Part shown: piece by piece, positions 1-64,000 of the stretch
Numbering within the stretch: the first letter of the stretch is position 1
Layout of the letters: each line of letters starts with the position of its first letter
NCBI GenBank assembly: GCA_036226585.1
Contig: CP108997.1
Span: 2,914,001 to 2,978,000, forward strand
DNA from: Streptomyces sp. NBC_00708
GTDB taxonomy: Bacteria; Actinomycetota; Actinomycetes; Streptomycetales; Streptomycetaceae
DNA length: 64,000 bases
Direction of reading: 5' to 3'
The notes under the pieces: model-generated
Databases searched by the model: none
Told to the model about the DNA's origin: nothing
What the model saw: the letters and a program-made list of their open reading frames with translations, nothing else
Position numbers and translations under genes: made by a program

Positions 1-1
1 C

Positions 2-610
2 CGGGCGGAGTGGACCTCGATCGCAGTCGTCTGCTCGGCGCTGGTGCTGCTCGCGAGCGCGGCGGGCCCCGAGGGCAGCGGGCACACGCCGATCACCACC
101 CACTGGTGGCTCCTCACGATCTCACTGCTGCTGATGGCGGGCGGCACGGTCCTGGTCCGGCTGCTCGGCGCCCGGACCGCGATCCTGGCCGGTCTGCTCT
201 CCGGTCTCGGCTTCGGCGCGCTCGGCGTGGGCGTGCGAGTGCTGAACGGGATCGATCCTTTCGCCCTGGGCACGCTGCTCACCGACCCGGCGTTGTACGC
301 CATCCTCGTCGCAGGAATCGGTGGCATGTACCTGCACACCGTCGCGCTGCAGATCGGCTCGGTGAACGGGGCGACGGCGGCGCTGGTGGTCGGCGAGACC
401 GTACTGCCCGGCATGATCGGCGTCTGGTGGCTGGGGGACGCCTCACGCACCGGCTTCGCCTGGCTGGCGGTGACCGGCTTCGTCCTGGCAGTCACGGGCG
501 CGGTCGCGGTGGCCTGGTTCGGCGCGCCGGAGAACGCCGGGAAGGACGCCCCGGCCCCGGCCGACACCCCCACCCAGAACCCGGAGCTTGCCCAGAACCG
601 AGCCTCTTAG
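2..610 (+). CDS. Multi-spanning membrane protein, C-terminal part (5' end outside window)
   Basis: The reading frame is already open at base 2, so the N-terminus lies outside the window; 202 residues are visible. They form about six hydrophobic segments (roughly residues 5-21, 34-54, 59-80, 99-120, 125-145 and 155-178) followed by a short polar Ala/Pro-rich tail. Regularly spaced helices with Gly/Ala-rich faces resemble drug/metabolite-transporter (EamA-like) proteins. That assignment is an inference from the helix pattern, because no diagnostic motif is present. It is a stand-alone gene here; the next coding gene begins 262 bases downstream, after a tRNA fragment. Substrate unknown. Confidence 0.75.
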   Translation, partial: RAEWTSIAVVCSALVLLASAAGPEGSGHTPITTHWWLLTISLLLMAGGTVLVRLLGARTAILAGLLSGLGFGALGVGVRVLNGIDPFALGTLLTDPALYAILVAGIGGMYLHTVALQIGSVNGATAALVVGETVLPGMIGVWWLGDASRTGFAWLAVTGFVLAVTGAVAVAWFGAPENAGKDAPAPADTPTQNPELAQNRAS

Positions 611-658
611 CACCGGGGACTGGCGCGGTGGCTGCCGCTCCCTGTCCAGTTCCCCTCA

Positions 659-693
659 AGCGGGTGTCGCAGGTTCGAATCCTGCCGGGGGCA
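659..693 (+). other. Isolated 3' fragment of a tRNA gene (possible attachment-site scar)
   Basis: Bases 669-673 and 681-685 form a 5-bp T stem around the conserved loop TTCGAAT (674-680), and 686-692 (CGGGGGC) followed by A693 is the 3' acceptor strand. A CCT triplet at 654-656 sits where an anticodon would, as in the Streptomyces tRNA-Arg(CCT) I recall. No matching 5' acceptor strand (GCCCCCG), D arm or position-33 T exists upstream, so this is not a functional tRNA. 3' tRNA fragments of this size are typical att cores left by integrases of actinomycete integrative elements or phages. It lies between two unrelated genes, with no integrase visible. Confidence 0.6.
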
Positions 694-872
694 CAGCTGT
701 CACCAGCACGTACGTCACTGAGGGCCGGGTCGGGGCACATGCCCGGCCTGGCCCTTCGTCATGCTCCCCCGCTCCGCTCACGGTCTCGGACGTGCTGCTC
801 ACCCGACCCCGGTCCCCGCAGCGTCCCCGAAAACCAGGCGCGGTGCCGTCCGCCTCCGCGCCAGGATGGACC

Positions 873-1787
873 ATGGACACCACAGCAGATACATCAGCGG
901 ACATCTCGGAGAGCCCCTCGGCCGGCGCCCTCGTCTGGCGTTCCCTTCCCGACGTGCACAGTTTTCTCGACCGGGCCGGGGGCTTCCTCCGGTCGCGGCC
1001 CGCGTTGCACACCGTCCATCTGACCGTGACCGAGGCGCTGCGTGCGCGGGGGCCCAGGGCCTACGGGGGTGGGGAGCCGGTCTTCGGGGTGCTGGAGCGG
1101 GGTGGCGAGGTGCGAGCGGCGTACTTTCGGACGCCGCCCTATCGGATGGCCGTCACGCCGCTCACGCCGGAGGAGGCCGGGGCGCTCGCCGCTCATCTGG
1201 AGAGCCTCGGGGACGACGTTCCCGGGGTCAACGCGGACACGGGGACCTCCGCCGCGTTCGCGGAGGCGTGGCAGGTGCGTACGGGGGTGGAGTCGCGGCT
1301 GCACGAGCGGACGCGACTCTACCGGCTCGGGGAGCTCCAGCGGCCGGAGCCGGCGCCGGAAGGGCGTGGCCGGGTCGCCGGGGAGGGGGACCGGGAGCTG
1401 CTCATGCGGTGGTACGCGGGGTTCGTGCGGGACATCGGCGGGGGCGGTTTCCACGACCCCGGCGTCTGGGCCGACAGGCGGATCGCCGACCGCAGCCTCA
1501 CCCTCTGGGAGACACCCGACGGGGTGCCCGTCTCCATGGCGGGGGTGACACGGCTGGTCGCCGGGCAGGCCCGGGTGGCGCCCGTCTACACCCCGGACGG
1601 CCTGCGGGGGCGCGGTTACGCGGGTGCGGCGACCGTCGAGGCGAGTCTCGCCGCGCTCGCGCAGGGCGCGGAGGAGGTGCTGCTCTTCGCGGACCTCGCC
1701 AACCCGACCAGCAACGGCCTCTACCGGCGCATCGGCTACCGGCCGGTGACGGACTTCGCGGTGTACGACCTGACGGCCGGGGCGTGA
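873..1787 (+). CDS. GNAT-family N-acetyltransferase
   Basis: A 304-residue protein whose C-terminal part carries the acetyl-CoA binding signature of the GNAT fold: a beta strand (residues VAPVYTP) followed by LRGRGYAG near residue 245, then a helix and the late motif ANPTSNGLYRRIGY. The N-terminal 150 residues are less conserved and probably form a lid or a degenerate second GNAT domain. The frame stays open upstream through the tRNA fragment, but the ATG at 873 is preceded by AGGA at a good distance and removes the spurious tRNA-derived peptide, so I chose it. It is convergent with argS across a bidirectional hairpin. The acetylated substrate cannot be predicted. Confidence 0.85.
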   Translation: MDTTADTSADISESPSAGALVWRSLPDVHSFLDRAGGFLRSRPALHTVHLTVTEALRARGPRAYGGGEPVFGVLERGGEVRAAYFRTPPYRMAVTPLTPEEAGALAAHLESLGDDVPGVNADTGTSAAFAEAWQVRTGVESRLHERTRLYRLGELQRPEPAPEGRGRVAGEGDRELLMRWYAGFVRDIGGGGFHDPGVWADRRIADRSLTLWETPDGVPVSMAGVTRLVAGQARVAPVYTPDGLRGRGYAGAATVEASLAALAQGAEEVLLFADLANPTSNGLYRRIGYRPVTDFAVYDLTAGA

Positions 1788-1815
1788 CCTTCCCGCCACC
1801 GGAGTGGCGGGAAGG
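1788..1815. terminator. Bidirectional hairpin between GNAT gene and argS
   Basis: A perfect 12-bp stem (1788-1799 with 1804-1815) closes a 4-base loop exactly between two convergent genes. It can serve both transcripts. Confidence 0.75.
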
Positions 1816-1824
1816 CACAGCCGG

Positions 1825-3552
1825 TCACATCTGGTCGGGCGTCTCGATGCCGAGGAGGCCGAGGCCCAGCTCGAGCGTCCGGGCGGTGATGTCGCACAGG
1901 ACCAGCCGGCTCTGCTTGACCTCGCCCTCGGAGCGCAGCACCGGGCACTTCTCGTAGAAGCTGGTGAAGGCGCTGGCCAGGCCGTAGAGGTAGTTGGCGA
2001 GCTTGTGGAACTCCAGCGTTTCGGCGACCTCGGAGATGAGGCTGTCGAACTGCAGGAGTTCCAGGGCCAGCGATCGCTCGGCGGGCTCCGTGATGACCAG
2101 CTTGTCGACACCCGTCAGCGGCTGTTCGACGCCGGCCTTCCGGAAGATCGAGCAGATGCGGGCACGCGCGTACTGCAGGTAGGGCGCGGTGTTGCCCTCG
2201 AACGACAGCATGCGGTCGTAGTCGAAGACGTAGTCCTTGAGACGGTCCGTCGACAGGTCGGCGTACTTGACCGCCCCGATGCCGACCGCCCTCGCGACCT
2301 CGGCGCGGGTCTTCTCGTCCAGTTGCGGGTTCTTCTCGGCGATGACCGCGGAGGCCCGTACGACCGCCTCTTCGAGCAGGTCGACGAGCTTCACGGAGAC
2401 GCCCGCACGGGTGCGGAGCATCTTGCCGTCGTCCCCGAGGATCGATCCGTGGCCGACGTGCTCGGCGCGGGCCGGCGGGGCGAGCCAGCCCGCGTCCTTG
2501 GCCACGTCGTAGATCATCCCGAGGTGCTGGCGCTGCGGCAGGCCGACGACGTACAGCAGCCGGGTCGCGTGCAGGTTCCGCAGGCGGTGCCGGATGGTCG
2601 CCAGGTCGGTGGCGCCGTAGCCGAAGCCGCCGTCGCCCTTCTTGACGATGATGGGCAGCGGGTCGCCGTTGCGGTTGGTGTAGCCGTCGGGGAAGACGCA
2701 CTGGGCGCCCTCGCTCTCGCGGAGCAGCCCGATCTCGTCGAGCTCGTCCACGACCGACTGGAGCTGGTCGTTGTAGTAGCTCTCCCCGAAGAAGTCGTCC
2801 TCGGTGAGCCGTACGCCGAGCATGCCGTAAACGGTCAGGAAGTACTTCTTGGACTCGTCGACGAGGGTCTGCCAGAGGCGCAGCGTGACCTCGTCGCCGC
2901 TCTGGAGCAGCACGACGCGCTTGCGGGCGCGGTCCTTGAAGGTCTCGTCCGCGTCGAACTTCACGCGGGCGGCCCGGTAGAAGCCGTTCAGGTCGCCGAC
3001 GGACAGCTCGTGGGCCGCCTCGCTCTCACCGATGTCGAGAAGGTGCTCCACGAGCATGCCGAAGGGCGTGCCCCACTCACCGATGTGGTTCATCCGCATG
3101 ACGGTGTTGCCCTGCCACTCCAGCAGGCGCACGGCCGCGTCACCGATGATCGTCGAACGGAGGTGTCCGACGTGCATCTCCTTCGCCGCGTTCGGCGCGG
3201 AGTAGTCGACGACGATCTTCTCCGGGTCCTTCGCCTGCGGTACGGCGAGCCGTTCGTCGCCGATGGTGTCGGCGAGGAACCGGGCGAGGACCTCGTCCGA
3301 GAGGGTCAGGTTGATGAAGCCGGGGCCGGAGATCTCGACCGTCGAGCACAGGTCGTCGAGCTGGGCGGCCTCCACGACCCGGGCGGCGATCTCACGGGGG
3401 TTCCCGCCGATCTTGCGCACGAGGGCGAGGGCGGCGTCGGACTGGAAGTGCGCGTGCTGGGATCGTCGGATGACCGGGTCGACGGGGGCGCCGGCTACGG
3501 CTTCGAACGCGGGGGCCAGCCGCTGGTGCAGCAATTCTTCCAGATTCGCCAT
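1825..3552 (-). CDS. argS: Arginyl-tRNA synthetase
   Basis: Charges tRNA-Arg with arginine in the cytosol. The 575-residue class I synthetase shows the N-terminal Arg-S additional domain, then the family block DYSAPNAAKEMHVGHLRS with the HIGH-type motif HVGH at residues 127-130. The KMSK-equivalent loop GKMLRTR lies near residue 375, and the C-terminal DALR anticodon-binding domain contains the block APYLQYARARI. Length and order match bacterial ArgRS. The ATG at 3552 gives the expected N-terminus MANLEELL. It is transcribed alone towards the GNAT gene, and the 239-base upstream gap holds its promoter and the leader of the divergent kinase gene. A complete housekeeping gene. Confidence 0.97.
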   Translation of the reverse strand: MANLEELLHQRLAPAFEAVAGAPVDPVIRRSQHAHFQSDAALALVRKIGGNPREIAARVVEAAQLDDLCSTVEISGPGFINLTLSDEVLARFLADTIGDERLAVPQAKDPEKIVVDYSAPNAAKEMHVGHLRSTIIGDAAVRLLEWQGNTVMRMNHIGEWGTPFGMLVEHLLDIGESEAAHELSVGDLNGFYRAARVKFDADETFKDRARKRVVLLQSGDEVTLRLWQTLVDESKKYFLTVYGMLGVRLTEDDFFGESYYNDQLQSVVDELDEIGLLRESEGAQCVFPDGYTNRNGDPLPIIVKKGDGGFGYGATDLATIRHRLRNLHATRLLYVVGLPQRQHLGMIYDVAKDAGWLAPPARAEHVGHGSILGDDGKMLRTRAGVSVKLVDLLEEAVVRASAVIAEKNPQLDEKTRAEVARAVGIGAVKYADLSTDRLKDYVFDYDRMLSFEGNTAPYLQYARARICSIFRKAGVEQPLTGVDKLVITEPAERSLALELLQFDSLISEVAETLEFHKLANYLYGLASAFTSFYEKCPVLRSEGEVKQSRLVLCDITARTLELGLGLLGIETPDQM

Positions 3553-3791
3553 TCGAAGAATCTAACCGAGTCAAAAGAGGGGTGTCCAATCACATCACGG
3601 GCGCCCGGCCCGCTGTCGGCATCCCGTCCGTATCCCCATGTCACCGCAGGCGAGACGGCCGTCACAGCGGCGGGGAAAAGAGAGGCGAAACCCTCCCTCC
3701 GGGACCGGTCGCGGGGAGGATGATCCACAGGCCGCAAGCATGCGCATGCCACCCCCGGGTGGCGTTCGAGAAGAGGGAGGCGAAGACAGGC

Positions 3792-4829
3792 ATGGGGATA
3801 CGTCACGGTGGATGGCGCCCTGAACGGCTGCGGGAGGTGCGGGAGGCGCGGGGGCTGACCGTCTCCGAGACCGGTGGCCTGTTACGGGAGGCGGTCCGGG
3901 CCCTCGGCCTGACGGGGCCGGAGGCGGCCGACGGGGAGATCCGGCGGCACGAGACGGGTGAGGTGTACCCGGCTCCCGGCTTCCGGCGCGCCTACTGCCT
4001 CGCCCTCGACCGGACAGAACCCGGGCTCGGATTCCGTGACGCGTTGCCCGGGGAGGCCGCCGAGGCAATTCCGCTGCCGGCCCTCACAGGTACGCGGCAC
4101 GCCGGCCTCCTGGCAGCTCTGGAAAGGAGTCCGGGCCCGCTCGCCGGCTCCGCCGCCCAGGACGTGTGCCGCCGCATCGCCGCCGCCTGGAGCGCGCGTC
4201 GCACCGGGGCCGCCGACGAGGCCCGGCCCACCCTGCTGCTCGTGTGCGGGTACGCCGGGAGCGGCAAGTCGGAGTTCGCGCGCTTCGTGAGCCGGATGAC
4301 CGGGTGGCCCGTGCTGGACAAGGACCCCCTCGCCCGGCCCCTGGTCGAACGCCTGCTCGCGGCGGCGGGGTGCGAGCCCGACGACCGGCATTCCGTGTTC
4401 TACCGCGAGCAGGTCCGTCCGCTGGAGTACGCCTGCCTCATGGCGGCGGCCGACGCCTGTGCGGAGGCCGGTGCGAGCGCCGTGCTGTCCGCGCCCTTCG
4501 TCGCCGAGGTGACCGATCCGGGGTGGCTGGAGCAGTTGGCCGGGCGGTGCGCGGCGCACGGGACGGACGTGTCCGTCGCCTGGGTGCACAGCGACCCGGA
4601 GACCATGCACGAGCACATCACCTTCCGCGCCGCCGCCCGCGACCGGTGGAAGCTCGGCCACTGGGAGGCGTACGCCGCCGGGCTCGACCCGGACGTGCGG
4701 CCCGCCGGGCCCCATCTGCTCGTCGACAACCGGGGCGGGTCGGCCGTCTCATTCACCGATCAGGTGCTGCGGCTCTTCTCAGGAGCGGCGGCCGAAACCC
4801 CCCACGGAGCAGGAGTCACCCATGTCTGA
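3792..4829 (+). CDS. HTH-like N-terminus fused to a zeta-toxin/kinase-like P-loop domain
   Basis: A 345-residue protein with two parts. Residues 7-75 look like an XRE-type helix-turn-helix region (PERLREVREARGLTVSE followed by EIRRHETGEVYP). Residues 145-340 are a P-loop kinase fold with Walker A GYAGSGKS at 153-160 and a DKD motif near 176, as in zeta-toxin or gluconate-kinase-like proteins. Codon 31 is TTA (3882-3884), so translation probably depends on the bldA leucyl-tRNA. The ATG at 3792 follows a GGGAGG-type ribosome site; the frame is open further upstream but without a plausible start. It overlaps the flavoprotein gene by 8 bases, suggesting translational coupling. The phosphorylated target is unknown. 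Confidence 0.75.
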   Translation: MGIRHGGWRPERLREVREARGLTVSETGGLLREAVRALGLTGPEAADGEIRRHETGEVYPAPGFRRAYCLALDRTEPGLGFRDALPGEAAEAIPLPALTGTRHAGLLAALERSPGPLAGSAAQDVCRRIAAAWSARRTGAADEARPTLLLVCGYAGSGKSEFARFVSRMTGWPVLDKDPLARPLVERLLAAAGCEPDDRHSVFYREQVRPLEYACLMAAADACAEAGASAVLSAPFVAEVTDPGWLEQLAGRCAAHGTDVSVAWVHSDPETMHEHITFRAAARDRWKLGHWEAYAAGLDPDVRPAGPHLLVDNRGGSAVSFTDQVLRLFSGAAAETPHGAGVTHV

Positions 4830-5349
4830 GCGTCCGGTCGTCCATCTCGTCGGCTGCGGGTCGCGGCCCACCGGTGATCTGCCCGCGTTCGCCGCCGAGT
4901 TGCGGGGTGCCGGGTGGATTCCCTATGTCGTCCCCACCCCTGTCGGGGGCCTGTTTCTGGACGTCGGGCGTGCCGAGGCCGCGTCGGGGCAGGACGTGCA
5001 CGGCGCGTTCGACCCGGACGCCCCGGTGGGGCTGCCGCAGGCGGACGCGGTCGTCGTCGCACCCGCCACGTACAACACGGTCGTGAAGCTCGCCGCGGGC
5101 ATCGCGGACACGCTGGCCCTCTCGGTGACCGCCGACGCGATCGGGGGCGGGGCCCCGGTGGTCGTCGTGCCGTGGACGAACAGCAGGCTCGCCGGCCACC
5201 CGGTGTTCGCGCCCGCCGTGGAGACCCTGCGGGCGTGGGGCGTCCGGGTCGTGGCCGCGGATCAGGCCGGGCCGTTCCCGTGGGCGGCGGTGCGGGAGGC
5301 GCTGGAGGAGGCGCGGGGCGCCCTCGTCAGCGGGTCACCTCGACCGTGA
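4822..5349 (+). CDS. Flavoprotein of the Dfp/CoaC-UbiX fold
   Basis: A 175-residue Rossmann-like protein resembling the phosphopantothenoylcysteine decarboxylase (PF02441) flavoprotein family. The N-terminal strand VVHLVGCGS, the central ADAVVVAPATYNTVVKLAAGIADTL block (FMN-contact region of the family) and the following APVVVVPWTNSRLA segment support this. It is shorter than CoaBC and lacks the synthetase half, so it is probably a specialised FMN-binding decarboxylase or reductase partner. It starts inside the end of the preceding kinase-like gene (8-base overlap), and its 3' end overlaps the convergent ATPase gene by 23 bases. The family call is solid, the reaction unknown. Confidence 0.8.
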   Translation: MSERPVVHLVGCGSRPTGDLPAFAAELRGAGWIPYVVPTPVGGLFLDVGRAEAASGQDVHGAFDPDAPVGLPQADAVVVAPATYNTVVKLAAGIADTLALSVTADAIGGGAPVVVVPWTNSRLAGHPVFAPAVETLRAWGVRVVAADQAGPFPWAAVREALEEARGALVSGSPRP

Positions 5350-5926
5350 GGTGCGGCGGCCACTGGGCGAGCCCGGCTTCCGTTGCCGGGGCGAGCCCGG
5401 CCACCGGGCGGAAGTGGACCCGGGTGCCCGTGGTGCCGTCGTCCGGGACCGGGGTCAGGTCCGTCACCGGGACGCCGTGCTCGTAGCGCTGGGTCCAGGA
5501 GCCGCCGGTACGGCGGTTGGTGTGGACGAGCCAGTCGCTGAGCGCGGCGACCACGGACATGCCCCGGCGCGGGTGGCCGTCGGGGAGGGCCGGGGCGTCG
5601 GGGGCGTCGAAGAAGCGCAGGTCCTTCGTGGCCATGACCGGCTTCTTCACCGGCCGGCCCGCCGCGTCGAGGCGGGTGTCGGTGCCCCGGCCGTCGTCCG
5701 CGACGGAGACCGAGCCGTCCGCGTGCAGCGTGACGCGGGCATGGCCGCCGCCGGTGCACTCCGCCTCGTCCGCCGCGTAGGCGAGGACTTCGAGGACCAG
5801 GTGGCGCACGCCGCCGGGGGCGTACGTCTGCGGGGCCGAGCGGATCGCGTCCAGGTGGGCATGGTCCGTCCCGGCCGCCCAGTCGTGCGTGGTGTTGCGC
5901 CAGGAGGCGCGTACGGCGTCCGTCAT
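5327..5926 (-). CDS. Small GyrB-like (GHKL) ATPase
   Basis: A 199-residue protein that resembles only the ATPase domain of DNA gyrase B. The N-box region PGGVRHLVLEVLAYAADE covers residues 37-54 with E46, the G1 box DDGRGTD is at 77-83, and RRGMSVVAALSDWL at 120-133 aligns with the gyrase block containing GVSVVNALS. No transducer domain, toprim domain or tail follows, so it is not a topoisomerase subunit. It starts at ATG 5926, which overlaps the stop of the upstream membrane protein gene as ATGA, so the two are probably co-translated. Its role is unknown; pairing with a membrane protein may be functional or accidental. Confidence 0.75.
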   Translation of the reverse strand: MTDAVRASWRNTTHDWAAGTDHAHLDAIRSAPQTYAPGGVRHLVLEVLAYAADEAECTGGGHARVTLHADGSVSVADDGRGTDTRLDAAGRPVKKPVMATKDLRFFDAPDAPALPDGHPRRGMSVVAALSDWLVHTNRRTGGSWTQRYEHGVPVTDLTPVPDDGTTGTRVHFRPVAGLAPATEAGLAQWPPHLTVEVTR

Positions 5927-7761
5927 CGCAGCTCGTCCGGGCAGGGCGTGCCCGGCGGGAGCTGGTACGGGGCGCCCAGGCGGTAGGTGCCGGGGCGCGG
6001 GGCCAGGAGTTCCGTCCACTCGTCGCCGTCCTCGTCGGCCTCCACCTTGATCAGGCAGCCGTTCTCGTTGACGAACGACCTCGGGGTGTCCTTGTCCTCG
6101 CGGTCCTTGGACGCCTCGGTCTCCTGGGGGCGTTCCAGGCCCTTGCCGTCCTCGTCGACGAGGGCGAGCCAGGGCGAGTACGGGATGCGGATCAGGACCC
6201 GGCCCGCCTTCTTCACGTCGATGGTCAGCTCGCCCTCGTCCGCGCGCCGCACCGTCGCGGGCGGGTCGGCCAGCGGGACTGGGCTGTCGACCTCGAAGAG
6301 CCGCCAGTCGGCGTTGGACCAGATCGCCTTCAGGTAGGGCAGCCCCTTGCCGACCAGTTCCGCCTCCTGGCGCGCCCCGCTGGAGTCGGGGTCGCCCTGC
6401 GGCAGCACCACGTAGCGCACCGCCCAGCGGTCCAGCCACTGGCGGTAGTTGATGGCGTCCAGGGTGTCGTCGTAGAAGAGGGGGTTGCGCTTCATGTCGG
6501 CCTGGCGGTTCCAGCCGCGGGCCAGGTTGACGGAGCGCGGGAGCGCGGAGGCCTCGCGGTGGCTGCTCGGGGGGACGACCTCGACCCGGCCGCGCTCGGC
6601 GCCGACCTTCTGGAGCTGGTTGACCAGGGGCGCCAGCGAACGCGTCCAGGAGGCGGTGGGGGCGGTCCTGACGATGTCGTCGACGCCCTTGAAGCCGATC
6701 CAGGCGTTCAGCGAGACGAACGCGATGACCACCGCGTACCACTTCCGGGAGCGGGGCGCGGTGTACGGCAGCGCGGCCAGCAGGACGACGCCGGCGAACA
6801 GCATCGCCATCCGCGAGACGTTGGAGCCGATCTGCGAGTCGACGACGTACGTCAGCAGTGTCCCGGTCCCGTACACGGCCGATGCCATGCGGACCGTCTT
6901 CCAGTCGCGCGGTACGAGGAAGAAGACGACCCACGAGAAGATGAACGGCCCCGAGAGCGTCGCGACCGACATCGGCTGCGTGCCGGAGAACGGGAACAGC
7001 CACGCGGACAGCGCGACCACCACGACCGGGGCGAGCCCCAGCGCGTACGCGCCCGGACGCCGCTTGTTCAGGAACAGCGCGGCGGCGACCACTCCGAGGA
7101 AGAGGCCCGCGACCGGGCTGCCGGCCGTCGCGAGACCCGCGAGGGGGGCGGCGACCGCGGCCTTGGCCCAGCGCTTGTAGCGCCAGCGGTACGGCCAGCA
7201 GAAGACCGCCGCCGCGGCGCCGACCGCGAACATCATGCCGAGCCCGAATGTCACCCGGCCCGACAGCGCGTTGCACAGGTACGCGAAGACGCCCGCCATC
7301 GAGCAGGCGAGCGGATTGCGGACCGCCTTCACCCGGTACAGGATCAGCGAGGTCAGCCCGGCCGAGACGGTGCCGGCGATCATCATCGTCGTCCGCACAC
7401 CGAGCAGCGACATGAGGTACGGCGAGACCACGCTGTACGAGACGGGGTGCATGCCCCCGTACCAGGCGAGGTTGTACGCCGTGCCCGGGTGGCGGCCGAC
7501 GAACTCGGCCCAGGCGTCCTGCGCCGCGATGTCGCCGCCGCTGTTGGCGAAGAAGAGGAACCACAGGATGTGGACGACCGCGGCGACCGCGGTCGTCAGC
7601 AGGACCGGGTGGCGCAGGCACCGCTGCTTGAGCTCGTCGAGACGGGCCGCCCACGGGGAGCGCGGGGCGGGCCCGCCGCCGTCCGCCGCTCCGGTCTCCG
7701 CCTGCGCCGGGTTCCCGGCAACGGCGTCGTCGTCCGCCCGTGTCGGCTCGGCAGTGGTCAC
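5923..7761 (-). CDS. Large integral membrane protein, GT-C/PTPS-related type
   Basis: A 612-residue protein with about ten to twelve hydrophobic segments in the first 400 residues and a soluble C-terminal part of about 200 residues. The early extracytoplasmic loop after the first helix (DIAAQDAWAEFVGRHPG) with acidic residues, and the overall layout, resemble GT-C glycosyltransferase-like membrane proteins (PTPS-related family in Actinobacteria). I chose the GTG at 7761 because GGGGAG lies 7-10 bases upstream; the ATG at 7824 lacks a ribosome site. A charged stretch precedes the first helix. It is transcribed into the GyrB-like ATPase gene with an ATGA overlap. The transferred sugar or other substrate is not predictable. 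Confidence 0.7.
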   Translation of the reverse strand: MTTAEPTRADDDAVAGNPAQAETGAADGGGPAPRSPWAARLDELKQRCLRHPVLLTTAVAAVVHILWFLFFANSGGDIAAQDAWAEFVGRHPGTAYNLAWYGGMHPVSYSVVSPYLMSLLGVRTTMMIAGTVSAGLTSLILYRVKAVRNPLACSMAGVFAYLCNALSGRVTFGLGMMFAVGAAAAVFCWPYRWRYKRWAKAAVAAPLAGLATAGSPVAGLFLGVVAAALFLNKRRPGAYALGLAPVVVVALSAWLFPFSGTQPMSVATLSGPFIFSWVVFFLVPRDWKTVRMASAVYGTGTLLTYVVDSQIGSNVSRMAMLFAGVVLLAALPYTAPRSRKWYAVVIAFVSLNAWIGFKGVDDIVRTAPTASWTRSLAPLVNQLQKVGAERGRVEVVPPSSHREASALPRSVNLARGWNRQADMKRNPLFYDDTLDAINYRQWLDRWAVRYVVLPQGDPDSSGARQEAELVGKGLPYLKAIWSNADWRLFEVDSPVPLADPPATVRRADEGELTIDVKKAGRVLIRIPYSPWLALVDEDGKGLERPQETEASKDREDKDTPRSFVNENGCLIKVEADEDGDEWTELLAPRPGTYRLGAPYQLPPGTPCPDELR

Positions 7762-7922
7762 TGCGTCTCTCCCCGTCCCTCCCCGGACGCGTGGTTCCGG
7801 CCGGCTCTCCTGCTCGGGTCTCATGGGCCGAAAGACGCGTTCCGGGGTCCACGCGTTGCCCCCGGGACGCTAACACGCGGCGACTCCCGGCGTACGGGAA
7901 GGCCGTCCGGCCCCGGTGGGGA

Positions 7923-7955
7923 GGTGCGGGGTGCCCTTTCCGGGCGCCCCGCACC
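7923..7955 (-). terminator. Hairpin downstream of the carboxypeptidase gene
   Basis: The 13-base arms 7923-7935 and 7943-7955 pair with a single mismatched position around a 7-base loop, directly after the stop of the leftward carboxypeptidase gene. Confidence 0.6.
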
Positions 7956-7960
7956 CCCGG

Positions 7961-10597
7961 TCAGCCCAGGCGGGTCAGCTTGTCGCTCACCGACGGCTTC
8001 GCCAGGTCGCTCTGGAGCGCGACCGCCACCTTCACCTGGCTGCGGCCCTCACCCACGGTCAGCGTGCCGACGTGTGTACCGGCCACCGCCTCGTGCGGGA
8101 TCGTCTTCCCGTCGTCGGTCAGTTCCAGCTTGACCGTGAGACCGGACCAGCCGACCGCCTTGACGTCCTTCGTCGCGACGACGGGTGTGGTGTGACCCAT
8201 GCCGTCGTCGACCTGGCCGACCACATCGCCCTTCCGGACGACCTTGGCGCCCTCCAGCAGGTCCTGGGTGGCCAGCATCACCTTCTTGCTGACCCGGTTG
8301 ACCTCGTCGATGATCGAGAGCTTGTCGTACTGGCCCAGGATCGCGCCGACGATGAGCTGGTCCGTGCCGTCGATCATCTTGTGCGCGGCGAAGAGCAGGT
8401 TGCCGCCCGCCTTGGAGGTGGAACCGGTCTTGATGCCGAGGGCGCCGTCGTACGGGACGAGCGTGTTGTAGTTGCGCCACTTGTGACCCTTGGGGTCCTT
8501 CCACTCCGGCAGCTTGGTGATGTCCATCAGCGCCGGGAACTCGACGAGCTTCTCGCCGAGCTTCACCAGGTCCTCGGCCGTGCTGACCGTGGAGGCGGTG
8601 AGCCCGGAGGGGTCGGTGTACGTGGTGTTCTTCATGCCCAGCTCGTCGGCGGTGGCGTTCATCTTCGCGACGAACGCCTTCTCCGAGCCGGCCTCCCAGC
8701 GGGCGAGCAGCCGGGCGATGTTGTTGGCCGAGGGGATCATGATCGCGGCCAGCGCGTCGCGTTCGGTGAGGACGTCGCCCTCCTTCACCGTGCTCAGCGT
8801 GGACTCGCCCTCGGTGTAGAGCTTGCCGTCCGCCTCCGCCTTGGCGTCGATCTTGATGTCCGGGCCGTTCTCGCCGCGCTTGAGCGGGTGGCTCTTGAGC
8901 ACGAGGTACGCGGTCATCGCCTTGGCCACGCTCGCGATCGGCACCGGCTTCTGCTCGCCGAACGAGTCGACCTTGCCGAGGCCGGTGGCCGCCATGTAGC
9001 CCTGGCCCTGGTCGGGCCACGGCAGCTTCGGGGCGTCGCCGTCGAAGCTGTACGTCGACTTCGCGGTCATCGTCAGCGAGGGGTCCGGCAGCGGGCGCAC
9101 CATCTGCACGATCGCAAACACGATGAGCAGGAGGAGGACCAGCGGTGTCCAGATCTTGACCCTGCGCACGGCCGTGCGGACCGGGGTCTCCGGCGGCGGC
9201 GGGGTGTTCGTCAGCTCGGCGAGCAGGTCGAGCGGCGGCTTGGGCGGCATCGGCTGCTGCCGGGTCCGCTCGGCACCGCTGAGCGCCGCGGGCTGCGCGG
9301 GGGCGGGCCGGGCGCCGGGCTCCGGCGCGGGGCTCTCGGGCTTGCGCGGCGCGGGGGCCGACGGTACGTCGTCGGAGCGCAGCGGTACGAACCGGCTGGT
9401 GCGCTCGGCCGGCGACTCGACCTCGGCGGCGACCGGCCGGCCCGACGGGGACCGGGTGATCTTCAGCGCGGTGGTCGGCTGATCGACCTTGGGCAGCCGG
9501 GGCGCCTTGAAAACGGCGGTGGGCTGATCAACAGGCGCGTCCGCCTGGGCGGCGGGCGTCCTGCCGTCGGCGGCGGGCCCGTTCGCCTGGGCGGCGGGCC
9601 CGTCGTTGTCGGCGGGTGCGTCCTCGCCGGCGGCGGGCGTCTCCTCGTCGGCGGCCGGCTTCTTCGCCTCGGCGGGCCCGTCGTCGCCGACTGCGGGCCC
9701 GTCGTCGCCGGCGGCGGGCTTCTCCTCGTCGGCGGCCGGCGCGTCCTCGGCGGCGGCCGGCTTCTTCGCCTCGGCCGAGGGCTCGGACTTCGCTGCGGCA
9801 TCCGGCTTCGCGGCCGGCTCCGGCTTCGCGGCCGGCTCGGACTTCGCGTCCGCTTCCGGCTTCGCGGCGGGCTCGTTGGCCGGCTTCTCGTCCGGTTCGG
9901 AGGACTGCTCCTCCTCGCGGGACCGGGGTACGCGGGGCTGCTCCTCCGGGGATTCGCCCTGGTCATCGGCGCCGCCGTCAGCGTCGTCGGCCTTCGACAC
10001 CCAGGCGGCCACCGCCGCCCGAAGCCGCACGTCGCCCTCCTCCGGCTCGTCGCCGGTCGCGGGCGCGGCACCCTCGGCCTCGGACTTCGCGGCCTCCGGC
10101 TCGGCGGCAGCGTTGGGCTCGGGCCGGAGAGCCTCGGGCTCGTCGGCGGCCCCGGGCTCCTCGTCGGCCTCCGGCGCGGCACCCTCGGCCTCGGCCTCCG
10201 CCCCCGGCTCAACGGCAGCCTCGGGCTCGACGGTCTCGGCGTCCGCATCCGCATCCGCATCCGGCTCCACGGCCTCGGGCGCACCGCCCGCCTCCGCGGC
10301 CTCCGGAGCGTCCTGGGCGGCCTCCGGGCCGTCCGACGCCTCCTCCGGCGCCTCAGCGGGCTTCAGAGCGCTCTCAGCGCCGCCCCGCTCCGCAGCCGCG
10401 TCCGTACGCGCACCGCGCTCCGAGTCGCCGCCCGCCTCACCGGCCCCGCCGGACGCGGGCTCGTCCTTCTCGCCGGCCCCCGTGCCGGCCCCGCCGGGCG
10501 CGGGTTCGCGGAAGACGTCGAGTCGCGGATCGCGCCCGTTCCGAGTCGTTCCCGACGACTGCTGCTGCTCCGACTTGTCGGGGGACTCGCCCGCCAC
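7961..10597 (-). CDS. D-alanyl-D-alanine carboxypeptidase with long disordered N-terminus
   Basis: A peptidoglycan-trimming DD-carboxypeptidase (peptidase S11) facing the outside of the membrane. All three active-site motifs are present: SVAK near residue 554, SANN near 624 and KTGSTSK near 722, followed by a C-terminal beta domain. A single transmembrane helix (IWTPLVLLLLIVFAIV, about 482-500) precedes the catalytic domain. The preceding 470 or so residues are low-complexity Ala/Glu/Pro/Lys sequence with repeats such as EPAAKPEPAAKPDAAAK and GDDGPAVGDDGPAE, predicted to be cytoplasmic and disordered. Ordinary family members have about 400 residues. I chose GTG 10597 because GGAGGAGG lies just upstream; ATG 10612 is possible. 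Confidence 0.88.
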   Translation of the reverse strand: MAGESPDKSEQQQSSGTTRNGRDPRLDVFREPAPGGAGTGAGEKDEPASGGAGEAGGDSERGARTDAAAERGGAESALKPAEAPEEASDGPEAAQDAPEAAEAGGAPEAVEPDADADADAETVEPEAAVEPGAEAEAEGAAPEADEEPGAADEPEALRPEPNAAAEPEAAKSEAEGAAPATGDEPEEGDVRLRAAVAAWVSKADDADGGADDQGESPEEQPRVPRSREEEQSSEPDEKPANEPAAKPEADAKSEPAAKPEPAAKPDAAAKSEPSAEAKKPAAAEDAPAADEEKPAAGDDGPAVGDDGPAEAKKPAADEETPAAGEDAPADNDGPAAQANGPAADGRTPAAQADAPVDQPTAVFKAPRLPKVDQPTTALKITRSPSGRPVAAEVESPAERTSRFVPLRSDDVPSAPAPRKPESPAPEPGARPAPAQPAALSGAERTRQQPMPPKPPLDLLAELTNTPPPPETPVRTAVRRVKIWTPLVLLLLIVFAIVQMVRPLPDPSLTMTAKSTYSFDGDAPKLPWPDQGQGYMAATGLGKVDSFGEQKPVPIASVAKAMTAYLVLKSHPLKRGENGPDIKIDAKAEADGKLYTEGESTLSTVKEGDVLTERDALAAIMIPSANNIARLLARWEAGSEKAFVAKMNATADELGMKNTTYTDPSGLTASTVSTAEDLVKLGEKLVEFPALMDITKLPEWKDPKGHKWRNYNTLVPYDGALGIKTGSTSKAGGNLLFAAHKMIDGTDQLIVGAILGQYDKLSIIDEVNRVSKKVMLATQDLLEGAKVVRKGDVVGQVDDGMGHTTPVVATKDVKAVGWSGLTVKLELTDDGKTIPHEAVAGTHVGTLTVGEGRSQVKVAVALQSDLAKPSVSDKLTRLG

Positions 10598-10791
10598 CGA
10601 TGCCTCCTCCATGCGGCGCGGGGAACCACCCGCGCTGTCCGAACCATCTACCAGTGTCCCGTGTGAACCCTTGGCCGGGCTGCTAGACGAGAACGACATA
10701 CCTACTGGTTCCCGTACAAAGCCCCCAGGCACCCTCGACAGGAAGATGTGAGAGGGGTCACCCTGTCATTCATCCACGCGGGGAGGCATGG

Positions 10792-11514
10792 ATGGGCAGG
10801 AGCCGCAGAACAATTCCGGAGGAGCTTCTGCTGCTCGCTCTGGACCCGACCACGGGTACCACAGCGCAGCCGCAGTCGCTCGACCTCGGCCTCGCCGGAG
10901 CCCAGCTAGTAGAGCTGGCCCTGGCAGGACGGATAGCCCCTGACGGGGATCGTATCGCCGTGGTGATGCCACGGCCGACAGGAGATCCGACCCTGGACTC
11001 CGCACTGGAACTGCTGCGCAGGCGCGGCAGTCCGGTACGGGCCGTCCACTGGATCGGCGGACCCCGGCTGGGGCTCCGCCAGATTTACCTCGCTCATCTG
11101 GAGCGGTGCGGCATGGTGCATGCCGTCGCGGGCCAGATGTGCGGAGTGCTGCCGACGACTCGCTACCAGGCGACGGACACGGCGATCAGCCGGGACATCA
11201 GGGCCCGGCTGGACAGTGCGATCCGCACCGGCGTACCGCCGGACCCGCGGACCGCGGCGCTCGCCGCACTGGCCCACGCGGTCGGACTCGGCAAGCACCT
11301 GTACCCCGGGAACGAGGGGCGTTCATCGCGCTCCCGGCTCCGGGACCTGATCAGGCACGACCCGATGGGCGGTCTCGTGGCGCACGCCGTGATGGACGTC
11401 CAGAACGGGGCGGTCGCACAGCCGCGTCGCGGTCAGGCCGCCGGCGTTCCGTTGCAACCGCAAGTGCAGTCGCCGTCACGCGGCGGCAGCATGGCGCACA
11501 CCGCGGCCCACTAG
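10792..11514 (+). CDS. GPP34 (GOLPH3-like) phosphoprotein family protein
   Basis: The N-terminus IPEELLLLALDPTTG followed by LDLGLAGAQLVELALAGRI is the hallmark of the GPP34/GOLPH3 family, which in eukaryotes binds phosphatidylinositol-4-phosphate on Golgi membranes; in Streptomyces such proteins are common and uncharacterised. At 240 residues it has the family's usual length. The later blocks VHWIGGPRLGLRQIYLAHLERCGMV and the C-terminal HDPMGGLVAHAV agree. The ATG at 10792 is preceded by GGGGAGG at ideal spacing; an ATG four bases earlier is out of frame. It is divergent from the carboxypeptidase gene and followed by a strong terminator. A membrane-peripheral role is inferred. Confidence 0.88.
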   Translation: MGRSRRTIPEELLLLALDPTTGTTAQPQSLDLGLAGAQLVELALAGRIAPDGDRIAVVMPRPTGDPTLDSALELLRRRGSPVRAVHWIGGPRLGLRQIYLAHLERCGMVHAVAGQMCGVLPTTRYQATDTAISRDIRARLDSAIRTGVPPDPRTAALAALAHAVGLGKHLYPGNEGRSSRSRLRDLIRHDPMGGLVAHAVMDVQNGAVAQPRRGQAAGVPLQPQVQSPSRGGSMAHTAAH

Positions 11515-11626
11515 GTCCGCACCGCGCACACCCCACGCGTCACCCGCACCACGCGCACCATCGCGTCAACAACCGCACAACGCCGCACCGTCGTCCCCCA
11601 GACCCGGTTCGGGAGCCGCACCAGAG

Positions 11627-11661
11627 GCGCGGGGCAGTCGATACCACCGACTGCCCCGCGC
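11627..11661 (+). terminator. Hairpin downstream of GPP34 gene
   Basis: A perfect 14-bp stem (11627-11640 with 11648-11661) closes a 7-base loop 113 bases after the GPP34 stop and before the next promoter. Confidence 0.7.
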
Positions 11662-11758
11662 CGCTGCGTGTAGCCGTTTCCCAGCGCGGGCGGGGCCGGG
11701 GGTGGCAATCTGCTCAGCAGTAGATACGCACAGCTACATAGCCGGAGGTGCCGTTTCC

Positions 11759-12628
11759 GTGCCGTCCAACGTCAACCCCACCGTCAGGCGACGCCGGTTG
11801 GGTCAGGAATTGCGCCGACTGCGCGAAGTCAAGGGAATGACCGCCGAGGAGGTGGCGGAGCGGCTGCTGGTCTCGCAGTCGAAGATCAGCCGCCTGGAGA
11901 ACGGCCGCCGCTCCATCAGCCAGCGCGATGTGCGCGATCTGTGCGGGGTGTACGAGGTCGAGGACCACCGGGTGGTCGACTCGCTGATGCAGATGGCCAA
12001 GGACTCGCGTCAGCAGGGCTGGTGGCACGCGTTCGGGGACATCCCGTACAGCGTCTACATCGGCCTGGAGACCGACGCGGCGTCGCTGCGGGTGTACGAG
12101 CCCCAGGTGGTGCCGGGCCTGCTCCAGACCCGGCAGTACGCCGAGGCGCTGATCACCGGCGCTCTGCCGGAGGCTCCCCAGTCCGACATCGACAAGCGCG
12201 TGGGCGTGCGTTCGCGCCGCCAGGAGCGGATCACCGACCCGGAGCACCCGCTGCGGATGTGGGCCGTCATCGACGAGTCCGCGCTGCGCCGGCTGGTGGG
12301 CGGCAAGCAGGTGATGATCGAGCAGCTGGAACGGCTGGTGGAGCTCTCGCACCTGCCGCATGTCACGGTCCAGGTCCTGCCGTTCGAGGCGGGCGCCCAC
12401 CCGGGCATCAGCGGCCAGTACGCCATCCTGGAGTTCCCGGACACCGCGGATTCGAGCGTCGTCTACATCGAGGGCGTGACCAGCGACCTCTATCTGGAGA
12501 AGGCGAACGATCTGCAGCTGTACAGCGTCATGTACGAACACCTGCGGGCCCAGGCGCTGAGCGTGGAGAAGAGCCGCGACTTCATCGATCGCATCGCGAA
12601 GGAGTACACCCGCCTGGTCGCCGAGTGA
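11759..12628 (+). CDS. XRE/DUF5753 transcriptional regulator
   Basis: A 289-residue member of the large Streptomyces family with an N-terminal XRE helix-turn-helix (about residues 12-66, RLREVKGMTAEEVAERLLVS and QSKISRLENGRR) and the C-terminal DUF5753 ligand- or partner-binding domain, starting around YEPQVVPGLLQTRQYAEAL. The GTG at 11759 follows GGAGG by ten bases and starts just before the helix-turn-helix. These regulators normally act together with a small DUF397 protein, and one lies 226 bases downstream. Family members such as WhiJ-type regulators influence sporulation and antibiotic production; the target of this one is unknown. Confidence 0.9.
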   Translation: MPSNVNPTVRRRRLGQELRRLREVKGMTAEEVAERLLVSQSKISRLENGRRSISQRDVRDLCGVYEVEDHRVVDSLMQMAKDSRQQGWWHAFGDIPYSVYIGLETDAASLRVYEPQVVPGLLQTRQYAEALITGALPEAPQSDIDKRVGVRSRRQERITDPEHPLRMWAVIDESALRRLVGGKQVMIEQLERLVELSHLPHVTVQVLPFEAGAHPGISGQYAILEFPDTADSSVVYIEGVTSDLYLEKANDLQLYSVMYEHLRAQALSVEKSRDFIDRIAKEYTRLVAE

Positions 12629-12854
12629 GTCCGGGGCGACCCCACGACCACTGCGCCATATGTCAGAAATAGGCCATTCACGAGAGCGGCGACGGGAATC
12701 TACACCGTCGCCGCCTCGCAGCGGAAGGCCCACATCGCAGAACCACCCTGTCGAGTGAACGCCCGCCTCACGAGGCGGTGTTGGCGGGTAGCGTCGATCG
12801 AGCCATCAAGAACACGATTGGCGCCCCTCACACAACTCTCGAACCGGAGTGAAC

Positions 12855-13061
12855 ATGGCCATTCGTCAGGGTGCTACGGACAGCTGGACGAAGTCTTCGT
12901 ATTCCGCGCAGAACAGCGCATGCGTCGAAGTCAGGTCCCCGCTCACGCAGGCGATCGACGTGCGCGACTCCAAGGCGCACGAGGGACCGTCGGTCACCTT
13001 CGCCTCCGGGACGTGGACCGCGTTCGTGCGCGAGGTCGCCAAGGGCGTCGCAGACGCCTGA
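12855..13061 (+). CDS. DUF397 protein, partner of the upstream XRE regulator
   Basis: A 68-residue protein with the complete DUF397 signature: WTKSSYS at the N-terminus, ACVEV, then IDVRDSK and the C-terminal FASGTWTAFVREV. DUF397 proteins pair with XRE/DUF5753 regulators in Streptomyces and probably modulate them. The ATG at 12855 has GGAG five bases upstream; a GTG two codons earlier is less well placed. The 226-base gap to the XRE gene suggests its own promoter rather than strict co-transcription. Two strong hairpins follow. Confidence 0.88.
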   Translation: MAIRQGATDSWTKSSYSAQNSACVEVRSPLTQAIDVRDSKAHEGPSVTFASGTWTAFVREVAKGVADA

Positions 13062-13104
13062 CCGATGACCTGCTTACCGACCGACGCACCGCCCGCGCCA
13101 CCAC

Positions 13105-13143
13105 AGCCCTCTCGACCGGCCCGCCGTCCTGGCCGAGAGGGCT
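13105..13143 (+). terminator. Hairpin downstream of DUF397 gene
   Basis: A 10-bp perfect stem (13105-13114 with 13134-13143) followed by CTTTC-like bases, 44 bases after the DUF397 stop. Confidence 0.65.
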
Positions 13144-13188
13144 TTCGCCGTTCCGGGGCGGCCTTCTCCGGCAGTTCTCCTCCTTCTC

Positions 13189-13218
13189 GACCGCACGGGA
13201 CCCGCATCCCGTGCGGTC
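13189..13218 (+). terminator. Second hairpin downstream of DUF397 gene
   Basis: A 12-bp perfect stem (13189-13200 with 13207-13218) closes a 6-base loop and is followed by TTCTTC. It is stronger than the first hairpin, and the tandem arrangement should isolate the symporter gene from upstream read-through. Confidence 0.75.
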
Positions 13219-13492
13219 TTCTTCGTGCTTCCCTGCGCTCTCAGCCTGGCGAAGCGCCCGCTCATCGTGTGGCCGCCGTCACGTTCACGACAACGCTCCC
13301 GTGGGTCAAGAACACGTAAAATCGTTCGGCTTACTGATCTGCGTTCACATCTCTGACCGGATGAGTCCTTGACCGGGGCCCCGGACAGACGGTTCAATCC
13401 CCGAAGTCCCCGCTCCCGCACGGGGCGCCGCTGAGCGGCCGTACTGGCGAAGTGCGTACCCCGTTCATAAGGCGGATCCCCGGAGGGGACAC
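13219..13492 (+). other. Non-coding leader of the symporter gene
   Basis: The stretch between the second hairpin and the symporter start contains no supported ORF or RNA. The short AT-rich island GTAAAATCG near 13316 stands out from the surrounding GC-rich DNA and is a plausible promoter area, but I cannot define -35 and -10 boxes with confidence. Confidence 0.35.
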
Positions 13493-15082
13493 ATGAACAG
13501 TCTCGACTGGGTCGTGCTCATCGGCTACTTCGGCGTGATGATCGCGATCGGGCTCTGGTCCCACAAGCGTGTGGACAACGTCAGCGACTTCTTCACGGCG
13601 GGCGGCCGGATGCCGTGGTGGCTGTCCGGCATCTCGCACCACATGTCGGGGTACAGCGCCGTGATGTTCACGGGCTACGCCGGCATCGCGTACCAGTACG
13701 GCGTCACGTCCTTCGTGACGTGGTCGCTGCCGATCGCGATCGGCATCGGCATCGGGGCGAAGCTGTTCGCGCCCCGGCTCAACCGGCTGCGCTCGCGGCT
13801 GCGTGTGGCTTCCCCGCTGGAATACCTGAAGGATCGCTACAACGTGCCCACCCAGCAGGCGCTGGCCTGGTCCGGACTGCTGCTGAAGATCGTGGACGTC
13901 GGTGCCAAGTGGGCGGCCATCGCCACCCTGTTGTCCGTCTTCACCGGAATCTCCCTCACCCAGGGCATCTTCATCACCGGGATCATCACGGCCGTCTACT
14001 GCACGGTCGGCGGCCTGTGGGCGGACGCGCTCACCGAACTGGGCCAGTTCGTCATCCAGTTGCTCGCCGGACTCGCGATGCTCATCACCGTCATGCGCGA
14101 GCTGGACGGCTTCAGCACCCTGTGGACGGTCTGGGACAAGCTGCCCGAGGGCCATGCGGAACCGACGGCCGGTCCGTACACCGTGACGTTCCTGCTGGCG
14201 TTCCTGTTCATCAAGACCTTCGAGTACAACGGCGGGATGTGGAACCAGGCCCAGCGGTACATGGCCACGGACTCCGCCGCCTCCGCGACCCGTTCGGCGC
14301 GGCTCTCCGCCCTCCTGTGGCTGGTGTGGCCGACGGTCCTGTTCTTCCCGATGTGGTGCGCCCCGCTGCTCGTCGACGCGCAGAAGCCGGACGCCTCCGA
14401 CAGCTACGCGCTGATGACGGAACAGCTGCTGCCGCACGGGCTGCTGGGCCTGGTCGTCGTCGGGTTCTTCTCGCACACGATGGCCATGTGCTCCTCCGAC
14501 GCCAACGCGATCGCGGCCGTCTTCACCCGGGACATCGCGCCGGTGTTCTCCAAGGCCGCCCGCACGTGGAGCAGCCGGGCCGGTCTGCTGGCCGCGCGCC
14601 TGTCCACGCTGGGCTTCCTCGGCCTGTCCATGGCGCTGGCGACGCAGATCAACTCACCGACGTTCAAGGACATCATCTCCGTCGTCATCAAGTGGGTCGC
14701 CGGGCTCATGGGCCCGATCGCGATCCCGTTCATGCTGGGGCTGCTGCGTACCTTCCGCAGGTCGGGGCCGACGGCGGCGCTCATCAGCTGGGCGGCGGGT
14801 CTGCTGGCGTTCTACTTCACCAACTACGACCTCGACGGCTCGGTGAAGGAGGGCGTGGCGCTCCAGTACCAGGTGGCGCTGCCGCTGGCGGTCTCGCTGG
14901 TGCTCTACATCGTGATCGGCCTCGTACGCCCGGAGGACACCCCGGAACGGGACGCGCTCATCGAGCGGATCAACGGCGACGGCGACGGCCCGGAGGCGGC
15001 CGGCGCGGCCGTCGTCCCGGCGCAGGGCGGCCCGGAGGACATCGCGGCCGCCACCGACGGCACGAAGGGTCAGCGCGGGTAG
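13493..15082 (+). CDS. Sodium:solute symporter (SSS family)
   Basis: A 529-residue inner-membrane carrier with about 13 hydrophobic segments. The N-terminal helix pattern and the motif VSDFFTAGGRMPWWLSGISHHMSG are characteristic of the SSS (SLC5-like) family, which couples uptake of sugars, organic acids, choline or urea-like solutes to sodium entry. Later blocks (TVGGLWADALTELGQFVIQ; FKDIISVVIKWVAGLMGPI) agree. The C-terminal tail is acidic and polar. The ATG at 13493 is preceded by GGAGGGGAC. The substrate cannot be read from the sequence; sugar-type members share the TVGGLWA segment. Its 3' end overlaps the convergent ADP-ribosylglycohydrolase gene by 13 bases. Confidence 0.9.
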   Translation: MNSLDWVVLIGYFGVMIAIGLWSHKRVDNVSDFFTAGGRMPWWLSGISHHMSGYSAVMFTGYAGIAYQYGVTSFVTWSLPIAIGIGIGAKLFAPRLNRLRSRLRVASPLEYLKDRYNVPTQQALAWSGLLLKIVDVGAKWAAIATLLSVFTGISLTQGIFITGIITAVYCTVGGLWADALTELGQFVIQLLAGLAMLITVMRELDGFSTLWTVWDKLPEGHAEPTAGPYTVTFLLAFLFIKTFEYNGGMWNQAQRYMATDSAASATRSARLSALLWLVWPTVLFFPMWCAPLLVDAQKPDASDSYALMTEQLLPHGLLGLVVVGFFSHTMAMCSSDANAIAAVFTRDIAPVFSKAARTWSSRAGLLAARLSTLGFLGLSMALATQINSPTFKDIISVVIKWVAGLMGPIAIPFMLGLLRTFRRSGPTAALISWAAGLLAFYFTNYDLDGSVKEGVALQYQVALPLAVSLVLYIVIGLVRPEDTPERDALIERINGDGDGPEAAGAAVVPAQGGPEDIAAATDGTKGQRG

Positions 15083-16182
15083 CGGGCCAGCCAGCCCGGG
15101 GCCGCGGTGGCCGGGCTGTGCAGGGCGGGCCCCTGGGTCATCTCCATGGCGAAGTCGTCGGCGAGTTCGAGGAGGGTGGCCCGCCCCTCCAGCTCGGCGA
15201 GCCAGGCCGGCGGCAGCGCGGTCTCGCCGTGCATCGCGCCCAGCAGCGCCCCGCACAGCGAGCCCGTGGCCGAGGAGGGCCCGCCGTGGTTCACGGCCAG
15301 CCGCAGCCCGTGCCGCACGTCCTCCCCGACCAGCGCGCAGTACACCGCCACCGCCAGCACCTCGTCGGCGGAGTCGGTGGCGCCCAGGGACTCGATGAGC
15401 GCGGGCCCCGGGATGCCCTGGCGCACGGTGCCGAGGGCCCGGCGCAACGCCTCGCTGACGGGTTCGTGGCCGGGGCGCTCCGCGAGCAGCCCGAGCGCGT
15501 GCTGTACGGAGCCGTCCAGGGTCTCGCCGCGCGCCAGTCCGTGCACGAGGACGGCGAAGGCACCGGCGGAGAGCAGGGCGGTGGGGTGGCCGTGGGTGTG
15601 CGCGGCGCACTCGACGGCGAGCTGGAGCACCAGCTGCGGTTCCCAGCCGACGAGCAGTCCGAAGGGTGCGGAGCGGGTGAGGGCGGCGGCGTCGTGCGCG
15701 GCGGGGTGCTTGGGGCGGTCCAGGGTGCCCATGATGTCGTCGCCGAGGCCGTTCAGGCATTCCCGGGTGGGGGCGCGGCGGGCGTAGAGCCATTCCTGCC
15801 CGGCGAGCCAGCCGTTGTCCTTGCGGCGCTCGTCGGGCCCCCAGTCGCGCTGGGTCGCGGCCCAGCGCAGATGGGCGCGGTGGACGTCGGTGGGCGGGTG
15901 CCAGGCGCCGGTGTCGCGGCGGACCTGGGCGCGGATCAGGCCGTCGACGGTGAACAGGGTGAGCTGGGTGGCGGCGGTGACGGTGCCGCGCGCGCCGTGG
16001 GCGGGGACGAAGCCGGTGACGGCGTCGGGCCCGTGGGCGGCGCGGATCTCCTCCAGGGTGAGGGCGTCGACACCGGCGCCGAGGGCGTCACCGATGGCGC
16101 CGCCGAGGAGGGTGCCGCGTACCCGGCTGCGGAAGTCCTGCTGCTCGGCACGGCCCCAGACGGCCAAGATCCCTGTGCTCAC
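15070..16182 (-). CDS. ADP-ribosylglycohydrolase family protein, metal-site residues lost
   Basis: A 370-residue protein with the DraG/ADP-ribosylglycohydrolase fold: RGTLLGGAIGDALGAGV at residues 22-38, the following LTLEEI, and the C-terminal block with ATGSLCGALLGAMHGETALPPAWL. In active members two magnesium ions are held by TDD near the first third and by GDSDS near the end. Here these read TAA at residues 69-71 (in VTAATQLTLF) and GGPSSATG at 300-307, so every expected acidic ligand is replaced while flanking sequence is kept. It is therefore probably a non-catalytic ADP-ribose-binding homologue. The GTG at 16182 is preceded by GGGAG; its 3' end overlaps the symporter gene. Confidence 0.85.
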   Translation of the reverse strand: MSTGILAVWGRAEQQDFRSRVRGTLLGGAIGDALGAGVDALTLEEIRAAHGPDAVTGFVPAHGARGTVTAATQLTLFTVDGLIRAQVRRDTGAWHPPTDVHRAHLRWAATQRDWGPDERRKDNGWLAGQEWLYARRAPTRECLNGLGDDIMGTLDRPKHPAAHDAAALTRSAPFGLLVGWEPQLVLQLAVECAAHTHGHPTALLSAGAFAVLVHGLARGETLDGSVQHALGLLAERPGHEPVSEALRRALGTVRQGIPGPALIESLGATDSADEVLAVAVYCALVGEDVRHGLRLAVNHGGPSSATGSLCGALLGAMHGETALPPAWLAELEGRATLLELADDFAMEMTQGPALHSPATAAPGWLARYPR

Positions 16183-16351
16183 CGCGCCACTCCCGTATGC
16201 CGTGGTTTTCGTTCCCCTGTGCGACTGTGCCGTAACTGCGCAGCACTGTAATCGAACGGGTGCGGCCCCCAGGAGGGCGGAACGTTTTGTACGGCTCCGA
16301 GGCGCACCGAATTCCGTTGCGGCGCGCGGCCCCGGGGACGATGATCGCCCG

Positions 16352-17272
16352 ATGCCCTCATCCCACCCCCACGCACATCCGGACGGCCGCGCGGGCATCG
16401 ACGCCGCGCTCGTGGAGCGGCTGATCGACGCCCAGTTCCCCCGGTGGAGCGGCCTGCCCGTGGTCCCCGTGGAGATCGACGGCTGGGACAACCGGACGTA
16501 CCGCCTCGGCGACGCCATGACGGTCCGGCTGCCCACCGCCGCCGGCTACGTGCCGGCCGTGGAGAAGGAGCATCACTGGCTGCCGCGCCTGGCCCCCTCG
16601 CTGCCCGTCCCCGTCCCCCCGGTGCTGGCCCTGGGCGCGCCGGGCGAGGGCTATCCCTTTCCCTGGTCGGTGCGCCGCTGGCTCCCCGGTGAGACGGCGG
16701 CGCGCGGGCGCATCGACGACCTGCCGGGCTTCGCGGTCGCGGTGGCCGGTTTCGTACGGGCCCTCCAGCGCTGCGATCCGGCGGGCGGCCCGGAGGCGGG
16801 TGCGCACAGCTGGTACCGGGGTGCCTCGCCCGCGTACTACGACGGGGAGACCCGGCGCTGTCTGGCCGCCCTGGAGGAGCGCGTCGACACGGGCGGGGCG
16901 CTGGCGGTCTGGGAGGCCGCCCTCGCCGCCGAGTGGCGCGGGGCGCCGGTGTGGTTCCACGGCGACATCGCCTCCGGCAACCTGCTGGTCCGGGACGGCG
17001 AGCTGGCGGCCGTCATCGACTTCGGGACCTCGGGGGTGGGCGACCCGGCCTGCGATCTGGTGATCGCCTGGGGGATGTTCGACGGGGAGAGCCGGCAGGC
17101 GTTCCGGGACGCGGTCCGCCAGGACGCCGGGACGTGGGCGCGGGCGCGGGGCTGGGCGCTGTGGAAGGCGCTGCTGAATCTGACGGGGGACGCGGGCGGG
17201 GACCCGGCGCGGGCGGCGAACGAACTGCGCGTGGTCGACGCGGTACTGGCCGACCACGACGCGTTCGGCTGA
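16352..17272 (+). CDS. Aminoglycoside phosphotransferase (APH) family kinase
   Basis: A 306-residue kinase-like phosphotransferase. The catalytic loop VWFHGDIASGNLLV around residue 210 carries the Brenner motif HGDxxxxN, followed by VIDFGTSGVGDPACDL, the metal-binding DFG-equivalent. The N-terminal lobe has DGWDNRTYRLGDAMTVRLPT. Members phosphorylate aminoglycosides, macrolides, homoserine, choline or unknown small molecules; this one resembles the generic Streptomyces clade of unknown substrate. The ATG at 16352 gives a normal length. It is divergent from the ADP-ribosylglycohydrolase gene with a 169-base shared promoter region. Resistance function should not be assumed. Confidence 0.87.
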   Translation: MPSSHPHAHPDGRAGIDAALVERLIDAQFPRWSGLPVVPVEIDGWDNRTYRLGDAMTVRLPTAAGYVPAVEKEHHWLPRLAPSLPVPVPPVLALGAPGEGYPFPWSVRRWLPGETAARGRIDDLPGFAVAVAGFVRALQRCDPAGGPEAGAHSWYRGASPAYYDGETRRCLAALEERVDTGGALAVWEAALAAEWRGAPVWFHGDIASGNLLVRDGELAAVIDFGTSGVGDPACDLVIAWGMFDGESRQAFRDAVRQDAGTWARARGWALWKALLNLTGDAGGDPARAANELRVVDAVLADHDAFG

Positions 17273-17293
17273 CCCGGGGCGCCCCAGGGGGCC

Positions 17294-17644
17294 CTAGAGC
17301 TCCTTGACCAGCATCACCGCCAGGTCGAGCGGCATGCCCGGGTGCCGGCGTCTGAGCTCGCGCACGGCCTTCATCGGGCCCTTCTCGTCGCGCATCCACC
17401 GGAGTCCCCGGCTGTCGATGGACTGCCGCAGCGCGTCGACCGGCCCGAACGTCCGGATGTACCGCTCCCGCTTCTCGCGCAGGCCGCGCACGTTCCCGTA
17501 CACCTCGCCTGCCACCGGGAACACGAAGGCCAGCACGAAGCAGAGTGGCGGCAGCCATGGGGCGACGGCCGAGCGGATGAGCAGCACGGACACCGCGAGG
17601 CACGCGATTCCGGCGCCCCAGAGAACGATCCGCCATGCGTACAC
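17294..17644 (-). CDS. Small membrane protein of unknown function
   Basis: A 116-residue protein with two adjacent transmembrane helices (about residues 5-27 and 29-48) and a basic, helical cytoplasmic tail (YIRTFGPVDALRQSIDSRGLRWMR, RELRRRHPGMPLDLAVMLVKEL). I recognise no family with confidence. It ends 22 bases before the convergent phosphotransferase stop and begins 44 bases after the 2H phosphoesterase stop on the same strand, so it may be the last gene of that short unit. Confidence 0.7.
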   Translation of the reverse strand: MYAWRIVLWGAGIACLAVSVLLIRSAVAPWLPPLCFVLAFVFPVAGEVYGNVRGLREKRERYIRTFGPVDALRQSIDSRGLRWMRDEKGPMKAVRELRRRHPGMPLDLAVMLVKEL

Positions 17645-17687
17645 GCGATCCCCTGCCTGTTGGTCCGAATGGTCTGTGGGCCCGCGT

Positions 17688-18320
17688 TCACCCGGCGGCG
17701 GTCAGCGGCAGCTCGTGCAGCTTCTCGGCGTGGGCGCCGTGTTCGCCCATCACATAGAAGCTGAGCCGGTCGAACGTCCACGCGGCGGGTATGCCGGGGT
17801 GCGTGGACGCGGAGCGTACGAGGGCGAGCGCGGTGTCCTCGTCCGTGCGGCCGAGGGTGAGGTGCGGGGTGTAGGCCTCGCCGGTGTAGCGGTATCCGTA
17901 CCGGGCGTAGCTCGCGCGCTCGTCGTCCGTGAACCGGGACATGTCCTGCGCGGTGTCGAACGCCGCCCGGTCGAGGTGGGGTTCGAGCAGGCCGGTCACG
18001 GTCTCCTGGAGCTTGTGCAGGAGCGCGGTCCGCTCGACCGACATGAATATCCAGCCGGTGGGCTGGTGGACGATCCCGGCGGAGGCCAGGGTCATCGCGG
18101 TGGGCAGGCTCATCGAGGCCGCTATGTTCCCCAGTGCCGGACCGGGTTCCAGGGCGTCGTCCAACCAGCCCTGGAACAGGGTCAGATGAGGCAGGTTCCC
18201 GTCCTCGGTGAGGACGGGCCGCAGCGGGTCGCCCGCCCCGGCCAGCTCCCGCTGGAGCCGGATCGCGGTGCGGGTGTGGTCGGGGCACGGGAGCAGCGCG
18301 ACGCCGAGCCGTCTGGTCAT
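17688..18320 (-). CDS. 2H phosphoesterase (2'-5' RNA ligase-like)
   Basis: A 210-residue protein with both HxTx motifs of the 2H phosphoesterase superfamily: PHLTLF around residues 44-49 and PHLTLGRTDED around 155-165. The two motifs form the catalytic pair that hydrolyses 2',3'-cyclic or 2'-5' phosphodiester bonds in RNA or nucleotides. It starts at ATG 18320, 44 bases after the stop of fbiC on the same strand, so it may be transcribed with it. A link with F420 synthesis is not known to me and may be positional only. Confidence 0.8.
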   Translation of the reverse strand: MTRRLGVALLPCPDHTRTAIRLQRELAGAGDPLRPVLTEDGNLPHLTLFQGWLDDALEPGPALGNIAASMSLPTAMTLASAGIVHQPTGWIFMSVERTALLHKLQETVTGLLEPHLDRAAFDTAQDMSRFTDDERASYARYGYRYTGEAYTPHLTLGRTDEDTALALVRSASTHPGIPAAWTFDRLSFYVMGEHGAHAEKLHELPLTAAG

Positions 18321-18364
18321 CGAGGTGTCCTTTCCGGTCGGCCCGGCGGGCCGGGCGGGGTCGG

Positions 18365-20947
18365 TCAGTCCGGCAGCAGCGGAAGCAGCTCCGGCAGGTG
18401 CCCGTCCGACGCGCCGGCCGCCGCGATCCGCTCCTCGGGGACCTCCCCGTACAGGGTGGTGCGCGGTTTCGCGGGGCGGCCGGCGAGTTCCGCGATCGCG
18501 GTCAGGTCGCGCACCGAACGGTACGAACCGTAACTCGACCCGGCCATACGGGAGATGGTCTCCTCCATCAGGGTGCCACCCAGGTCGTTGGCGCCCGAGC
18601 GCAGCATCTCGGCGGCGCCCTCCGTGCCGAGCTTGACCCAGCTGGTCTGGATGTTGGTGATGTGGGGGTGCAGGAGGAGGCGGGCCATCGCGGTGACGGC
18701 GCGGTTGTCGCGGTCGGTGGGGCCGGGGCGGGCGATGCCGGCGAGGTAGACGGGCGCGTTGGTGTGGATGAAGGGCAGCGTCACGAACTCCGTGAAGCCG
18801 CCGGTCTCCTGCTGGAGCGCGGCCAGGGTGCGCAGGTGGCCCAGCCAGTGGCGGGGCTGGTCGACATGCCCGTACATCATGGTCGAGGAGGAGCGCAGGC
18901 CCACCTCGTGGGCGGTCCTGATGACCTCCAGCCAGGTCGCGGTGGGCAGTTTGCCCTTGGTGAGGACCCAGCGGACCTCGTCGTCCAGGATCTCGGCGGC
19001 CGTGCCGGGGATCGAGTCGAGCCCGGCCTCCTTCGCGGCGGTCAGCCAGTCGCGGATCGACAGGCCGGTGCGGGTCGCGCCGTTGACGACCTCCATGGGC
19101 GAGAAGGCGTGCACATGCATGCCGGGCACCCGCTCCTTCACCGCGCGGGCGATGTCGAAGTACGCCGTGCCGGGCAGGTCCGGGTGGATGCCGCCCTGCA
19201 TGCAGACCTCGACCGCGCCGACGTCCCAGGCCTGCGCGGCCCGGTCGGCGACCTGGTCGAGGGAGAGGGTGTAGGCGTCGGCGTCGGTGCGGCGCTGGGC
19301 GAAGGCGCAGAAGCGGCAGCCGGTGTAGCAGACGTTGGTGAAGTTGATGTTGCGCGTGACGATGTACGTGACGTCGTCGCCGACCACGTCCCGGCGCAGG
19401 GTGTCCGCGATCCGGCACAGCTCGTCGAGGGCCGGGCCGTCCGCGTGCAGCAGAGTGAGCGCCTGGTCGTCGGTGAGCTTCGTCGGGTCGTCGGCGGCCT
19501 GGCCGAGCGCGGCCTTCACGTCGCCGTCGATCCGGGAGGGCACCATGCCGGGGGCCGCCGCCTCGCGCAGCGCCTCCCAGTCCCCGTACACCTCGTCGAA
19601 GTCGTCGCGGCGGTCGCCGGTGCGGCCCTCGGTGTCGATGGTGCGGTGCAGGTCGGTGCGGCCGGAGGCGTTGAACCCCTCGTCGGGCTCCTGCCAGGGC
19701 AGCCCCTCGGGAATCGCGCCCTCGCGCGCGAGGCCCGTCTCCGGGTCGGCGAGCGCCCGGACGTGCGGGAGCAGGCGCGGGTCGAGCCAGGGTTCGCCGC
19801 GCTGGATGAACTCCGGGTAGATGGTGAGGCGTTCGCGCAGCTCGAAGCCGGACTCTGCGGTGCGGGCGGCGAGTTCGTCGATGTGCGGCCAGGGGCGCTC
19901 GGGGTTGACATGGTCGGGGGTGAGCGGCGAGACCCCGCCCCAGTCGTCGATGCCGGCGCCGATGAGCAGGGCGTACTCCGCGTCGACGAGGTTCGGCGGG
20001 GCCTGGATGCGGGCGGACGGGCCGAGGATGTGCCGGGCGACGGCGATGGCGGCGGCCAGCTCCTCCAGCTCCGCGTCCGGCATCCCGCGCATCGCGGTGT
20101 CGGGCTTGGCGCGGAAGTTCTGGACGATGACCTCCTGGATGCCGTGGTAGGCGCGGGCGGTGCGGCGCAGCTCGAAGAGGGAGTCGGCGCGCTCCTCGTA
20201 GGACTCGCCGATGCCGATGAGGATGCCCGTGGTGAAGGGCACGTTGGACCGGCCGGCGTCCTCCAGGACCCGCAGCCGGACGGCGGGTTCCTTGTCCGGG
20301 GAGCCGTGGTGGGGGCCGCCGGGCTCGGACCACAGCCGGGTCGCGGTCGTCTCCAGCATCATGCCCATGGAGGGCGCGACCGGCTTGAGGCGCTGGAGGT
20401 CGGTCCAGCTCATCACCCCGGGGTTGAGGTGCGGCAGCAGCCCGGTCTCCTCCAGCACGCGGATCGCCATGGCGCGCACGTACGCGAGGGTGTCGTCGTA
20501 CCCCTCGGCCTCCAGCCACTCACGCGCCTCGGGCCAGCGGTCCTCCGGCCGGTCCCCCAGGGTGAACAGGGCCTCCTTGCAGCCCATCGCGGCGCCCTCG
20601 CGGGCGATGGCCAGCACCTCGTCCGGCGACAGGAACATGCCGTGCCCGGCCCGGCGGAGCTTGCCGGGGACGGTGACGAAGGTGCAGTAGTGGCACTTGT
20701 CACGGCAGAGCCGGGTCAGCGGGATGAAGACCTTCCGGGAGTACGTGATGACCCCGGGCCGTCCCGCCGCCTCCAGGCCCGCGTCCCGCACCCGGGCGGC
20801 GGAGGAGGCGAGATCCGTCAGGTCGTCGCCGCGTGCCTGGAGCAGCACGGCGGCCTCCGCCCGGTCGAGGGCGACACCGTCACGGGCACGCCTGAGCGCA
20901 CGCCGCATGGAGTTGGTGGTGGGGAGTCCGCGCTGAGGATCGGTCAT
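18365..20947 (-). CDS. fbiC: FO synthase, bifunctional CofG-CofH radical SAM enzyme
   Basis: Makes the deazaflavin chromophore FO of coenzyme F420 from tyrosine and 5-amino-6-ribitylaminouracil. The 860-residue protein is a fusion of two radical SAM halves. The CofG half has C81, C85 and C88 in CRDKCHYC, and the CofH half has a second cluster site CYTGCRFC around residues 540-547. In archaea the halves are separate; the fusion is typical of actinobacteria. It lies downstream of a protein kinase gene and a weak hairpin, and upstream of the 2H phosphoesterase. The ATG at 20947 gives the expected N-terminus. The F420-type oxidoreductase at 30378-31208 is a likely consumer of its product. Confidence 0.96.
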
Positions 20948-20970
20948 GTTCCGAGCATACGAGCGGGTGG

Positions 20971-20992
20971 CCGGCGCCCCGGCGGGCGCCGG
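20971..20992 (-). terminator. Hairpin between protein kinase gene and fbiC
   Basis: An 8-bp GC-only stem (20971-20978 with 20985-20992) lies directly after the kinase stop. There is no T tract, so it may only attenuate read-through into fbiC. Confidence 0.45.
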
Positions 20993-20993
20993 G

Positions 20994-22361
20994 TCAGGCG
21001 TAGCACTCCAGGATCAGCGGCAGGTCCTGCGTCCATTCCCGCAGGCGGGACCGCCTGCGGGCGGTGAGCATCCAGGTGTGGACGGCGCCCGTGCGCAGGC
21101 GGACGGTGACGCCCAGGTGCTTGGGGCCCGCCACCGCGTACTCGACCCGGCCGATCTCGTCCCAGGTGAACTGCGCGTCGATTCCGGCGTCCGACTGGAA
21201 CGCGACCCCCACCGCGTCGATGACCAGCGCGCTGTCCGTGCCCAGGCCCACGAAGTCGACGTCGCCGCCACCGGCGGCCACGGCCGGCGCCTGGGGCCAC
21301 GCCCCGCCCCCCGGCCCCTGCGCGTACGGGTTCGGGGTGGCGGCGACCGGTGCGTACGGCGAAGGGCCGTACGGGGACGCCGCGTACGGGTTCGGGACCG
21401 CGGCGGCCGGCGGATACGGGGACGGGTACGGGGTGGTCGGCGCGACCGGCGGGTACGCGGGCGGCGGCGGGGTCGCGTCGGCGGGCGGCTGTGAGTGCCG
21501 CGGCGGGATCGAGTCGGCGGGCTCCGGAGGGACGGCCACGGTCGGGGCGTGCGCCGGAGCCCCGGGCACGAACAGGTCCAGCAGGGCGTCCGGGGTCGGG
21601 CGCCGGCCCGGCTCCTTCTCCAGGCAGGACGCGACGACGTCCCGCACCCCCTCCGGCACCGCTGCCAGGTCCGGCGCCTCGTGCACGGACCGATACATCA
21701 GCCCCATGGGCGTCCCGGCCCCGAACGCGCTGCCGCCCGCCGCCGCGACGAGCACCGCTCCGAGGGCGAACACATCGGCCGGGCCGCCGACTTCGAGGCC
21801 CTGCGCCTGTTCGGGGGCGAGGAACCCCGGCGTCCCGAAGGCCACACCGGTCGCGGTGAGCCGCGTCGACTCCAGGGCGCGCGCGATCCCGAAGTCCAGG
21901 ACGCGCGGCCCGTCCGACGCCATGATGATGTTGCCCGGCTTGAGGTCCCGGTGGACGAGCCCGCAGCCGTGGATGGCGGCCAGCGCCTCGGCGAGGGCGG
22001 CGCCCAGCTGCCGCAGCCGGACCTCGTCCATCGGTCCCTCGGCCTCGACGAGCGCGGCGAGCGTGGGCCCGGGTATGTACGCCGTCGCGAGCCAGGGGGC
22101 CGCCGCGTCCGGGTCCGCGTCGACGACCGGCGCCGTGTGGAACCCGCCGACGCTCCGCGCCGCCTCGACCTCGGCCCGGAACCGCGTCCGGAAGTGCGGA
22201 TCGGCGGCCAGTTCGGACCGCGCGACCTTCACGGCGACCGCGCGCCCGCCCCGCGACCGGGCCAGATAGACGACCCCCATGCCGCCGGCGCCCAACTGCC
22301 GCTCCACGGCGTATCCGCCGACCTTCTCGGGCAGGTCCGCCCCGTCCGTTCCGTACGCCAT
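20994..22361 (-). CDS. Hanks-type serine/threonine protein kinase
   Basis: A 455-residue kinase. The P loop GAGGMGVVY begins at residue 24, the ATP-binding lysine is K45 (AVAVK), the catalytic loop HRDLKPGN is at 137-144, DFG at 156-158, and [11 protein letters not shown] forms the activation segment end. After residue 270 comes a Pro/Ala/Tyr-rich linker and a compact C-terminal domain of about 90 residues (from [12 protein letters not shown] to LPLILECYA), which resembles a PH-like fold. No transmembrane helix is visible, so unlike PknB it is probably cytosolic. The ATG at 22361 follows GGGGGAGG. It is divergent from the HelR-type gene. Confidence 0.92.
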
Positions 22362-22533
22362 GTGCTCGGCGCCTCCCCCGTGATCCGGCGGCCAAGTATG
22401 CCGTGCGCCTGCCAAGTCGCGGCGACTGCGGGCGCGATCGGGCGGGAGGAGGGGGGTGCGGGGGTGCCGGGCCTGTTCACCGGCGGGCCGGGGAGGGAAC
22501 TGTCACCTCCGGCCACTCTCAACGTATAGCGCA

Positions 22534-22560
22534 AGGGGGGCCTTGCCGCAAGGCCCCCCT
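22534..22560 (+). promoter_or_regulatory. Rifamycin-associated element (RAE)-like inverted repeat
   Basis: A perfect 13-bp inverted repeat with a 1-base centre (22534-22546 with 22548-22560). Its core GGGCCTTGCCGCAAGGCCC closely matches, from memory, the RAE found upstream of rifamycin-resistance genes in actinomycetes. It lies 59 bases before the helicase start, and a weak -10-like CACAAT follows at 22568-22573. The site is also 173 bases from the divergent kinase start, but its orientation and distance favour the helicase. Confidence 0.75.
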
Positions 22561-22618
22561 CGTACCGCACAATCGCTGATCCGAGCCAGCCACCTGCGGC
22601 ATATGGGAGTTTTGCGTA

Positions 22619-24817
22619 GTGCCCGATTCGAGCCCTGTCACCCCCTCCACCACCCTCACCACGAGCGCCTTCGCGCTGACCGGCGACCGTGCCGCGGCCA
22701 AGGCCGACCCCGCCCTGATCGCCGGTGACGAGCGGCACTTCGCCGCTATCGCGCGCTGCCTGGAGGAGACCGTCGCCGAACTGACCGCCGCCCTCGACGC
22801 CGCCCGCCGCGCGCCGGGCGGGGTGGGCCGGGCGGCGATGGACCGGGACGCGGAGATCCACCGGCTGTCCGCCCGGCTGCGCACCCTGCGCCGCTTCGGC
22901 CTGGACCTGTGTCTCGGCCACATGGCCGGGGCGGACGGCTCCGAGCCGGTGTACGTGGGTCGCCTCGGTCTCACGGACAGCGAGGGCCGCCGGCTGCTGA
23001 CCGACTGGCGCTCCCCCGCCGCCGAGCCGTTCTTCGGGGCGACGCACGGTAACCCGATGGGCCTGGCGAGCCGCCGCCGCTACCGGTGGTCCGGCGGCCG
23101 GATCAGCGACTACTGGGACGAGGTGTTCACCCCGGACGCCTTCGCCGGGCACGCCGCGCTCGACGACCAGTCGGCGTTCATCGCGAGCCTGGGCACCAAC
23201 CGGTCGGCCCGGATGCGGGACGTGCTCGGCACCATCCAGGCGGACCAGGACGCGATCATCCGGGCCGGTTCGCGCGGCGCGCTGGTCGTCGACGGCGGTC
23301 CCGGCACCGGCAAGACGGTCGTCGCCCTGCACCGCGCCGCGTACCTCCTGCACGCCGATCCGCGCCTCGGGCACCGGCGCGGCGGCGTCCTGTTCGTCGG
23401 CCCGCACCAGCCGTACCTGGGATACGTGGCCGATGTGCTGCCGAGCCTCGGTGAGGACGGGGTGCGGACGTGCACCCTGCGCGACCTCGTCCCGGAGGGC
23501 GCGGCGGCCGTGCCCGAGGCCGATCCGGAGGTGGCCCGGCTGAAGGCGTCGGCGGAGCTGGTGCGGGCGGTCGAGGCGGCCGTCGCGTTCTACGAGGAGC
23601 CGCCCACCCAGGGCCTGACCGTCACGACGCCGTGGGCGGACGTCCGGCTGACCGCCGCCGAGTGGGCGGTGGCCTTCGAGTCGGCGCCGGGCGTCCCGCA
23701 CAACGAGGCGCGGGACGCGGTCCTGGAGGAGGTCCTGACGATCCTGGCCGACAAGCACGCCGACCGGCAGGAGGAGGAGGTCCCCGGCCACCTGGTCCGG
23801 CGGGCGCTGCTGCGCGACCGCGAGCTGATGGCGGCCTTCGACCGGGCCTGGCCCCTGCTGGAGGCGGCGGACCTGGTCGGCGACCTCTGGTCCGTCCCGG
23901 CCTATCTGCGTACGTGCGCGCCCTGGCTCACCCGCGAGGAGGTGACCCGGCTCCAGCGCCCGGAACCCCAGGCGTGGACGGTGTCCGACCTGCCGGTCCT
24001 GGACGCGGCCCGGCAGCGGCTCGGTGACCCGGACGCGGCCCGCCGCCGGCGCCGCAACGCGGCCACGGCCGCCGCCGAACGGGCGCGCCGGGCCGAGGCC
24101 ATCGACAGCCTCCTGGAGAACGCCGAGATCGACGAGAGCCAGGGCGCGGTCGGGATGCTGCGCGGCCGGGACCTCCAGGACACGCTGCTCGACCCGGACG
24201 CACTGTCCGCCGCCGAACCGGACGAGCTGGCGGGGCCGTTCGCCCATGTGGTGGTGGACGAGGCGCAGGAACTGACCGACGCGGAGTGGCAGATGCTGCT
24301 CCAGCGGTGCCCCTCGCGCAGCTTCACGATCGTCGGGGACCGCGCGCAGGCCCGGCACGGCTTCACGGAGTCGTGGCGGGAACGGCTGGAGCGCGTCGGC
24401 TTCGACCGGATCACCCTGTCCGCGCTGACCGTCAACTACCGCACGCCGGAGGAGATCATGGCGGCGGCGGAACCGGTGATCCGGGCCGCTCTGCCGAACG
24501 CCAACGTCCCGGTGTCCATCCGGAGCAGCGGCATCCCCGTCGCCCACGGCCCGGTCGCGGACCTGCCCGCCGTCCTCGACACCTGGCTGTCCACGCACCC
24601 CGAGGGCACGGCGTGCGTCATCGGCGCCCCGGCCGCGTTCCGCCCGGCCTCGCCCCGGGTCCGCTCGCTGACCCCGACGCTGTCGAAGGGCCTGGAGTTC
24701 GACCTGGTGGTCCTGGTCGAACCGGAGCGGTTCGGCACGGGGACCGGCGGGGCGGTCGACCGGTACGTGGCGATGACCCGGGCGACGCGGGAGCTGGTGG
24801 TGCTGTCGGGGGCGTAG
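22619..24817 (+). CDS. helR: HelD-like RNA polymerase helicase, probable HelR
   Basis: A 732-residue superfamily 1 helicase-like protein of the HelD class, which binds RNA polymerase. An N-terminal coiled coil (about residues 38-95) is followed by the split motor: Walker A GGPGTGKT near 226-233, a large insertion, Walker B VVVDEAQELTDAEWQ, GDRAQARHGF, VNYRTPEEI and the late KGLEFDLVVLVEP with VAMTRATREL. The rifamycin-associated element upstream identifies it as the HelR type, reported to displace rifamycins from RNA polymerase and give tolerance. GTG 22619 is the start, with GGGAG nine bases upstream. Regulation by rifamycin exposure is inferred from the element. Confidence 0.88.
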   Translation: MPDSSPVTPSTTLTTSAFALTGDRAAAKADPALIAGDERHFAAIARCLEETVAELTAALDAARRAPGGVGRAAMDRDAEIHRLSARLRTLRRFGLDLCLGHMAGADGSEPVYVGRLGLTDSEGRRLLTDWRSPAAEPFFGATHGNPMGLASRRRYRWSGGRISDYWDEVFTPDAFAGHAALDDQSAFIASLGTNRSARMRDVLGTIQADQDAIIRAGSRGALVVDGGPGTGKTVVALHRAAYLLHADPRLGHRRGGVLFVGPHQPYLGYVADVLPSLGEDGVRTCTLRDLVPEGAAAVPEADPEVARLKASAELVRAVEAAVAFYEEPPTQGLTVTTPWADVRLTAAEWAVAFESAPGVPHNEARDAVLEEVLTILADKHADRQEEEVPGHLVRRALLRDRELMAAFDRAWPLLEAADLVGDLWSVPAYLRTCAPWLTREEVTRLQRPEPQAWTVSDLPVLDAARQRLGDPDAARRRRRNAATAAAERARRAEAIDSLLENAEIDESQGAVGMLRGRDLQDTLLDPDALSAAEPDELAGPFAHVVVDEAQELTDAEWQMLLQRCPSRSFTIVGDRAQARHGFTESWRERLERVGFDRITLSALTVNYRTPEEIMAAAEPVIRAALPNANVPVSIRSSGIPVAHGPVADLPAVLDTWLSTHPEGTACVIGAPAAFRPASPRVRSLTPTLSKGLEFDLVVLVEPERFGTGTGGAVDRYVAMTRATRELVVLSGA

Positions 24818-24821
24818 GGCC

Positions 24822-25241
24822 TCACCCGCCCGGGGCCACCCGCGCCCACACGGTCTTGCCGACCACCCGCTCGGCGACGCCCCACTCCGCCGCCAGCGCC
24901 TCGACCAGCCGCAGCCCGTGCCCGCCCTCGGCGGCGGGCCCGCCCCCGCCCGGCTCCGGACGCCGCTCGCCGCGCGCGTCCGACACCTCGACGCGGAACC
25001 CGCCCGCCTCGGGGGCCACGCGCACCTCGAAGTCCCTCCCGGTCACGTAGCCGTGCAGCACGGCGTTCGCGGCCAGCTCGGCCACGACCACCGCCACGTC
25101 GTCGGACAGCTGACTCCCGTACGGGGCGCCCCAGGCGTCGAGTTGCTGCACGGCGAGGCGTCGGGCGAGGCGGGCCCCTCGGCGGGTGGCGCTGAAGCGC
25201 TGGACGAACTCGGTACCCACAAGGGTGATTTCGGCGTTCAT
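24822..25241 (-). CDS. Anti-sigma-like HATPase (RsbW-type)
   Basis: A 139-residue single-domain ATPase of the histidine-kinase-like fold. The N box VVVAELAANAVLHGY has E55 and N59, and the G2-like segment is GGHGLRLVEALA. Such small ATPases are very common in Streptomyces next to XRE/DUF5753 and DUF397 genes, as here: the XRE gene is divergent 133 bases away and the DUF397 gene follows it. Binding to a sigma factor or to the XRE partner is inferred from family behaviour. The stop is four bases from the convergent helicase stop, leaving no room for a terminator. Confidence 0.87.
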   Translation of the reverse strand: MNAEITLVGTEFVQRFSATRRGARLARRLAVQQLDAWGAPYGSQLSDDVAVVVAELAANAVLHGYVTGRDFEVRVAPEAGGFRVEVSDARGERRPEPGGGGPAAEGGHGLRLVEALAAEWGVAERVVGKTVWARVAPGG

Positions 25242-25374
25242 GTGACTCAGCGTGGCCGAGTGACCGTACGCTGACCAGGAGTGACACCACGACTCCGTGA
25301 TGCTGTACGGGCCTGCCCGACCGGCTGTACGGGGCGTCGGCCGCGACCGGACGGACAGAGGCGGTACGGGGAAG

Positions 25375-26241
25375 ATGACGCACACGCAGCGTGAGGAACG
25401 GCCGGAGCGCCCGGCCGAATCGGACGGCACGGCGCACCTGTTCAGGGCGCTGGGCCGCCAGCTGAAGTTCTTGCGCGAACGCGCGGGGATGAGCCAGAAG
25501 GAGCTTGCGTCGGCGACGCATTGCGGCGAGGACCTGATCTCCGCGATGGAACGGGGGGTGCGGACCCCGCAGGTGGAGTTCCTGGCCCTGGCGGACCGGG
25601 CCCTGAACACGGGAGGTTTCCTGTCAGTAGCGGCGGAGGAGGTACGGGAGGCGCTGACGCGGTCGCGAGCACGGCATCCGGGGTGGTTCCGGGACTACGC
25701 CCGAACGGAAGCGGAGGCGGTCGCGCTGCACATCTACAGCACTCAGGCGGTCCCTGGCCTTCTCCAGACAGAGGAGTACGCCCGCGCAGTCTTCACCCAG
25801 CGGCGGCCACTGCTGGACGAGCAGACAATCGAGAAGCGCGTGGCTGACCGCATGGCCCGCCAGCAGCTCTTCGAACGCTGGCCCGCACCAACCCTCAGCT
25901 TCCTCCTGGAGGAGTCCATTCTCCAACGCCCGATCGGTGGGGAGAACGTCCACCGCGCCCAGTTGCAGCGTTTGCTGACGGTGGGCCAGATGCGCAACGT
26001 CGAGCTTCAGGTCGTGACGACCGACCGGACAGAGCATCCCAGCCTGGACACGTCGTTCACCCTCGTCACGCCGAAGGGGCGCCAGGAGGCCGCGTACACC
26101 GAGACCTACGGGTATGCAAGGCTGATCACGGACCCGGCTGAGGTGCGAGTCTTCACCGAACGCTATGGAATTCTGCGGGCGCAGGCTCTCTCCCCCAGGG
26201 AGTCCCTGGCACTCATTGCAAAGATGTTGGGAGACCGATGA
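25375..26241 (+). CDS. XRE/DUF5753 transcriptional regulator
   Basis: A 288-residue regulator with a helix-turn-helix around residues 26-80 (LKFLRERAGMSQKELASATHCGE, ISAMERGVRTP) and DUF5753 from about residue 105 (STQAVPGLLQTEEYARAV). It is a paralogue of the regulator at 11759-12628. The ATG at 25375 is preceded by GGGGAAG; an earlier in-frame ATG at 25297 adds a non-conserved Arg-rich peptide and was rejected. Its stop overlaps the DUF397 start (ATGA), so the pair is translationally coupled, and the anti-sigma-like ATPase is divergent. The three genes form the classic Streptomyces regulatory triad. Confidence 0.9.
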   Translation: MTHTQREERPERPAESDGTAHLFRALGRQLKFLRERAGMSQKELASATHCGEDLISAMERGVRTPQVEFLALADRALNTGGFLSVAAEEVREALTRSRARHPGWFRDYARTEAEAVALHIYSTQAVPGLLQTEEYARAVFTQRRPLLDEQTIEKRVADRMARQQLFERWPAPTLSFLLEESILQRPIGGENVHRAQLQRLLTVGQMRNVELQVVTTDRTEHPSLDTSFTLVTPKGRQEAAYTETYGYARLITDPAEVRVFTERYGILRAQALSPRESLALIAKMLGDR

Positions 26242-26483
26242 ACACTGAGCAACTCCACTGGTTCAAGAGCAGCTACAGCGGCGGCGAGGGCGGCGCATGC
26301 ATCGAGGTCGCCTATGACTGGCGCAAGTCGAGCTATAGCAGCGGCGAGGGCGGCGAGTGCATCGAGGTCGCGTCCTGCGCAACCGCGATCCACGTCCGGG
26401 ACTCGAAGAACATCCCCGGTCCCCACGTCGACGTGGCGCCCACGGCCTGGTCCGCGTTCGTCACGTACGCCCGGCAGGGCTGA
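26238..26483 (+). CDS. DUF397 protein with duplicated N-terminal motif
   Basis: An 81-residue DUF397 protein, longer than the usual 60-70. The signature WxKSSYSxGEGGxCIEVA occurs twice: WFKSSYSGGEGGACIEVA (residues 8-25) and WRKSSYSSGEGGECIEVA (28-45). It is followed by the normal IHVRDSK and PTAWSAFVTYAR ends. The duplication has a 20-codon period at DNA level. It is translationally coupled to the XRE regulator through ATGA and ends at a bidirectional hairpin. The extra copy may change the stoichiometry or specificity of partner binding. Confidence 0.9.
   Translation: MNTEQLHWFKSSYSGGEGGACIEVAYDWRKSSYSSGEGGECIEVASCATAIHVRDSKNIPGPHVDVAPTAWSAFVTYARQG
26259..26378 (+). repeat. 60-bp in-frame tandem duplication inside the DUF397 gene
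   Basis: Two successive 60-base units (26259-26318 and 26319-26378) encode nearly the same 18-residue motif. Most differences are synonymous or conservative, which suggests a fairly recent duplication. Confidence 0.75.
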
Positions 26484-26489
26484 AAAGCC

Positions 26490-26521
26490 GGACGGCGAGC
26501 CCCAACCGGCGCTCGCCGTCC
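26490..26521. terminator. Bidirectional hairpin between DUF397 and lipoprotein genes
   Basis: A perfect 11-bp stem (26490-26500 with 26511-26521) sits between convergent stops, preceded by AAAA on the left, so leftward transcripts would end in U residues. Confidence 0.7.
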
Positions 26522-26531
26522 GCCCGGCCCC

Positions 26532-27179
26532 TCAGCCGCCCGGCGTCTCGTCCACCTTGAAGTCCATGTTGACCTTGCCGCCGACAACCGACTTCGCGGT
26601 GACCGTCACTCCGTACTGCTTGCCGCTGTCGGCCAGTTGGCAGCGGATCGTGGCGCCGACCTTGGCGGGCAGGTTCTCGGGGCAGGTGAAGGAGTCGGGC
26701 TGCTTGCCGACCTGCGCGGCGAGGGCGGCCTTGCCCTGGCGGGCGACCTCGGCCTTGTCCACGGAGCCGGAGGCGCTGTCCGTGCCCGCCGATTCGGACG
26801 GCTGGGCCGAATCGCTGGGCTGGGGGTCGGCGGAGGCGCCCCCGTCGGCCCCGGCGTCGCCGTCGACCTTGTAGTCCATGTTCACGTCGTCGCCGTCCAC
26901 CGACTTCACGGTGACGGTCATGCCGAGCTTCTTGCCGCCGTCGGTGAGCGTGCAGCGCACGCTCTCGCCGACCTTGGCCTTGAGGTCGTCCTCGCAGGTC
27001 ACGTCCTCCGGTGCCCGCCCGACCTCCTTCTTCAGGCCGGCGGAGGCCTGCTTGGCGACCTCGTCCTTCTTGACGACCTTGTCACCGCCCACGCTGAACG
27101 AGCAGCCCGACGCGAAGAGCATGACCAGCGTCCCGGCCGCTGCTCCCGCCACCATCCGACTCCGTACGGACTGCTGCAT
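26532..27179 (-). CDS. Lipoprotein with two DUF4333 domains
   Basis: A 215-residue secreted lipoprotein. The signal peptide ends in the lipobox FASGC with Cys26. Two homologous DUF4333 domains follow (about residues 35-105 and 142-213), each with a KxEVAxQ start, one Cys pair (VTCEDDL and VRCTLTD; FTCPENL and IRCQLAD), and an ending like VNMDYKVD or VNMDFKVD. A Ser/Asp/Pro linker joins them. The paired cysteines suggest one disulfide per domain. I chose ATG 27179 because it starts the signal peptide; the frame upstream is open but lacks one. Function unknown. The family is common in actinobacterial envelopes. Confidence 0.87.
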   Translation of the reverse strand: MQQSVRSRMVAGAAAGTLVMLFASGCSFSVGGDKVVKKDEVAKQASAGLKKEVGRAPEDVTCEDDLKAKVGESVRCTLTDGGKKLGMTVTVKSVDGDDVNMDYKVDGDAGADGGASADPQPSDSAQPSESAGTDSASGSVDKAEVARQGKAALAAQVGKQPDSFTCPENLPAKVGATIRCQLADSGKQYGVTVTAKSVVGGKVNMDFKVDETPGG

Positions 27180-27318
27180 GGGTCCCCCAAGCATCGATGT
27201 ACACGCCAAGAACTGGCCTGCCAAGCTACCACCGGCCCCCGAACACCCGACCGAGCCGACCAGTCCCCGGACGGTCGGCCCGGACACCCCGGCTCGGCGG
27301 CCCCGGGCACAGCGGGCG

Positions 27319-28320
27319 TCACAGCGCCGGGTCGGCCAGCAGCCCGGACAGCGACCGTGCGCCCCCGGCGTCCGTCACGGCCGTCAGCCCCCGTGCCGCC
27401 GTGGGGAAGAGCCGGCCCCAGGAGCACGCCCGGTTGACGGCCCCCAGGTGCCGGGCCAGAGCGGCCCCGCGCCGCAGTCCGGCGGGCGTCGGCCCCGTCC
27501 CGGCCCACGCGTCGAGGTAGGCGTCACGCAGCCGGGGCAGCGCCTGCGGCCCGTACTGTTCGCGCGCGTTGCCCAACGGCACGTGCAGGCTGCAGAACGG
27601 ATGGGAGACCGCCGCGTCCCCCCAGTCGAAGAAGGTGAAGCGGCCCGGCGCGGGGGCGAAGATCTGCCCGTCGTGCAGGTCGGAGTGGTCGAGCGTGTCG
27701 GGGATGCCGAGCGCGGCCAGCTCCTCGCACCACCCCACGAGGCGCGGGCGCAGCGCCCGCAGTGCCGAGCGGGTGCCGGCGTCCAGGGCGGCGTTCTCCT
27801 CGACGATCCGGTCGAAGACGTCGGGGAGGACCGCCGTACGCGCGTCGGGGACACCGAGCCGGGCGATCTCCCCGGTACGGGAGGACAGCGCGCGTTGCAC
27901 GGTCGCGTACTGGCGCAGCGCCTCCTCCCAGGCTCGTAGGCCCGTTCCGCTCGTACCGTGCGCGTCCCTGAAGAGCGTGCCGCCGTGCGGAAAGAGGGAC
28001 CAGCCGCGCTCCGCGTCCACGGCGAGCGGTTCCAGCACCTGCCCCGGAACCCAGCGGGCCAGCGCCTCGGTCAGCCCGGCCTCGTAGGCGCTCGCGGGCG
28101 AGTTGGCCTTGCACCACACATCGGGACCCCCGGGGGCCGCCAGGCGCATCAGCACGGACCAGGGCCGCACCCGCACGGCGAGCAGCCGCGCCGCAGACCG
28201 CCCGCGAGCGGCCAGCCCCCGTTCCGCCCACGCGAGGACGGACTGCCGCCACTCCACATCGTCCCAGGGGGTCACCGCCTCCGGGTACCGCCCGCGATCC
28301 ACCACAGCCTCACCGTGCAT
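27319..28320 (-). CDS. Phosphotransferase of the APH fold
   Basis: A 333-residue protein with the kinase-like catalytic segment TLDHSDLHDGQIFA (H-S-D in place of H-G-D, and Gln where Asn usually sits) and the metal-binding FFDWGDAAVSHPF. The aspartates needed for catalysis are kept, so activity is likely, but the altered loop separates it from classical aminoglycoside kinases. The N-terminal part includes WCKANSPASAYEAGLTEAL with the nucleotide-binding Lys. The start at ATG 28320 is the best of the available choices. It is divergent from the methyltransferase at 28453, and 139 bases separate its stop from the lipoprotein start. Substrate unknown. Confidence 0.82.
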   Translation of the reverse strand: MHGEAVVDRGRYPEAVTPWDDVEWRQSVLAWAERGLAARGRSAARLLAVRVRPWSVLMRLAAPGGPDVWCKANSPASAYEAGLTEALARWVPGQVLEPLAVDAERGWSLFPHGGTLFRDAHGTSGTGLRAWEEALRQYATVQRALSSRTGEIARLGVPDARTAVLPDVFDRIVEENAALDAGTRSALRALRPRLVGWCEELAALGIPDTLDHSDLHDGQIFAPAPGRFTFFDWGDAAVSHPFCSLHVPLGNAREQYGPQALPRLRDAYLDAWAGTGPTPAGLRRGAALARHLGAVNRACSWGRLFPTAARGLTAVTDAGGARSLSGLLADPAL

Positions 28321-28452
28321 CGCCCCATTCCACCCCTGATCCCGGCTGCGTCTCCACCGCATTTCGCCAACCGGTGGCGGGCGGGCGTCACCGCGCCTCC
28401 GCTCCCGAAACCCCCTCGCCGTCGGGGCACGTCCCCGCCTACGTTCGTCGCC

Positions 28453-29178
28453 ATGACCGACGACGCCTTCGCCCACCCGCGCCTCGCCGCGCTCTACGAC
28501 CCCCTCGACCCCGACCGCAGCGACCTCGACGCGTATGTACGGATGGCGGAGGAGTTCGACGCACACCGCGTACTCGACATCGGCTGCGGTACCGGGGTCT
28601 TCGCCCTGATGCTGGCGGATCGCGGGAAGGAGGTCGTCGGGGTCGAGCCCGCGCAGGCGTCCCTCGATGTCGCCCGCGCCAAGCCGGGCGGTGAGCGCGT
28701 CCGCTGGATCCGCGGTGACGCCACGGACCTTCCGCCGTTGCGTGTCGACCTCGCGACGATGACCGCGAACGTCGCGCAGGCCATCGTGGACCCCGACGCC
28801 TGGCGGGCGACCCTGCGGGGAGCCCACGCGGCGCTGCGGCCCGGCGGGCGGCTGGTGTTCGAGACGCGGGTGCCGGCGCGGCGGGCCTGGGAGGAGTGGA
28901 CCCGCGAGCGGTCCCACAGCGTGACCGAGGTGCCCGGGACCGGTGCCGTCGAGACCTGGGTCGATGTGACCGAGGTGGCCGGGGCCCTGGTGACCTTCCG
29001 CTGGACCTACCGGTTCGCGGCGGACGGCCAGGTGCTGACCTCGGACTCGACGCTGCGCTTCCGTGAACGGGAGGAGGCCGGGGCGGACCTGGAGGCGGCG
29101 GGATACGTCGTGGAGGACGTCCGCGAGGCGCCGGACCGGCCGGGACGGGAGTACGTGTTCGTGGCGCGACGGCCGTGA
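28453..29178 (+). CDS. Class I SAM-dependent methyltransferase
   Basis: A 241-residue methyltransferase with motif I VLDIGCGTGVFALML (about residues 38-52), the acidic end of strand two VVGVEPAQASLDVAR, and motif post-I DLATMTANVAQAI. The C-terminal half is a beta-rich cap (TWVDVTEVAGALVTFRWTYRF), as in small-molecule methyltransferases of the Methyltransf_25 type. The ATG at 28453 starts the conserved TDDAFAHPRLAALYD; the frame continues upstream without a sensible start. Substrate not predictable. Confidence 0.87.
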   Translation: MTDDAFAHPRLAALYDPLDPDRSDLDAYVRMAEEFDAHRVLDIGCGTGVFALMLADRGKEVVGVEPAQASLDVARAKPGGERVRWIRGDATDLPPLRVDLATMTANVAQAIVDPDAWRATLRGAHAALRPGGRLVFETRVPARRAWEEWTRERSHSVTEVPGTGAVETWVDVTEVAGALVTFRWTYRFAADGQVLTSDSTLRFREREEAGADLEAAGYVVEDVREAPDRPGREYVFVARRP

Positions 29179-29254
29179 TCCGTCCGCCACGTGAACGCCC
29201 TGCCGGTGCGGACCCGTCCGTACGATGAACTCACCAACGGGCGGGGGAAACAGC

Positions 29255-29734
29255 ATGCGGTGGGATCGCAGGAGTATCACCGGGTTCGGGCTGATGGCGT
29301 GCGGGCTGGCCCTCGGAGCGGTGGGCGTCGGAATCATCGCCGTCGGGACGGGGGCCTTCGGGGTGGAGACGGAGACGTTCGGCGCGATCGACTGCAACTC
29401 CGTCTCCGTCAAGGGCGGGACCGTGTGGCACTGCCGCGGCGAGAGCCCGGACCAGGCCGCCGCCAATGAGGCGGCCCGGCGCAAGGCGGAGCTGGACGGG
29501 CTGCGCGGGGTGGACGACCTGAGCGGTCCATCGCGCCCGCAGCGCACGGAGTTGATGTTCGTCCAGCACGACGGGCGGCGCGATCCGGACCGGGTGACGG
29601 CCTCGCACTCACCCGTGGGCGATCGCTGGATCGCCCACTCGGGCGGCGTCGTCGGCACGGGCGTGGGCGGGGTCGTCGTCGGCGGGGCGGGGATCGCCTG
29701 GGGGGTCCACCGGGTCCGTGCGCGGCGGGGATGA
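29255..29734 (+). CDS. Membrane protein of unknown function
   Basis: A 159-residue protein with a Gly/Ala-rich helix at residues 9-31, a polar middle part with two cysteines (AIDCNSVS and VWHCRGE, possibly a disulfide outside the cell), and a second helix near the C-terminus (VVGTGVGGVVVGGAGIAWGV). The ATG at 29255 has GGGGGA seven bases upstream and replaces an earlier unsupported GTG/ATG. No family recognised. It lies 76 bases after the methyltransferase stop on the same strand and may share its transcript. Confidence 0.7.
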   Translation: MRWDRRSITGFGLMACGLALGAVGVGIIAVGTGAFGVETETFGAIDCNSVSVKGGTVWHCRGESPDQAAANEAARRKAELDGLRGVDDLSGPSRPQRTELMFVQHDGRRDPDRVTASHSPVGDRWIAHSGGVVGTGVGGVVVGGAGIAWGVHRVRARRG

Positions 29735-29746
29735 GCCGGGTCCCCC

Positions 29747-30343
29747 TCACCCCAGCCCGCGCGCGACGCGCTCCGCCTCGGTCAGGGTCTCCATCAGCTT
29801 CTCCGGGTCCACCACGTACTCGCTGTCGTCCAGCGCGTCGTAGTCCGTCGTACCCAACGGCAGCCCCAACGCGTCCAGTTCGGCGGCCAGCTGCCCGAAC
29901 GCCACGCGCTCGTCCGGTTCGTCCTGATACGCGGACTGTTCGAAGGCGACGGCCTCCGTCAGGGTGGAGCCGGTCATCTGCCAGAGCGTGAACTCCGTGT
30001 CCAGCTCGATCGGCCGCACGCCCGGCTCGTCCGGATGGACCCAGTAGCCGACCCACCCCTTGCCGCCCTTGGCGACGAGCTGCACGTACTCCACCATCCG
30101 CGCGACCCCCGCGTTGACGGCCTGCATCTCCGGGTCCGCCAGCTCCTGTTCGCTCAGGTAGCCGGTGTCCAGGAAGGGGTGGAGCTCGCCCCCCTCGAAG
30201 AATTCGAGGCCCAGCAGGCGGGCGAAGCCGTCACGCCCCTCCCAGTGCGCGAGCAGCAGCACGCGCAGGTCGTCCGGCACCGGGTGACCGTCCAGCCGTT
30301 CACGGGAAAACGCGGCGAGCCGCTCGTCGTAGGTGGTGTCCAC
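29747..30343 (-). CDS. Acidic protein of unknown function
   Basis: A 198-residue soluble, acidic protein. The segment GYWVHPDEPGVRPIELDTEF, followed by WQMTGSTLTEAVAFEQ, is somewhat like SMI1/KNR4 (SUKH) domains, but I do not see the full signature, so that remains a guess. The GTG at 30343 is preceded by GAGAGGGA and starts the protein at VDTTYDERLAAF. It is 34 bases downstream of the F420-type oxidoreductase gene on the same strand and could be co-transcribed. It converges with the membrane protein at 29255-29734, with a 12-base gap. Confidence 0.65.
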   Translation of the reverse strand: MDTTYDERLAAFSRERLDGHPVPDDLRVLLLAHWEGRDGFARLLGLEFFEGGELHPFLDTGYLSEQELADPEMQAVNAGVARMVEYVQLVAKGGKGWVGYWVHPDEPGVRPIELDTEFTLWQMTGSTLTEAVAFEQSAYQDEPDERVAFGQLAAELDALGLPLGTTDYDALDDSEYVVDPEKLMETLTEAERVARGLG

Positions 30344-30377
30344 GGGTCCCTCTCGGGGGTCGAAGCAGCAGGGGGTT

Positions 30378-31208
30378 CTACAGGTACGCCGCGTACGCGT
30401 CCAGCGTCCGCAGCACCTCCGGTTCCGGGGCCGGAGGCAGCTGGAGGACGACCTCCTCGATGCCCAGGTCCGCGTAGTGGGCCAGCTTCCCCGGGGCCGG
30501 GACGACCGCGTACGGGACGACGTGGAGGTCCTTCGGGTCGCGGCCGGCCGCCTCCCAGGCGGTGCGGAGGCGGGGCACGGACTCCGTGAGGCCCCGGCCG
30601 CCGATGGGCAGCCAGCCGTCCGCCGACTCCGCGATGCGCTCGAACAGTTTGGAGCCCGCCGCGCCGCCGAGGAGGGTGCGGGGGCCCTGCGGCCGGTATG
30701 GCTTCGGGTACGCGTGACTCGCCCGCACCGAGCCGAACTCACCCTCGTACGCCGTGGGTTCCGCAGCCCACAGCGCCCGCATCAGCGCCAGGCGCTCACG
30801 GCCCAGGCTGCGGCGGGTCGGCCACTCGACGCCGTGGTCGGCGGCCTCCTCGACATTCCAGCCGTAGCCGATACCGAAGGTGAAGCGGCCGGCGGAGAGG
30901 TGGTCGAGGGTGGCGATCTGCTTGGCCAGGTCGATCGGGTCGTGCTGGGCGATCAGGGTGATCCCGGTGCCCAGGGCCAGCCGCTCGGTCACCGCGGCGG
31001 CCTGCGCGAGGGCGACGAACGGGTCCAGGGTGCGGCCGTACTCGCGGGGCAGCTCGCCGCCCGCCGGGTAGGGGGTGTCCCTGCTCACCGGGATGTGGGT
31101 GTGCTCGGGCAGGTAGAGCCCGGCGAACCCGCGCTGTTCGAGCTGGTGCGCCAGCCGCACCGGGGTGATGGTCTCGTCGGTGAGGAAGATCGTGGTCGCG
31201 ATCCGCAT
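30378..31208 (-). CDS. LLM-class (F420-dependent type) oxidoreductase
   Basis: A 276-residue TIM-barrel protein of the bacterial luciferase-like superfamily. Supporting blocks are FAGLYLPEHTHIPVSR, RLALGTGITLIAQHDP, and LDHLSAGRFTFGIGYGWNVEEAADHG, which is characteristic of the actinobacterial F420-dependent subgroup. The ATG at 31208 has GGAGGT at ideal spacing. F420 rather than FMN is favoured because the subgroup block is typical and the FO synthase gene is in the same window, but this is an inference. It is divergent from the siderophore-interacting protein gene, and the iron box between them may affect both. Confidence 0.85.
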   Translation of the reverse strand: MRIATTIFLTDETITPVRLAHQLEQRGFAGLYLPEHTHIPVSRDTPYPAGGELPREYGRTLDPFVALAQAAAVTERLALGTGITLIAQHDPIDLAKQIATLDHLSAGRFTFGIGYGWNVEEAADHGVEWPTRRSLGRERLALMRALWAAEPTAYEGEFGSVRASHAYPKPYRPQGPRTLLGGAAGSKLFERIAESADGWLPIGGRGLTESVPRLRTAWEAAGRDPKDLHVVPYAVVPAPGKLAHYADLGIEEVVLQLPPAPEPEVLRTLDAYAAYL

Positions 31209-31299
31209 ACGAAGGCACCTCCGTCGTAGTCCCGTGGCGCTCCAACGTATGCGGTCGGGCGCGCGAAGGGGCGCCTCCGGCCTCCCCAACCTCGCACGC

Positions 31300-31318
31300 T
31301 TAGGTTAGGCTCACCTAA
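31300..31318 (+). promoter_or_regulatory. Iron box (DmdR1/DtxR-type operator)
   Basis: TTAGGTTAGGCTCACCTAA differs at one position from the palindromic actinomycete iron box TTAGGTTAGGCTAACCTAA. It lies 28 bases upstream of the siderophore-interacting protein gene, so that gene should be repressed when iron is sufficient. Confidence 0.9.
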
Positions 31319-31346
31319 ATCACTCACGGATGCGGGGGGTACGGCC

Positions 31347-32078
31347 ATGGGGCACGGCTGGGAGGGCGTCGTCCTCAAGCTCATGCGAGGACGCGACTTC
31401 ACGTTCACGGTCACCGCGACCGAGCCGCCCGCCGACGGCTTCCGGCGCGTCGCCGTCACGGACGGCGGGCTGCTCGCCGCGACCGGCGGGGCCCACCCGA
31501 CGATGTGGGTCAGGCTCTGGTTCGACCGGTCCGGCAAACCGCACCAGCGCGCGTACACCCTGGTCGACCCGGACCCGGAAGCCGGCACGTTCACGCTGGA
31601 GTTCGCCCTGCACGAGGGGCCGGCCACGGACTGGGCGCTGGCCGCGCGGCCGGGCGACACGATCGACGCCACCCTCCAGGGCACCGGCTTCTCGCTGCCC
31701 GACCCCACGCCCTCCCGGCTCGTCGTGATCGGTGACCCGGCGTCCCTGCCCGCGATGAACTCCCTGCTCGACGCGCTGCCGGACACCCCGGCGACCCTCT
31801 GGTACGAGACCGCGCCCGGCGCGTCCGACGAGCCGCCGCTGCGCCTGGACCCGGACCGCCACACGCTCCACCGGGTCGAGCGCCACGGCCGGGGCCCGGC
31901 GCTCATCGACGCGGTGAAGTCGGGGCTGCCCGAGGTACTGGGCGAGGACGCCTCGGGCGCGTACGTCTGGATCGCCTGCGACACGGCGACGACCAGGTCC
32001 CTGTCCTCGTACGTACGCAGGGACCTGGCCGTCCCCAAGGAGCGGGTGCACGCGCTCGGTTACTGGCGCGCGGGCTGA
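31347..32078 (+). CDS. Siderophore-interacting protein (FAD-dependent ferric reductase)
   Basis: A 243-residue member of the SIP family (FAD-binding 9 plus SIP domain), which releases iron from imported ferric siderophores by reduction in the cytosol. The FAD-binding segment shows QRAYTLVDPDPEAGTFTLEFALH and the NAD(P)H side shows VVIGDPASLPAMNSLLDAL. The ending AYVWIACDTATTRSLSSYVRRDL carries the usual (E/A)-x-S-x-x-R-x-hydrophobic region. The ATG at 31347 follows GGGGGGTACGGCC. An iron box lies 28 bases upstream. No siderophore synthesis genes are in the window. Its 3' end overlaps the convergent MFS gene by 19 bases. Confidence 0.92.
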   Translation: MGHGWEGVVLKLMRGRDFTFTVTATEPPADGFRRVAVTDGGLLAATGGAHPTMWVRLWFDRSGKPHQRAYTLVDPDPEAGTFTLEFALHEGPATDWALAARPGDTIDATLQGTGFSLPDPTPSRLVVIGDPASLPAMNSLLDALPDTPATLWYETAPGASDEPPLRLDPDRHTLHRVERHGRGPALIDAVKSGLPEVLGEDASGAYVWIACDTATTRSLSSYVRRDLAVPKERVHALGYWRAG

Positions 32079-33346
32079 GGGTCGGCCGGCCGGCCCTCGA
32101 ACGCCTCCAGCCGCCGTGCGCAGCAACGCCGTTGCGCCACCGCCAGGCCCGCCACCGCGACCCCCAGCACCAGCCAGCCCGCCGGGCCCGCCGCCATCAC
32201 GACCCCGGTCAGCAGCGGCGGGCCCGCCGACTTCTGGATGGACTGGGACATGCCGGCGACGCCGAGGTAGGCGGCGCGTTCGTCCGGCGGGGCCAGCAGG
32301 ACGGCCAGTTCCCAGGAGCTGACCGAGCGCATCAGCTCCGCCGTCGTGACCAGGACCGCCGCCGCGAGCAGGACCGCCGCCGCCGTCCAGGTGCCGCAGC
32401 CGGCCGCCCCGGCCAGCAGGGCGCAGGTGACGAACATCAGGACCCCGTACAGCGCCAGCGCACGCACCGCACCGCGTGGGCCCTCCGCCCGCCGGGAGAC
32501 GGCGAGCTGGAGCAGCACCACGAGCACGGTGTTGATGACCAGGAAGGCCGGGACGAGGGCGTGCGGCGCGTCGGTGCGGCTGACGAGCCACAGCGGGAGG
32601 CCGACGCCGAGCACCGAGTCGTCGAGGTTCATGGGGATGTCGAGGAGCACGAAGCGCAGGTAACCCCGGTCCCGCCAGGGGCCCTTGGCGCGGCCCGGCC
32701 GCACGGCGGGCCCGGTGGAGGCCGCCCGGCCGCCCTGCTCTTCCGTACGCCACACCAGCACGGCCGCGACGAGGAAGGAGAGCGCGTTGCCGAGGATCAG
32801 GACGCGGTAGGCGTCCGTCGTGCCGACCGCCAGGCCGATGGCGGCGAGCCCCGCGCCGACGCCGTAGCCGGCATTGGCGGCGCTGCGGGACAACGCCTGG
32901 TAGGCGGCCCGGCGTTCGCCGGCCGCACGGGTCGCGAACAGCATCTCCAGGGTCTTGGCCGCCCGGTCCCCGAGGTAGGTCACCGCGACCACGACGAGCA
33001 GCGCCCCGAAGCTCGTACAGAGCAGCACCAGGGCCAGCGTCACCAGACGCAGCAGATGGCAGCCGATCAGCAGCGAACGGACCGGGAAGCGGCCGGCCAG
33101 GCGTCCGGCCAGGGGTGAGCCCGCGATGCCGGCGACGCCCGCCGTACCCAGCAGGACGCCGATCTGCTGGGCGCTGAGGTGGGTGACGAAGGTGAGGTAG
33201 AGGACCGAGGAGGCCGCCCACAGGCCGGTTCCGGTGCGGTCGACGGCCAGGGCGCGCAGCATGATCCGGGCATCCCTGCCGCCCGGCGGGTTGCGCAACT
33301 GGGCGACCAGGCCCGCCCGTTCAGGCTGTTCGTTGGCGCGCCCCAC
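32060..33346 (-). CDS. MFS transporter
   Basis: A 428-residue transporter with about 12 predicted helices and the cytoplasmic loop motif GSPLAGRLAGRFPVR (motif A region) between helices two and three. Charged loop segments and a short basic C-terminus fit the major facilitator superfamily, probably an exporter. The start is GTG 33346 (VGRANEQPERAG), preceded by GGGGGTACGGA; an ATG 14 bases upstream is out of frame. Three copies of a 12-bp operator-like motif lie just upstream, so expression is probably inducible. Substrate unknown; the 19-base 3' overlap with the siderophore-interacting gene is likely fortuitous. Confidence 0.87.
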   Translation of the reverse strand: MGRANEQPERAGLVAQLRNPPGGRDARIMLRALAVDRTGTGLWAASSVLYLTFVTHLSAQQIGVLLGTAGVAGIAGSPLAGRLAGRFPVRSLLIGCHLLRLVTLALVLLCTSFGALLVVVAVTYLGDRAAKTLEMLFATRAAGERRAAYQALSRSAANAGYGVGAGLAAIGLAVGTTDAYRVLILGNALSFLVAAVLVWRTEEQGGRAASTGPAVRPGRAKGPWRDRGYLRFVLLDIPMNLDDSVLGVGLPLWLVSRTDAPHALVPAFLVINTVLVVLLQLAVSRRAEGPRGAVRALALYGVLMFVTCALLAGAAGCGTWTAAAVLLAAAVLVTTAELMRSVSSWELAVLLAPPDERAAYLGVAGMSQSIQKSAGPPLLTGVVMAAGPAGWLVLGVAVAGLAVAQRRCCARRLEAFEGRPADPQPARQ

Positions 33347-33362
33347 TCCGTACCCCCATGTA

Positions 33363-33441
33363 TCTCGACATCAAGAGACCTATCGACCCGGGGCAGCCTG
33401 CCCGGATTTTCTCTTGATGTCAAGATGCTTGATGGCGAGAG
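33363..33441 (-). promoter_or_regulatory. Three operator-like copies of CTYGMCATCAAG upstream of the MFS gene
   Basis: Copies are CTCGACATCAAG (33364-33375), its reverse complement variant CTTGATGTCAAG (33413-33424) and CTTGATGGCGAG (33428-33439). Each differs from the others at one or two positions. Near-palindromic TTGA/TCAA half-sites of this size are typical of MarR-family operators. No MarR gene is adjacent, so the regulator is unidentified. Confidence 0.6.
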
Positions 33442-33467
33442 ACATACGGCGGCGCCCCGCACACGAA

Positions 33468-33513
33468 AGGGGCGGCGCACGGCCGACGCGTGGTCGGTGG
33501 GTGCGCCGCCCCT
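33468..33513 (-). terminator. Hairpin downstream of the ABC exporter operon
   Basis: A perfect 13-bp inverted repeat (33468-33480 with 33501-33513) whose 20-base loop contains a further 5-bp stem. It ends the leftward ABC operon before the MFS promoter region. Confidence 0.75.
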
Positions 33514-33547
33514 GGGCGGTACGGGCGGTGTCCGCCGGTCACGGCCC

Positions 33548-34324
33548 CTACTTGGGGTCCCGGTCGAACTGCGCCTTGGACCAGAAGGAGCCGAGGACGG
33601 TCAGGCCGAGGCACCAGGCCACCGCGAGCCACCCGTTGTGGCCGATCTCCGTGCCGAGCAGCAGCCCGCGCAGGGTCTCGATGGCCGGGGTGAAGGGCTG
33701 GTACTCGGCGATCGGCCGGAACCAGCCGGGCATCGAGCCCAGCGGGACGAACGCGCTGGAGATGAGCGGCAGCAGGATCAGCGGCATCGCGCTGTTGCCC
33801 GCGGCCTCGGCGTTCGGGCTGCCCAGCCCCATGCCCAGGGCGATCCAGGTGAACGCCAGGGTGAAGAGGACCAGGAGACCGAAGGCGGCGAACCACTCCA
33901 GGACCGTGGCGTCGGTGGAGCGGAAGCCCATGGCCACCCCGATGGCCCCGACGAACACCACGCTCATGAGGGTCTGCAGGAGGCTGCCCACCACGTGGCC
34001 GAAGAGGATGGAGCCGCGGTGGATGGCCATGGTGCGGAACCGGGCGATGATGCCCTCGCTCATGTCGGTGCAGATCGAGACCGCGGTGCCGACGGTGGTC
34101 GAGCCGATGGTCATGAGCAGGATGCCCGGCACGATGTACGCGATGTACGCGTCGCGGCCCGCGCCGCCGCTCATGGTGTCGCCGAAGATGTAGACGAACA
34201 GCAGGAGCATCATCACCGGGGTGAGCAGCACGTTCAGGGTGAGCGACGGGTAGCGGCGGGCGTGCAGCAGGTTGCGGCGCAGCATGGTGGCCGAGTCGCG
34301 GACGGCGAGGGAGAGGGTGCTCAT
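33548..34324 (-). CDS. ABC-2 type permease, DrrB-like
   Basis: A 258-residue permease with six hydrophobic segments and the ABC-2 layout of DrrB-type drug exporters: a long amphipathic N-terminus (MLRRNLLHARRYPSLTLNVL), the EGIIARFRTMAIHRGSILFGHVVG coupling region, and a C-terminal helix pair around YQPFTPAIETLRGLLLG. Its start overlaps the ATPase stop as ATGA, so both subunits are co-translated. A strong terminator follows. With the ATPase it should form a two-plus-two exporter of a hydrophobic compound or lipid; the substrate is unknown. Confidence 0.92.
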   Translation of the reverse strand: MSTLSLAVRDSATMLRRNLLHARRYPSLTLNVLLTPVMMLLLFVYIFGDTMSGGAGRDAYIAYIVPGILLMTIGSTTVGTAVSICTDMSEGIIARFRTMAIHRGSILFGHVVGSLLQTLMSVVFVGAIGVAMGFRSTDATVLEWFAAFGLLVLFTLAFTWIALGMGLGSPNAEAAGNSAMPLILLPLISSAFVPLGSMPGWFRPIAEYQPFTPAIETLRGLLLGTEIGHNGWLAVAWCLGLTVLGSFWSKAQFDRDPK

Positions 34325-35289
34325 CGGACGGTCTCCTTGGTCGGGGCGGGGATGGCGGTGGCGGTGTCGGTGAGGGCGAAGAAGACGTCGTCGAGGTCGG
34401 GGGTGTGGACGGTGAGCTCGTCGGCCTCGATGCCGGCGGCGTCCAGCCGGTCGAGGACCGCGCGCAGGTCGCGCTGGGTGCCGTCGCTGGGGAGTTGCAG
34501 GGCCAGCGTCTCGTCGTCCCGGACGGTGTCGTCGCCGAGGGCCGCTGCCGCGTCGCGGTAGGCCGTCGGGTCGGTGAACCGGAGGCGGACATGTCCGCCG
34601 GGGACGATCCGCTTGAGCTCGTCGGCGGTGCCCTCGGCGGCGATCTTCCCGTGGTGCAGGACGGCGATGCGGTCGGCGAGTTCGTCGGCCTCCTCCAGGT
34701 ACTGGGTGGTGAGGAAGACGGTCACGCCGTCCGCGACCAGGCCCCGGATCATCTGCCACATGCTGTGCCGGGAGCGCGGGTCGAGACCGGTGGTCGGCTC
34801 GTCCAGGAAGATGATCCTGGGGCCGCCGACGAGGGTCATCGCGATGTCGAGGCGGCGCTTCATGCCGCCGGAGTAGGTGGAGGCGGGCTTCTTCGCCGCT
34901 TCGGTGAGGTCGAACCGCTCCAGGAGATCCGCCGCGACCCGGCGGCCCTCCGCCCTGGACAGATGGTGCAGGTCCGCCATCAGGAGCATGTTCTCCTCGC
35001 CGGTGATCAGGCCGTCGACCGCCGAGAACTGCCCGGTCACCCCGATCTCGCCGCGCACGGCCTGGGGGTCGGCGGCCAGGTCGTGGCCGCCGACGCTGAT
35101 CGCGCCCGAGCCCTCGCCGGGCGAGATCAGCGTGGAGAGGATCTTGACCGCGGTGGTCTTGCCGGCCCCGTTCGGACCGAGCAGGGCGAACACCGTCCCG
35201 GCCGGGATGTGCAGGTCGATCCCGTCGAGCACGGTCTTGTCGCCGTACGCCTTGCGCAGCCCGCTCGCCGCGATGGCCGGGTTCGTCAT
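34321..35289 (-). CDS. ABC transporter ATPase, DrrA (daunorubicin-resistance) type
   Basis: A 322-residue ATPase. Walker A GPNGAGKT is at residues 38-45, the signature SGGMKRR at 140-146, Walker B IIFLDEP at 159-165 and the H loop in VFLTTQYLEEADELADRI. The block TTAVKILSTLISPGEG and the C-terminal LDDVFFALTDT are typical of DrrA-type exporters. It is the middle gene of a three-gene leftward unit: the DUF4097 gene ends 31 bases upstream and the permease overlaps by four bases. The divergent HTH regulator at 36251 probably controls the unit. Confidence 0.94.
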   Translation of the reverse strand: MTNPAIAASGLRKAYGDKTVLDGIDLHIPAGTVFALLGPNGAGKTTAVKILSTLISPGEGSGAISVGGHDLAADPQAVRGEIGVTGQFSAVDGLITGEENMLLMADLHHLSRAEGRRVAADLLERFDLTEAAKKPASTYSGGMKRRLDIAMTLVGGPRIIFLDEPTTGLDPRSRHSMWQMIRGLVADGVTVFLTTQYLEEADELADRIAVLHHGKIAAEGTADELKRIVPGGHVRLRFTDPTAYRDAAAALGDDTVRDDETLALQLPSDGTQRDLRAVLDRLDAAGIEADELTVHTPDLDDVFFALTDTATAIPAPTKETVR

Positions 35290-35320
35290 GGGAGTTGCTC
35301 CTTCGGTGAGGCGTACGGGG

Positions 35321-35989
35321 TCAGAGGCTGCGGGCGGTGATGTCGCCCTGGGTGGTGGTCGCCCTGATGGTCAGGGCGGGCTCGCCGTCGTTCTTCAGCG
35401 CGTTGTCGATGCGGCCGACGGTGGTGCCCGCGTCGAGCACGGCCGGGACGCCGCGCGCCGCGCCGACGGTGATGTCGCCCTGCACGGTGCTGAGGGTGAG
35501 CGCGCCGCGGGTGGCCTCGGTGACGGTCACGTCGCCGCGCTGGGTGCTGATCTCGCCGGGGCCGGTGAGGCGGCCGACGGTGATGGTGGCGTCGTGCCCG
35601 CCGAGCCGTACGCTCGCGGCCTCGTCGAGCTTCACGGAGCCGTAGCCGCCCTCGAACACGACGTCCCCGAGGCGGCCGACGCCCCGGAGTTCGGCGGCTC
35701 CGGCCTTCGCCTCGACGTGCGAGCCGGCGGGGAGCTGGACGGTGATCTCGACGGAGCCGGAGTCGCCGAGGAGGCGGCTCTTCGCGCCCTTGGCGGTCCG
35801 GATGTCCAGGACGCCGTCGGCGCAGGTGACCTCGGTGCGCTCGGCGGCCTTGGTGTCGCGGCTCCTGGAGGCGTCGGCGGGCAGGACCTCGACGAGGGTG
35901 TCGCCGCGGTCGGCGGCGATGAACCGGAGGGTGCCGCCGGGGATGTCGACGTGGGCGGTGACGGCGGAGGGGGTGTCGAACTTCGGCAT
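35321..35989 (-). CDS. DUF4097 beta-helix protein
   Basis: A 222-residue protein made of short repeated beta strands (GDVVFEGGYGSVKL, GEISTQRGDVTVTEATRGALTLSTVQGDITVGAARG), the pattern of the DUF4097/adhesin-like beta-helix family. It has no signal peptide, so it is cytoplasmic in this form. Such proteins often precede DrrAB-like exporters in Streptomyces, as here, but their role is unknown. The ATG at 35989 has AGGAG seven bases upstream. It is the first gene of the exporter unit and divergent from the HTH regulator. Confidence 0.85.
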   Translation of the reverse strand: MPKFDTPSAVTAHVDIPGGTLRFIAADRGDTLVEVLPADASRSRDTKAAERTEVTCADGVLDIRTAKGAKSRLLGDSGSVEITVQLPAGSHVEAKAGAAELRGVGRLGDVVFEGGYGSVKLDEAASVRLGGHDATITVGRLTGPGEISTQRGDVTVTEATRGALTLSTVQGDITVGAARGVPAVLDAGTTVGRIDNALKNDGEPALTIRATTTQGDITARSL

Positions 35990-36053
35990 GGTGCGCTCCT
36001 TCTGCGGTGATGCGAACCCGGTGGCTCGCACTTTCCGATGAGAGAAACGCTAC

Positions 36054-36200
36054 GTTGCGTTCACGAACCCGGCAACACACTTGTTGCATTGAAGTCGCAT
36101 AACCGCACGTCAGAATAGAGAAGTTGAAGCAATGGACTCACGGATAACGCAACGATCGGCACACAGTTCGTTGCAATGGTCTGTCACCGAACGCTATAGT
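36054..36200 (+). promoter_or_regulatory. GTTGC/GCAAC repeat array and promoter between DUF4097 gene and HTH regulator
   Basis: GTTGC or its complement GCAAC occurs at 36054-36058, 36072-36076, 36083-36087, 36149-36153 and 36170-36174; the second and third form an inverted pair with 6-base spacing. The palindrome TTGAAGCAA is at 36124-36132. A good promoter for the rightward regulator, TTGCAA (36171-36176) and TATAGT (36195-36200) with an 18-base spacer, overlaps the last copy. The array is AT-rich for this genome and probably binds the regulator itself. Confidence 0.55.
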
Positions 36201-36250
36201 CGGCGTACCGGCCGCCCCACGGCCGCACCCGCGCCACGAAGGAGAACGCG

Positions 36251-36994
36251 ATGCCGGGAGGCAGGCTCACCCAGCAGGAACGCCGCCAGATCGCCCGGGG
36301 CCTGGCCGACGGCCTGGCCTACGCCGAGATCGCCCGGCAGCTGGACCGCCCCACCTCGACCATCACCCGCGAGGTGACGCGCAACGGAGGCCCCACCGGC
36401 TACCGCGCCGAGGTCGCCCACCGCGCCACCGAGCACCGCGCCCACCGCAGGAAGCAGGCCGCGCCCCGCGACGCACGGCCGCAGCCCCAGCCGTACGGGC
36501 GCGACGCCGAGGCGGTTCGCGCGTACGAGGAGGTGTTCACGACCGTGCTCATGGCCTCGGGCGCGCCGCTGATGATGTCGAGGGTGCTCGCCGCACTGAC
36601 CCTCAGCGACTCCGGGAGCCTCACCGCCGGTGAACTCGCCGAGCGCCTGAAGGTCAGCCCGGCCTCCGTGTCCAAGGCGGTCGCGTTCCTGGAGACCCAG
36701 AGCATGGTCCGCCGGGAGCGCGACGGGCGCCGCGAGCGGTATGTCATCGACGACGACATCATGCACGAGTCGATGATGGCGAGCGCCAGGTCGACCGCCG
36801 AACTCGCCGCGACCGCGCGCGAGGGCGTCCCCGTTCTCGGCACACAGACCCCGGCGGGCACCCGCCTGGAGAACATGGCCCGCTACCTGGACTTCGTCTC
36901 CGAGTCCATAGCGCGCGCCGCCGAGCAGGCCCGCGCCGTCCTGCACACGAAGCCGCCGGCCTCCCCGAGGAAGGAGGAGGGCGCCCCGGCCTGA
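36251..36994 (+). CDS. HTH_38 and MarR/GbsR-like two-domain transcriptional regulator
   Basis: A 247-residue regulator with two DNA-binding modules. Residues 5-45 (LTQQERRQIARGLADGLAYAE, STITREVTRNG) form an HTH_38 domain like that at the N-terminus of IS30 transposases. Residues 92-190 form a winged helix of the MarR/GbsR type (GELAERLKVSPASVSKAVAFLE, RRERDGRRERYVIDD). A helical C-terminus probably dimerises. The ATG at 36251 is preceded by GAAGGAGAA. It faces the DUF4097/ABC exporter operon across an intergenic region with repeated GTTGC sites and is the likely repressor of both directions. The effector is unknown. Confidence 0.87.
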   Translation: MPGGRLTQQERRQIARGLADGLAYAEIARQLDRPTSTITREVTRNGGPTGYRAEVAHRATEHRAHRRKQAAPRDARPQPQPYGRDAEAVRAYEEVFTTVLMASGAPLMMSRVLAALTLSDSGSLTAGELAERLKVSPASVSKAVAFLETQSMVRRERDGRRERYVIDDDIMHESMMASARSTAELAATAREGVPVLGTQTPAGTRLENMARYLDFVSESIARAAEQARAVLHTKPPASPRKEEGAPA

Positions 36995-37022
36995 CACAGG
37001 CTCAGGGCGCCTCCGGTACGGC

Positions 37023-38936
37023 TCACTTGCGGTACAGCGCCTCGATCTCCTCCGCGAAGTCCCGCGCGATCGCGGCGCGCTTCAGCTTCAGCGACGGCGT
37101 GAGATGGCCGCTCTCCTCGGTGAAGTCCACCGGCAGGACGGTGAACTTGCGGATCGACTCGGCCCGGGAGACCAGCCGGTTGGCCTCGTCGACCGCGCGC
37201 TGGAGGGCGGTGCGCAGCTCCTCGTCGTGGACGAGTTCGCGCATCGGGATGCCCTGCTTCTTGCGCATCCGGCACCAGTGGGCGAGCCCGTCCGCCTCCA
37301 GCGTGATCAGGGCGGTGATGAACGAGCGGTTGTCGCCGGCCACCATGCACTGGCTGACCAGCGGATGGGCGCGCAGCCAGTCCTCCAGCGGGGCCGGGGT
37401 GACGTTCTTGCCGCCCGAGGTGATGATGATGTCCTTCTTGCGGCCGGTGATCGTGAGGTAGCCGCCCTCGTCGAGCGCGCCCAGGTCACCGGTGGCGAAC
37501 CAGCCGCCGTCGAGGACGGGCACGGACACCGCGCGCTCGGCGTCCCAGTACCCCTGGAACACCTGCCCGCCGCTGAGCAGCACCTCCCCGTCGTCGGCTA
37601 TGCGTACGGCGGTGCCGGGCAACGGCCAGCCCACCGTGCCCAGGCGGGGCCTGAGCGGCGGGGTGACCGTGGCGGCGGCGGTGGTCTCGGTCAGCCCGTA
37701 GCCCTCGAAGATCTCGATGCCGGCGCCCGCGTAGAACGCGGCGAGCCGGCGGCCCAGCGGGGAGCCGCCGCAGATCGCGTACCGGACATGGCCGCCGAGC
37801 GCGGCCCGGATACGGCGGTAGACCAACGGGTCGTACAGGGCGCGGGCCGCGCGCAGCCCGAGGCCGGGCCCGGGGCCCGTGCCGTGTTCGGCGGCCTCGA
37901 CGGCCTGCCCGTAGCGCTGGGCGATCCGGGCGGCCCGGTCGAAGGAGGAGGCCCGCCCCATCTTCTCGGCGGTGGCCCGGCCGGTGTTGTAGACCTTCTC
38001 CAGGACGTACGGGATCGCCAGCAGGAACGACGGCTTGAAGCCGGCCAGGTCGGCGAGCAGGTCCTCGGTCTGGATCGACGGGGCGTGGCCGAGGCGGACC
38101 CGGGCGCGCAGACATCCGATGGCGACCATCCGGCCGAAGACGTGCGACAGCGGCAGGAACAGCAGGGTGGACGCCGGGTACTTGCTCACGGACTTGAAGA
38201 CCGGGTGCAGCAGCTCGATGGCGTTGTCGACCTCGGCGAAGAAGTTGCCGTGGGTCAGCACGCAGCCCTTGGGGCGGCCCGTGGTGCCCGAGGTGTAGAT
38301 CAGGGTGGCCGGGGTCTCCGGCTCCAGGGTGGCGCGGCGCTCGGCGACGGCGTCGTCCGTCAGGTGCTGCCCGAGCTTCTTCAGCCGGCCGAGCGCGCCG
38401 GTGTCGAACTGCCAGAGGTGGGTGAGCCCGGGGAGCTGCTTGCGTTCCTGGCTGATGATCCGGCCCTGTTCGGCCGTCTCGACCGCGCAGGCGACGGCCC
38501 CGGAGTCCTGGAGGATCCAGCGGGCCTGGAAGGCGGACGAGGTCGGGTAGATCGGCACGGTGACCAGCCCGGCCGCCCACGCCGCGAAGTCGAGCAGGGT
38601 CCACTCGTACGTCGTACGGGCCATGATCGCGATCCGGTCGCCGCCGCGCAGGCCCTCCGCGATCAGGCCCTTGGCGACGGCCAGCACCTCGGCGGCGAAC
38701 TCGGCGGCGGTCACGTCCTGCCAGCCGCCGTCCGGCTGCTTGCGGCTGAGGACGGCGTCGGCGGGGGCCTCGCGGGCGTTGTCGAACGGGATCTCGGCGA
38801 GCGAGCCGCGCCGGACGGGCGGGGCGAACGCCGGTACGGAGACCTGCCGGACGGTGCCGTAGGTGTCCCGCTCCAGTGTCGGCTCGACCAGGGCGGGGAC
38901 GGCGGGTGCGGGGGAAGGTGCGGGTGGCGTGGACAC
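37023..38936 (-). CDS. fadD: Long-chain acyl-CoA synthetase (FadD15-like)
   Basis: A 637-residue AMP-forming ligase that activates fatty acids to acyl-CoA. The phosphate-binding loop LIYTSGTTGRPKGCVLTH, the EGYGLTETTAA motif, and the hinge GDLGALDEGGYLTITGRKKD followed by GGKNVTPAPLEDWLR are all present. The size and the C-terminal RKFTVLPVDFTEESGHLTPSLKLKR are those of long-chain FadD15-type enzymes. GTG 38936 is chosen because GAGGAG lies six bases upstream; GTG 38972 is an alternative. It is transcribed separately from the thiolase gene, behind a 16-bp terminator, but clearly belongs to the same lipid cluster. Confidence 0.93.
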   Translation of the reverse strand: MSTPPAPSPAPAVPALVEPTLERDTYGTVRQVSVPAFAPPVRRGSLAEIPFDNAREAPADAVLSRKQPDGGWQDVTAAEFAAEVLAVAKGLIAEGLRGGDRIAIMARTTYEWTLLDFAAWAAGLVTVPIYPTSSAFQARWILQDSGAVACAVETAEQGRIISQERKQLPGLTHLWQFDTGALGRLKKLGQHLTDDAVAERRATLEPETPATLIYTSGTTGRPKGCVLTHGNFFAEVDNAIELLHPVFKSVSKYPASTLLFLPLSHVFGRMVAIGCLRARVRLGHAPSIQTEDLLADLAGFKPSFLLAIPYVLEKVYNTGRATAEKMGRASSFDRAARIAQRYGQAVEAAEHGTGPGPGLGLRAARALYDPLVYRRIRAALGGHVRYAICGGSPLGRRLAAFYAGAGIEIFEGYGLTETTAAATVTPPLRPRLGTVGWPLPGTAVRIADDGEVLLSGGQVFQGYWDAERAVSVPVLDGGWFATGDLGALDEGGYLTITGRKKDIIITSGGKNVTPAPLEDWLRAHPLVSQCMVAGDNRSFITALITLEADGLAHWCRMRKKQGIPMRELVHDEELRTALQRAVDEANRLVSRAESIRKFTVLPVDFTEESGHLTPSLKLKRAAIARDFAEEIEALYRK

Positions 38937-38983
38937 GGGCGGCTCCTCGGCATGGGGGACGGGCGGGTTCACTGCTGTCGTAC

Positions 38984-39020
38984 GGGGGCCGTGGCGCGGT
39001 CCCGCCGCGCCACGGCCCCC
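38984..39020 (-). terminator. Strong hairpin between thiolase and fadD genes
   Basis: A perfect 16-bp GC-rich stem (38984-38999 with 39005-39020) with a 5-base loop, four bases after the thiolase stop. It should stop most transcription from entering fadD. Confidence 0.8.
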
Positions 39021-39023
39021 GGC

Positions 39024-40292
39024 TCACACGCGTTCGAGAATGGCCGTGACGCCCTGGCCGCCCGCCGCGCAGACCGAGATCAGGCCCCGGCCCGGGGCGT
39101 CCCGTTCCGCGAGGAGCTTGGCCAGGGTGGCGACGATGCGGGCGCCCGTCGCGGCGAACGGGTGGCCGGTGGCGAGGGAGGACCCCGCCACGTTCAGCCG
39201 GTCCCGGCCGACGGGCGCGAGGCCCTGCTTCTCCCAGGCGGCCAGCGTGGCCAGCACCTGGGAGGCGAAGGCCTCGTGGATCTCGAAGAGGTCGAAGTCC
39301 TCGATGCCGAGCCCGGCCCGCTCCAGCAGCCGGGGCACCGCGTAGGCGGGCGCCATCAGCAGCCCGTCCTCGCCGTTCACGTAGTCCACTGCGGCGGTCT
39401 CGTACAGCGAGAGGTACGCCTGCGGCTCCAGGCCGTGCGCCTCGGCCCACTCCTCGCTCGCCAGGAGCACGGTCGCGGCGCCGTCCGTGAGCGGCGTCGA
39501 GTTGCCCGCGGTCATCGTCGCGTCCGGGTGGCCGGTGCCGAACACCGGCTTCAGCGTGGCGAGTTTCTCCACCGTGGAGCCGGGGCGCAGGTTCTGGTCC
39601 CGGTCCAGGCCCCGGTAGGGGACGACGAGGTCGTCCAGGAAGCCCCGTTCGTACGCGGCGGCGAGCCGCTGGTGGCTGGTGGCCGCGAGGAGGTCCTGAT
39701 CGGCGCGGGCGATGTCCCACTGCCGGGCGGTGAGCGCCGCGTGGTCGCCCATCGAGAGGCCGGTGCGGGGTTCGGCGTTGCGCGGGATGTCCGGGACGAG
39801 GTGCCGGGGCCGTACGCCCGTCAGCGCCTTCGCGCGGGCGCCCGCCGACTTCGCGCGCCGGACGGACAGCAGCAGCCTGCGCAGTTCGTCGTTGACGCCG
39901 AGCGGCGCGTCGCTCGTGGTGTCCGTGCCGCCCGCGATCGCCGAGTCGATCGCCCCGAGCATGATCTTGTTCGCGGCGGCGATCACCGCCTGGAGGCCGG
40001 TGCCGCAGGCCTGTTGGACGTCGTACGCGGGGGTGCGCGGGTCGAGCCGGGAGCCGAGGACCGTCTCGCGGGCCAGGTTGAAGTCGCGGCTGTGCTTGAG
40101 GACCGCGCCCGCCGCGAACTCGCCGACGCGCTCGCCCCGGAGCCCGAACCGCTCGACGAGACCGTCGAGCGCGGCGGTCAGCATCTGCTGGTTGGAGGCC
40201 TGCGCGTAGGGCCCGTCGGAGCGGGCAAAGGGAATGCGGCTGCCACCGATGACCGCGACGCGGCGGGGCTGCGGGAGTGCGAGGGGAATCAA
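39024..40292 (-). CDS. Acetyl-CoA C-acyltransferase (thiolase, FadA2/FadI type)
   Basis: A 422-residue thiolase for acyl-CoA breakdown or condensation. Nucleophile Cys96 lies in DVQQACGTGLQAV, the general-base histidine in GHPFAATGAR near residue 378, the EIHEAFASQ block near 345 and the second cysteine in VCAAGGQGV near 410. The start is uncertain: the best available codon is TTG 40292, since no ATG or GTG precedes the conserved RRVAVIGG block. It is divergent from the high-molecular-weight fabG gene, with a palindromic operator between. The neighbouring FabG and MaoC genes reproduce the fadA2-fabG4-htdX arrangement known from mycobacteria. Confidence 0.92.
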   Translation of the reverse strand: MIPLALPQPRRVAVIGGSRIPFARSDGPYAQASNQQMLTAALDGLVERFGLRGERVGEFAAGAVLKHSRDFNLARETVLGSRLDPRTPAYDVQQACGTGLQAVIAAANKIMLGAIDSAIAGGTDTTSDAPLGVNDELRRLLLSVRRAKSAGARAKALTGVRPRHLVPDIPRNAEPRTGLSMGDHAALTARQWDIARADQDLLAATSHQRLAAAYERGFLDDLVVPYRGLDRDQNLRPGSTVEKLATLKPVFGTGHPDATMTAGNSTPLTDGAATVLLASEEWAEAHGLEPQAYLSLYETAAVDYVNGEDGLLMAPAYAVPRLLERAGLGIEDFDLFEIHEAFASQVLATLAAWEKQGLAPVGRDRLNVAGSSLATGHPFAATGARIVATLAKLLAERDAPGRGLISVCAAGGQGVTAILERV

Positions 40293-40327
40293 CTCGACCA
40301 GCTCATCTCGACCAGCTCCTGACTCTT

Positions 40328-40349
40328 GAGTAACCTTACTCCGGAGTAA
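40328..40349. promoter_or_regulatory. Palindromic operator between divergent thiolase and fabG genes
   Basis: TTACTCCGGAGTAA (40336-40349) is a perfect palindrome, and GAGTAACCTTACTC (40328-40341) is a second inverted repeat sharing one half-site. Three GAGTAA/TTACTC half-sites in 22 bases would bind one or two TetR dimers; the TetR gene at the end of this cluster is the likely partner. Confidence 0.7.
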
Positions 40350-40377
40350 ATCTACGACCGAGCAGGGAGTCTGGACA

Positions 40378-41697
40378 ATGGCCGACCGCTATCTGCACCT
40401 GACCGGCACGGCACCCGGCAAGTTCCTCACCCGGAAGCTCGGCCTCCCGCAGCCCACCCGGCTGCGACGCTGGACCCCCGAGGCGCCGGCGCCGACCGGC
40501 CCGGTCCTCCACCTCACCGCCGGGGACTCCGCCGTCACCGAGGACCTCGCCGCGCTCCTCACCGCCACCGGCCTGGAGGTCACCGCCCGCGCGGACCGGC
40601 CCGCCGCGCTCGTGCTCGACGCGACCGCCGTGGACACCGCGGCCGGGCTCGGCGCCGTGCACGCCGCCCTCCACCCGGTCGTCCGCTCGCTCGCCCCCGG
40701 CGGCCGGGTCGTCGTCCTCGGGGTGCGGCCGTCCCCGGACGACCACCACCAGGCCGCCGCCCAGCAGGCCCTGGAGGGCTTCGTCCGCTCCCTGGGCAAG
40801 GAGATCGGCAAGGGCGCCACCGTGCAGCTGGTGCGCATCGCCCCCGGAGCCGTCGCCGCCGCCGAATCCACCCTGCGCTTCCTGCTCTCACCCCGGTCCG
40901 CGTACGTCAGCGGCCAGGTCATCGAGGTCACCGACGCCGCCCCGGACGAGGTCGCCGACTGGGCCGCCCCGCTCGCCGGCCGCACCGCCCTGGTCACCGG
41001 CGCCGCCCGGGGCATCGGGGCCTCCGTCGCCTCGGTCCTGGCCCGCGACGGCGCCCGGGTCGTCTGCCTGGACATCCCGCAGGCCCGGGAGGACCTGGTG
41101 CGCACCGCCGACCGCCTCGGCGCCACCGCGCTCCCCCTCGACATCACCGCCGAGGACGCCGCCGAACGCATCGCGGCCGCCGTCCCGGACGGGCTCGACA
41201 TCCTCGTGCACAACGCCGGCATCACCCGCGACCGGCGGCTCGCCAACATGCCCGCCGAACGCTGGGCCTCGGTCATCGACGTCAACCTGGACAGCGTCCT
41301 GCGCACCACCGACGCGCTGCTGAAGGCCGGCACGCTCAACCGGGGCGGCCGGATCGTCGCCACCGCCTCCATCGCGGGCATCGCCGGCAACAACGGCCAG
41401 ACCAACTACGCGGCCAGCAAGGCCGGCATCATCGGCCTGGTCCGCTCGCTGGCCCCGCGCGCCGCCGCCGACCACGGCGTCACGGTCAACGCGGTGGCCC
41501 CCGGCTTCATCGAGACGAAGATGACCGCCGCCGTCCCGCTCCTCATCCGCGAGGCCGGCCGCCGCATGAACTCCCTCGCGCAGGGCGGTCTCCCGGTCGA
41601 CGTGGCCGAGACCACCGCCTGGTTCGCCCAGCCCGCGTCGACGGCCGTCAACGGCCAGATCGTCCGGGTCTGCGGCCAGAGCCTGCTGGGGGCGTGA
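40378..41697 (+). CDS. fabG4: 3-oxoacyl-ACP/CoA reductase, high-molecular-weight FabG
   Basis: A 439-residue short-chain reductase of the FabG4 type, with an extra N-terminal flavodoxin-like domain (about residues 1-195) before the catalytic Rossmann domain. The NADH-binding motif VTGAARGIGAS begins near residue 204, NAG is in DILVHNAGITRD, the catalytic Ser in VATASIAG and the Tyr/Lys pair in NYAASKAG near 344-348. Mycobacterial FabG4 reduces long-chain 3-ketoacyl-CoA. The ATG at 40378 starts MADRYLHLTGTAPGKF. The next gene starts five bases after its stop, so the two are one operon. Confidence 0.93.
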   Translation: MADRYLHLTGTAPGKFLTRKLGLPQPTRLRRWTPEAPAPTGPVLHLTAGDSAVTEDLAALLTATGLEVTARADRPAALVLDATAVDTAAGLGAVHAALHPVVRSLAPGGRVVVLGVRPSPDDHHQAAAQQALEGFVRSLGKEIGKGATVQLVRIAPGAVAAAESTLRFLLSPRSAYVSGQVIEVTDAAPDEVADWAAPLAGRTALVTGAARGIGASVASVLARDGARVVCLDIPQAREDLVRTADRLGATALPLDITAEDAAERIAAAVPDGLDILVHNAGITRDRRLANMPAERWASVIDVNLDSVLRTTDALLKAGTLNRGGRIVATASIAGIAGNNGQTNYAASKAGIIGLVRSLAPRAAADHGVTVNAVAPGFIETKMTAAVPLLIREAGRRMNSLAQGGLPVDVAETTAWFAQPASTAVNGQIVRVCGQSLLGA

Positions 41698-41701
41698 CGC
41701 G

Positions 41702-42526
41702 ATGAGCCTCGCCCTCTCGCTCGCCCGGGGCGCCGTCACCTCGCCCTTCAAACGGGCCGGACGCCCCGGCGCCACCCTCCCCACCGACCGCCTCCACCTG
41801 CCGGCCGCGTCCCTCGCACCCGGCCCCCTGGCCGCGTACCGCACGATCTGCGGCTTCCCGGCGACCGGGCCGCTGCCGGTGACGTACCCGCACGTCCTGG
41901 CGTTCCCCCTGGCCATGCGGCTGATGACCCGCCCCGGCTTCCCGCTCCCCGTCACCGGCCTCGTCCACACCTGGATCGAGATCACCGCCCACCGCCCGCT
42001 CCAGCCGGACGAGCTGCTGGAACTCACGGTCTACGCGGCGGAGTTGAACCCGCACCGGCGCGGCACGGAGGTCACCGTCGTGACCGAGGCGCGGCTCGCG
42101 GGAGAGCTGGTGTGGGAGTCCCGCAGCGGCTATCTGTCCCGGCACGCGACGCGCACGGAGGCCACGGCACCACCGGCCGGGCCTTCGGAGGGCTCCCCGG
42201 CCCTCCCCGCCGTCGCCGAGTGGCGGCTGCCCGGCAACCTCGGGCGGCGGTACGGGGCCGCGTCCGGCGACCGCAATCCGATCCACCTCCACCCGCTGAC
42301 CGCGCGGCTGTTCGGCTTCCCCCGGGCCATCGCGCACGGCATGTGGACCGTGGCCCGCTGCCTCGCCGAGAACCCGGATCAGGGCCGTATCCGGTTCGTG
42401 CGGGCGGACTTCCGGGCCCCCGTGCTGCTGCCCGGCACCGTCACGTACGCCACCGACGGCACGGCGTTCCAGCTGCGGGGAGGCGGCGACGGCGAGCGGG
42501 TGCACCTCACGGGGACTACGGGCTAG
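41702..42526 (+). CDS. MaoC-family (R)-3-hydroxyacyl dehydratase, HtdX-like
   Basis: A 274-residue double hot-dog protein. The C-terminal half carries the hydratase-2 motif in GRRYGAASGDRNPIHLHPLTARLFGFP (catalytic Asp and His around residues 190-195); the N-terminal half is a degenerate hot dog. Together with the FabG and thiolase genes it should dehydrate 3-hydroxyacyl-CoA or ACP. It follows fabG by four bases, so the two are co-translated. Its 3' end overlaps the convergent TetR gene by 11 bases. The homologue in mycobacteria is HtdX, next to fabG4. Confidence 0.9.
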   Translation: MSLALSLARGAVTSPFKRAGRPGATLPTDRLHLPAASLAPGPLAAYRTICGFPATGPLPVTYPHVLAFPLAMRLMTRPGFPLPVTGLVHTWIEITAHRPLQPDELLELTVYAAELNPHRRGTEVTVVTEARLAGELVWESRSGYLSRHATRTEATAPPAGPSEGSPALPAVAEWRLPGNLGRRYGAASGDRNPIHLHPLTARLFGFPRAIAHGMWTVARCLAENPDQGRIRFVRADFRAPVLLPGTVTYATDGTAFQLRGGGDGERVHLTGTTG

Positions 42527-43160
42527 GCACCTGCCACGGGCGGCCGTTCATCAGGTTCTCCAGGCCCGCCCAGGAGAAGTTCATCATCGTGGCCGCCGCC
42601 TCCCGGGCCGAGACGCCCGGGGTCTCGTTGGCCCAGCCGGCCAGTGCCTCCGCCGCGCCCACCAGCGCCTGTGCGAGGCCCGCCACGTCCCGGTCAGGGA
42701 GCGCCGGGTCGTGGTGCGCCTCGCGGGCGGCGGCGCCGATCAGACCGGTCACGAACGCGACGATCTCCTCGCGCATCACGTTGACCTCGGTGGCGAACGG
42801 CTCCCCGTGGGTCCGCGCCTGCCGGTACAGCACCGCCCAGCCGTCCGGGTTCTCCGCGGTGTGCGTGAAGAACGCCCGCAGCCCGTCCCACAGTTGCCGG
42901 TCGGCCGGCAGCCCCGGCTCGACGCCCGCCTGCACGGCGGCCAGCAGCGCCTGCGCCTCGCGCCGGATGCACGCGGTGAACAGCTCGTCCTTGGAGTTCA
43001 GGTACAGGTACACCAGCGGCTTGGACACCCCGGCCAGCTCGGCGATCTCGTCCATCGAGGCGGCCCGGTACCCCCGCTGCCCGAACGTCCGCACCGCGGC
43101 GTCCATCATCTGCCGCTCGCGCACGGCGCGCGGCATCCGCTTGTTCCGCACAGCACCCAC
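42516..43160 (-). CDS. TetR-family transcriptional regulator
   Basis: A 214-residue regulator with a canonical TetR helix-turn-helix (residues 13-62: MMDAAVRTFGQRGYRAASMD, EIAELAGVSKPLVYLYLNSK) and an all-helical ligand domain. GTG 43160 is the start, because GGAGGAGTC lies six bases upstream; the conserved block begins at RMPRAVRER. It converges on the MaoC gene and probably regulates the thiolase and fabG operon through the palindrome at 40328-40349, sensing an acyl-CoA. The link is inferred from position. Confidence 0.9.
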   Translation of the reverse strand: MGAVRNKRMPRAVRERQMMDAAVRTFGQRGYRAASMDEIAELAGVSKPLVYLYLNSKDELFTACIRREAQALLAAVQAGVEPGLPADRQLWDGLRAFFTHTAENPDGWAVLYRQARTHGEPFATEVNVMREEIVAFVTGLIGAAAREAHHDPALPDRDVAGLAQALVGAAEALAGWANETPGVSAREAAATMMNFSWAGLENLMNGRPWQVPSP

Positions 43161-43232
43161 GTCGACTCCTCCCGCCCCCGCAGCACTACTCCCTGGTAAG
43201 GGTACGGGGCGCGGGGCAGCCGCCGCGTACGC

Positions 43233-43270
43233 CCGAGGGCCCCTCCTCCGCACGGAGAAGGGGCCCTCGG
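43233..43270 (-). terminator. Hairpin downstream of the dicarboxylate symporter gene
   Basis: An 18-position stem with one mismatch (43233-43250 with 43253-43270), 15 bases after the symporter stop. It can also stop rightward antisense transcripts. Confidence 0.75.
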
Positions 43271-43285
43271 GGTGGTGCCGGGTGA

Positions 43286-44629
43286 TCAGGCCGCGACCGG
43301 GACGCGGTCCTGCTCGGTCTCGCGCACCTCGATGTCGTCGACCGGGGAGGCCGAGGCCGAGTTGTAGGCGTCGTGGTCGAGGATCTTCTCGCGGGCGGAG
43401 ACGATCACCGGGACGAGCGCCTGGCCTGCCACGTTGGTGGCGGTCCGCATCATGTCCAGGATCGGGTCGATGGCCATGAGCAGGCCGACGCCCTCCAGCG
43501 GGAGGCCCAGAGTCGACAGGGTCAGCGTCAGCATGACCGTGGCGCCGGTCAGACCGGCGGTGGCCGCCGAACCGATGACCGAGACGAACGCGATCAGGAT
43601 GTAGTCGCCGACCCCCAGCTGCACGTCGAAGATCTGCGCGATGAAGATCGCGGCGAGCGCCGGGTAGATCGCGGCGCAGCCGTCCATCTTGGTGGTGGCG
43701 CCGAACGGGACGGAGAAGGAGGCGTACTCCTTCGGGACGCCCAGGCGCTCGGTGACCTTCTGGGTGACCGGCATGGTGCCGACCGAGGAGCGCGAGACGA
43801 ACGCCAGCTGGATCGCGGGCCAGGCGCCCTTGAAGAACTGGAGCGGGCTGACCTTGGCGACGGTGGCGAGCAGCAGCGGGTAGACGCCGAACAGCACCAG
43901 GGCGCAGCCGATGTAGACATCGGCGGTGAAGGTCGCGTACTTGCCGATCAGGTCCCAGCCGTAGTCGGCGATCGCGTAGCCGATGAGGCCGACGGTGCCG
44001 AGCGGGGCGAGGCGGATGACCCACCACAGGGCCTTCTGCAGGAGCTCCAGGACGGCCTCGCTGAGGGTGAGGATCGGCTGCGCCTTCTCACCGAGCTGGA
44101 GGGCGGCGATACCGGCGACGGCGGCCATGAAGACGATCTGCAGGACGTTCAGCTCGGCGAACGGCGTGATGACGTTGTCCGGGATGATGCCGGTCAGGAA
44201 GTCGAGCCAGGAGCCGGAGTGCTCGGGGAGCTTGCCGTCCTTCGGGGTGAGGCCGGTGCCGGAGCCCGGGTTGGTGATCAGGCCGATCGCGAGGCCGATG
44301 GCGACCGCGATCAGCGAGGTGATCATGAACCAGAGCACGGTGCGGGAGGCCAGCCGGGCGGCGTTGTTGACCTTGCGCAGGTTGGTGATCGACACCAGGA
44401 TCGCGAAGAAGACGAGGGGCGCGACGGCCAGCTTCAGCAGCTGGACGAAGATGTGGCCGACCTTGTCGAGCGTGGTGTACAGCCAGTGGATGTCCTGGCT
44501 GCGGGCGAGCCAGCCGAGCAGGACGCCGAGGATCAGACCGGCGACGATCTGGGCCCAGAACGGGACCTTCGGTATGCGGAAGCCGGAGCCTGCGGGCTTC
44601 TCGGCGGTGGACGCGGGGTTCGCGGACAC
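43286..44629 (-). CDS. Dicarboxylate/amino acid:cation symporter (DAACS, DctA/GltP type)
   Basis: A 447-residue carrier. The re-entrant loop and binding region SRSSVGTMPVT, the block GATTKMDGCAAIYPALAA, and the signature IDPILDMMRTATNVAGQAL are those of the DAACS family, which co-transports C4-dicarboxylates or glutamate/aspartate with H+ or Na+. Eight helices and two hairpin loops fit. GTG 44629 is chosen because CTGGAG is eight bases upstream; an ATG nine codons earlier lacks a ribosome site. It is transcribed alone behind a 200-base leader that contains a tight hairpin and an operator-like palindrome. The exact substrate is not predictable. Confidence 0.92.
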   Translation of the reverse strand: MSANPASTAEKPAGSGFRIPKVPFWAQIVAGLILGVLLGWLARSQDIHWLYTTLDKVGHIFVQLLKLAVAPLVFFAILVSITNLRKVNNAARLASRTVLWFMITSLIAVAIGLAIGLITNPGSGTGLTPKDGKLPEHSGSWLDFLTGIIPDNVITPFAELNVLQIVFMAAVAGIAALQLGEKAQPILTLSEAVLELLQKALWWVIRLAPLGTVGLIGYAIADYGWDLIGKYATFTADVYIGCALVLFGVYPLLLATVAKVSPLQFFKGAWPAIQLAFVSRSSVGTMPVTQKVTERLGVPKEYASFSVPFGATTKMDGCAAIYPALAAIFIAQIFDVQLGVGDYILIAFVSVIGSAATAGLTGATVMLTLTLSTLGLPLEGVGLLMAIDPILDMMRTATNVAGQALVPVIVSAREKILDHDAYNSASASPVDDIEVRETEQDRVPVAA

Positions 44630-44793
44630 GGACACACTCCAGATGTGACGCATCGGGACGCACGGGGACGGTGTGCGGGGGACGGGGGTGCGGCGCCCGC
44701 GTCGGGGGCGGCGCCGCTGCATGGTGCCGGTATCAGACGTTGCGGCAACAGACCGCGGACATACAGCGGCAGAGATCGACGTGAAGGCGCTCC

Positions 44794-44814
44794 ACGAGCG
44801 GGACGCTCGTGGCA
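44794..44814 (-). promoter_or_regulatory. Tight hairpin in the symporter leader
   Basis: A 9-bp stem (44794-44802 with 44806-44814) with a 3-base loop lies 165 bases upstream of the symporter start. If inside the transcript it may affect elongation or mRNA stability; no T tract follows. Confidence 0.4.
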
Positions 44815-44862
44815 GATCGGAGGCGCACATCAGTCTTCATGTCGAACACGTTAACACTTGAA

Positions 44863-44879
44863 CTTTGAGAACCTCAAAG
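44863..44879. promoter_or_regulatory. Operator-like palindrome CTTTGAG-N3-CTCAAAG
   Basis: A perfect 7-bp inverted repeat with a 3-base centre in a locally AT-rich stretch upstream of the dicarboxylate symporter gene. Its placement suits transcription-factor binding; the factor is unknown. Confidence 0.5.
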
Positions 44880-44959
44880 CTCTTCTTTGGTTACGAGAGA
44901 GCGCTCCCCACCCGTCCGCGGCCACCCGGAATCCTCAACTCCGCCTGGAGGCAACGAAA

Positions 44960-44997
44960 AACCCCAGTACAGGAGCGAACGCTCCCGCGCTGGGGTT
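44960..44997 (-). terminator. Rho-independent terminator of the DUF4229 gene
   Basis: Outer stem 44960-44967 with 44990-44997 and inner stem 44972-44976 with 44981-44985. On the minus strand the hairpin is followed by TTTTTCG, a rare true T tract for this genome. It ends the leftward DUF4229 transcript. Confidence 0.8.
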
Positions 44998-45061
44998 CGA
45001 CGGAATGGGGCGAGCGATGTGAGGAAGCTTACGTTCCCCTTACGCACCCCTCACGAGACCG

Positions 45062-45358
45062 CTACGGCGTGACGCCGTCCTCGCGCGTGCGGTTGGCCTC
45101 CAGGCGGGCCTTGGCGCGGTCGACCGAGGAGACGAGCTGCTCGGACATCTCGTCGCGCTGCCTGCGCAGCAGGACGAAGCTGAGCGGCGCGGACAGCACC
45201 AGGGCGAGCAGGATGACCCAGACGACGTTGGATCCCCCGACCCCGGACGGCACCACTCCGAAGTTGACGGCGATGGCGGCGACGACGAAGCAGCCGACGA
45301 AGATGCTGAGACGCATCGCGGTGTACCGGATCGTTGCGCTCGGCTTGGCAGCGGACAC
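45062..45358 (-). CDS. DUF4229 membrane protein
   Basis: A 98-residue protein with two transmembrane helices (FVGCFVVAAIAVNFGVV; NVVWVILLALVLSAPLSFVLL) and a basic cytoplasmic tail RRQRDEMSEQLVSSVDRAKARLE, matching the actinobacterial DUF4229 family. Such genes are often linked with menaquinone genes in Streptomyces, and mqnE and the UbiA-type gene lie close here. GTG 45358 follows GAAGG; the conserved part begins at IRYTAMRLSIF. A true rho-independent terminator follows. Confidence 0.85.
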   Translation of the reverse strand: MSAAKPSATIRYTAMRLSIFVGCFVVAAIAVNFGVVPSGVGGSNVVWVILLALVLSAPLSFVLLRRQRDEMSEQLVSSVDRAKARLEANRTREDGVTP

Positions 45359-45449
45359 AGCTGGCCTTCTCTCTACGTACGACAGTCCTGCCCGACCAGT
45401 GAAGCATGCCCCGCAATCGATCGATTCGCTGGGCCGCACCCGTACGGGC

Positions 45450-45974
45450 TCAGCCCAGCGTCAGCAGCATGATGATGTCGTCCCGGTCGTCGCCCTCGGA
45501 GACCCGGATCGCCCCCGGAACCCGTCCGACCTCCTTGTAGCCGCAGGCGGCGTAGAAGCGGTCGGCGCCCGTGCCGCCCCGGCAGGTGAGCCGGACGGCC
45601 TCGATGCCCTCGGTCGCGCGGGCCGTGTCCGCGACGACCGCCATCAGATCGCGCCCGTAGCCCCGGCCCTGGTGGCGGGGGTGGACCATCACGGTGTAGG
45701 CCCACAGCCAGTGCGCCATCAACCGGTGCGTGTTGAGCGTCAGGAACGCGGTGGCGGCGACGCGGCCGTCCTCGTCGTAGCCGACGACCAGCCGGGTGCG
45801 GCCCTCGGTCAGGGCGACCTGGTGCTTCAGCAGCTCGGGCCGGACGTCTCCCTCCGACACCGGCGGCACGAAGCCCACCGCGCCGCCCGCGTTGGAGACA
45901 TCGGCCCAGAGCGCGACGATGCCGTCGCGCACGGACCGGTCGAACGTCGGATCCACCTCGAATGTAAGAGCCAT
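45450..45974 (-). CDS. GNAT-family N-acetyltransferase
   Basis: A 174-residue single-domain GNAT protein. The acetyl-CoA loop motif VHPRHQGRGYGRDLM is near residues 97-111, preceded by AYTVM and followed by the late motif FYAACGYKEVGRVPG. The ATG at 45974 begins MALTFEVDPTFDR. It is upstream of the DUF4229 gene on the same strand with a 91-base gap, and downstream of the mqnE terminator. The substrate is unknown. Confidence 0.87.
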   Translation of the reverse strand: MALTFEVDPTFDRSVRDGIVALWADVSNAGGAVGFVPPVSEGDVRPELLKHQVALTEGRTRLVVGYDEDGRVAATAFLTLNTHRLMAHWLWAYTVMVHPRHQGRGYGRDLMAVVADTARATEGIEAVRLTCRGGTGADRFYAACGYKEVGRVPGAIRVSEGDDRDDIIMLLTLG

Positions 45975-46027
45975 ACGCGCAGATTAACTATTACAGCTGC
46001 TCGGCTCAACCGGTGTCCGGAACGCGA

Positions 46028-46062
46028 GAAAGCTCCGGCCGGGGACGGTGGCCGGAGCTTTC
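46028..46062 (-). terminator. Terminator of mqnE
   Basis: A perfect 13-bp stem (46028-46040 with 46050-46062) with a 9-base loop, 35 bases after the mqnE stop. On the minus strand it ends in GGAGCTTTC. Confidence 0.8.
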
Positions 46063-46097
46063 GTACGTGCAGCGTCGCGCGCGCGGCGCGCGCCGGG

Positions 46098-47276
46098 TCA
46101 GACCCGCATCGGCTGCGGCGACTCGCGCCGGTCCGCGTCCGGGCCCGGGTACTCGCGGATGATCTCGTACCGGGTGTTGCGCTCCACCGGGCGGAAGCCG
46201 GCGTCGCGGATCAGGTCGAGCAGGTCCTCGCGGGTCAGCTTGTTCGGCGTGCCGTAGTTGTCCGCGTCGTGCGTGATCTTGTACTCGACGACCGAGCCGT
46301 CCATGTCGTCCGCGCCGTGCTGGAGGGCGAGCTGCGCGGTCTGGACACCGTGCATCACCCAGAACACCTTGACGTGCGGCACGTTGTCGAACAGCAGCCG
46401 GGAGACGGCGAAGGTCTTCAGCGCCTCGGCGCCGGTCGCCATCGTGGTCCGCGCCTGGAGCTTGTTGCGGACCTTGCCGTCCTTCATGTCCACGAAGTCG
46501 TGCTGGTAGCGCAGCGGGATGAAGACCTGGAAGCCGCCGGTCTCGTCCTGGAGCTCCCGCAGCCGCAGCACGTGGTCGACGCGGTGCCGGGGCTCCTCGA
46601 TGTGCCCGTACAGCATGGTCGCCGGGGTCTTGAGCCCCTTCTCGTGGGCGAGCCGGTGGATACGCGACCAGTCCTCCCAGTGCGTCCGGTGGTCCACGAT
46701 GTGCTGGCGGACCTCCCAGTCGAAGATCTCCGCGCCGCCACCGGTCAGCGACTCCAGACCGGCCTCGATCAGCTCGTCGAGGATGTCCGACGCGGACATC
46801 CCGGAGATGGTCTCGAAGTGGTGGATCTCGGTGGCGGTGAACGCCTTGAGGGAGACCTGCGGCAGCGCTTCCTTCAGCGCGCTCAGCGAGCGCGGGTAGT
46901 AGCGCCACGGCAGGGAGGGGTGCAGCCCGTTGACGATGTGCAGCTCGGTGAGGTTCTCGCCCTCCATCGCCTTGGCGAGCTTCACCGCCTCCTCGATGCG
47001 CATCGTGTACGCGTCCTTCTCCCCCGGCTTGCGCTGGAAGGAGCAGTACGCGCAGGACGCGGTGCACACGTTGGTCATGTTGAGGTGGCGGTTGACGTTG
47101 AAGTGGACGACGTCGCCGTTCTTGCGCGTACGCACCTCGTGGGCCAGCCCGCCGAGCCACGCCAGGTCGTCGGACTCGTAGAGCGCGATCCCGTCCTCGC
47201 GGGTCAGCCGCTCACCGTCCCGGACCTTCTGCTCCAGCTCGCGCTTGAGTCCCGCGTCCACCCGTGCTCCTCGCAT
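46098..47276 (-). CDS. mqnE: Aminofutalosine synthase MqnE (radical SAM)
   Basis: Second step of the futalosine route to menaquinone: it joins the chorismate-derived enol ether with adenosyl radical to give aminofutalosine. The 392-residue radical SAM protein has its cluster cysteines at 71, 75 and 78 in CTASCAYC, followed by the typical blocks LHIVNGLHPSLPWRYYP and GGGAEIFDWEVRQHI. It resembles MqnC and FbiC, but the whole length agrees with MqnE. ATG 47276 has GGAG five bases upstream; GTG 47261 (VDAGLKREL) is an equally spaced alternative. It is a single-gene unit between two terminators. UbiX-, UbiA- and UbiD-type genes further right complete late steps. Confidence 0.94.
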   Translation of the reverse strand: MRGARVDAGLKRELEQKVRDGERLTREDGIALYESDDLAWLGGLAHEVRTRKNGDVVHFNVNRHLNMTNVCTASCAYCSFQRKPGEKDAYTMRIEEAVKLAKAMEGENLTELHIVNGLHPSLPWRYYPRSLSALKEALPQVSLKAFTATEIHHFETISGMSASDILDELIEAGLESLTGGGAEIFDWEVRQHIVDHRTHWEDWSRIHRLAHEKGLKTPATMLYGHIEEPRHRVDHVLRLRELQDETGGFQVFIPLRYQHDFVDMKDGKVRNKLQARTTMATGAEALKTFAVSRLLFDNVPHVKVFWVMHGVQTAQLALQHGADDMDGSVVEYKITHDADNYGTPNKLTREDLLDLIRDAGFRPVERNTRYEIIREYPGPDADRRESPQPMRV

Positions 47277-47309
47277 CTTCTCTCCGTACCGGACCCCGCC
47301 ACCGTACGC

Positions 47310-47765
47310 CTAGTGCTCCTCGGGGAGGTCTCCGACCCGGTTCTCCCACTTGGTGGAGAGCACGATGGTGGTGCGGGTCCGCGAGACGCCCTTGGTGCCG
47401 CTGAGCCGGCGGATGGTCTTCTCCAGGCCGTCCACGTCACCGACGCGCACCTTGAGCATGTACGAGTCGTCGCCCGCGATGAACCAGGCGTCCTCGATCT
47501 CCGCGAGGTCCTTCAGCCGGCGCGCCACGTCCTCGTGGTCGGCCGCGTCGGAGAGCGAGATGCCGATCAGCGCCGTGACGCCGAGACCGAGCGAGGCCGC
47601 GTCGACGGTGGCGCGGTAACCGGTGATGACACCGGCGGATTCCAGCCGGTTGATGCGGTCGGTGACGCTGGGCCCGGAGAGCCCGACGAGCCGTCCGAGC
47701 TCGGCGTACGAGGCCCTGCCGTTCTCCCGGAGGGCCTGGATGAGCTGCCTGTCCACCGCGTCCAT
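47310..47765 (-). CDS. Lrp/AsnC-family transcriptional regulator
   Basis: A 151-residue regulator with the N-terminal AsnC helix-turn-helix (residues 3-45: DAVDRQLIQALRENGRASYA, LSGPSVTDRINRLESAGVI) and the C-terminal RAM ligand-binding domain with the GDDSYMLKVRVGDVDGLE block. ATG 47765 is chosen; an ATG six codons earlier adds MEGFSH and is possible. It is 33 bases upstream of mqnE on the same strand, but it is not known to me to control menaquinone synthesis. A palindrome TCTACGTGTAGA in its upstream region may be its own operator. Confidence 0.9.
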   Translation of the reverse strand: MDAVDRQLIQALRENGRASYAELGRLVGLSGPSVTDRINRLESAGVITGYRATVDAASLGLGVTALIGISLSDAADHEDVARRLKDLAEIEDAWFIAGDDSYMLKVRVGDVDGLEKTIRRLSGTKGVSRTRTTIVLSTKWENRVGDLPEEH

Positions 47766-47802
47766 ATGACTGAAACCTTCCATTGTTCAGCAGTACCGCA
47801 AG

Positions 47803-47814
47803 TCTACGTGTAGA
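47803..47814. promoter_or_regulatory. Palindrome TCTACGTGTAGA between lrp-type gene and small ORF
   Basis: A 12-base palindrome (5-bp arms, 2-base centre) lies between the divergent Lrp-type gene and the 45-codon ORF. Lrp proteins often bind short degenerate palindromes upstream of their own gene. One copy only, so this is tentative. Confidence 0.4.
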
Positions 47815-47897
47815 ATCTAAGGCGTGCAGGCGTTGATGCCTGCAAATCTTCTCGCACAATCAAAAATCGCTTACGAATCTTCAGGAGTGACGACACC

Positions 47898-48035
47898 GTG
47901 TACACGATCGAGATGGCCTACGCCCGGATGCGCGAGCTTCAGGACCTGGCCAACCGCTCGCGTGCCCACCAGCCCGCCGCCGCCCTCCGCGTCGACCGCA
48001 CCCGCGGTCCGCGGCGCGCCCCCAAGAAGCGCTGA
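47898..48035 (+). CDS. Small basic protein (45 residues)
   Basis: GTG 47898 opens a frame of 45 codons that starts VYTIEMAYARMRELQDLANR and ends in a strongly basic tail (RTRGPRRAPKKR). AGGAG lies ten bases upstream and the codon usage has high third-position GC throughout. It is divergent from the Lrp-type gene and convergent with the UbiX-type gene. The helical N-terminal half and the Arg/Lys tail suggest a nucleic-acid- or ribosome-binding small protein, but no function is known to me. It resembles short conserved Streptomyces ORFs of this layout. Moderately sure that it is translated. Confidence 0.6.
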   Translation: MYTIEMAYARMRELQDLANRSRAHQPAAALRVDRTRGPRRAPKKR

Positions 48036-48049
48036 CCCACCTCCCCGGA

Positions 48050-48715
48050 TCAGCCCGGGGAGCCACCACCGAGTTCCCCCTCCCAACGGCGGTACAGCAG
48101 ATGCGGCACCCCCGCCGCGTCCAGCACCCGCCCCGCGACGAAGTCCACCAGATCCTGGATGTGCGTCGCCCCCGCGTAGAAGCCCGGCGAGGCGGGCAGC
48201 ACGACCGCGCCCGCCTCGTCCAGGGCCACCAGCTGCTTCAGCGTCGCCCCACTGAGCGGCGTCTCGCGCACCGCGACCACCAGCTTCCGGCGCTCCTTGA
48301 GCGTCACGCTCGCCGCCCGCTGCAACAGGTCCTTCGACAGCCCGAGCGCCACCCCCGCCACACACGCCGTCGACGCCGGCACGACCAGCATCCCCTTCGC
48401 CGGGTACGACCCCGAGGACGGCCCCGCGGCCAGATCACCGGCCGCCCAGTGGCGTACGCCCGACACGTCCACGTCGAAGGTGTGCGGCTTCCCGTCCGCG
48501 CCCCGCGCCAGCCAGGCCGCCAGATCCTCGCGCCAGTGCGCGTCCCGGAAGGCGATCCCCGTCTCGTCCAGCAGCGTCAGCCGCGACGCCCGGCTCACGA
48601 CCAGATCGACGCTCTCCCCGGCGGCCAGCAGCCCACGCAGCACAGCAGCGGCAAATGGCGTACCCGAAGCGCCCGAAACCCCGACAATCCAAGGCTTTCG
48701 CTGCTGCTGACTCAC
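48050..48715 (-). CDS. ubiX: UbiX-like flavin prenyltransferase
   Basis: Makes prenylated FMN, the cofactor of UbiD decarboxylases. The 221-residue protein shows VGVSGASGTPFAA at residues 11-23 (the UbiX nucleotide loop), VVPASTACVAGVALGLSKDLLQRAASV and the ending VVLPASPGFYAGATHIQDLVDFVAGRVLDAAGV, all UbiX hallmarks. The GTG at 48715 follows GGGA; GTG 48733 is an alternative. The UbiD homologue at 50315-51772 is the obvious consumer, and together they decarboxylate 1,4-dihydroxy-6-naphthoate derivatives in the futalosine pathway. Confidence 0.93.
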   Translation of the reverse strand: MSQQQRKPWIVGVSGASGTPFAAAVLRGLLAAGESVDLVVSRASRLTLLDETGIAFRDAHWREDLAAWLARGADGKPHTFDVDVSGVRHWAAGDLAAGPSSGSYPAKGMLVVPASTACVAGVALGLSKDLLQRAASVTLKERRKLVVAVRETPLSGATLKQLVALDEAGAVVLPASPGFYAGATHIQDLVDFVAGRVLDAAGVPHLLYRRWEGELGGGSPG

Positions 48716-48817
48716 TGAAGTCCCGGAATCCACACCCCCGAGCCTATCCGGCGCACCGCATCCGGAACTGTCCGAGGGGTCCGGTACGTTCCGTCGGGTG
48801 AAGGGGGGAGTTCCGCC

Positions 48818-49411
48818 ATGGACGACGTACGGGTGAGGACCGGCGACCGGGCGCTCATGGCCGGGGCGGCGATGCTGGGCTGGGTCGGGCTGCTCTGGGC
48901 CCTGGAGGCCGTCGACCTGGCGACGGGACACGGCCTGGACGACCACGGCATCACCCCCCGCGAGCCCGCCGAACTGCTCGACATCGTGCCCGCCGCGTTC
49001 CTCCACGACGGCTGGGCCCACGTCGCGTCCAACAGCGTCCCGCTGCTGGTCCTGGGCTTCATAGCCGCGCTCGGCGGACTGCGCCGCTTCGCCGGCGTCG
49101 TGCTCACCGTGATCCTCGTCGGCGGCTTCGGCGTCTGGCTCACCGCCCCCGCGAACACCGTCACGCTCGGCGCGTCGGGCGTGGTCTTCGGCCTCTTCGG
49201 CTACCTGCTGGTCCGCGGCTTCGTCGACCGCCGCCCGCTCGACGTGGTCGTCGGCCTGGTCGTCGCCGCGGTGTACGGCTCGCTGCTCCAGGGCGTCCTG
49301 CCCACCGACCCCGGCGTCAGCTGGCAGGGCCACCTCTTCGGGCTGACAGGCGGGGTGGTGGCGGCCTTCGCGCTGCGCCGCCCCACCGCCCCGCGCGCGC
49401 TCACGCCGTGA
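48818..49411 (+). CDS. Rhomboid-family intramembrane serine protease
   Basis: A 197-residue six-helix rhomboid. The catalytic serine S120 lies in GASG (residues 118-121) and the catalytic H172 in WQGHLFGLTGG; H68 and N72 in GWAHVASNS form the oxyanion region. It cleaves substrates inside the membrane. The ATG at 48818 follows GGGGGGAG. It is divergent from the UbiX-type gene and overlaps the convergent UbiA-type gene by 11 bases. The substrate is unknown. Confidence 0.92.
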   Translation: MDDVRVRTGDRALMAGAAMLGWVGLLWALEAVDLATGHGLDDHGITPREPAELLDIVPAAFLHDGWAHVASNSVPLLVLGFIAALGGLRRFAGVVLTVILVGGFGVWLTAPANTVTLGASGVVFGLFGYLLVRGFVDRRPLDVVVGLVVAAVYGSLLQGVLPTDPGVSWQGHLFGLTGGVVAAFALRRPTAPRALTP

Positions 49412-50318
49412 GCCCGCGCACCACCAGATCCAGCAGCGCGCACACGAACAGCGCCATCCCGATGAAGCCGTTGACCGAGAAGAACGCCCGGTTCAGCCGC
49501 GACAGGTCGTGCGGGCGCACCACCCGGTGCTCGTACACGAAGGCGACGGCGACGATCACCATGCCGATCCAGTAGAAGGCCCCCGCGTCCGTGGCGAGGC
49601 CGAACCACACCAGCAGGCCCGTCGTCACCGCGTGGCACACCCGCGCGCCCCACAGCGCGGCCGGGATGCCGAAGCGGGCCGGGAAGGAGAGCACCCCGTG
49701 CGCCCGGTCCGCCTGCACGTCCTGGCAGGCGAAGATCAGGTCGAAGCCGCCGATCCAGATACCGACGGCGAGCCCCAGGATCACCGCGTCCCACGACCAG
49801 CTCCCGGTCACCGCCAGCCAGGCGCCGATCGGCCCGATGGCCTGGGCGAGCCCCAGGATCGCGTGCGGGAAGTTCGTGAACCGCTTGCCGTACGGGTAGA
49901 CCACCATCGGGATCACCGCGACCGGCGCCAGCGCCAGGCAGAGCGGATTCAGCAGGGCGGCGGCCCCGAGGAAGACGACGACGGCGACGAGCGCCCCCGT
50001 CCACGCCGACTTCACCGACACCGCGCCGGTCACCAGCTCCCGGCTCGCGGTGCGCGGGTTCCGGGCGTCGATCTCGCGGTCGATGATCCGGTTCGCGGCC
50101 ATCGCGAACGTCCGCAGCCCGACCATCGCGAGGGTGACGAGCAGCAGCGTGCCCCAGTGGATCGTCCCGTCCACCTGGAACATCGCGGTCAGGGCGGCGA
50201 TGTAGGCGAAGGGCAGCGCAAAGACCGAGTGCTCGATCATCACGAGCCGCAGGAACGCCCTCACCTTGCTGCTGGGTTGCGCGGGCCCAGGTCCCAGGGT
50301 CGCTTCTGCGGCGCTCAC
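49401..50318 (-). CDS. mqnP: UbiA-family prenyltransferase (MqnP-type)
   Basis: An integral membrane aromatic prenyltransferase of 305 residues with about eight to nine helices. It has both Asp-rich motifs: NRIIDREIDARN (D80, D84) and ACQDVQADRAHG (D200, D204), which bind magnesium and the polyprenyl diphosphate. In the futalosine pathway it should attach the isoprenoid tail to 1,4-dihydroxy-6-naphthoate. GTG 50318 overlaps the UbiD-type stop as GTGA, and AAGGAG lies eight bases upstream, so the two genes are co-translated. This coupling supports a shared pathway. Named by family and context. Confidence 0.92.
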   Translation of the reverse strand: MSAAEATLGPGPAQPSSKVRAFLRLVMIEHSVFALPFAYIAALTAMFQVDGTIHWGTLLLVTLAMVGLRTFAMAANRIIDREIDARNPRTASRELVTGAVSVKSAWTGALVAVVVFLGAAALLNPLCLALAPVAVIPMVVYPYGKRFTNFPHAILGLAQAIGPIGAWLAVTGSWSWDAVILGLAVGIWIGGFDLIFACQDVQADRAHGVLSFPARFGIPAALWGARVCHAVTTGLLVWFGLATDAGAFYWIGMVIVAVAFVYEHRVVRPHDLSRLNRAFFSVNGFIGMALFVCALLDLVVRGLTA

Positions 50319-51772
50319 AGCCCGTACTCCTTCCACCGGCGGTCCACCAGGGCCGCCGTCTCCGGGTCCGACTCGACCATGTCGGGCCAGCCCCCGTCCC
50401 GCGTGTAGCCCTCCTCGGGCCACTTCTTCGTCGCGTCGATGCCCGCCTTGCCACCCCAGAACTGCTGGTAGGAGGCATGGTCGAGGTGATCGACGGGGCC
50501 CTCGGACACCGTCAGGTCGCGCGCGTAGTCCGTGTTGCCGAGCGCCCGCCAGGACACCTCGTGCAGATCGTGGACGTCGCAGTCCGAGTCCACGACGACG
50601 ATCAGCTTGGTCAGCGACATCATGTGCGCGCCCCAGATGGCGCTCATCACCTTCTGCGCGTGCTTCGGGTACTTCTTGTCGATCGAGACGATCGCACAGT
50701 TGTGGAAGCCACCCGACTCCGGCAGGTGGTAGTCCACGATGTCCGGCACGATGATCTTGAGCAGCGGCAGGAAGAACCGTTCGGTGGCCCGGCCCAGCGG
50801 CCCGTCCTCGGTCGGCGGCCGGCCCACCACGATGGACTGGAGCAGCGGGCGCCTGCGCATGGTCACGCAGTCGATGGTCAGTGCGGGGAACGGTTCCTGC
50901 GGGGTGTAGAACCCGGTGTGGTCGCCGAACGGCCCCTCGGGGAGCGTCTTCCCGGGCTCCAGCCACCCCTCGATGACGACCTCGGCGTTGGCCGGGACCT
51001 GGAGCGGCACGGTCTTGCAGTCGACCATCTCGATCCGCTTGCCCTGGATGAACCCGGCGAACAGGTACTCGTCGATGTCCCCGGGCAGCGGCGCGGTGGA
51101 CGCGTACGTCACGGCGGGCGGGGCGCCGAACGCGATCGCGACCGGCAGCCGCTCCCCGCGCCGGGCGGCGACCTGGTAGTGGTTGCGGCTGTCCTTGTGG
51201 ATCTGCCAGTGCATCCCGATGGTGCGCCGGTCGTGCCGCTGGAGCCGGTAGAGCCCCAGATTGCGGACGCCGGACTCGGGGTGCTTGGTGTGCGTCAGCC
51301 CCAGGTTGAAGAAGGAGCCGCCGTCCTTCGGCCAGGTGAACAGCGCGGGCAGCCGGTCCAGGTCCACGTCGTCCCCGGTCAGGACGACCTCCTGGACGGG
51401 CGCGTTCTCGCCCTTCACCTTCTTCGGCGGCACGTGCACCATCGACCCGAGCTTCCCGAAGGCCTCCCGCACCCCGACGAACCCGTGCGGCAGCTCGGGC
51501 TTGAGCAGCCCGCCGATCTTCTCGCTGATCTCGCCGTAGGACTTCAGCCCGAGCGCCTTGAGCAGCCGCTTGTCGGTCCCGAAGACGTTCATGGCCAGGG
51601 GCATCGATGACCCCTTGACGTTCTCGAAGAGCAGCGCCGGCCCGCCGGCCTTGTTCACCCGGTCGACGATCTCACCGACCTCCAGGTAGGGGTCGACCTC
51701 GGCCTTGATGCGCTTGAGCTCGCCCTCGCGCTCCAGAGCCCGGAGAAGGGATCGAAGATCGTCGTAAGCCAT
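50315..51772 (-). CDS. mqnL: UbiD-family decarboxylase (MqnL-type)
   Basis: A 485-residue decarboxylase using prenylated FMN. Diagnostic blocks are the early GGPALLFENVKG, LPALFTWPKDGGSFFN, GMHWQIHKDSRNHY, the Glu-rich EVVIEGWLEPG and GPFGDHTGFYTP. The length fits UbiD. In organisms with the futalosine route its homologue decarboxylates the 1,4-dihydroxy-6-naphthoate intermediate. The ATG at 51772 starts MAYDDLRSLLRALER. The downstream prenyltransferase starts inside its stop codon (GTGA). The UbiX-type gene 1.6 kb downstream supplies its cofactor. Confidence 0.94.
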   Translation of the reverse strand: MAYDDLRSLLRALEREGELKRIKAEVDPYLEVGEIVDRVNKAGGPALLFENVKGSSMPLAMNVFGTDKRLLKALGLKSYGEISEKIGGLLKPELPHGFVGVREAFGKLGSMVHVPPKKVKGENAPVQEVVLTGDDVDLDRLPALFTWPKDGGSFFNLGLTHTKHPESGVRNLGLYRLQRHDRRTIGMHWQIHKDSRNHYQVAARRGERLPVAIAFGAPPAVTYASTAPLPGDIDEYLFAGFIQGKRIEMVDCKTVPLQVPANAEVVIEGWLEPGKTLPEGPFGDHTGFYTPQEPFPALTIDCVTMRRRPLLQSIVVGRPPTEDGPLGRATERFFLPLLKIIVPDIVDYHLPESGGFHNCAIVSIDKKYPKHAQKVMSAIWGAHMMSLTKLIVVVDSDCDVHDLHEVSWRALGNTDYARDLTVSEGPVDHLDHASYQQFWGGKAGIDATKKWPEEGYTRDGGWPDMVESDPETAALVDRRWKEYGL

Positions 51773-51822
51773 GAGGACAAGTTTGACATCCTCCCCTACG
51801 GCGGCCGTCAGGGCTCCCCGCG

Positions 51823-52161
51823 TCAGCCGTTGACTGCCGGCCCGGCAGACTCCGCCGCCGCCTCTGCGCACCGCAGCCGCATGCCCCTGCTTTCCGCGAC
51901 GCGCAGCGCGTCGGTCAGGCACTCGGCCAGCCGCACGGCGGCGAACCGCAGCTCTGCGACCGTCGAACCGGCGGCGGCGATGAGCGGCTTGGCGCAGTCG
52001 AGGACTTCCGCGCCCGTGCTGAGCTGCACGGCCTCCATCTCGTCCGCCAGACGCGATACACAGCCGTGGCCGTCGGTCTGCAAGTAGCAAGGTCCGCCGT
52101 CGGGACGGGCCCAGGGAAGTAAGCGCGCGTGGAGGAAGTCGGCGTGCTCCGAAGTACTCAT
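51823..52161 (-). CDS. Conserved small protein of unknown function with a TTA codon
   Basis: A 112-residue soluble, mostly helical protein. The N-terminal part has LHARLLPWARPDGGPCYLQTDGHG with one Cys, and the rest is an Ala/Leu-rich helical bundle. Codon 14 is TTA (complement of 52120-52122), so translation should require the bldA leucyl-tRNA and peak late in development. A perfect 12-bp palindrome, almost identical to the site upstream of the neighbouring GntR gene, lies 8 bases before its start, so the GntR protein probably represses it. The family is found in many Streptomyces as far as I recall; no function is known to me. Confidence 0.75.
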   Translation of the reverse strand: MSTSEHADFLHARLLPWARPDGGPCYLQTDGHGCVSRLADEMEAVQLSTGAEVLDCAKPLIAAAGSTVAELRFAAVRLAECLTDALRVAESRGMRLRCAEAAAESAGPAVNG

Positions 52162-52168
52162 ACAGCGA

Positions 52169-52194
52169 GACTGGACCGGTTGACCGGTCCAGTC
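52169..52194. promoter_or_regulatory. GntR operator candidate, perfect 12-bp inverted repeat
   Basis: Arms 52169-52180 and 52183-52194 with a 2-base centre, core GGACCGGTTGACCGGTCC. It sits between the GntR gene stop and the start of the TTA-containing small gene, directly over that gene's ribosome-site and promoter region. Confidence 0.75.
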
Positions 52195-52197
52195 GAG

Positions 52198-52932
52198 CTA
52201 TTCACTGACGCTTCCACCCATCGGGTAGCTCTCCACCTGCTCCCAAAGGTGAGCCGGCGTCACACCCTCCTCGCACACGAGGACATCGCCGCCACCGTCG
52301 CTCGCCACGTGGAGGACGACCGCGAGTGCGGCGGGCACGTCCAGCCCGAGGCTCACGGCCTCGTTCTCGGAGGCGAGACGCACCGAGGTCACGTCCGTTC
52401 CCCGGGCCGGGGACCTACCGGTCATCCGCGTCACATAGTGCGTGGTCCCTTCCGGGATCGGCCCCTTCTGCGCCAGCTTCGGGCAGGCGTCCGCCACCTC
52501 CTCCGGGAACCAGGCCGTGACCAACGAGAGCGGCGAGCCGTCGTCGAGCAGCATCAGCCGGTCCCTGCGGAGAGCGAGTTCCCCGGCGCCGAGCCCCATC
52601 GCGTCAGCGATCCTCGTAGGCGGCTTCTCCTTCTCCGGCATCCCCAGACGCCTGAACGGCCGCCCACCCGACACACGCGTCGACCCGGCGGAACGCCGCC
52701 CGGCCGGCCGTGCCACGGGACTCTCCACCACAGTGAACCCCGACCCCTGCCGGGCGACGACGAGCCCGTCACCACGCAAGACGTCCATCGCCTTGATGAC
52801 CGTGGCGCGCGAGACCGACCACTGCTCGCACAGGTCACGCCCGGAAGGCAGCAGGTCGCCCGCTCCGAACTCTCCGTCCGAAATCCTTGCGCGCAGGGAC
52901 TCCGCGATCTGCTCGTACTTCAGTTGCGGCAC
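52198..52932 (-). CDS. GntR/UTRA-family transcriptional regulator
   Basis: A 244-residue regulator with a winged helix (residues 3-70: KYEQIAESLRARISDGEFGA, LPSGRDLCEQWSVSRATVIK) and a C-terminal UTRA effector domain (RIADAMGLGAGELALRRDRL, WFPEEVADACP, VTRMTG). HutC-type GntR proteins bind a small ligand through UTRA. Operators similar to each other lie on both sides of the gene, so it should regulate itself, the TTA-containing gene downstream and perhaps the divergent methyltransferase. The ATG at 52932 starts MPQLKYEQIA. Confidence 0.92.
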   Translation of the reverse strand: MPQLKYEQIAESLRARISDGEFGAGDLLPSGRDLCEQWSVSRATVIKAMDVLRGDGLVVARQGSGFTVVESPVARPAGRRSAGSTRVSGGRPFRRLGMPEKEKPPTRIADAMGLGAGELALRRDRLMLLDDGSPLSLVTAWFPEEVADACPKLAQKGPIPEGTTHYVTRMTGRSPARGTDVTSVRLASENEAVSLGLDVPAALAVVLHVASDGGGDVLVCEEGVTPAHLWEQVESYPMGGSVSE

Positions 52933-52949
52933 TGTGATCTCCTGGTAGC

Positions 52950-52967
52950 TGGACAGGTCAACCGGTT
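52950..52967. promoter_or_regulatory. GntR operator candidate upstream of the GntR gene
   Basis: TGGACAGGTCAACCGGTT, read on the minus strand as AACCGGTTGACCTGTCCA, matches the site at 52169-52194 in all but one or two positions. It lies in the 89-base promoter region shared with the divergent methyltransferase gene. Confidence 0.7.
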
Positions 52968-53021
52968 AGGTTAGCCGAGGGATGCACCCGCCTCGGCTTC
53001 GGCCCGGAACAGGACGGTCTC

Positions 53022-53831
53022 ATGACGGCTTACCAAGTCCCGGCAGGAATCATCGAGTTCTACTCGGCCACCATCAACGAGTCCGACCGGCTCTCCGGCC
53101 CCGCCGACGGCGTCCTGGAGATGGTCCGCACCCAGGAGCTGCTGCGCCGGCACCTGCCACCCGCACCCGCTTCCGTACTCGATGTCGGCGGCGGCCCCGG
53201 CGCCCACGCCCGCTGGCTGTCCGAAGACGGCTACCGAGTGCACCTCGTGGACCCCGTACAACGTCACCTCGCCGAGGCCGAGGACTCCGGGTGCAGCGTC
53301 GAGCTGGGGGACGCCCGGGAGCTGAGCGCGGCCGACGCCTCGTACGACGTGGTTCTGGTCCTCGGCCCGCTCTACCACCTCGTGGAAGCCGCCGACCGGA
53401 GGACCGCCCTGGCGGAGGCGTACCGCGTGGTCCGGCCCGGGGGGCTCGTCGCCGCCGCCGGCATCAACCGCTACGCCTCGCTCTTCGAGCACACCGCACT
53501 CGCCCACCTCGACCGCGACTCGCTCCAGGAGGGCATCGCCAGGATCCTGGACACCGGATCTCACGACGGGAAGAAGGGCTTCACCGAGGCCCACTTCCAT
53601 ACGGGTGCCGAGCTGAACGCCGAAATGCGCGGGGCCGGCCTCACCGAAACCCGGGTGTACGGCGTTGAGGGACCCACCTGGGCCCTCCTGAAAGCGACCG
53701 AGCGGCACACGGGGGAATCCCTGGTCGGATCACGCCTGTTCGCCTCCGCGCTGGCGGCCGCCCGCATGGCCGAACCGTACCCGGACCTGCTCGCCGCCAG
53801 TTCCCACCTGCTCGCCGTGGGACGTAAATGA
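53022..53831 (+). CDS. Class I SAM-dependent methyltransferase
   Basis: A 269-residue methyltransferase with motif I SVLDVGGGPGAHARWL (about residues 50-66), the acidic VHLVDPVQRHLAEAE, and motif post-I YDVVLVLGPLYHLVE, the combination of the Methyltransf_11/25 families. The C-terminal part is a helical/beta cap for substrate recognition. ATG 53022 starts MTAYQVPAGIIEFYS. It is divergent from the GntR gene with an 89-base intergenic region holding a GntR operator candidate, so it may belong to the GntR regulon. The substrate is unknown; the gene is followed by a short hairpin. Confidence 0.87.
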   Translation: MTAYQVPAGIIEFYSATINESDRLSGPADGVLEMVRTQELLRRHLPPAPASVLDVGGGPGAHARWLSEDGYRVHLVDPVQRHLAEAEDSGCSVELGDARELSAADASYDVVLVLGPLYHLVEAADRRTALAEAYRVVRPGGLVAAAGINRYASLFEHTALAHLDRDSLQEGIARILDTGSHDGKKGFTEAHFHTGAELNAEMRGAGLTETRVYGVEGPTWALLKATERHTGESLVGSRLFASALAAARMAEPYPDLLAASSHLLAVGRK

Positions 53832-53858
53832 CACCCGTTACTCTGGGCCCGTCACCGG

Positions 53859-53877
53859 GGCGGGGCAAAGCCCCGCC
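53859..53877 (+). terminator. Hairpin downstream of methyltransferase gene
   Basis: A perfect 8-bp stem (53859-53866 with 53870-53877) with an AAA loop, 27 bases after the stop. Confidence 0.6.
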
Positions 53878-53904
53878 AACTCTCCTCGGGGGGACCTTTC
53901 CACC

Positions 53905-54288
53905 ATGCTCCGGGCTCTGATCTACCTTCTGCCGCTGGCGCTGACGATCTTCGCGTTCATCGACTGCCTGAACACCCCGGAGGACGAGGCCAAGCACCTG
54001 CCGAAGATCGCCTGGGTCTTCATCATCCTGCTGTTCTGGATCGTCGGCCCGATCGTCTGGCTGGCCGCGGGCAAGGTCCGCCAGCCGCCCGCCGGAGGCC
54101 GTACGCCCTCCGAGTGGCACCGCAGCCATCGCCAGGAGTGGGTGGCGCCGGACGACAACCCGGACTTCCTGAAGTCGCTGAAGGAAGAGAACAAGAAGGA
54201 CGAGACGCTCCTCAAGGACTGGGAGGCGGACCTCCGCCGCCGCGAGGAGGAACTGAAGCGCCGCGAGAACGACCCCGACGCCTCGTAG
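53905..54288 (+). CDS. PLDc_N (phospholipase D nuclease N-terminal) domain membrane protein
   Basis: A 127-residue protein with two transmembrane helices (IYLLPLALTIFAFIDCL; LPKIAWVFIILLFWIVGPIVW), the exact layout of the PLDc_N domain, without any phospholipase catalytic domain. The rest is a charged, coiled-coil-like tail rich in Lys, Glu and Asp (about residues 85-127). Such stand-alone proteins are frequent in Actinobacteria and of unknown function. The ATG at 53905 follows a GGGGGGA ribosome site. It converges with the alpha/beta hydrolase gene, with 21 bases between stops. Confidence 0.87.
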   Translation: MLRALIYLLPLALTIFAFIDCLNTPEDEAKHLPKIAWVFIILLFWIVGPIVWLAAGKVRQPPAGGRTPSEWHRSHRQEWVAPDDNPDFLKSLKEENKKDETLLKDWEADLRRREEELKRRENDPDAS

Positions 54289-54309
54289 CGGCCGGAGCGG
54301 TCGAAGCCC

Positions 54310-55176
54310 TCATCCGCAGGCGCGGTCCACGAACCTCCGCAGATGCGCGCGGACGGCGTCGGGCTGCTCCCGCCAGGGCTCGTGCCCGGCGCCCTCGATA
54401 CGCGTCAGGGGAAGACCGAGCCGGAGCGCGAGTGCCGCCAGTGCGGACACCGGGCGCGGATCGTCGGCCCCGCCGAGCATCTCCGCCCGCGCGGGCAGGC
54501 AGGCGCGCAGCTCGTCGAGACGGTCGTCGAGCGGGTCCGCGCGCGCTTCCGTAGCGAGTTCGCCGTTCATGGCCCAGTTGACCGGACGGCGACGCCGGGC
54601 GGCCCGCGCGGCCCAGCGCCACCCGCGCTCCGGGTCGGCATGGTCGGTGAACCAGGACAGCGTGAGCAGTTCGGCCTCCTGCTCCTCCGTGCGGTACGGC
54701 ACCCCCTTCAGCTCACGGCGCCGCTCCCGCTGCCCGGCGGACGTACGGCGGTCGCGCTCCGCGCCGTACCGGGTGTGCCAGTCACCGACGTACGGCCCGC
54801 ACATCAGCAGCACCGCGGCGGCCCGGCCGGGGTGGGCCAGGCAGAACCGGCTCACCAGTTCGGCGCCGTAGGAGTGCCCGATCAACACGGCTTCGGGCGC
54901 GTCCCACGTATCGAGGAGCTCGGCGAGGTCGTCGACGTGCCGGGACAGGGAATGGCGCCCCTCCCACACGGACCGGCCGACGCCGCGCTGGTCGTAGCGG
55001 TACACGGGGGCCAGGTCGTCGGCCATGGCGGCGACGTCGCTCAGGTAGTCCGGCAGTCCCGGGCCGCCGTGGAGCAGGACGACGGGCAACGGCTGGGTCG
55101 AGTCCCCCGACGCCACCCAGCGCAACCGCGCTCCGTCGCTCATCGGCGCGGAGCCCCGCGTCCGTCTCAAGGTCAC
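54310..55176 (-). CDS. Alpha/beta hydrolase, proline iminopeptidase-like
   Basis: A 288-residue hydrolase. The oxyanion loop LLHGGPG is at residues 34-40, the nucleophile elbow GHSYG at 100-104 with Ser102, the catalytic Asp probably in the region after GADDP, and the histidine in GAGHEPWR near 267. The block YDQRGVGRS, together with HGGPG, is typical of proline iminopeptidases and related hydrolases. GTG 55176 is the annotated start; ATG 55143 (MSDGARLRW) is an alternative with no better ribosome site. Substrate unknown. It is a single gene next to the ccsB terminator. Confidence 0.87.
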   Translation of the reverse strand: MTLRRTRGSAPMSDGARLRWVASGDSTQPLPVVLLHGGPGLPDYLSDVAAMADDLAPVYRYDQRGVGRSVWEGRHSLSRHVDDLAELLDTWDAPEAVLIGHSYGAELVSRFCLAHPGRAAAVLLMCGPYVGDWHTRYGAERDRRTSAGQRERRRELKGVPYRTEEQEAELLTLSWFTDHADPERGWRWAARAARRRRPVNWAMNGELATEARADPLDDRLDELRACLPARAEMLGGADDPRPVSALAALALRLGLPLTRIEGAGHEPWREQPDAVRAHLRRFVDRACG

Positions 55177-55211
55177 CGCGGAGAACCTACCGGTACCGCC
55201 GAGACCCCGCG

Positions 55212-55258
55212 ACGACGGCTGCCCGCCGCCCGGAGGTCCGGGGGCGGGCAGCCGTCGT
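55212..55258 (-). terminator. Terminator of the cytochrome c maturation operon
   Basis: A perfect 16-bp stem (55212-55227 with 55243-55258); its 15-base loop contains a further CCCGG/CCGGG pairing. It lies 12 bases after the ccsB stop. Confidence 0.8.
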
Positions 55259-55269
55259 TGTGGTGTGCG

Positions 55270-56352
55270 TCAGACGCCGGCGTACGAGTGCTTGCCGGTG
55301 ACGAAGATGTTGACGCCGTAGTAGTTGAAGATCCAGCAGCCGAAGGCGATCAGGGCCAGGTAGGCGGCCTTGCGGCCCTTCCAGCCGGCGGTGGCGCGGG
55401 CGTGCAGGTAGCAGGCGTACGCGACCCAGGTGATGAAGGACCAGACCTCCTTGGGGTCCCAGCCCCAGTAGCGGCCCCAGGCGTCCCCTGCCCAGATCGC
55501 GCCCGCGATGATCGTGAACGTCCACAGCGGGAAGACGGCCGCGTTGATCCGGTACGAGAACTTGTCGAGGCTCGACGCGGACGGCATCCGGGAGAGCACG
55601 GACTGCGCGAAGGCGCCCGGCTCCTCGCCGTTCGCGATCTTGTTCTCGTAGCTGTCGCGGAAGAGGTAGATGAGGGTGCCGATGCCGCCGATGAAGAACA
55701 CGGCGCCGCAGATGATGGCGGTGGAGACGTGGATCCACAGCCAGTACGAGTGCAGCGCGGGCACCAGCTGGTCGCTGGAGGTGTAGAGCACCGTGGTCGC
55801 GAGACCGAGGTCCAGCAGGACCGCGGTGACCAGGATCAGCCCCATCCAGCGGACGTTCTTCTTAAGCGCGAGCAGAGCCAGGTACGCGCCGACCGCCACC
55901 GTGGAGAAGGTGATGGAGAACTCGTACATGTTGCCCCAGGGGGCGCGCTGCACGGACAGGGCGCGGGCGACGACGCCGCCGGCCTGGACGAGGAACGCGA
56001 GCACGGTCAGCGAGACCGCCATCCGCCCGTAGAGGTCGCCCTTGAAGGTGCCGCCGGCGGCGCCGGGGCCGTCGGGGACGTCACGGGATCCGGCCGCGGC
56101 CCGGGTGATGATCTTCGGCCGTTCCAGTACGGCGGTGGTCCCGCCCTTCTGGGCGACCTGGACCTTCACCGTGCCGGCGGAGCCCTCCTCGGCGGTCAGC
56201 TCGGCGGCGGTGCGGCCGACCTTGCTGCGGCTGCCGAACACCCACTCCGCGATGTGCGCGAAGAAGGCCAGGGTGTAGACGGCCATCGACGAATAGATCA
56301 GCACATTGCTGGTGTGTGCCAGGTTCTCGTTGGTTGCGGCGGCGAGATTCAC
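55270..56352 (-). CDS. ccsB: Cytochrome c biogenesis protein CcsB (CcsA/ResC-type haem handling protein)
   Basis: System II cytochrome c maturation: with ResB it moves haem across the membrane and attaches it to apocytochrome c. The 360-residue protein has eight helices and the conserved tryptophan-rich WWD block WGWDPKEVWSFITW, followed by HARATAGW. Its GTG start at 56352 overlaps the resB stop as GTGA. It is the last gene of the tlpA-ccdA-resB-ccsB operon, ended by a 16-bp hairpin. The internal cytoplasmic loop after the first helix is longer than in Bacillus ResC. Confidence 0.94.
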   Translation of the reverse strand: MNLAAATNENLAHTSNVLIYSSMAVYTLAFFAHIAEWVFGSRSKVGRTAAELTAEEGSAGTVKVQVAQKGGTTAVLERPKIITRAAAGSRDVPDGPGAAGGTFKGDLYGRMAVSLTVLAFLVQAGGVVARALSVQRAPWGNMYEFSITFSTVAVGAYLALLALKKNVRWMGLILVTAVLLDLGLATTVLYTSSDQLVPALHSYWLWIHVSTAIICGAVFFIGGIGTLIYLFRDSYENKIANGEEPGAFAQSVLSRMPSASSLDKFSYRINAAVFPLWTFTIIAGAIWAGDAWGRYWGWDPKEVWSFITWVAYACYLHARATAGWKGRKAAYLALIAFGCWIFNYYGVNIFVTGKHSYAGV

Positions 56353-58070
56353 TTCTCAGCCCCTTCGGCAGGTTCTACGGAGGACGCCTCGTCGACGTCG
56401 GTATCGGGGTCGGGCGCGGTGGGCGCCTCGGCGTTGAGCGTGACCGCGAGGTCGGCCAGCTCCTCGGGAAGTTTCGCGGACTCGCTGCGGCCGAGCCCGG
56501 CCATCTCGACGACGGTGACGCCGTCGGCGCCGCGCACGGCCCGCACCCAGACGCGGCGGCGCTGGATGAACAGGGAGCCGGCGAGTCCGGCGATGGCGGC
56601 GATGGCGCCGGTGAGCGCCCAGCCGCTGGCGGGCTGCTCGGAGATCTGGAAGCTGGCCCACTCCTGGATGCCCTCGAAGGTGATGGAGCCGGCCCCGTCG
56701 GGCAGCTTCATCGTCTCGCCGACGAGGAGGCGCTGCTTGAGCTGCTTGCCCTGGGAGTCCTTGAACTCCTTCATCTTGGACTTGTCGAGCTGGTACACGT
56801 TCTGCGCGATGCCGGAGTCGACGCCGAGCGAGCCGTGGTAGCCGTTGAGCGCGAGGACGGGCATGTCGGCGGCGGGGAACTGCGAGAACATCGTTCCCTG
56901 GCCGTTGCCCGCGAAGGTCGGCACGAAGAACGCCTGGAAGCCCAGCTGGTCCTTCTTGCCGTTCTTGTCGCGGTAGCCGTCCATGACCTTGATGGCGCCG
57001 GTCGAGGTGACGTTGTTGTCGATGGGCAGCAGCGGCACGGCGGCCTTGAAGACCTCCTTGCCCCGGCCGTCCTTGACGGAGACGACGGGCGCGTAGCCGT
57101 GGGCGTTGAGGTAGACCTTGGTGCCGTTGACGACGAGCGGTTCGTTGACCTTGATGACCTTCTTCTGCGGCTTGCCGTACGCGCCGTCGGAGAACGTCAC
57201 GTGCGCCTCGTACGTACGCGGGGTGCCGATCTGCGGGCCCTTGCGCTCGTACGTGCCGATGAAGTCGTCGAGGGTGAAGCTGAACGGGGTCAGCGACTCG
57301 TTGTCGAAGAGCGAGCCGGACTTGAAGTCGTCGTACTGGGTGATGGTGTTGGAGAACCCGTCGCCCTCGACGACCAGTTTGGCGCCCTCGGACTTGAACA
57401 GCTGGCCCCAGGCGAAGGCGATCAGCATCACGATGAGCGCGATGTGGAAGATCAGGTTGCCGGCCTCGCGGAGGTAGCCCTTCTCGGCGGCGACGGAGTC
57501 CCCGGCGAGGTCGGCCCGGTAGCGGCGCCTGCGGACGAGGGCGAGGGCGGCCTCGTGGACCTGCTCGGGTGCGGCCTCGGTGCGCCAGGTGGTGTACGCG
57601 GGCAGCCGGGTGAGGCGCTTCGGGGCGCCCGGCGGGCGGCTGCGGAGCTGGCCGACGAAGGTGCCGGTGCGCGGGACGATGCAGCCGATGAGCGAGACGA
57701 ACAGCAGGATGTAGATCGCGGAGAACCACACCGAGCTGTAGACGTCGAAGAACTGGAGCTTCTCGTAGATCGGCGTGACGAAGGTGTGCGTGTCCTTGAA
57801 GGTCTGCACCTTGAGTTCGTCGACGCTGTTCTGCGGGATCAGCGAGCCGGGGATGGCGCCGAGCGACAGCAGGAAGAGCAGGATCAGCGCGACCCGCATG
57901 GAGGTGAGCTGGCGCCAGAACCAGCGGACCCAGCCGATGACGCCCATGGCGGGAAGGTTCGCCAGGGACTCCTCACGCGGGGCGGTGGAGAGCTGGGAGC
58001 CGGCGGCGCCGAGATCACCGGCGTTCTCCTGGTCCTGCTCCTGGGAGGTGTTGGACGTGGTGTTGCTCAT
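56349..58070 (-). CDS. resB: Cytochrome c biogenesis protein ResB
   Basis: A 573-residue ResB/Ccs1 protein. Three N-terminal transmembrane helices (the first starting at WFWRQLTSMRVALILLFLL, the ResB hallmark), then a large extracytoplasmic domain, and a fourth helix near residue 475-495 (WALTGAIAAIAGLAGSLFI), with a cytosolic acidic tail. It forms the haem ligation complex with CcsB. The CcdA gene ends six bases upstream, and ccsB overlaps its stop by four bases, so translation is coupled. Confidence 0.94.
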   Translation of the reverse strand: MSNTTSNTSQEQDQENAGDLGAAGSQLSTAPREESLANLPAMGVIGWVRWFWRQLTSMRVALILLFLLSLGAIPGSLIPQNSVDELKVQTFKDTHTFVTPIYEKLQFFDVYSSVWFSAIYILLFVSLIGCIVPRTGTFVGQLRSRPPGAPKRLTRLPAYTTWRTEAAPEQVHEAALALVRRRRYRADLAGDSVAAEKGYLREAGNLIFHIALIVMLIAFAWGQLFKSEGAKLVVEGDGFSNTITQYDDFKSGSLFDNESLTPFSFTLDDFIGTYERKGPQIGTPRTYEAHVTFSDGAYGKPQKKVIKVNEPLVVNGTKVYLNAHGYAPVVSVKDGRGKEVFKAAVPLLPIDNNVTSTGAIKVMDGYRDKNGKKDQLGFQAFFVPTFAGNGQGTMFSQFPAADMPVLALNGYHGSLGVDSGIAQNVYQLDKSKMKEFKDSQGKQLKQRLLVGETMKLPDGAGSITFEGIQEWASFQISEQPASGWALTGAIAAIAGLAGSLFIQRRRVWVRAVRGADGVTVVEMAGLGRSESAKLPEELADLAVTLNAEAPTAPDPDTDVDEASSVEPAEGAEK

Positions 58071-58076
58071 TGGTAC

Positions 58077-58838
58077 TCAGATCCCCACCTGGAAGCCGGC
58101 CGACCAGCCCTGTAGTTCCTGCATCATGCTGCCCCACGCACCGGTGAGCAGGAGCAGCCCGGTCACGATCATCATGCCGCCGCCGATGCGCATGACCCAG
58201 GCGTAGTGGCGCTTGACCCAGCCGAACGCGCCGAGTGCCTTGCGGAAGGCGACGGCCGCGAGCACGAAGGGGATGCCCAGGCCCATGCAGTAGGCGACGG
58301 TCAGTATGGCGCCGCGCCCGGCGGTGCCCTGGTCCATCGCGAGGATGGACACGGAGCTGAGCGTGGGCCCGAGGCACGGGGTCCAGCCGATGCCGAAGAG
58401 GGCGCCGAGCAGCGGGGCTCCGATCAGGCCGGTCACCGGCTTCTTGTGGATACGGAATTCGCGCTGGGTCATCCACGGCATCAGGCCCATGAAGAAGACG
58501 CCCATGAGGATCATCAGCACGCCGAGGACCTTGGTGAGGGGGCCGCTGTTCGCCTGGAGCGTGTCGCCGAAGTAGCCGAAGAGGGCGCCGCCGGAGACGA
58601 AGACGGCGGTGAAGCCGGCGACGAACAGCGAGGCGCCTGCGACCATGCGGCCGCGCCGGGCCTCGGCGAGGTCGGCGCCGCTGACCCCGGTGACGTAGCT
58701 GAGGTAGCCGGGGACAAGTGGCAGGACGCAGGGCGAGAAGAAGGAGACAAGGCCGCCGAGGAGGGCGATGGGCAGGGCGACCAGGAGGGCCCCGTTCAGG
58801 ACCGTGCCGTTCTGCGTGGCGGCGGCGAGGGTGCTCAC
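58077..58838 (-). CDS. ccdA: Thiol-disulfide electron carrier CcdA
   Basis: A 253-residue six-helix protein that carries electrons from cytosolic thioredoxin to the outer face for cytochrome c maturation. The two redox-active cysteines lie in FFSPCVLPLVPGY (Cys37) and GIGWTPCLGPTL (Cys155), exactly as in CcdA/DsbD. It starts four bases after the tlpA stop and ends six bases before resB, so it is in the middle of the four-gene operon. Confidence 0.95.
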   Translation of the reverse strand: MSTLAAATQNGTVLNGALLVALPIALLGGLVSFFSPCVLPLVPGYLSYVTGVSGADLAEARRGRMVAGASLFVAGFTAVFVSGGALFGYFGDTLQANSGPLTKVLGVLMILMGVFFMGLMPWMTQREFRIHKKPVTGLIGAPLLGALFGIGWTPCLGPTLSSVSILAMDQGTAGRGAILTVAYCMGLGIPFVLAAVAFRKALGAFGWVKRHYAWVMRIGGGMMIVTGLLLLTGAWGSMMQELQGWSAGFQVGI

Positions 58839-58842
58839 CTGA

Positions 58843-59451
58843 TCACTTCTCCGCGATCAGCGGGTCGATCATCTTGTGCAGCTGGGTGTCGTCGATCCCG
58901 CCCACGAAGCGGGCGGCGAGCTTGCCCTCACGGTCGATGACGACGGTCGACGGGATGGACTGGAGGCGGAAGGTGCCCTTGGGGAAGCGCAGCAGGAGCT
59001 TCCCGGTCCGGTCGTAGAAGCTGGGATAGGTGATCCCGTGGTCCTCCTCGAAGCTGAGGGCGTTGCTCCGGGAGTTGTCACGGGTGTTGATGCCCACGAA
59101 CTGGACGCCCTGGTCCTTGGTCTCCTCGGCCACCTTGGTGAAGTACTTCGACTCCAGCCGGCAGGGGGCGCACCAGGAGCCCCAGGCGTTGATGACGATG
59201 ATCTTGCCCTTGTACGCGGCGAGGTCGAGGGCCTTGCCGTCCAGCGTCTCGCCGTCGAGCTTCGGTGCGTCGGCGCGCTCGCCCTTGGCGGCGGTGGAGA
59301 GGCCGCCGGTGCCCGTGACGAAGTTGGTGTCGCCGCCGCCACTGGTCTGGTTGCCGGAGTCGCACGCGGTCAGCGTCAGTGCGAGCGCGGCGGCCGCCAG
59401 GGGGGCGGCGAGCAGGGTGGAGCGGCGTCGGGGTGCGCGGCCATGGCTCAT
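58843..59451 (-). CDS. TlpA/ResA-like thioredoxin lipoprotein
   Basis: A 202-residue membrane-anchored thiol-disulfide reductase that receives electrons from CcdA and reduces apocytochrome c. The signal peptide ends in the lipobox LTAC with Cys30, and the active site WCAPC has Cys94 and Cys97, followed by the ResA-like VQFVGINTRDN and the cis-Pro segment SIPSTVVIDREG. ATG 59451 starts the signal peptide MSHGRAPRRR. It is the first gene of the tlpA-ccdA-resB-ccsB operon, so the promoter is in the 67-base gap or upstream. Confidence 0.94.
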   Translation of the reverse strand: MSHGRAPRRRSTLLAAPLAAAALALTLTACDSGNQTSGGGDTNFVTGTGGLSTAAKGERADAPKLDGETLDGKALDLAAYKGKIIVINAWGSWCAPCRLESKYFTKVAEETKDQGVQFVGINTRDNSRSNALSFEEDHGITYPSFYDRTGKLLLRFPKGTFRLQSIPSTVVIDREGKLAARFVGGIDDTQLHKMIDPLIAEK

Positions 59452-59485
59452 GTGAAAAGTTTCGCATGGCGGTTCCGGGGATCTT

Positions 59486-59505
59486 GGGCACCCCCCTCGG
59501 TGCCC
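59486..59505 (-). terminator. Hairpin downstream of the polysaccharide deacetylase gene
   Basis: A 7-bp stem (59486-59492 with 59499-59505) with a 6-base loop, 14 bases after the deacetylase stop. It separates the deacetylase gene from the tlpA operon. Confidence 0.5.
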
Positions 59506-59518
59506 GTAACGCCCGTTG

Positions 59519-60790
59519 TCAGGCTTGTTTAAAGAAGGCGTTCCAGCCGCCCGCGGGGGCCTCGCCGACCTGGAGTGTACGGAGCTTGGCGAGGACGGCC
59601 GGGTCCTGGACGTCGAGCCAGTCGACGAACTGCCGGAAGGAGACGAGGCGCACATCCGGTTTTCCGGCGATGTGCTTGAGCGCGTCCTCGACGGCGTCCA
59701 TATAGATGCCGCCGTTCCACTCCTCGAAGTGGTTTCCGACGTAGAAGGGGGCGCGGTTCGTCTCGTAGGCGCGCTTGAATCCGCTGAGGTAGGACTGCGT
59801 GGCCTGTTCGCGCCAGCCGGGATAGCGCGAGGGCATTCCCTTGGTCGAGTTCTGCGACTGGTTGGCGAGGATGTTGTAGTCCATGGAGAGGACTTCGAAG
59901 GTGTGCCCGGGGAAGGGGATGCCCTGGAGCGGCAGGTCCCAGACGCCCTGGCGTTTGGTGGGCCAGACCTGGGTTCCGCCGGGTGAGCTGGCGTCGTAGC
60001 GCCAGCCGAGCTTCTTGGCGGTGGGGAGCAGGTTGTCCTGGCCGAGCAGACAGGGGGTGCGGCCTCCGACGAGTTCCTTGCGGTAATCGAAGGGGAGCGA
60101 TTCCTCGTCGTTCCAGCCGGTGTTGGTGCGCCATTCGGTGACGAAGGAGATCGCCTGGTCGATTTCGCTCTGCCACTGGGCCGGGGTCCAGTTGCCGACC
60201 GATCCGGAACCGGCGCAGAAATGCCCGTTGAAGTGGGTGCCGATCTCGTGGCCGTCGAACCAGGCCTGCCGGACGTTTTTGAGCGTCTCCTTGAGGTGGC
60301 CGTCGGTGAGATAGCCGATGTCGGAGGCGCCGATGGGGTTGTTCGGCGGGCGGTAGAGGGATTTCTTCGATTCCGGGAGCAGATAGAGGCCGGAGAGGAA
60401 GAAGGTCATCGACGCGTCGTGTTCGCGGGCGAGTTCCAGAAAGCGGGGGAACAGTCCGTTGCCGACCTCGCCGGCGCCGTCCCAGGAAAAGATCACGAAC
60501 TGCGGGGGCGTCTGGCCGGGCTCGAGCGGAACGGGGGCCTGGGGCTGCTTGGGCTGCTTCCCCGTGTCGGCGGTGGAACCGTCACCGATGGCGCGGACGT
60601 CCTTCTTGGTCCCGGAACCCTTGGAGGTGCCGCCGGCGGCCTTGTGTCCGGTGGCGCCCTTGTCGGGGCTGGGGCTTCCGTCCCCGGCGCCGGCGCCCGA
60701 CGACCCGGCGGTGCTGCACCCCGCCACTCCTGCGGCGGCCGCGGCACCGAGACCGGCGCCCAGCAATCCCCTTCGGCTGATCTCACGCAT
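59519..60790 (-). CDS. Exported polysaccharide deacetylase-like lipoprotein
   Basis: A 423-residue secreted protein. The N-terminus MREISRRGLLGAG is a Tat-type signal and the lipobox VAGC places Cys25 as the lipidation site. After a Ser/Gly/Asp-rich linker, the NodB fold begins with FVIFSWDGAGE (D104) and the metal-binding His pair HEIGTHFNGH (H181, H186, H190); the usual TFDDGP motif has only one Asp here. Some members act on cell-wall glycans; this divergent clade may lack activity. ATG 60790 has GGGAAG upstream; ATG 60802 is possible. It is a single-gene unit between two hairpins. Confidence 0.83.
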   Translation of the reverse strand: MREISRRGLLGAGLGAAAAAGVAGCSTAGSSGAGAGDGSPSPDKGATGHKAAGGTSKGSGTKKDVRAIGDGSTADTGKQPKQPQAPVPLEPGQTPPQFVIFSWDGAGEVGNGLFPRFLELAREHDASMTFFLSGLYLLPESKKSLYRPPNNPIGASDIGYLTDGHLKETLKNVRQAWFDGHEIGTHFNGHFCAGSGSVGNWTPAQWQSEIDQAISFVTEWRTNTGWNDEESLPFDYRKELVGGRTPCLLGQDNLLPTAKKLGWRYDASSPGGTQVWPTKRQGVWDLPLQGIPFPGHTFEVLSMDYNILANQSQNSTKGMPSRYPGWREQATQSYLSGFKRAYETNRAPFYVGNHFEEWNGGIYMDAVEDALKHIAGKPDVRLVSFRQFVDWLDVQDPAVLAKLRTLQVGEAPAGGWNAFFKQA

Positions 60791-60904
60791 GCGGCTTCCC
60801 ATCTGCGGTCGTTTTGCCTCAAGTACATACAAACTGGCAAACGCTTAGATGGTTGTAGCCACACGGAGGTTCCCCCGATTAGCACATAATTCTTTACGAA
60901 ACCA

Positions 60905-60949
60905 GCCCCCAGCGTTGACCGAACATAGAACCGAATCCCCGCTGGGGGC
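60905..60949 (-). terminator. Hairpin downstream of the histidine phosphatase gene
   Basis: A 10-bp perfect stem (60905-60914 with 60940-60949) with a 25-base loop, 21 bases after the stop of the leftward hemL-phosphatase unit. Confidence 0.6.
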
Positions 60950-60970
60950 CTCATCACTCCTGGGTGAGCG

Positions 60971-61660
60971 CTACGCGCCGAACCCCTTCGACGCGCCCTT
61001 CACCGGCTTCGCGCCCGCCCGCAGGTGCGCGGGGACCAGATCGCGGGCCGGCTCCGAGTACCCGACGGAGACGATCTTGTCGCCCCGGTACGTGAAGCTG
61101 GTCAGCGAGGCGAGGGTGCACTGCCGCTTGCGCGGGTCGTGCCACAGCCGGCGCCGCTCCACGAAGCTGCGCACGATCCAGATCGGCAGCTGGTGGCTGA
61201 CGCAGACCGCCTCGTGACCCCGGGCCGCGTCCCGCGCCGCGTCGAGCGCGCCCATCATGCGGACGACCTGCTCGATGTACGGCTCGCCCCACGACGGGCG
61301 GAACGGGTTCGTCAGGTGCTTCCAGTTGTCCGGCTTGCGCAGCGCACCGTCGCCGACACCGAAGGTCTTGCCCTCGAAGACGTTGGCGGCCTCGATGAGG
61401 CGGCCGTCGGTCGCGAGGTCCAGGCCGTGCGACTTGGCGATCGGGGTCGCGGTCTCCTGGGCACGCTCCAGCGGGGAGGCGACGACGTGCGTGATGTCGC
61501 GCTTCTCCAGGTGCTCGGCGACCCGGTCGGCCATCTGCCGGCCCAGCTCGGAGAGGTGGTACCCGGGCCGGCGGCCGTACAGCACGCCCTCCGGGTTGTG
61601 CACCTCGCCGTGGCGCATCAGGTGGACCACGGTGATGTCGTCGGGATTCTTCTCGCTCAT
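60971..61660 (-). CDS. Histidine phosphatase (phosphoglycerate mutase-like)
   Basis: A 229-residue histidine-phosphatase family protein. The catalytic RHG is in [13 protein letters not shown] (R16, H17, G18), the second Arg in [10 protein letters not shown] near residue 80, and the second His in CVSHQLPIW. It is too short and divergent for a glycolytic mutase, so a phosphatase acting on a small metabolite is likely. The ATG at 61660 overlaps the hemL stop as ATGA, so translation is coupled; the arrangement is conserved in Streptomyces as far as I recall. Confidence 0.9.
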
Positions 61661-62973
61661 GCGGTGGCCTCCGAGGCGGCGCGGGCGGCGGCGGGCAGGG
61701 CGGCGGCGATGCGCTCGACGGCCTGGGTGTCGTGGGCGGTGGAGACGAACCACGACTCGAACGCGGACGGCGGGAGGTACACACCCTGCGCCAGCATCGA
61801 GTGGAAGAACGGCGTGAAGCGGAAGGCTTCCTGCCGCTTGGCGTCCTCGTAGTCACGGACGGGCCCGTCGGTGAAGAAGACGGAGAACATGTTGCTCGCC
61901 GCCTGGACGGTGTGCGCGACGCCCTCCTTGTCCAGGGCGGCGCTCACCAGGCCCCGGATCTCGGCGGAGACCGCGTCCACCTTCGCGTACGCGGCGTCGT
62001 CCAGCAGCCGCAGCTGCGCGAGCCCGGCGGCGGTGGCGACCGGGTTACCGGACAGCGTGCCCGCCTGGTAGACCGGGCCGGCCGGGGCCAGGTGCGCCAT
62101 CACGTCGGCGCGCCCGCCGAACGCCGCGGCCGGGAAGCCGCCGCCCATGACCTTGCCGAAGGTCATCAGGTCCGGGCGGACCCCGTCGACGCCGAACCAG
62201 CCGGCCTTCGACGTACGGAATCCGGTCATCACCTCGTCGGAGATGTACAGGGCCCCGTTGGCGGCGCAGATCTCCTTGAGCCCCGCGTTGAACCCGTCCA
62301 GCGGCGGGACGACGCCCATGTTGCCCGGCGACGCCTCGGTGATCACGCAGGCGATCTCCCCGGGCTGCGCGGCGAACGCGGCGCGCACGGCCTCCAGGTC
62401 GTTGTACGGCAGCACGATCGTGTCGCCCGCCTGGGCGCCGGTGACCCCGGGCGTGTCCGGCAGCCCGAAGGTCGCGACGCCGGACCCGGCCGCGGCGAGC
62501 AGGGCGTCCACGTGCCCGTGGTAGCAGCCGGCGAACTTCACGACCTTGGCCCGGCCGGTGAACCCGCGGGCGAGGCGGATCGCGGACATGGTCGCCTCGG
62601 TCCCCGACGACACCAGCCGCACCTGCTCCACCGGCTCGACGCGCGCGACGATCTCCTCGGCGAGCGCGACCTCGCCCTCGCCGGGCGTACCGAACGAGGT
62701 GCCGCGGGCGACAGCCTCCTGAACTGCGGCGATCACCTCGGGGTGGGAGTGGCCGAGAATCATCGGCCCCCACGAGCACACGAGGTCGACGTACTCACGC
62801 CCATCGGCATCGGTCAGGTACGGACCGGTACCGGACACCATGAACCGGGGCGTACCGCCCACGGCCCGGAATGCTCGGACGGGAGAGTTCACGCCGCCGG
62901 GCGTCACGAGGGACGCGCGGTCGAAAAGCGTCTGCGAAACTGGGGCGTCATAGGGAAAGCTCACACATGCCAT
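61657..62973 (-). CDS. hemL: Glutamate-1-semialdehyde 2,1-aminomutase
   Basis: Converts glutamate-1-semialdehyde to 5-aminolevulinate in haem synthesis. The 438-residue class III aminotransferase-fold enzyme shows [12 protein letters not shown], the PLP cradle [16 protein letters not shown], and the Schiff-base lysine in [18 protein letters not shown] near residue 272. Starting at ATG 62973 gives [17 protein letters not shown] 62964 is an alternative, and neither has a strong ribosome site. It is the first gene of a two-gene unit with the histidine phosphatase. Haem made by this pathway is used by the Ccs system nearby. Confidence 0.96.
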
Positions 62974-63268
62974 GGTGTCAGAGCCACGGACGGTCTTTGC
63001 GGACAGGTGTTTCACCGCACGCCCGTGGGGGAGGTCACTGACACGATGATCGGGTTGCACGGCGGGGGCTGTGCCTCCTAGTGAGTAGTCGGGTGGATGA
63101 GATATGCATCGCGGTGGCGGAGTGGGCGAAGGGACGGACGGCCCGGGGCCCGAGCCTGCCCGGCGTGGCCGGCACCGGCGGCGCGAGGCCGATCACACAC
63201 AGGGCATACAGGCCGGTGAGGCGCGGACAGGCGGTGGAGCCGGGAGCGGAAGTGGTGGCCGGGTGGGG
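62974..63268. other. Divergent intergenic region upstream of hemL
   Basis: About 295 bases between hemL and the rightward small gene. I see no RNA, repeat or operator. An in-frame ATG at 63104 would extend the right-hand gene by 55 codons of Gly/Arg-rich, unconserved sequence, and I do not consider that part coding. Confidence 0.4.
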
Positions 63269-63700
63269 GTGACCTACAAATATTTCGGTGCTCCCGACGG
63301 AGCCACCGCGGCACGCGTGCCCATCTCCATGCGCCCCGAGGAGCTCGGCGGCGACGAGCTCGGCATGGGCGGCATGTTCACCAAGATCAAGCCGGAGACG
63401 GTGGCCGCGATGGTCCTCACCGGCATACAGGGCATACCTCTGCACAAGGTCCCCCCGCTCGAACTGGTCGTCCTGCACCCCGACTACGCGGTGGTCAAGC
63501 TCCCGATGACGGTCGTCGACCCGCTGCGCGGCGTCGGCGAGGAGTCCGTGGGCGCCGCCGCCTTCATCTGGTCCACGGTCCCGGACCGCGGCGGCCCGCG
63601 CGACGCGTTCAACGTGTACCAGCTGCTCCACGAGTGGCAGGACTTCAGCCACCGGCTGCACGACGCGGGGCATCAGGCGTACTGCTTGGTCTGGCCGTAG
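63269..63700 (+). CDS. Conserved soluble protein of unknown function
   Basis: A 143-residue protein beginning VTYKYFGAPDGATAARVPI. It contains a regular alternation of strands and helices (PLELVVLHPDYAVVKLPMTVVDPLRG; AAFIWSTVPDRG; NVYQLLHEWQDFSHRLHDAGHQAYCLVWP). I recognise no domain. GTG 63269 is the likely start because the conserved-looking sequence begins there; the upstream extension is low-complexity. It lies 90 bases before the caspase-like gene on the same strand and could be co-expressed. The gene is real on codon bias alone. Confidence 0.75.
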   Translation: MTYKYFGAPDGATAARVPISMRPEELGGDELGMGGMFTKIKPETVAAMVLTGIQGIPLHKVPPLELVVLHPDYAVVKLPMTVVDPLRGVGEESVGAAAFIWSTVPDRGGPRDAFNVYQLLHEWQDFSHRLHDAGHQAYCLVWP

Positions 63701-63790
63701 CGGAGGGCGTTCGGGCCGTACTGTTGCGCTGACGACAGTGCGGCGCCAGGGGCCGGTGTTCCTGGCTCAGGGGGAGGAGACCGCTCCGTC

Positions 63791-64000
63791 ATGGGCGAGG
63801 GCGTATCACGGGCGCTGCTGATCGCGGCCCCTCAGCCGGGCATCGAGTTCGTCCACCGGGACCTGTCCCTCGTCCGGGAGGCCCTGCTCCGGTCCGACTA
63901 CCCGGCCTCGGCGATCACCGTGCTGGACACGGACCAGGCGACGGGGGACGACATCGCCCTGGCCCTCGACGCCTTCCTGGCCGCGTGCGAGGACGACGAC
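63791..64000 (+). CDS. Caspase-like (peptidase C14) protein, N-terminal part (3' end outside window)
   Basis: The frame opens at ATG 63791, with GGGGGAGGAGA upstream, and is still open at the window end; 70 residues are visible. The sequence RALLIAAPQPGIEFVHRDLS, LVREALLRSDY, ITVLDTDQATGDDI and LDAFLAACEDDD matches the first strand, first helix and following helix of bacterial caspase-family domains, where a later His and Cys form the active pair. Those residues lie beyond the window. Streptomyces caspase-like proteins often carry C-terminal sensor or NTPase domains, so the complete gene may be long. Call from the N-terminus only. Confidence 0.65.
   Translation, partial: MGEGVSRALLIAAPQPGIEFVHRDLSLVREALLRSDYPASAITVLDTDQATGDDIALALDAFLAACEDDD

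Follow-up and report, generated by a model that had tools for sequence, protein, structure and literature searches.

Two conserved boxes flank the rifamycin-associated element before helR in Streptomyces sp. NBC_00708 and point to a pair of back-to-back promoters

The rifamycin-associated element (RAE) in front of helR in Streptomyces sp. NBC_00708, as read from its sequence, reaches well past the inverted repeat that the original prediction had recognized. A geometry of two -10-like boxes, one on each side of the palindrome, and its fixed orientation to resistance genes are conserved across genomes. We consider it probable that the RAE is the shared core of two back-to-back promoters in a rifamycin self-defence unit, in which helR stands under the RAE. 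A helR gene under a RAE is a known kind of locus, and the interest sits in the element. Positions refer to the 64,000-nucleotide stretch of contig CP108997.1 that was analyzed, hereafter called the window.

The element and its gene in the window

The perfect 13-bp inverted repeat described in the original prediction is real: its two arms (22534-22546 and 22548-22560, 13 nt each) are 100% complementary around a one-base centre (Table 1). No other odd-centred palindrome in the 64-kb window has arms of at least 9 nt, and first-order Markov simulations (n = 30) produced a mean of 0.97 such palindromes, with a maximum of 4, and none with arms of at least 13 nt. The assignment of the repeat as a RAE also holds, with a 19-bp palindrome found upstream of the rifamycin-resistance gene helR; the letters CTTGCnGCAAG we take to be the core of this palindrome. 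A further worry had been the central base, which is C on the sense strand of the window and G in 45 of the 47 core-selected helR loci (from the best 80 of 558 plus the window). At 111 oriented sites of other families, among the matches listed, the base was G in 80, C in 30 and T in one, so that C is a minority state compatible with a RAE.

Promoter-like parts are predicted on both strands. For the sense promoter PR and the opposing promoter PL alike, the -10 hexamer sits 19 nt past its own -35, placing the predicted starts at about 22580 and 22514, respectively. A standard promoter and terminator scan of 22300-22700 returned no promoters and no terminators. The hairpin at the predicted PL RNA start folded no better than shuffled sequences (z-score -0.55) and is therefore weak taken alone.

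Table 1 Features of the helR locus (window positions).
Feature	Position	Strand	Basis
RAE palindrome, 13-bp arms, centre 22547	22534..22560		sequence, simulations, relatives
Predicted -35 of PR, TTGCCG	22543..22548	+	position in sequence; core conserved in relatives
Predicted -10 of PR, CACAAT	22568..22573	+	A at +22 and T at +26 in relatives
Predicted -35 of PL, TTGCGG on minus strand	22546..22551	-	sequence, palindrome symmetry
Predicted -10 of PL, TACGTT (TANNNT type)	22521..22526	-	sequence and relatives; direction inferred
Hairpin at predicted PL RNA start	22486..22514	-	without T-run at the window locus
Shine-Dalgarno-like GGGAG before helR GTG	22605..22609	+	sequence
Divergent Ser/Thr protein kinase, start TTG 22415 or ATG 22361	20994..22415	-	protein-kinase models
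helR, RNA polymerase recycling motor ATPase, 732 aa	22619..24817	+	GTG start, intact ORF; NF041254

Profile search identifies the encoded protein as HelR, a class II HelD motor ATPase (NCBIfam NF041254, 1241.9 bits, cut-off 750), while other HelD/HelR models scored under their own cut-offs; its best solved relative is HelD of Mycobacterium smegmatis (E 5.7e-103). The predicted HelD-class motor motifs were confirmed, GGPGTGKT, DWRSP, VDEAQE, NYRTP and KGLEFD all being present and, among the best 80 of 558 relatives, retained in 80, 79, 80, 80 and 80 proteins, respectively. The stretch aligned with the primary-channel loop of M. smegmatis HelD, whose tip is acidic, is shorter in the window protein (ENAEIDESQGAVGML) and varies among the same best 80 of 558 relatives, the commonest forms being mostly acidic. 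By analogy, the most likely action of HelR is to bind RNA polymerase stalled by rifamycin and to dislodge the drug from it, an activity that passages of a review describe for other species. Rifamycin induction and tolerance at the window locus are likewise carried over, by analogy, from published work on other species.

Elsewhere in the 7.65-Mb genome the element recurs. Three sites, the window RAE included, match GGGNCTTGCNGCAAGNCCC with at most two mismatches. The second RAE (C1:7133869-7133887) has the full block with both boxes and precedes an 866-aa protein (L157:3710-6310, minus strand) that is a rifamycin-inactivating phosphotransferase, encoded by rph (NF041857, 1587.7 bits, cut-off 999). 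The third palindrome-like site (C1:6664240) was dropped, both boxes being missing, and a strict two-box pattern finds two sites in this genome. Because RAE-helR and RAE-rph are both present, the genome appears to carry a two-gene RAE set combining target protection with drug inactivation. With a perfect palindrome preceding a HelR above cut-off and a second RAE before rph, the locus is, by sequence, a further member of the published RAE-helR system. Further HelD-like proteins are encoded in the genome, the best of them 40% identical to the window HelR. RpoB keeps the examined 33-residue stretch of the rifampicin region, which looks to be of a rifampicin-sensitive form.

Geometry and orientation across genomes

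For helR itself, the comparison set comprised the best 80 of 558 confirmed loci plus the window (81 loci), 67 of the 80 bearing Streptomyces names. TTGC-N-GCAA was found within 450 nt of helR in 47 of the 81 loci, and a matrix search added a RAE in 30 more, giving 77 of 81 loci with a RAE within 2.5 kb upstream (76 of the 80 relatives). Two loci (L031, L077) had no RAE within 2.5 kb upstream of helR, and for two more (L030, L060) little upstream DNA was available. The 47 core-selected loci show gapless conservation past the palindrome, the left flank reading CCACTCTCAACnTATAGCGCAC and the right one gCCGCAgAAT, and all 47 have A at +22 and T at +26. Both boxes occur in 77 of 77 helR loci with a RAE (best 80 of 558 plus the window), a figure that is partly a product of selection because the matrix used for 30 of these loci includes the boxes; the 47 loci found by the core are free of that selection. 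At five non-Streptomyces helR loci (L037, L059, L069, L072 and L091), the RAE core is TTGCCACAA, an imperfect palindrome, and both boxes are kept. HelD loci matched by the mycobacterial model (L152-L156) showed no RAE core in the examined stretch and were left out. Among Arr loci identified by Pfam, 2 of the 30 fetched had a RAE.

The distance between RAE and helR varies, lying within 450 nt in 50 of the 77 loci, at 450-700 nt in four and beyond 1.3 kb in 23, with an Rgt-like or monooxygenase gene in between in the examples L025 and L065. Among 22 intervening ORFs listed, visual inspection suggests about 20 Rgt-like proteins, one Rox and one unclear case; a representative of the Rgt-like group reached 498 bits with the Rgt model (cut-off 800, hence Rgt-like only), and a rifampin monooxygenase reached 829.8 bits (cut-off 800). 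The intervening gene and helR under a distant RAE apparently form an operon of inactivation plus protection.

The geometry was also followed at sites chosen by the palindrome alone. The search string GGNCTTGCNGCAAGNCC, applied with no flank condition, occurs in 179 of 394 genomes of the class and in 60 of 137 genera. From the matches listed, 120 loci outside the genus of the window were taken, of which 118 were usable, the other two (L171, L174) being skipped as too near a contig end. The 118 sites, among the matches listed, represent 95 genomes in 39 genera and 16 families, and include related sequences, so that the site counts are not independent. A-nnn-T boxes stand at 22 and 26 nt from the centre on both sides in 113 of these 118 sites, whereas the same two-sided test at 32 other offsets succeeded no more than once each; five of the 118 lacked the double box. 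In 111 sites, again among the matches listed, exactly one side is of the TANNNT type, the other side being mostly CAnAAT. Across 32 sites, most of them in other families, the right flank reads C21 A22 g23 A24 A25 T26 outward from the centre, and the left flank, on the other strand, reads T21 A22 n n T25 T26 followed by purines and by GG at 33-34; neighbouring positions, 12 and 23 for example, are close to random. In the position-by-position comparison, 29 loci were oriented by the right box. Each -10-like hexamer begins 19 nt past a TTGCSG that lies on its own strand inside the palindrome.

The orientation relative to the resistance gene is likewise fixed. The 111 sites were oriented by the left box itself, so that the presence of this box in 111 of 111 is by construction. 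With the TANNNT side set to the left, tblastn found helR, rox, rgt, arr or rph on the opposite side in 107 of the 111 (among the matches listed), namely HelR at 54 sites, Rox at 27, Rgt and Arr at 10 each and Rph at 6. None of these five resistance proteins was detected on the TANNNT side, on either strand and within about 1.5 kb, at any of the 111 sites among the matches listed. Outside the class, 12 of 13 sites among the matches listed have both boxes, with Rox (10), Rph (1) and Arr (1) all on the expected side; the exception (L297) has neither the boxes nor one of these genes. Within Streptomyces, the two-box pattern with CTTGCNGCAAG occurs in 202 of 246 genomes and the reversed pattern in none.

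Of the remaining four oriented sites, three lead into a similar ABC transporter and one (L243) into an unclassified ORF with no known rifamycin gene within the stretch examined. In L220, the two-box RAE is directly followed by a DrrA-like ABC transporter ATPase (L220:1538-2335, plus strand; 325.7 bits, cut-off 312.45), whose mRNA may be leaderless, its ATG standing at about 37 nt from the centre of the RAE. In L222 and L224, which belong with L220 to one family (f14), a two-box RAE stands, by eye, directly before an ABC transporter ATPase. The transporter gene behind the RAE is thereby a candidate for rifamycin export.

Direction of the left box and the divergent kinase

Because A-nnn-T, the motif of the left box, reads the same on both strands, the direction of the box must come from other evidence. 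Read outward, the hexamer is TANNNT, its -35 lies at a fixed distance and G stands at the expected start (k33) in 108 of 111 sites among the matches listed. In the sense direction, the hexamer has C as its first letter in 85 of the same 111 sites or as its last letter in 105, and no conserved -35 was found upstream at the matching distance in the oriented sites. On this reading, the left box would fire outward, away from the resistance gene.

At many loci the PL RNA would open with a hairpin, whose stem sequence differs by locus, followed by T-rich DNA. The stem rule was anchored at k33-35 and allowed G-T pairs and at most one mismatch, and the counts depend on it. Stems of at least 9 pairs were found on the left in 40 of 111 sites, compared with 8.3% of dinucleotide shuffles and with 2 of 111 on the right, and stems of at least 8 pairs in 54 of 111 compared with 17% of shuffles (all among the matches listed); 71 of the 111 sites have no stem of at least 9. 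Hairpin tails hold 5.1 T per 15 positions against 2.5. For the helR loci (best 80 of 558 plus the window), stems of at least 9 occur at the PL start in 52 of 77. The folding energy has a minimum at the PL start on the left side only (-12.4 kcal/mol, against about -8 to -9 on the right). The table of stem pairs is built from stems chosen for pairing and is distinct from a covariation test. Two sites (L240, L245) have a Shine-Dalgarno-like site and a gene start within about 20 nt past k33. A leader peptide was at first considered for the AAGGAG that is conserved where PL would start, and was given up once the hairpin had been recognized.

In the window, the gene on the PL side is an ORF that matches protein-kinase models, with no curated cut-off reached. 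The original prediction had asked whether this kinase shares the rifamycin response with helR. PL does aim at it (predicted start 22514, ATG 22361) and the window hairpin has no T-run, both in keeping with a divergent regulon co-induced by rifamycin. The comparison across genomes makes such a regulon highly improbable: tblastn found the kinase on the TANNNT side of none of the 111 oriented sites among the matches listed, on either strand, and gave four weak matches (about 35% identity) in the best 80 of 558 helR loci, none adjoining the element. Co-regulation by synteny was rejected, the kinase being no conserved neighbour, and the predicted promoter aimed at it would belong to the RAE, whichever gene sits there. 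What stands of the earlier reading is a RAE before a true helR, whereas the special link to the kinase, at 0 of 111 sites among the matches listed, is not supported.

Two further neighbours were noted. Beyond the kinase lies the bifunctional FO synthase CofGH (window 18365-20947, minus strand; 1540.6 bits, cut-off 1018), for which tblastn gave no match in the best 80 of 558 helR loci. Downstream of helR, a short ORF (window 24822-25235, minus strand) matches the anti-sigma factor RsbA family weakly (28 bits, cut-off 210).

A candidate switch and its alternatives

Passages of a FEMS review (PMC10719064) describe the RAE as a 19-bp palindrome, which in mycobacteria shares sequence with the -35 of the sense promoter downstream of it, and which is needed for rifamycin induction in M. 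abscessus. Deletion of one half is said to abolish induction, and the factor acting at the RAE is stated there to be unknown. Passages of a 2026 NAR paper (PMC12802891) take a similar view and set RAE genes apart from the convergent scheme of that paper. PR is largely known, and what may be new is PL together with the hairpin, the symmetry and the fixed orientation; in the passages covered, the literature searched mentions no divergent promoter at the RAE.

In the switch that we propose, TTGC-N-GCAA would give a TTGCSG -35 on each strand, with both -10 boxes 19 nt off. PR (CACAAT in the window) would drive helR, and PL (TANNNT) would aim away; because transcription from PL would often meet a hairpin at once, the PL RNA looks for the most part like a by-product. 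The shared -35 would admit one polymerase at a time. With no drug present, it may be held by PL traffic, by a repressor on the palindrome, or by both, and a rifamycin-dependent event at the palindrome, probably via a putative regulator, would let PR fire, the factor on the palindrome shifting use from PL to PR. We infer that the boxes are promoters, that PL points outward and that the two exclude each other; the identity of the sensor is conjecture. That PL and PR merely compete for occupancy was set aside on reasoning: a polymerase with bound drug would leave PL no sooner, or even later, and would thus block PR. Occupancy alone thereby predicts repression, and a palindrome-binding factor is therefore favoured, as it is by arms conserved beyond the -35 letters. 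Against a dual promoter, the 19-nt spacers are longer than usual, and the second sense promoter upstream of the RAE in M. smegmatis does not follow from it and is not explained.

Arms conserved in this way are also what a site bound by a dimer would typically show, G17 and C18 are seen again on either side of the centre, and the effect of the half-deletion accords with the published view (PMC10719064, in the passages cited) that the RAE is a palindromic operator of a putative rifamycin-responsive regulator with one sense promoter. The left box would then be incidental or part of the regulator site, yet it varies no more than the right box does, fits TANNNT, keeps to one side relative to the gene and is followed by a start-like GG and then by a hairpin or, in a few loci, by a gene start; we regard this reading as possible but unlikely. 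Quite improbable is that both boxes are sense tandem promoters, P1 interfering with P2 as proposed for rpoBC of M. smegmatis. Two sense promoters, P1 and P2, have indeed been mapped at M. smegmatis helD, P2 overlapping the RAE, but the P1 start about 20 bp upstream of the RAE is a misfit with the left box (promoter data from PMC10719064), and the left hexamer in sense orientation has C at its first position in 85 of the 111 sites among the matches listed, or at its last position in 105, with no -35 conserved at the matching distance.

The main rival to the proposed switch holds that some product of PL elongation silences PR and disappears once the drug has brought elongation to a halt. RNA polymerase would itself be the sensor, no regulator being needed: the drug would halt PL elongation and free PR, in a divergent analogue of the Bacillus subtilis alarm. 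There, according to passages of the NAR paper (PMC12802891), a strong antisense promoter, whose spacing is 19 bp and whose RNA is short and terminated, gives rifampicin induction, also in vitro, and PL too often meets a terminator-like hairpin at once. However, the B. subtilis promoters converge and the predicted RAE promoters diverge, so that PL traffic never crosses PR, and by argument rather than data a polymerase locked on PL by the drug would occupy the shared -35 for longer. We consider this reading rather doubtful, and are as hesitant about its broadest form, that almost all RAEs are back-to-back switches in which a decoy promoter is conserved and RNA polymerase itself senses rifamycin.

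The window locus resembles RAE-helR of Streptomyces venezuelae (SVEN_6029) and M. abscessus (MAB_3189c), where a RAE lies upstream of a class II HelD/HelR; it shares their NCBI model family and has one of several HelD paralogues near a RAE, whereas its induction and resistance are predicted by analogy and the left promoter-like box goes unmentioned in the review passages. The rgt, rox, arr and rph genes under RAE control, rph in the genome of the window among them, have the same element and the same two boxes, but their enzymes modify the drug, in contrast to HelR, a target-protection protein. The alarm at B. subtilis helD (PMC12802891) shares the helD gene, a sense and an opposing promoter, the 19-nt spacing and a short terminated RNA. 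Its promoters converge without a RAE, unlike the predicted diverging promoters with a shared palindromic -35 at the RAE; the locus may act in a similar manner, but its predicted divergence sets it apart from the convergent type. Tandem promoters of M. smegmatis rpoBC likewise number two, with a balance shifted by sub-inhibitory rifampicin, but lie on the same strand without a RAE (PMC10719064).

The two-box signature offers a more specific search pattern for rifamycin-responsive genes and already leads to DrrA-like ABC transporters. If the polymerase-sensor reading were true, the promoter alarm of B. subtilis would have a counterpart in actinobacteria that differs from it in geometry. Should almost all RAEs prove to be bidirectional promoters with a common geometry, rifamycin sensing would become directly testable.
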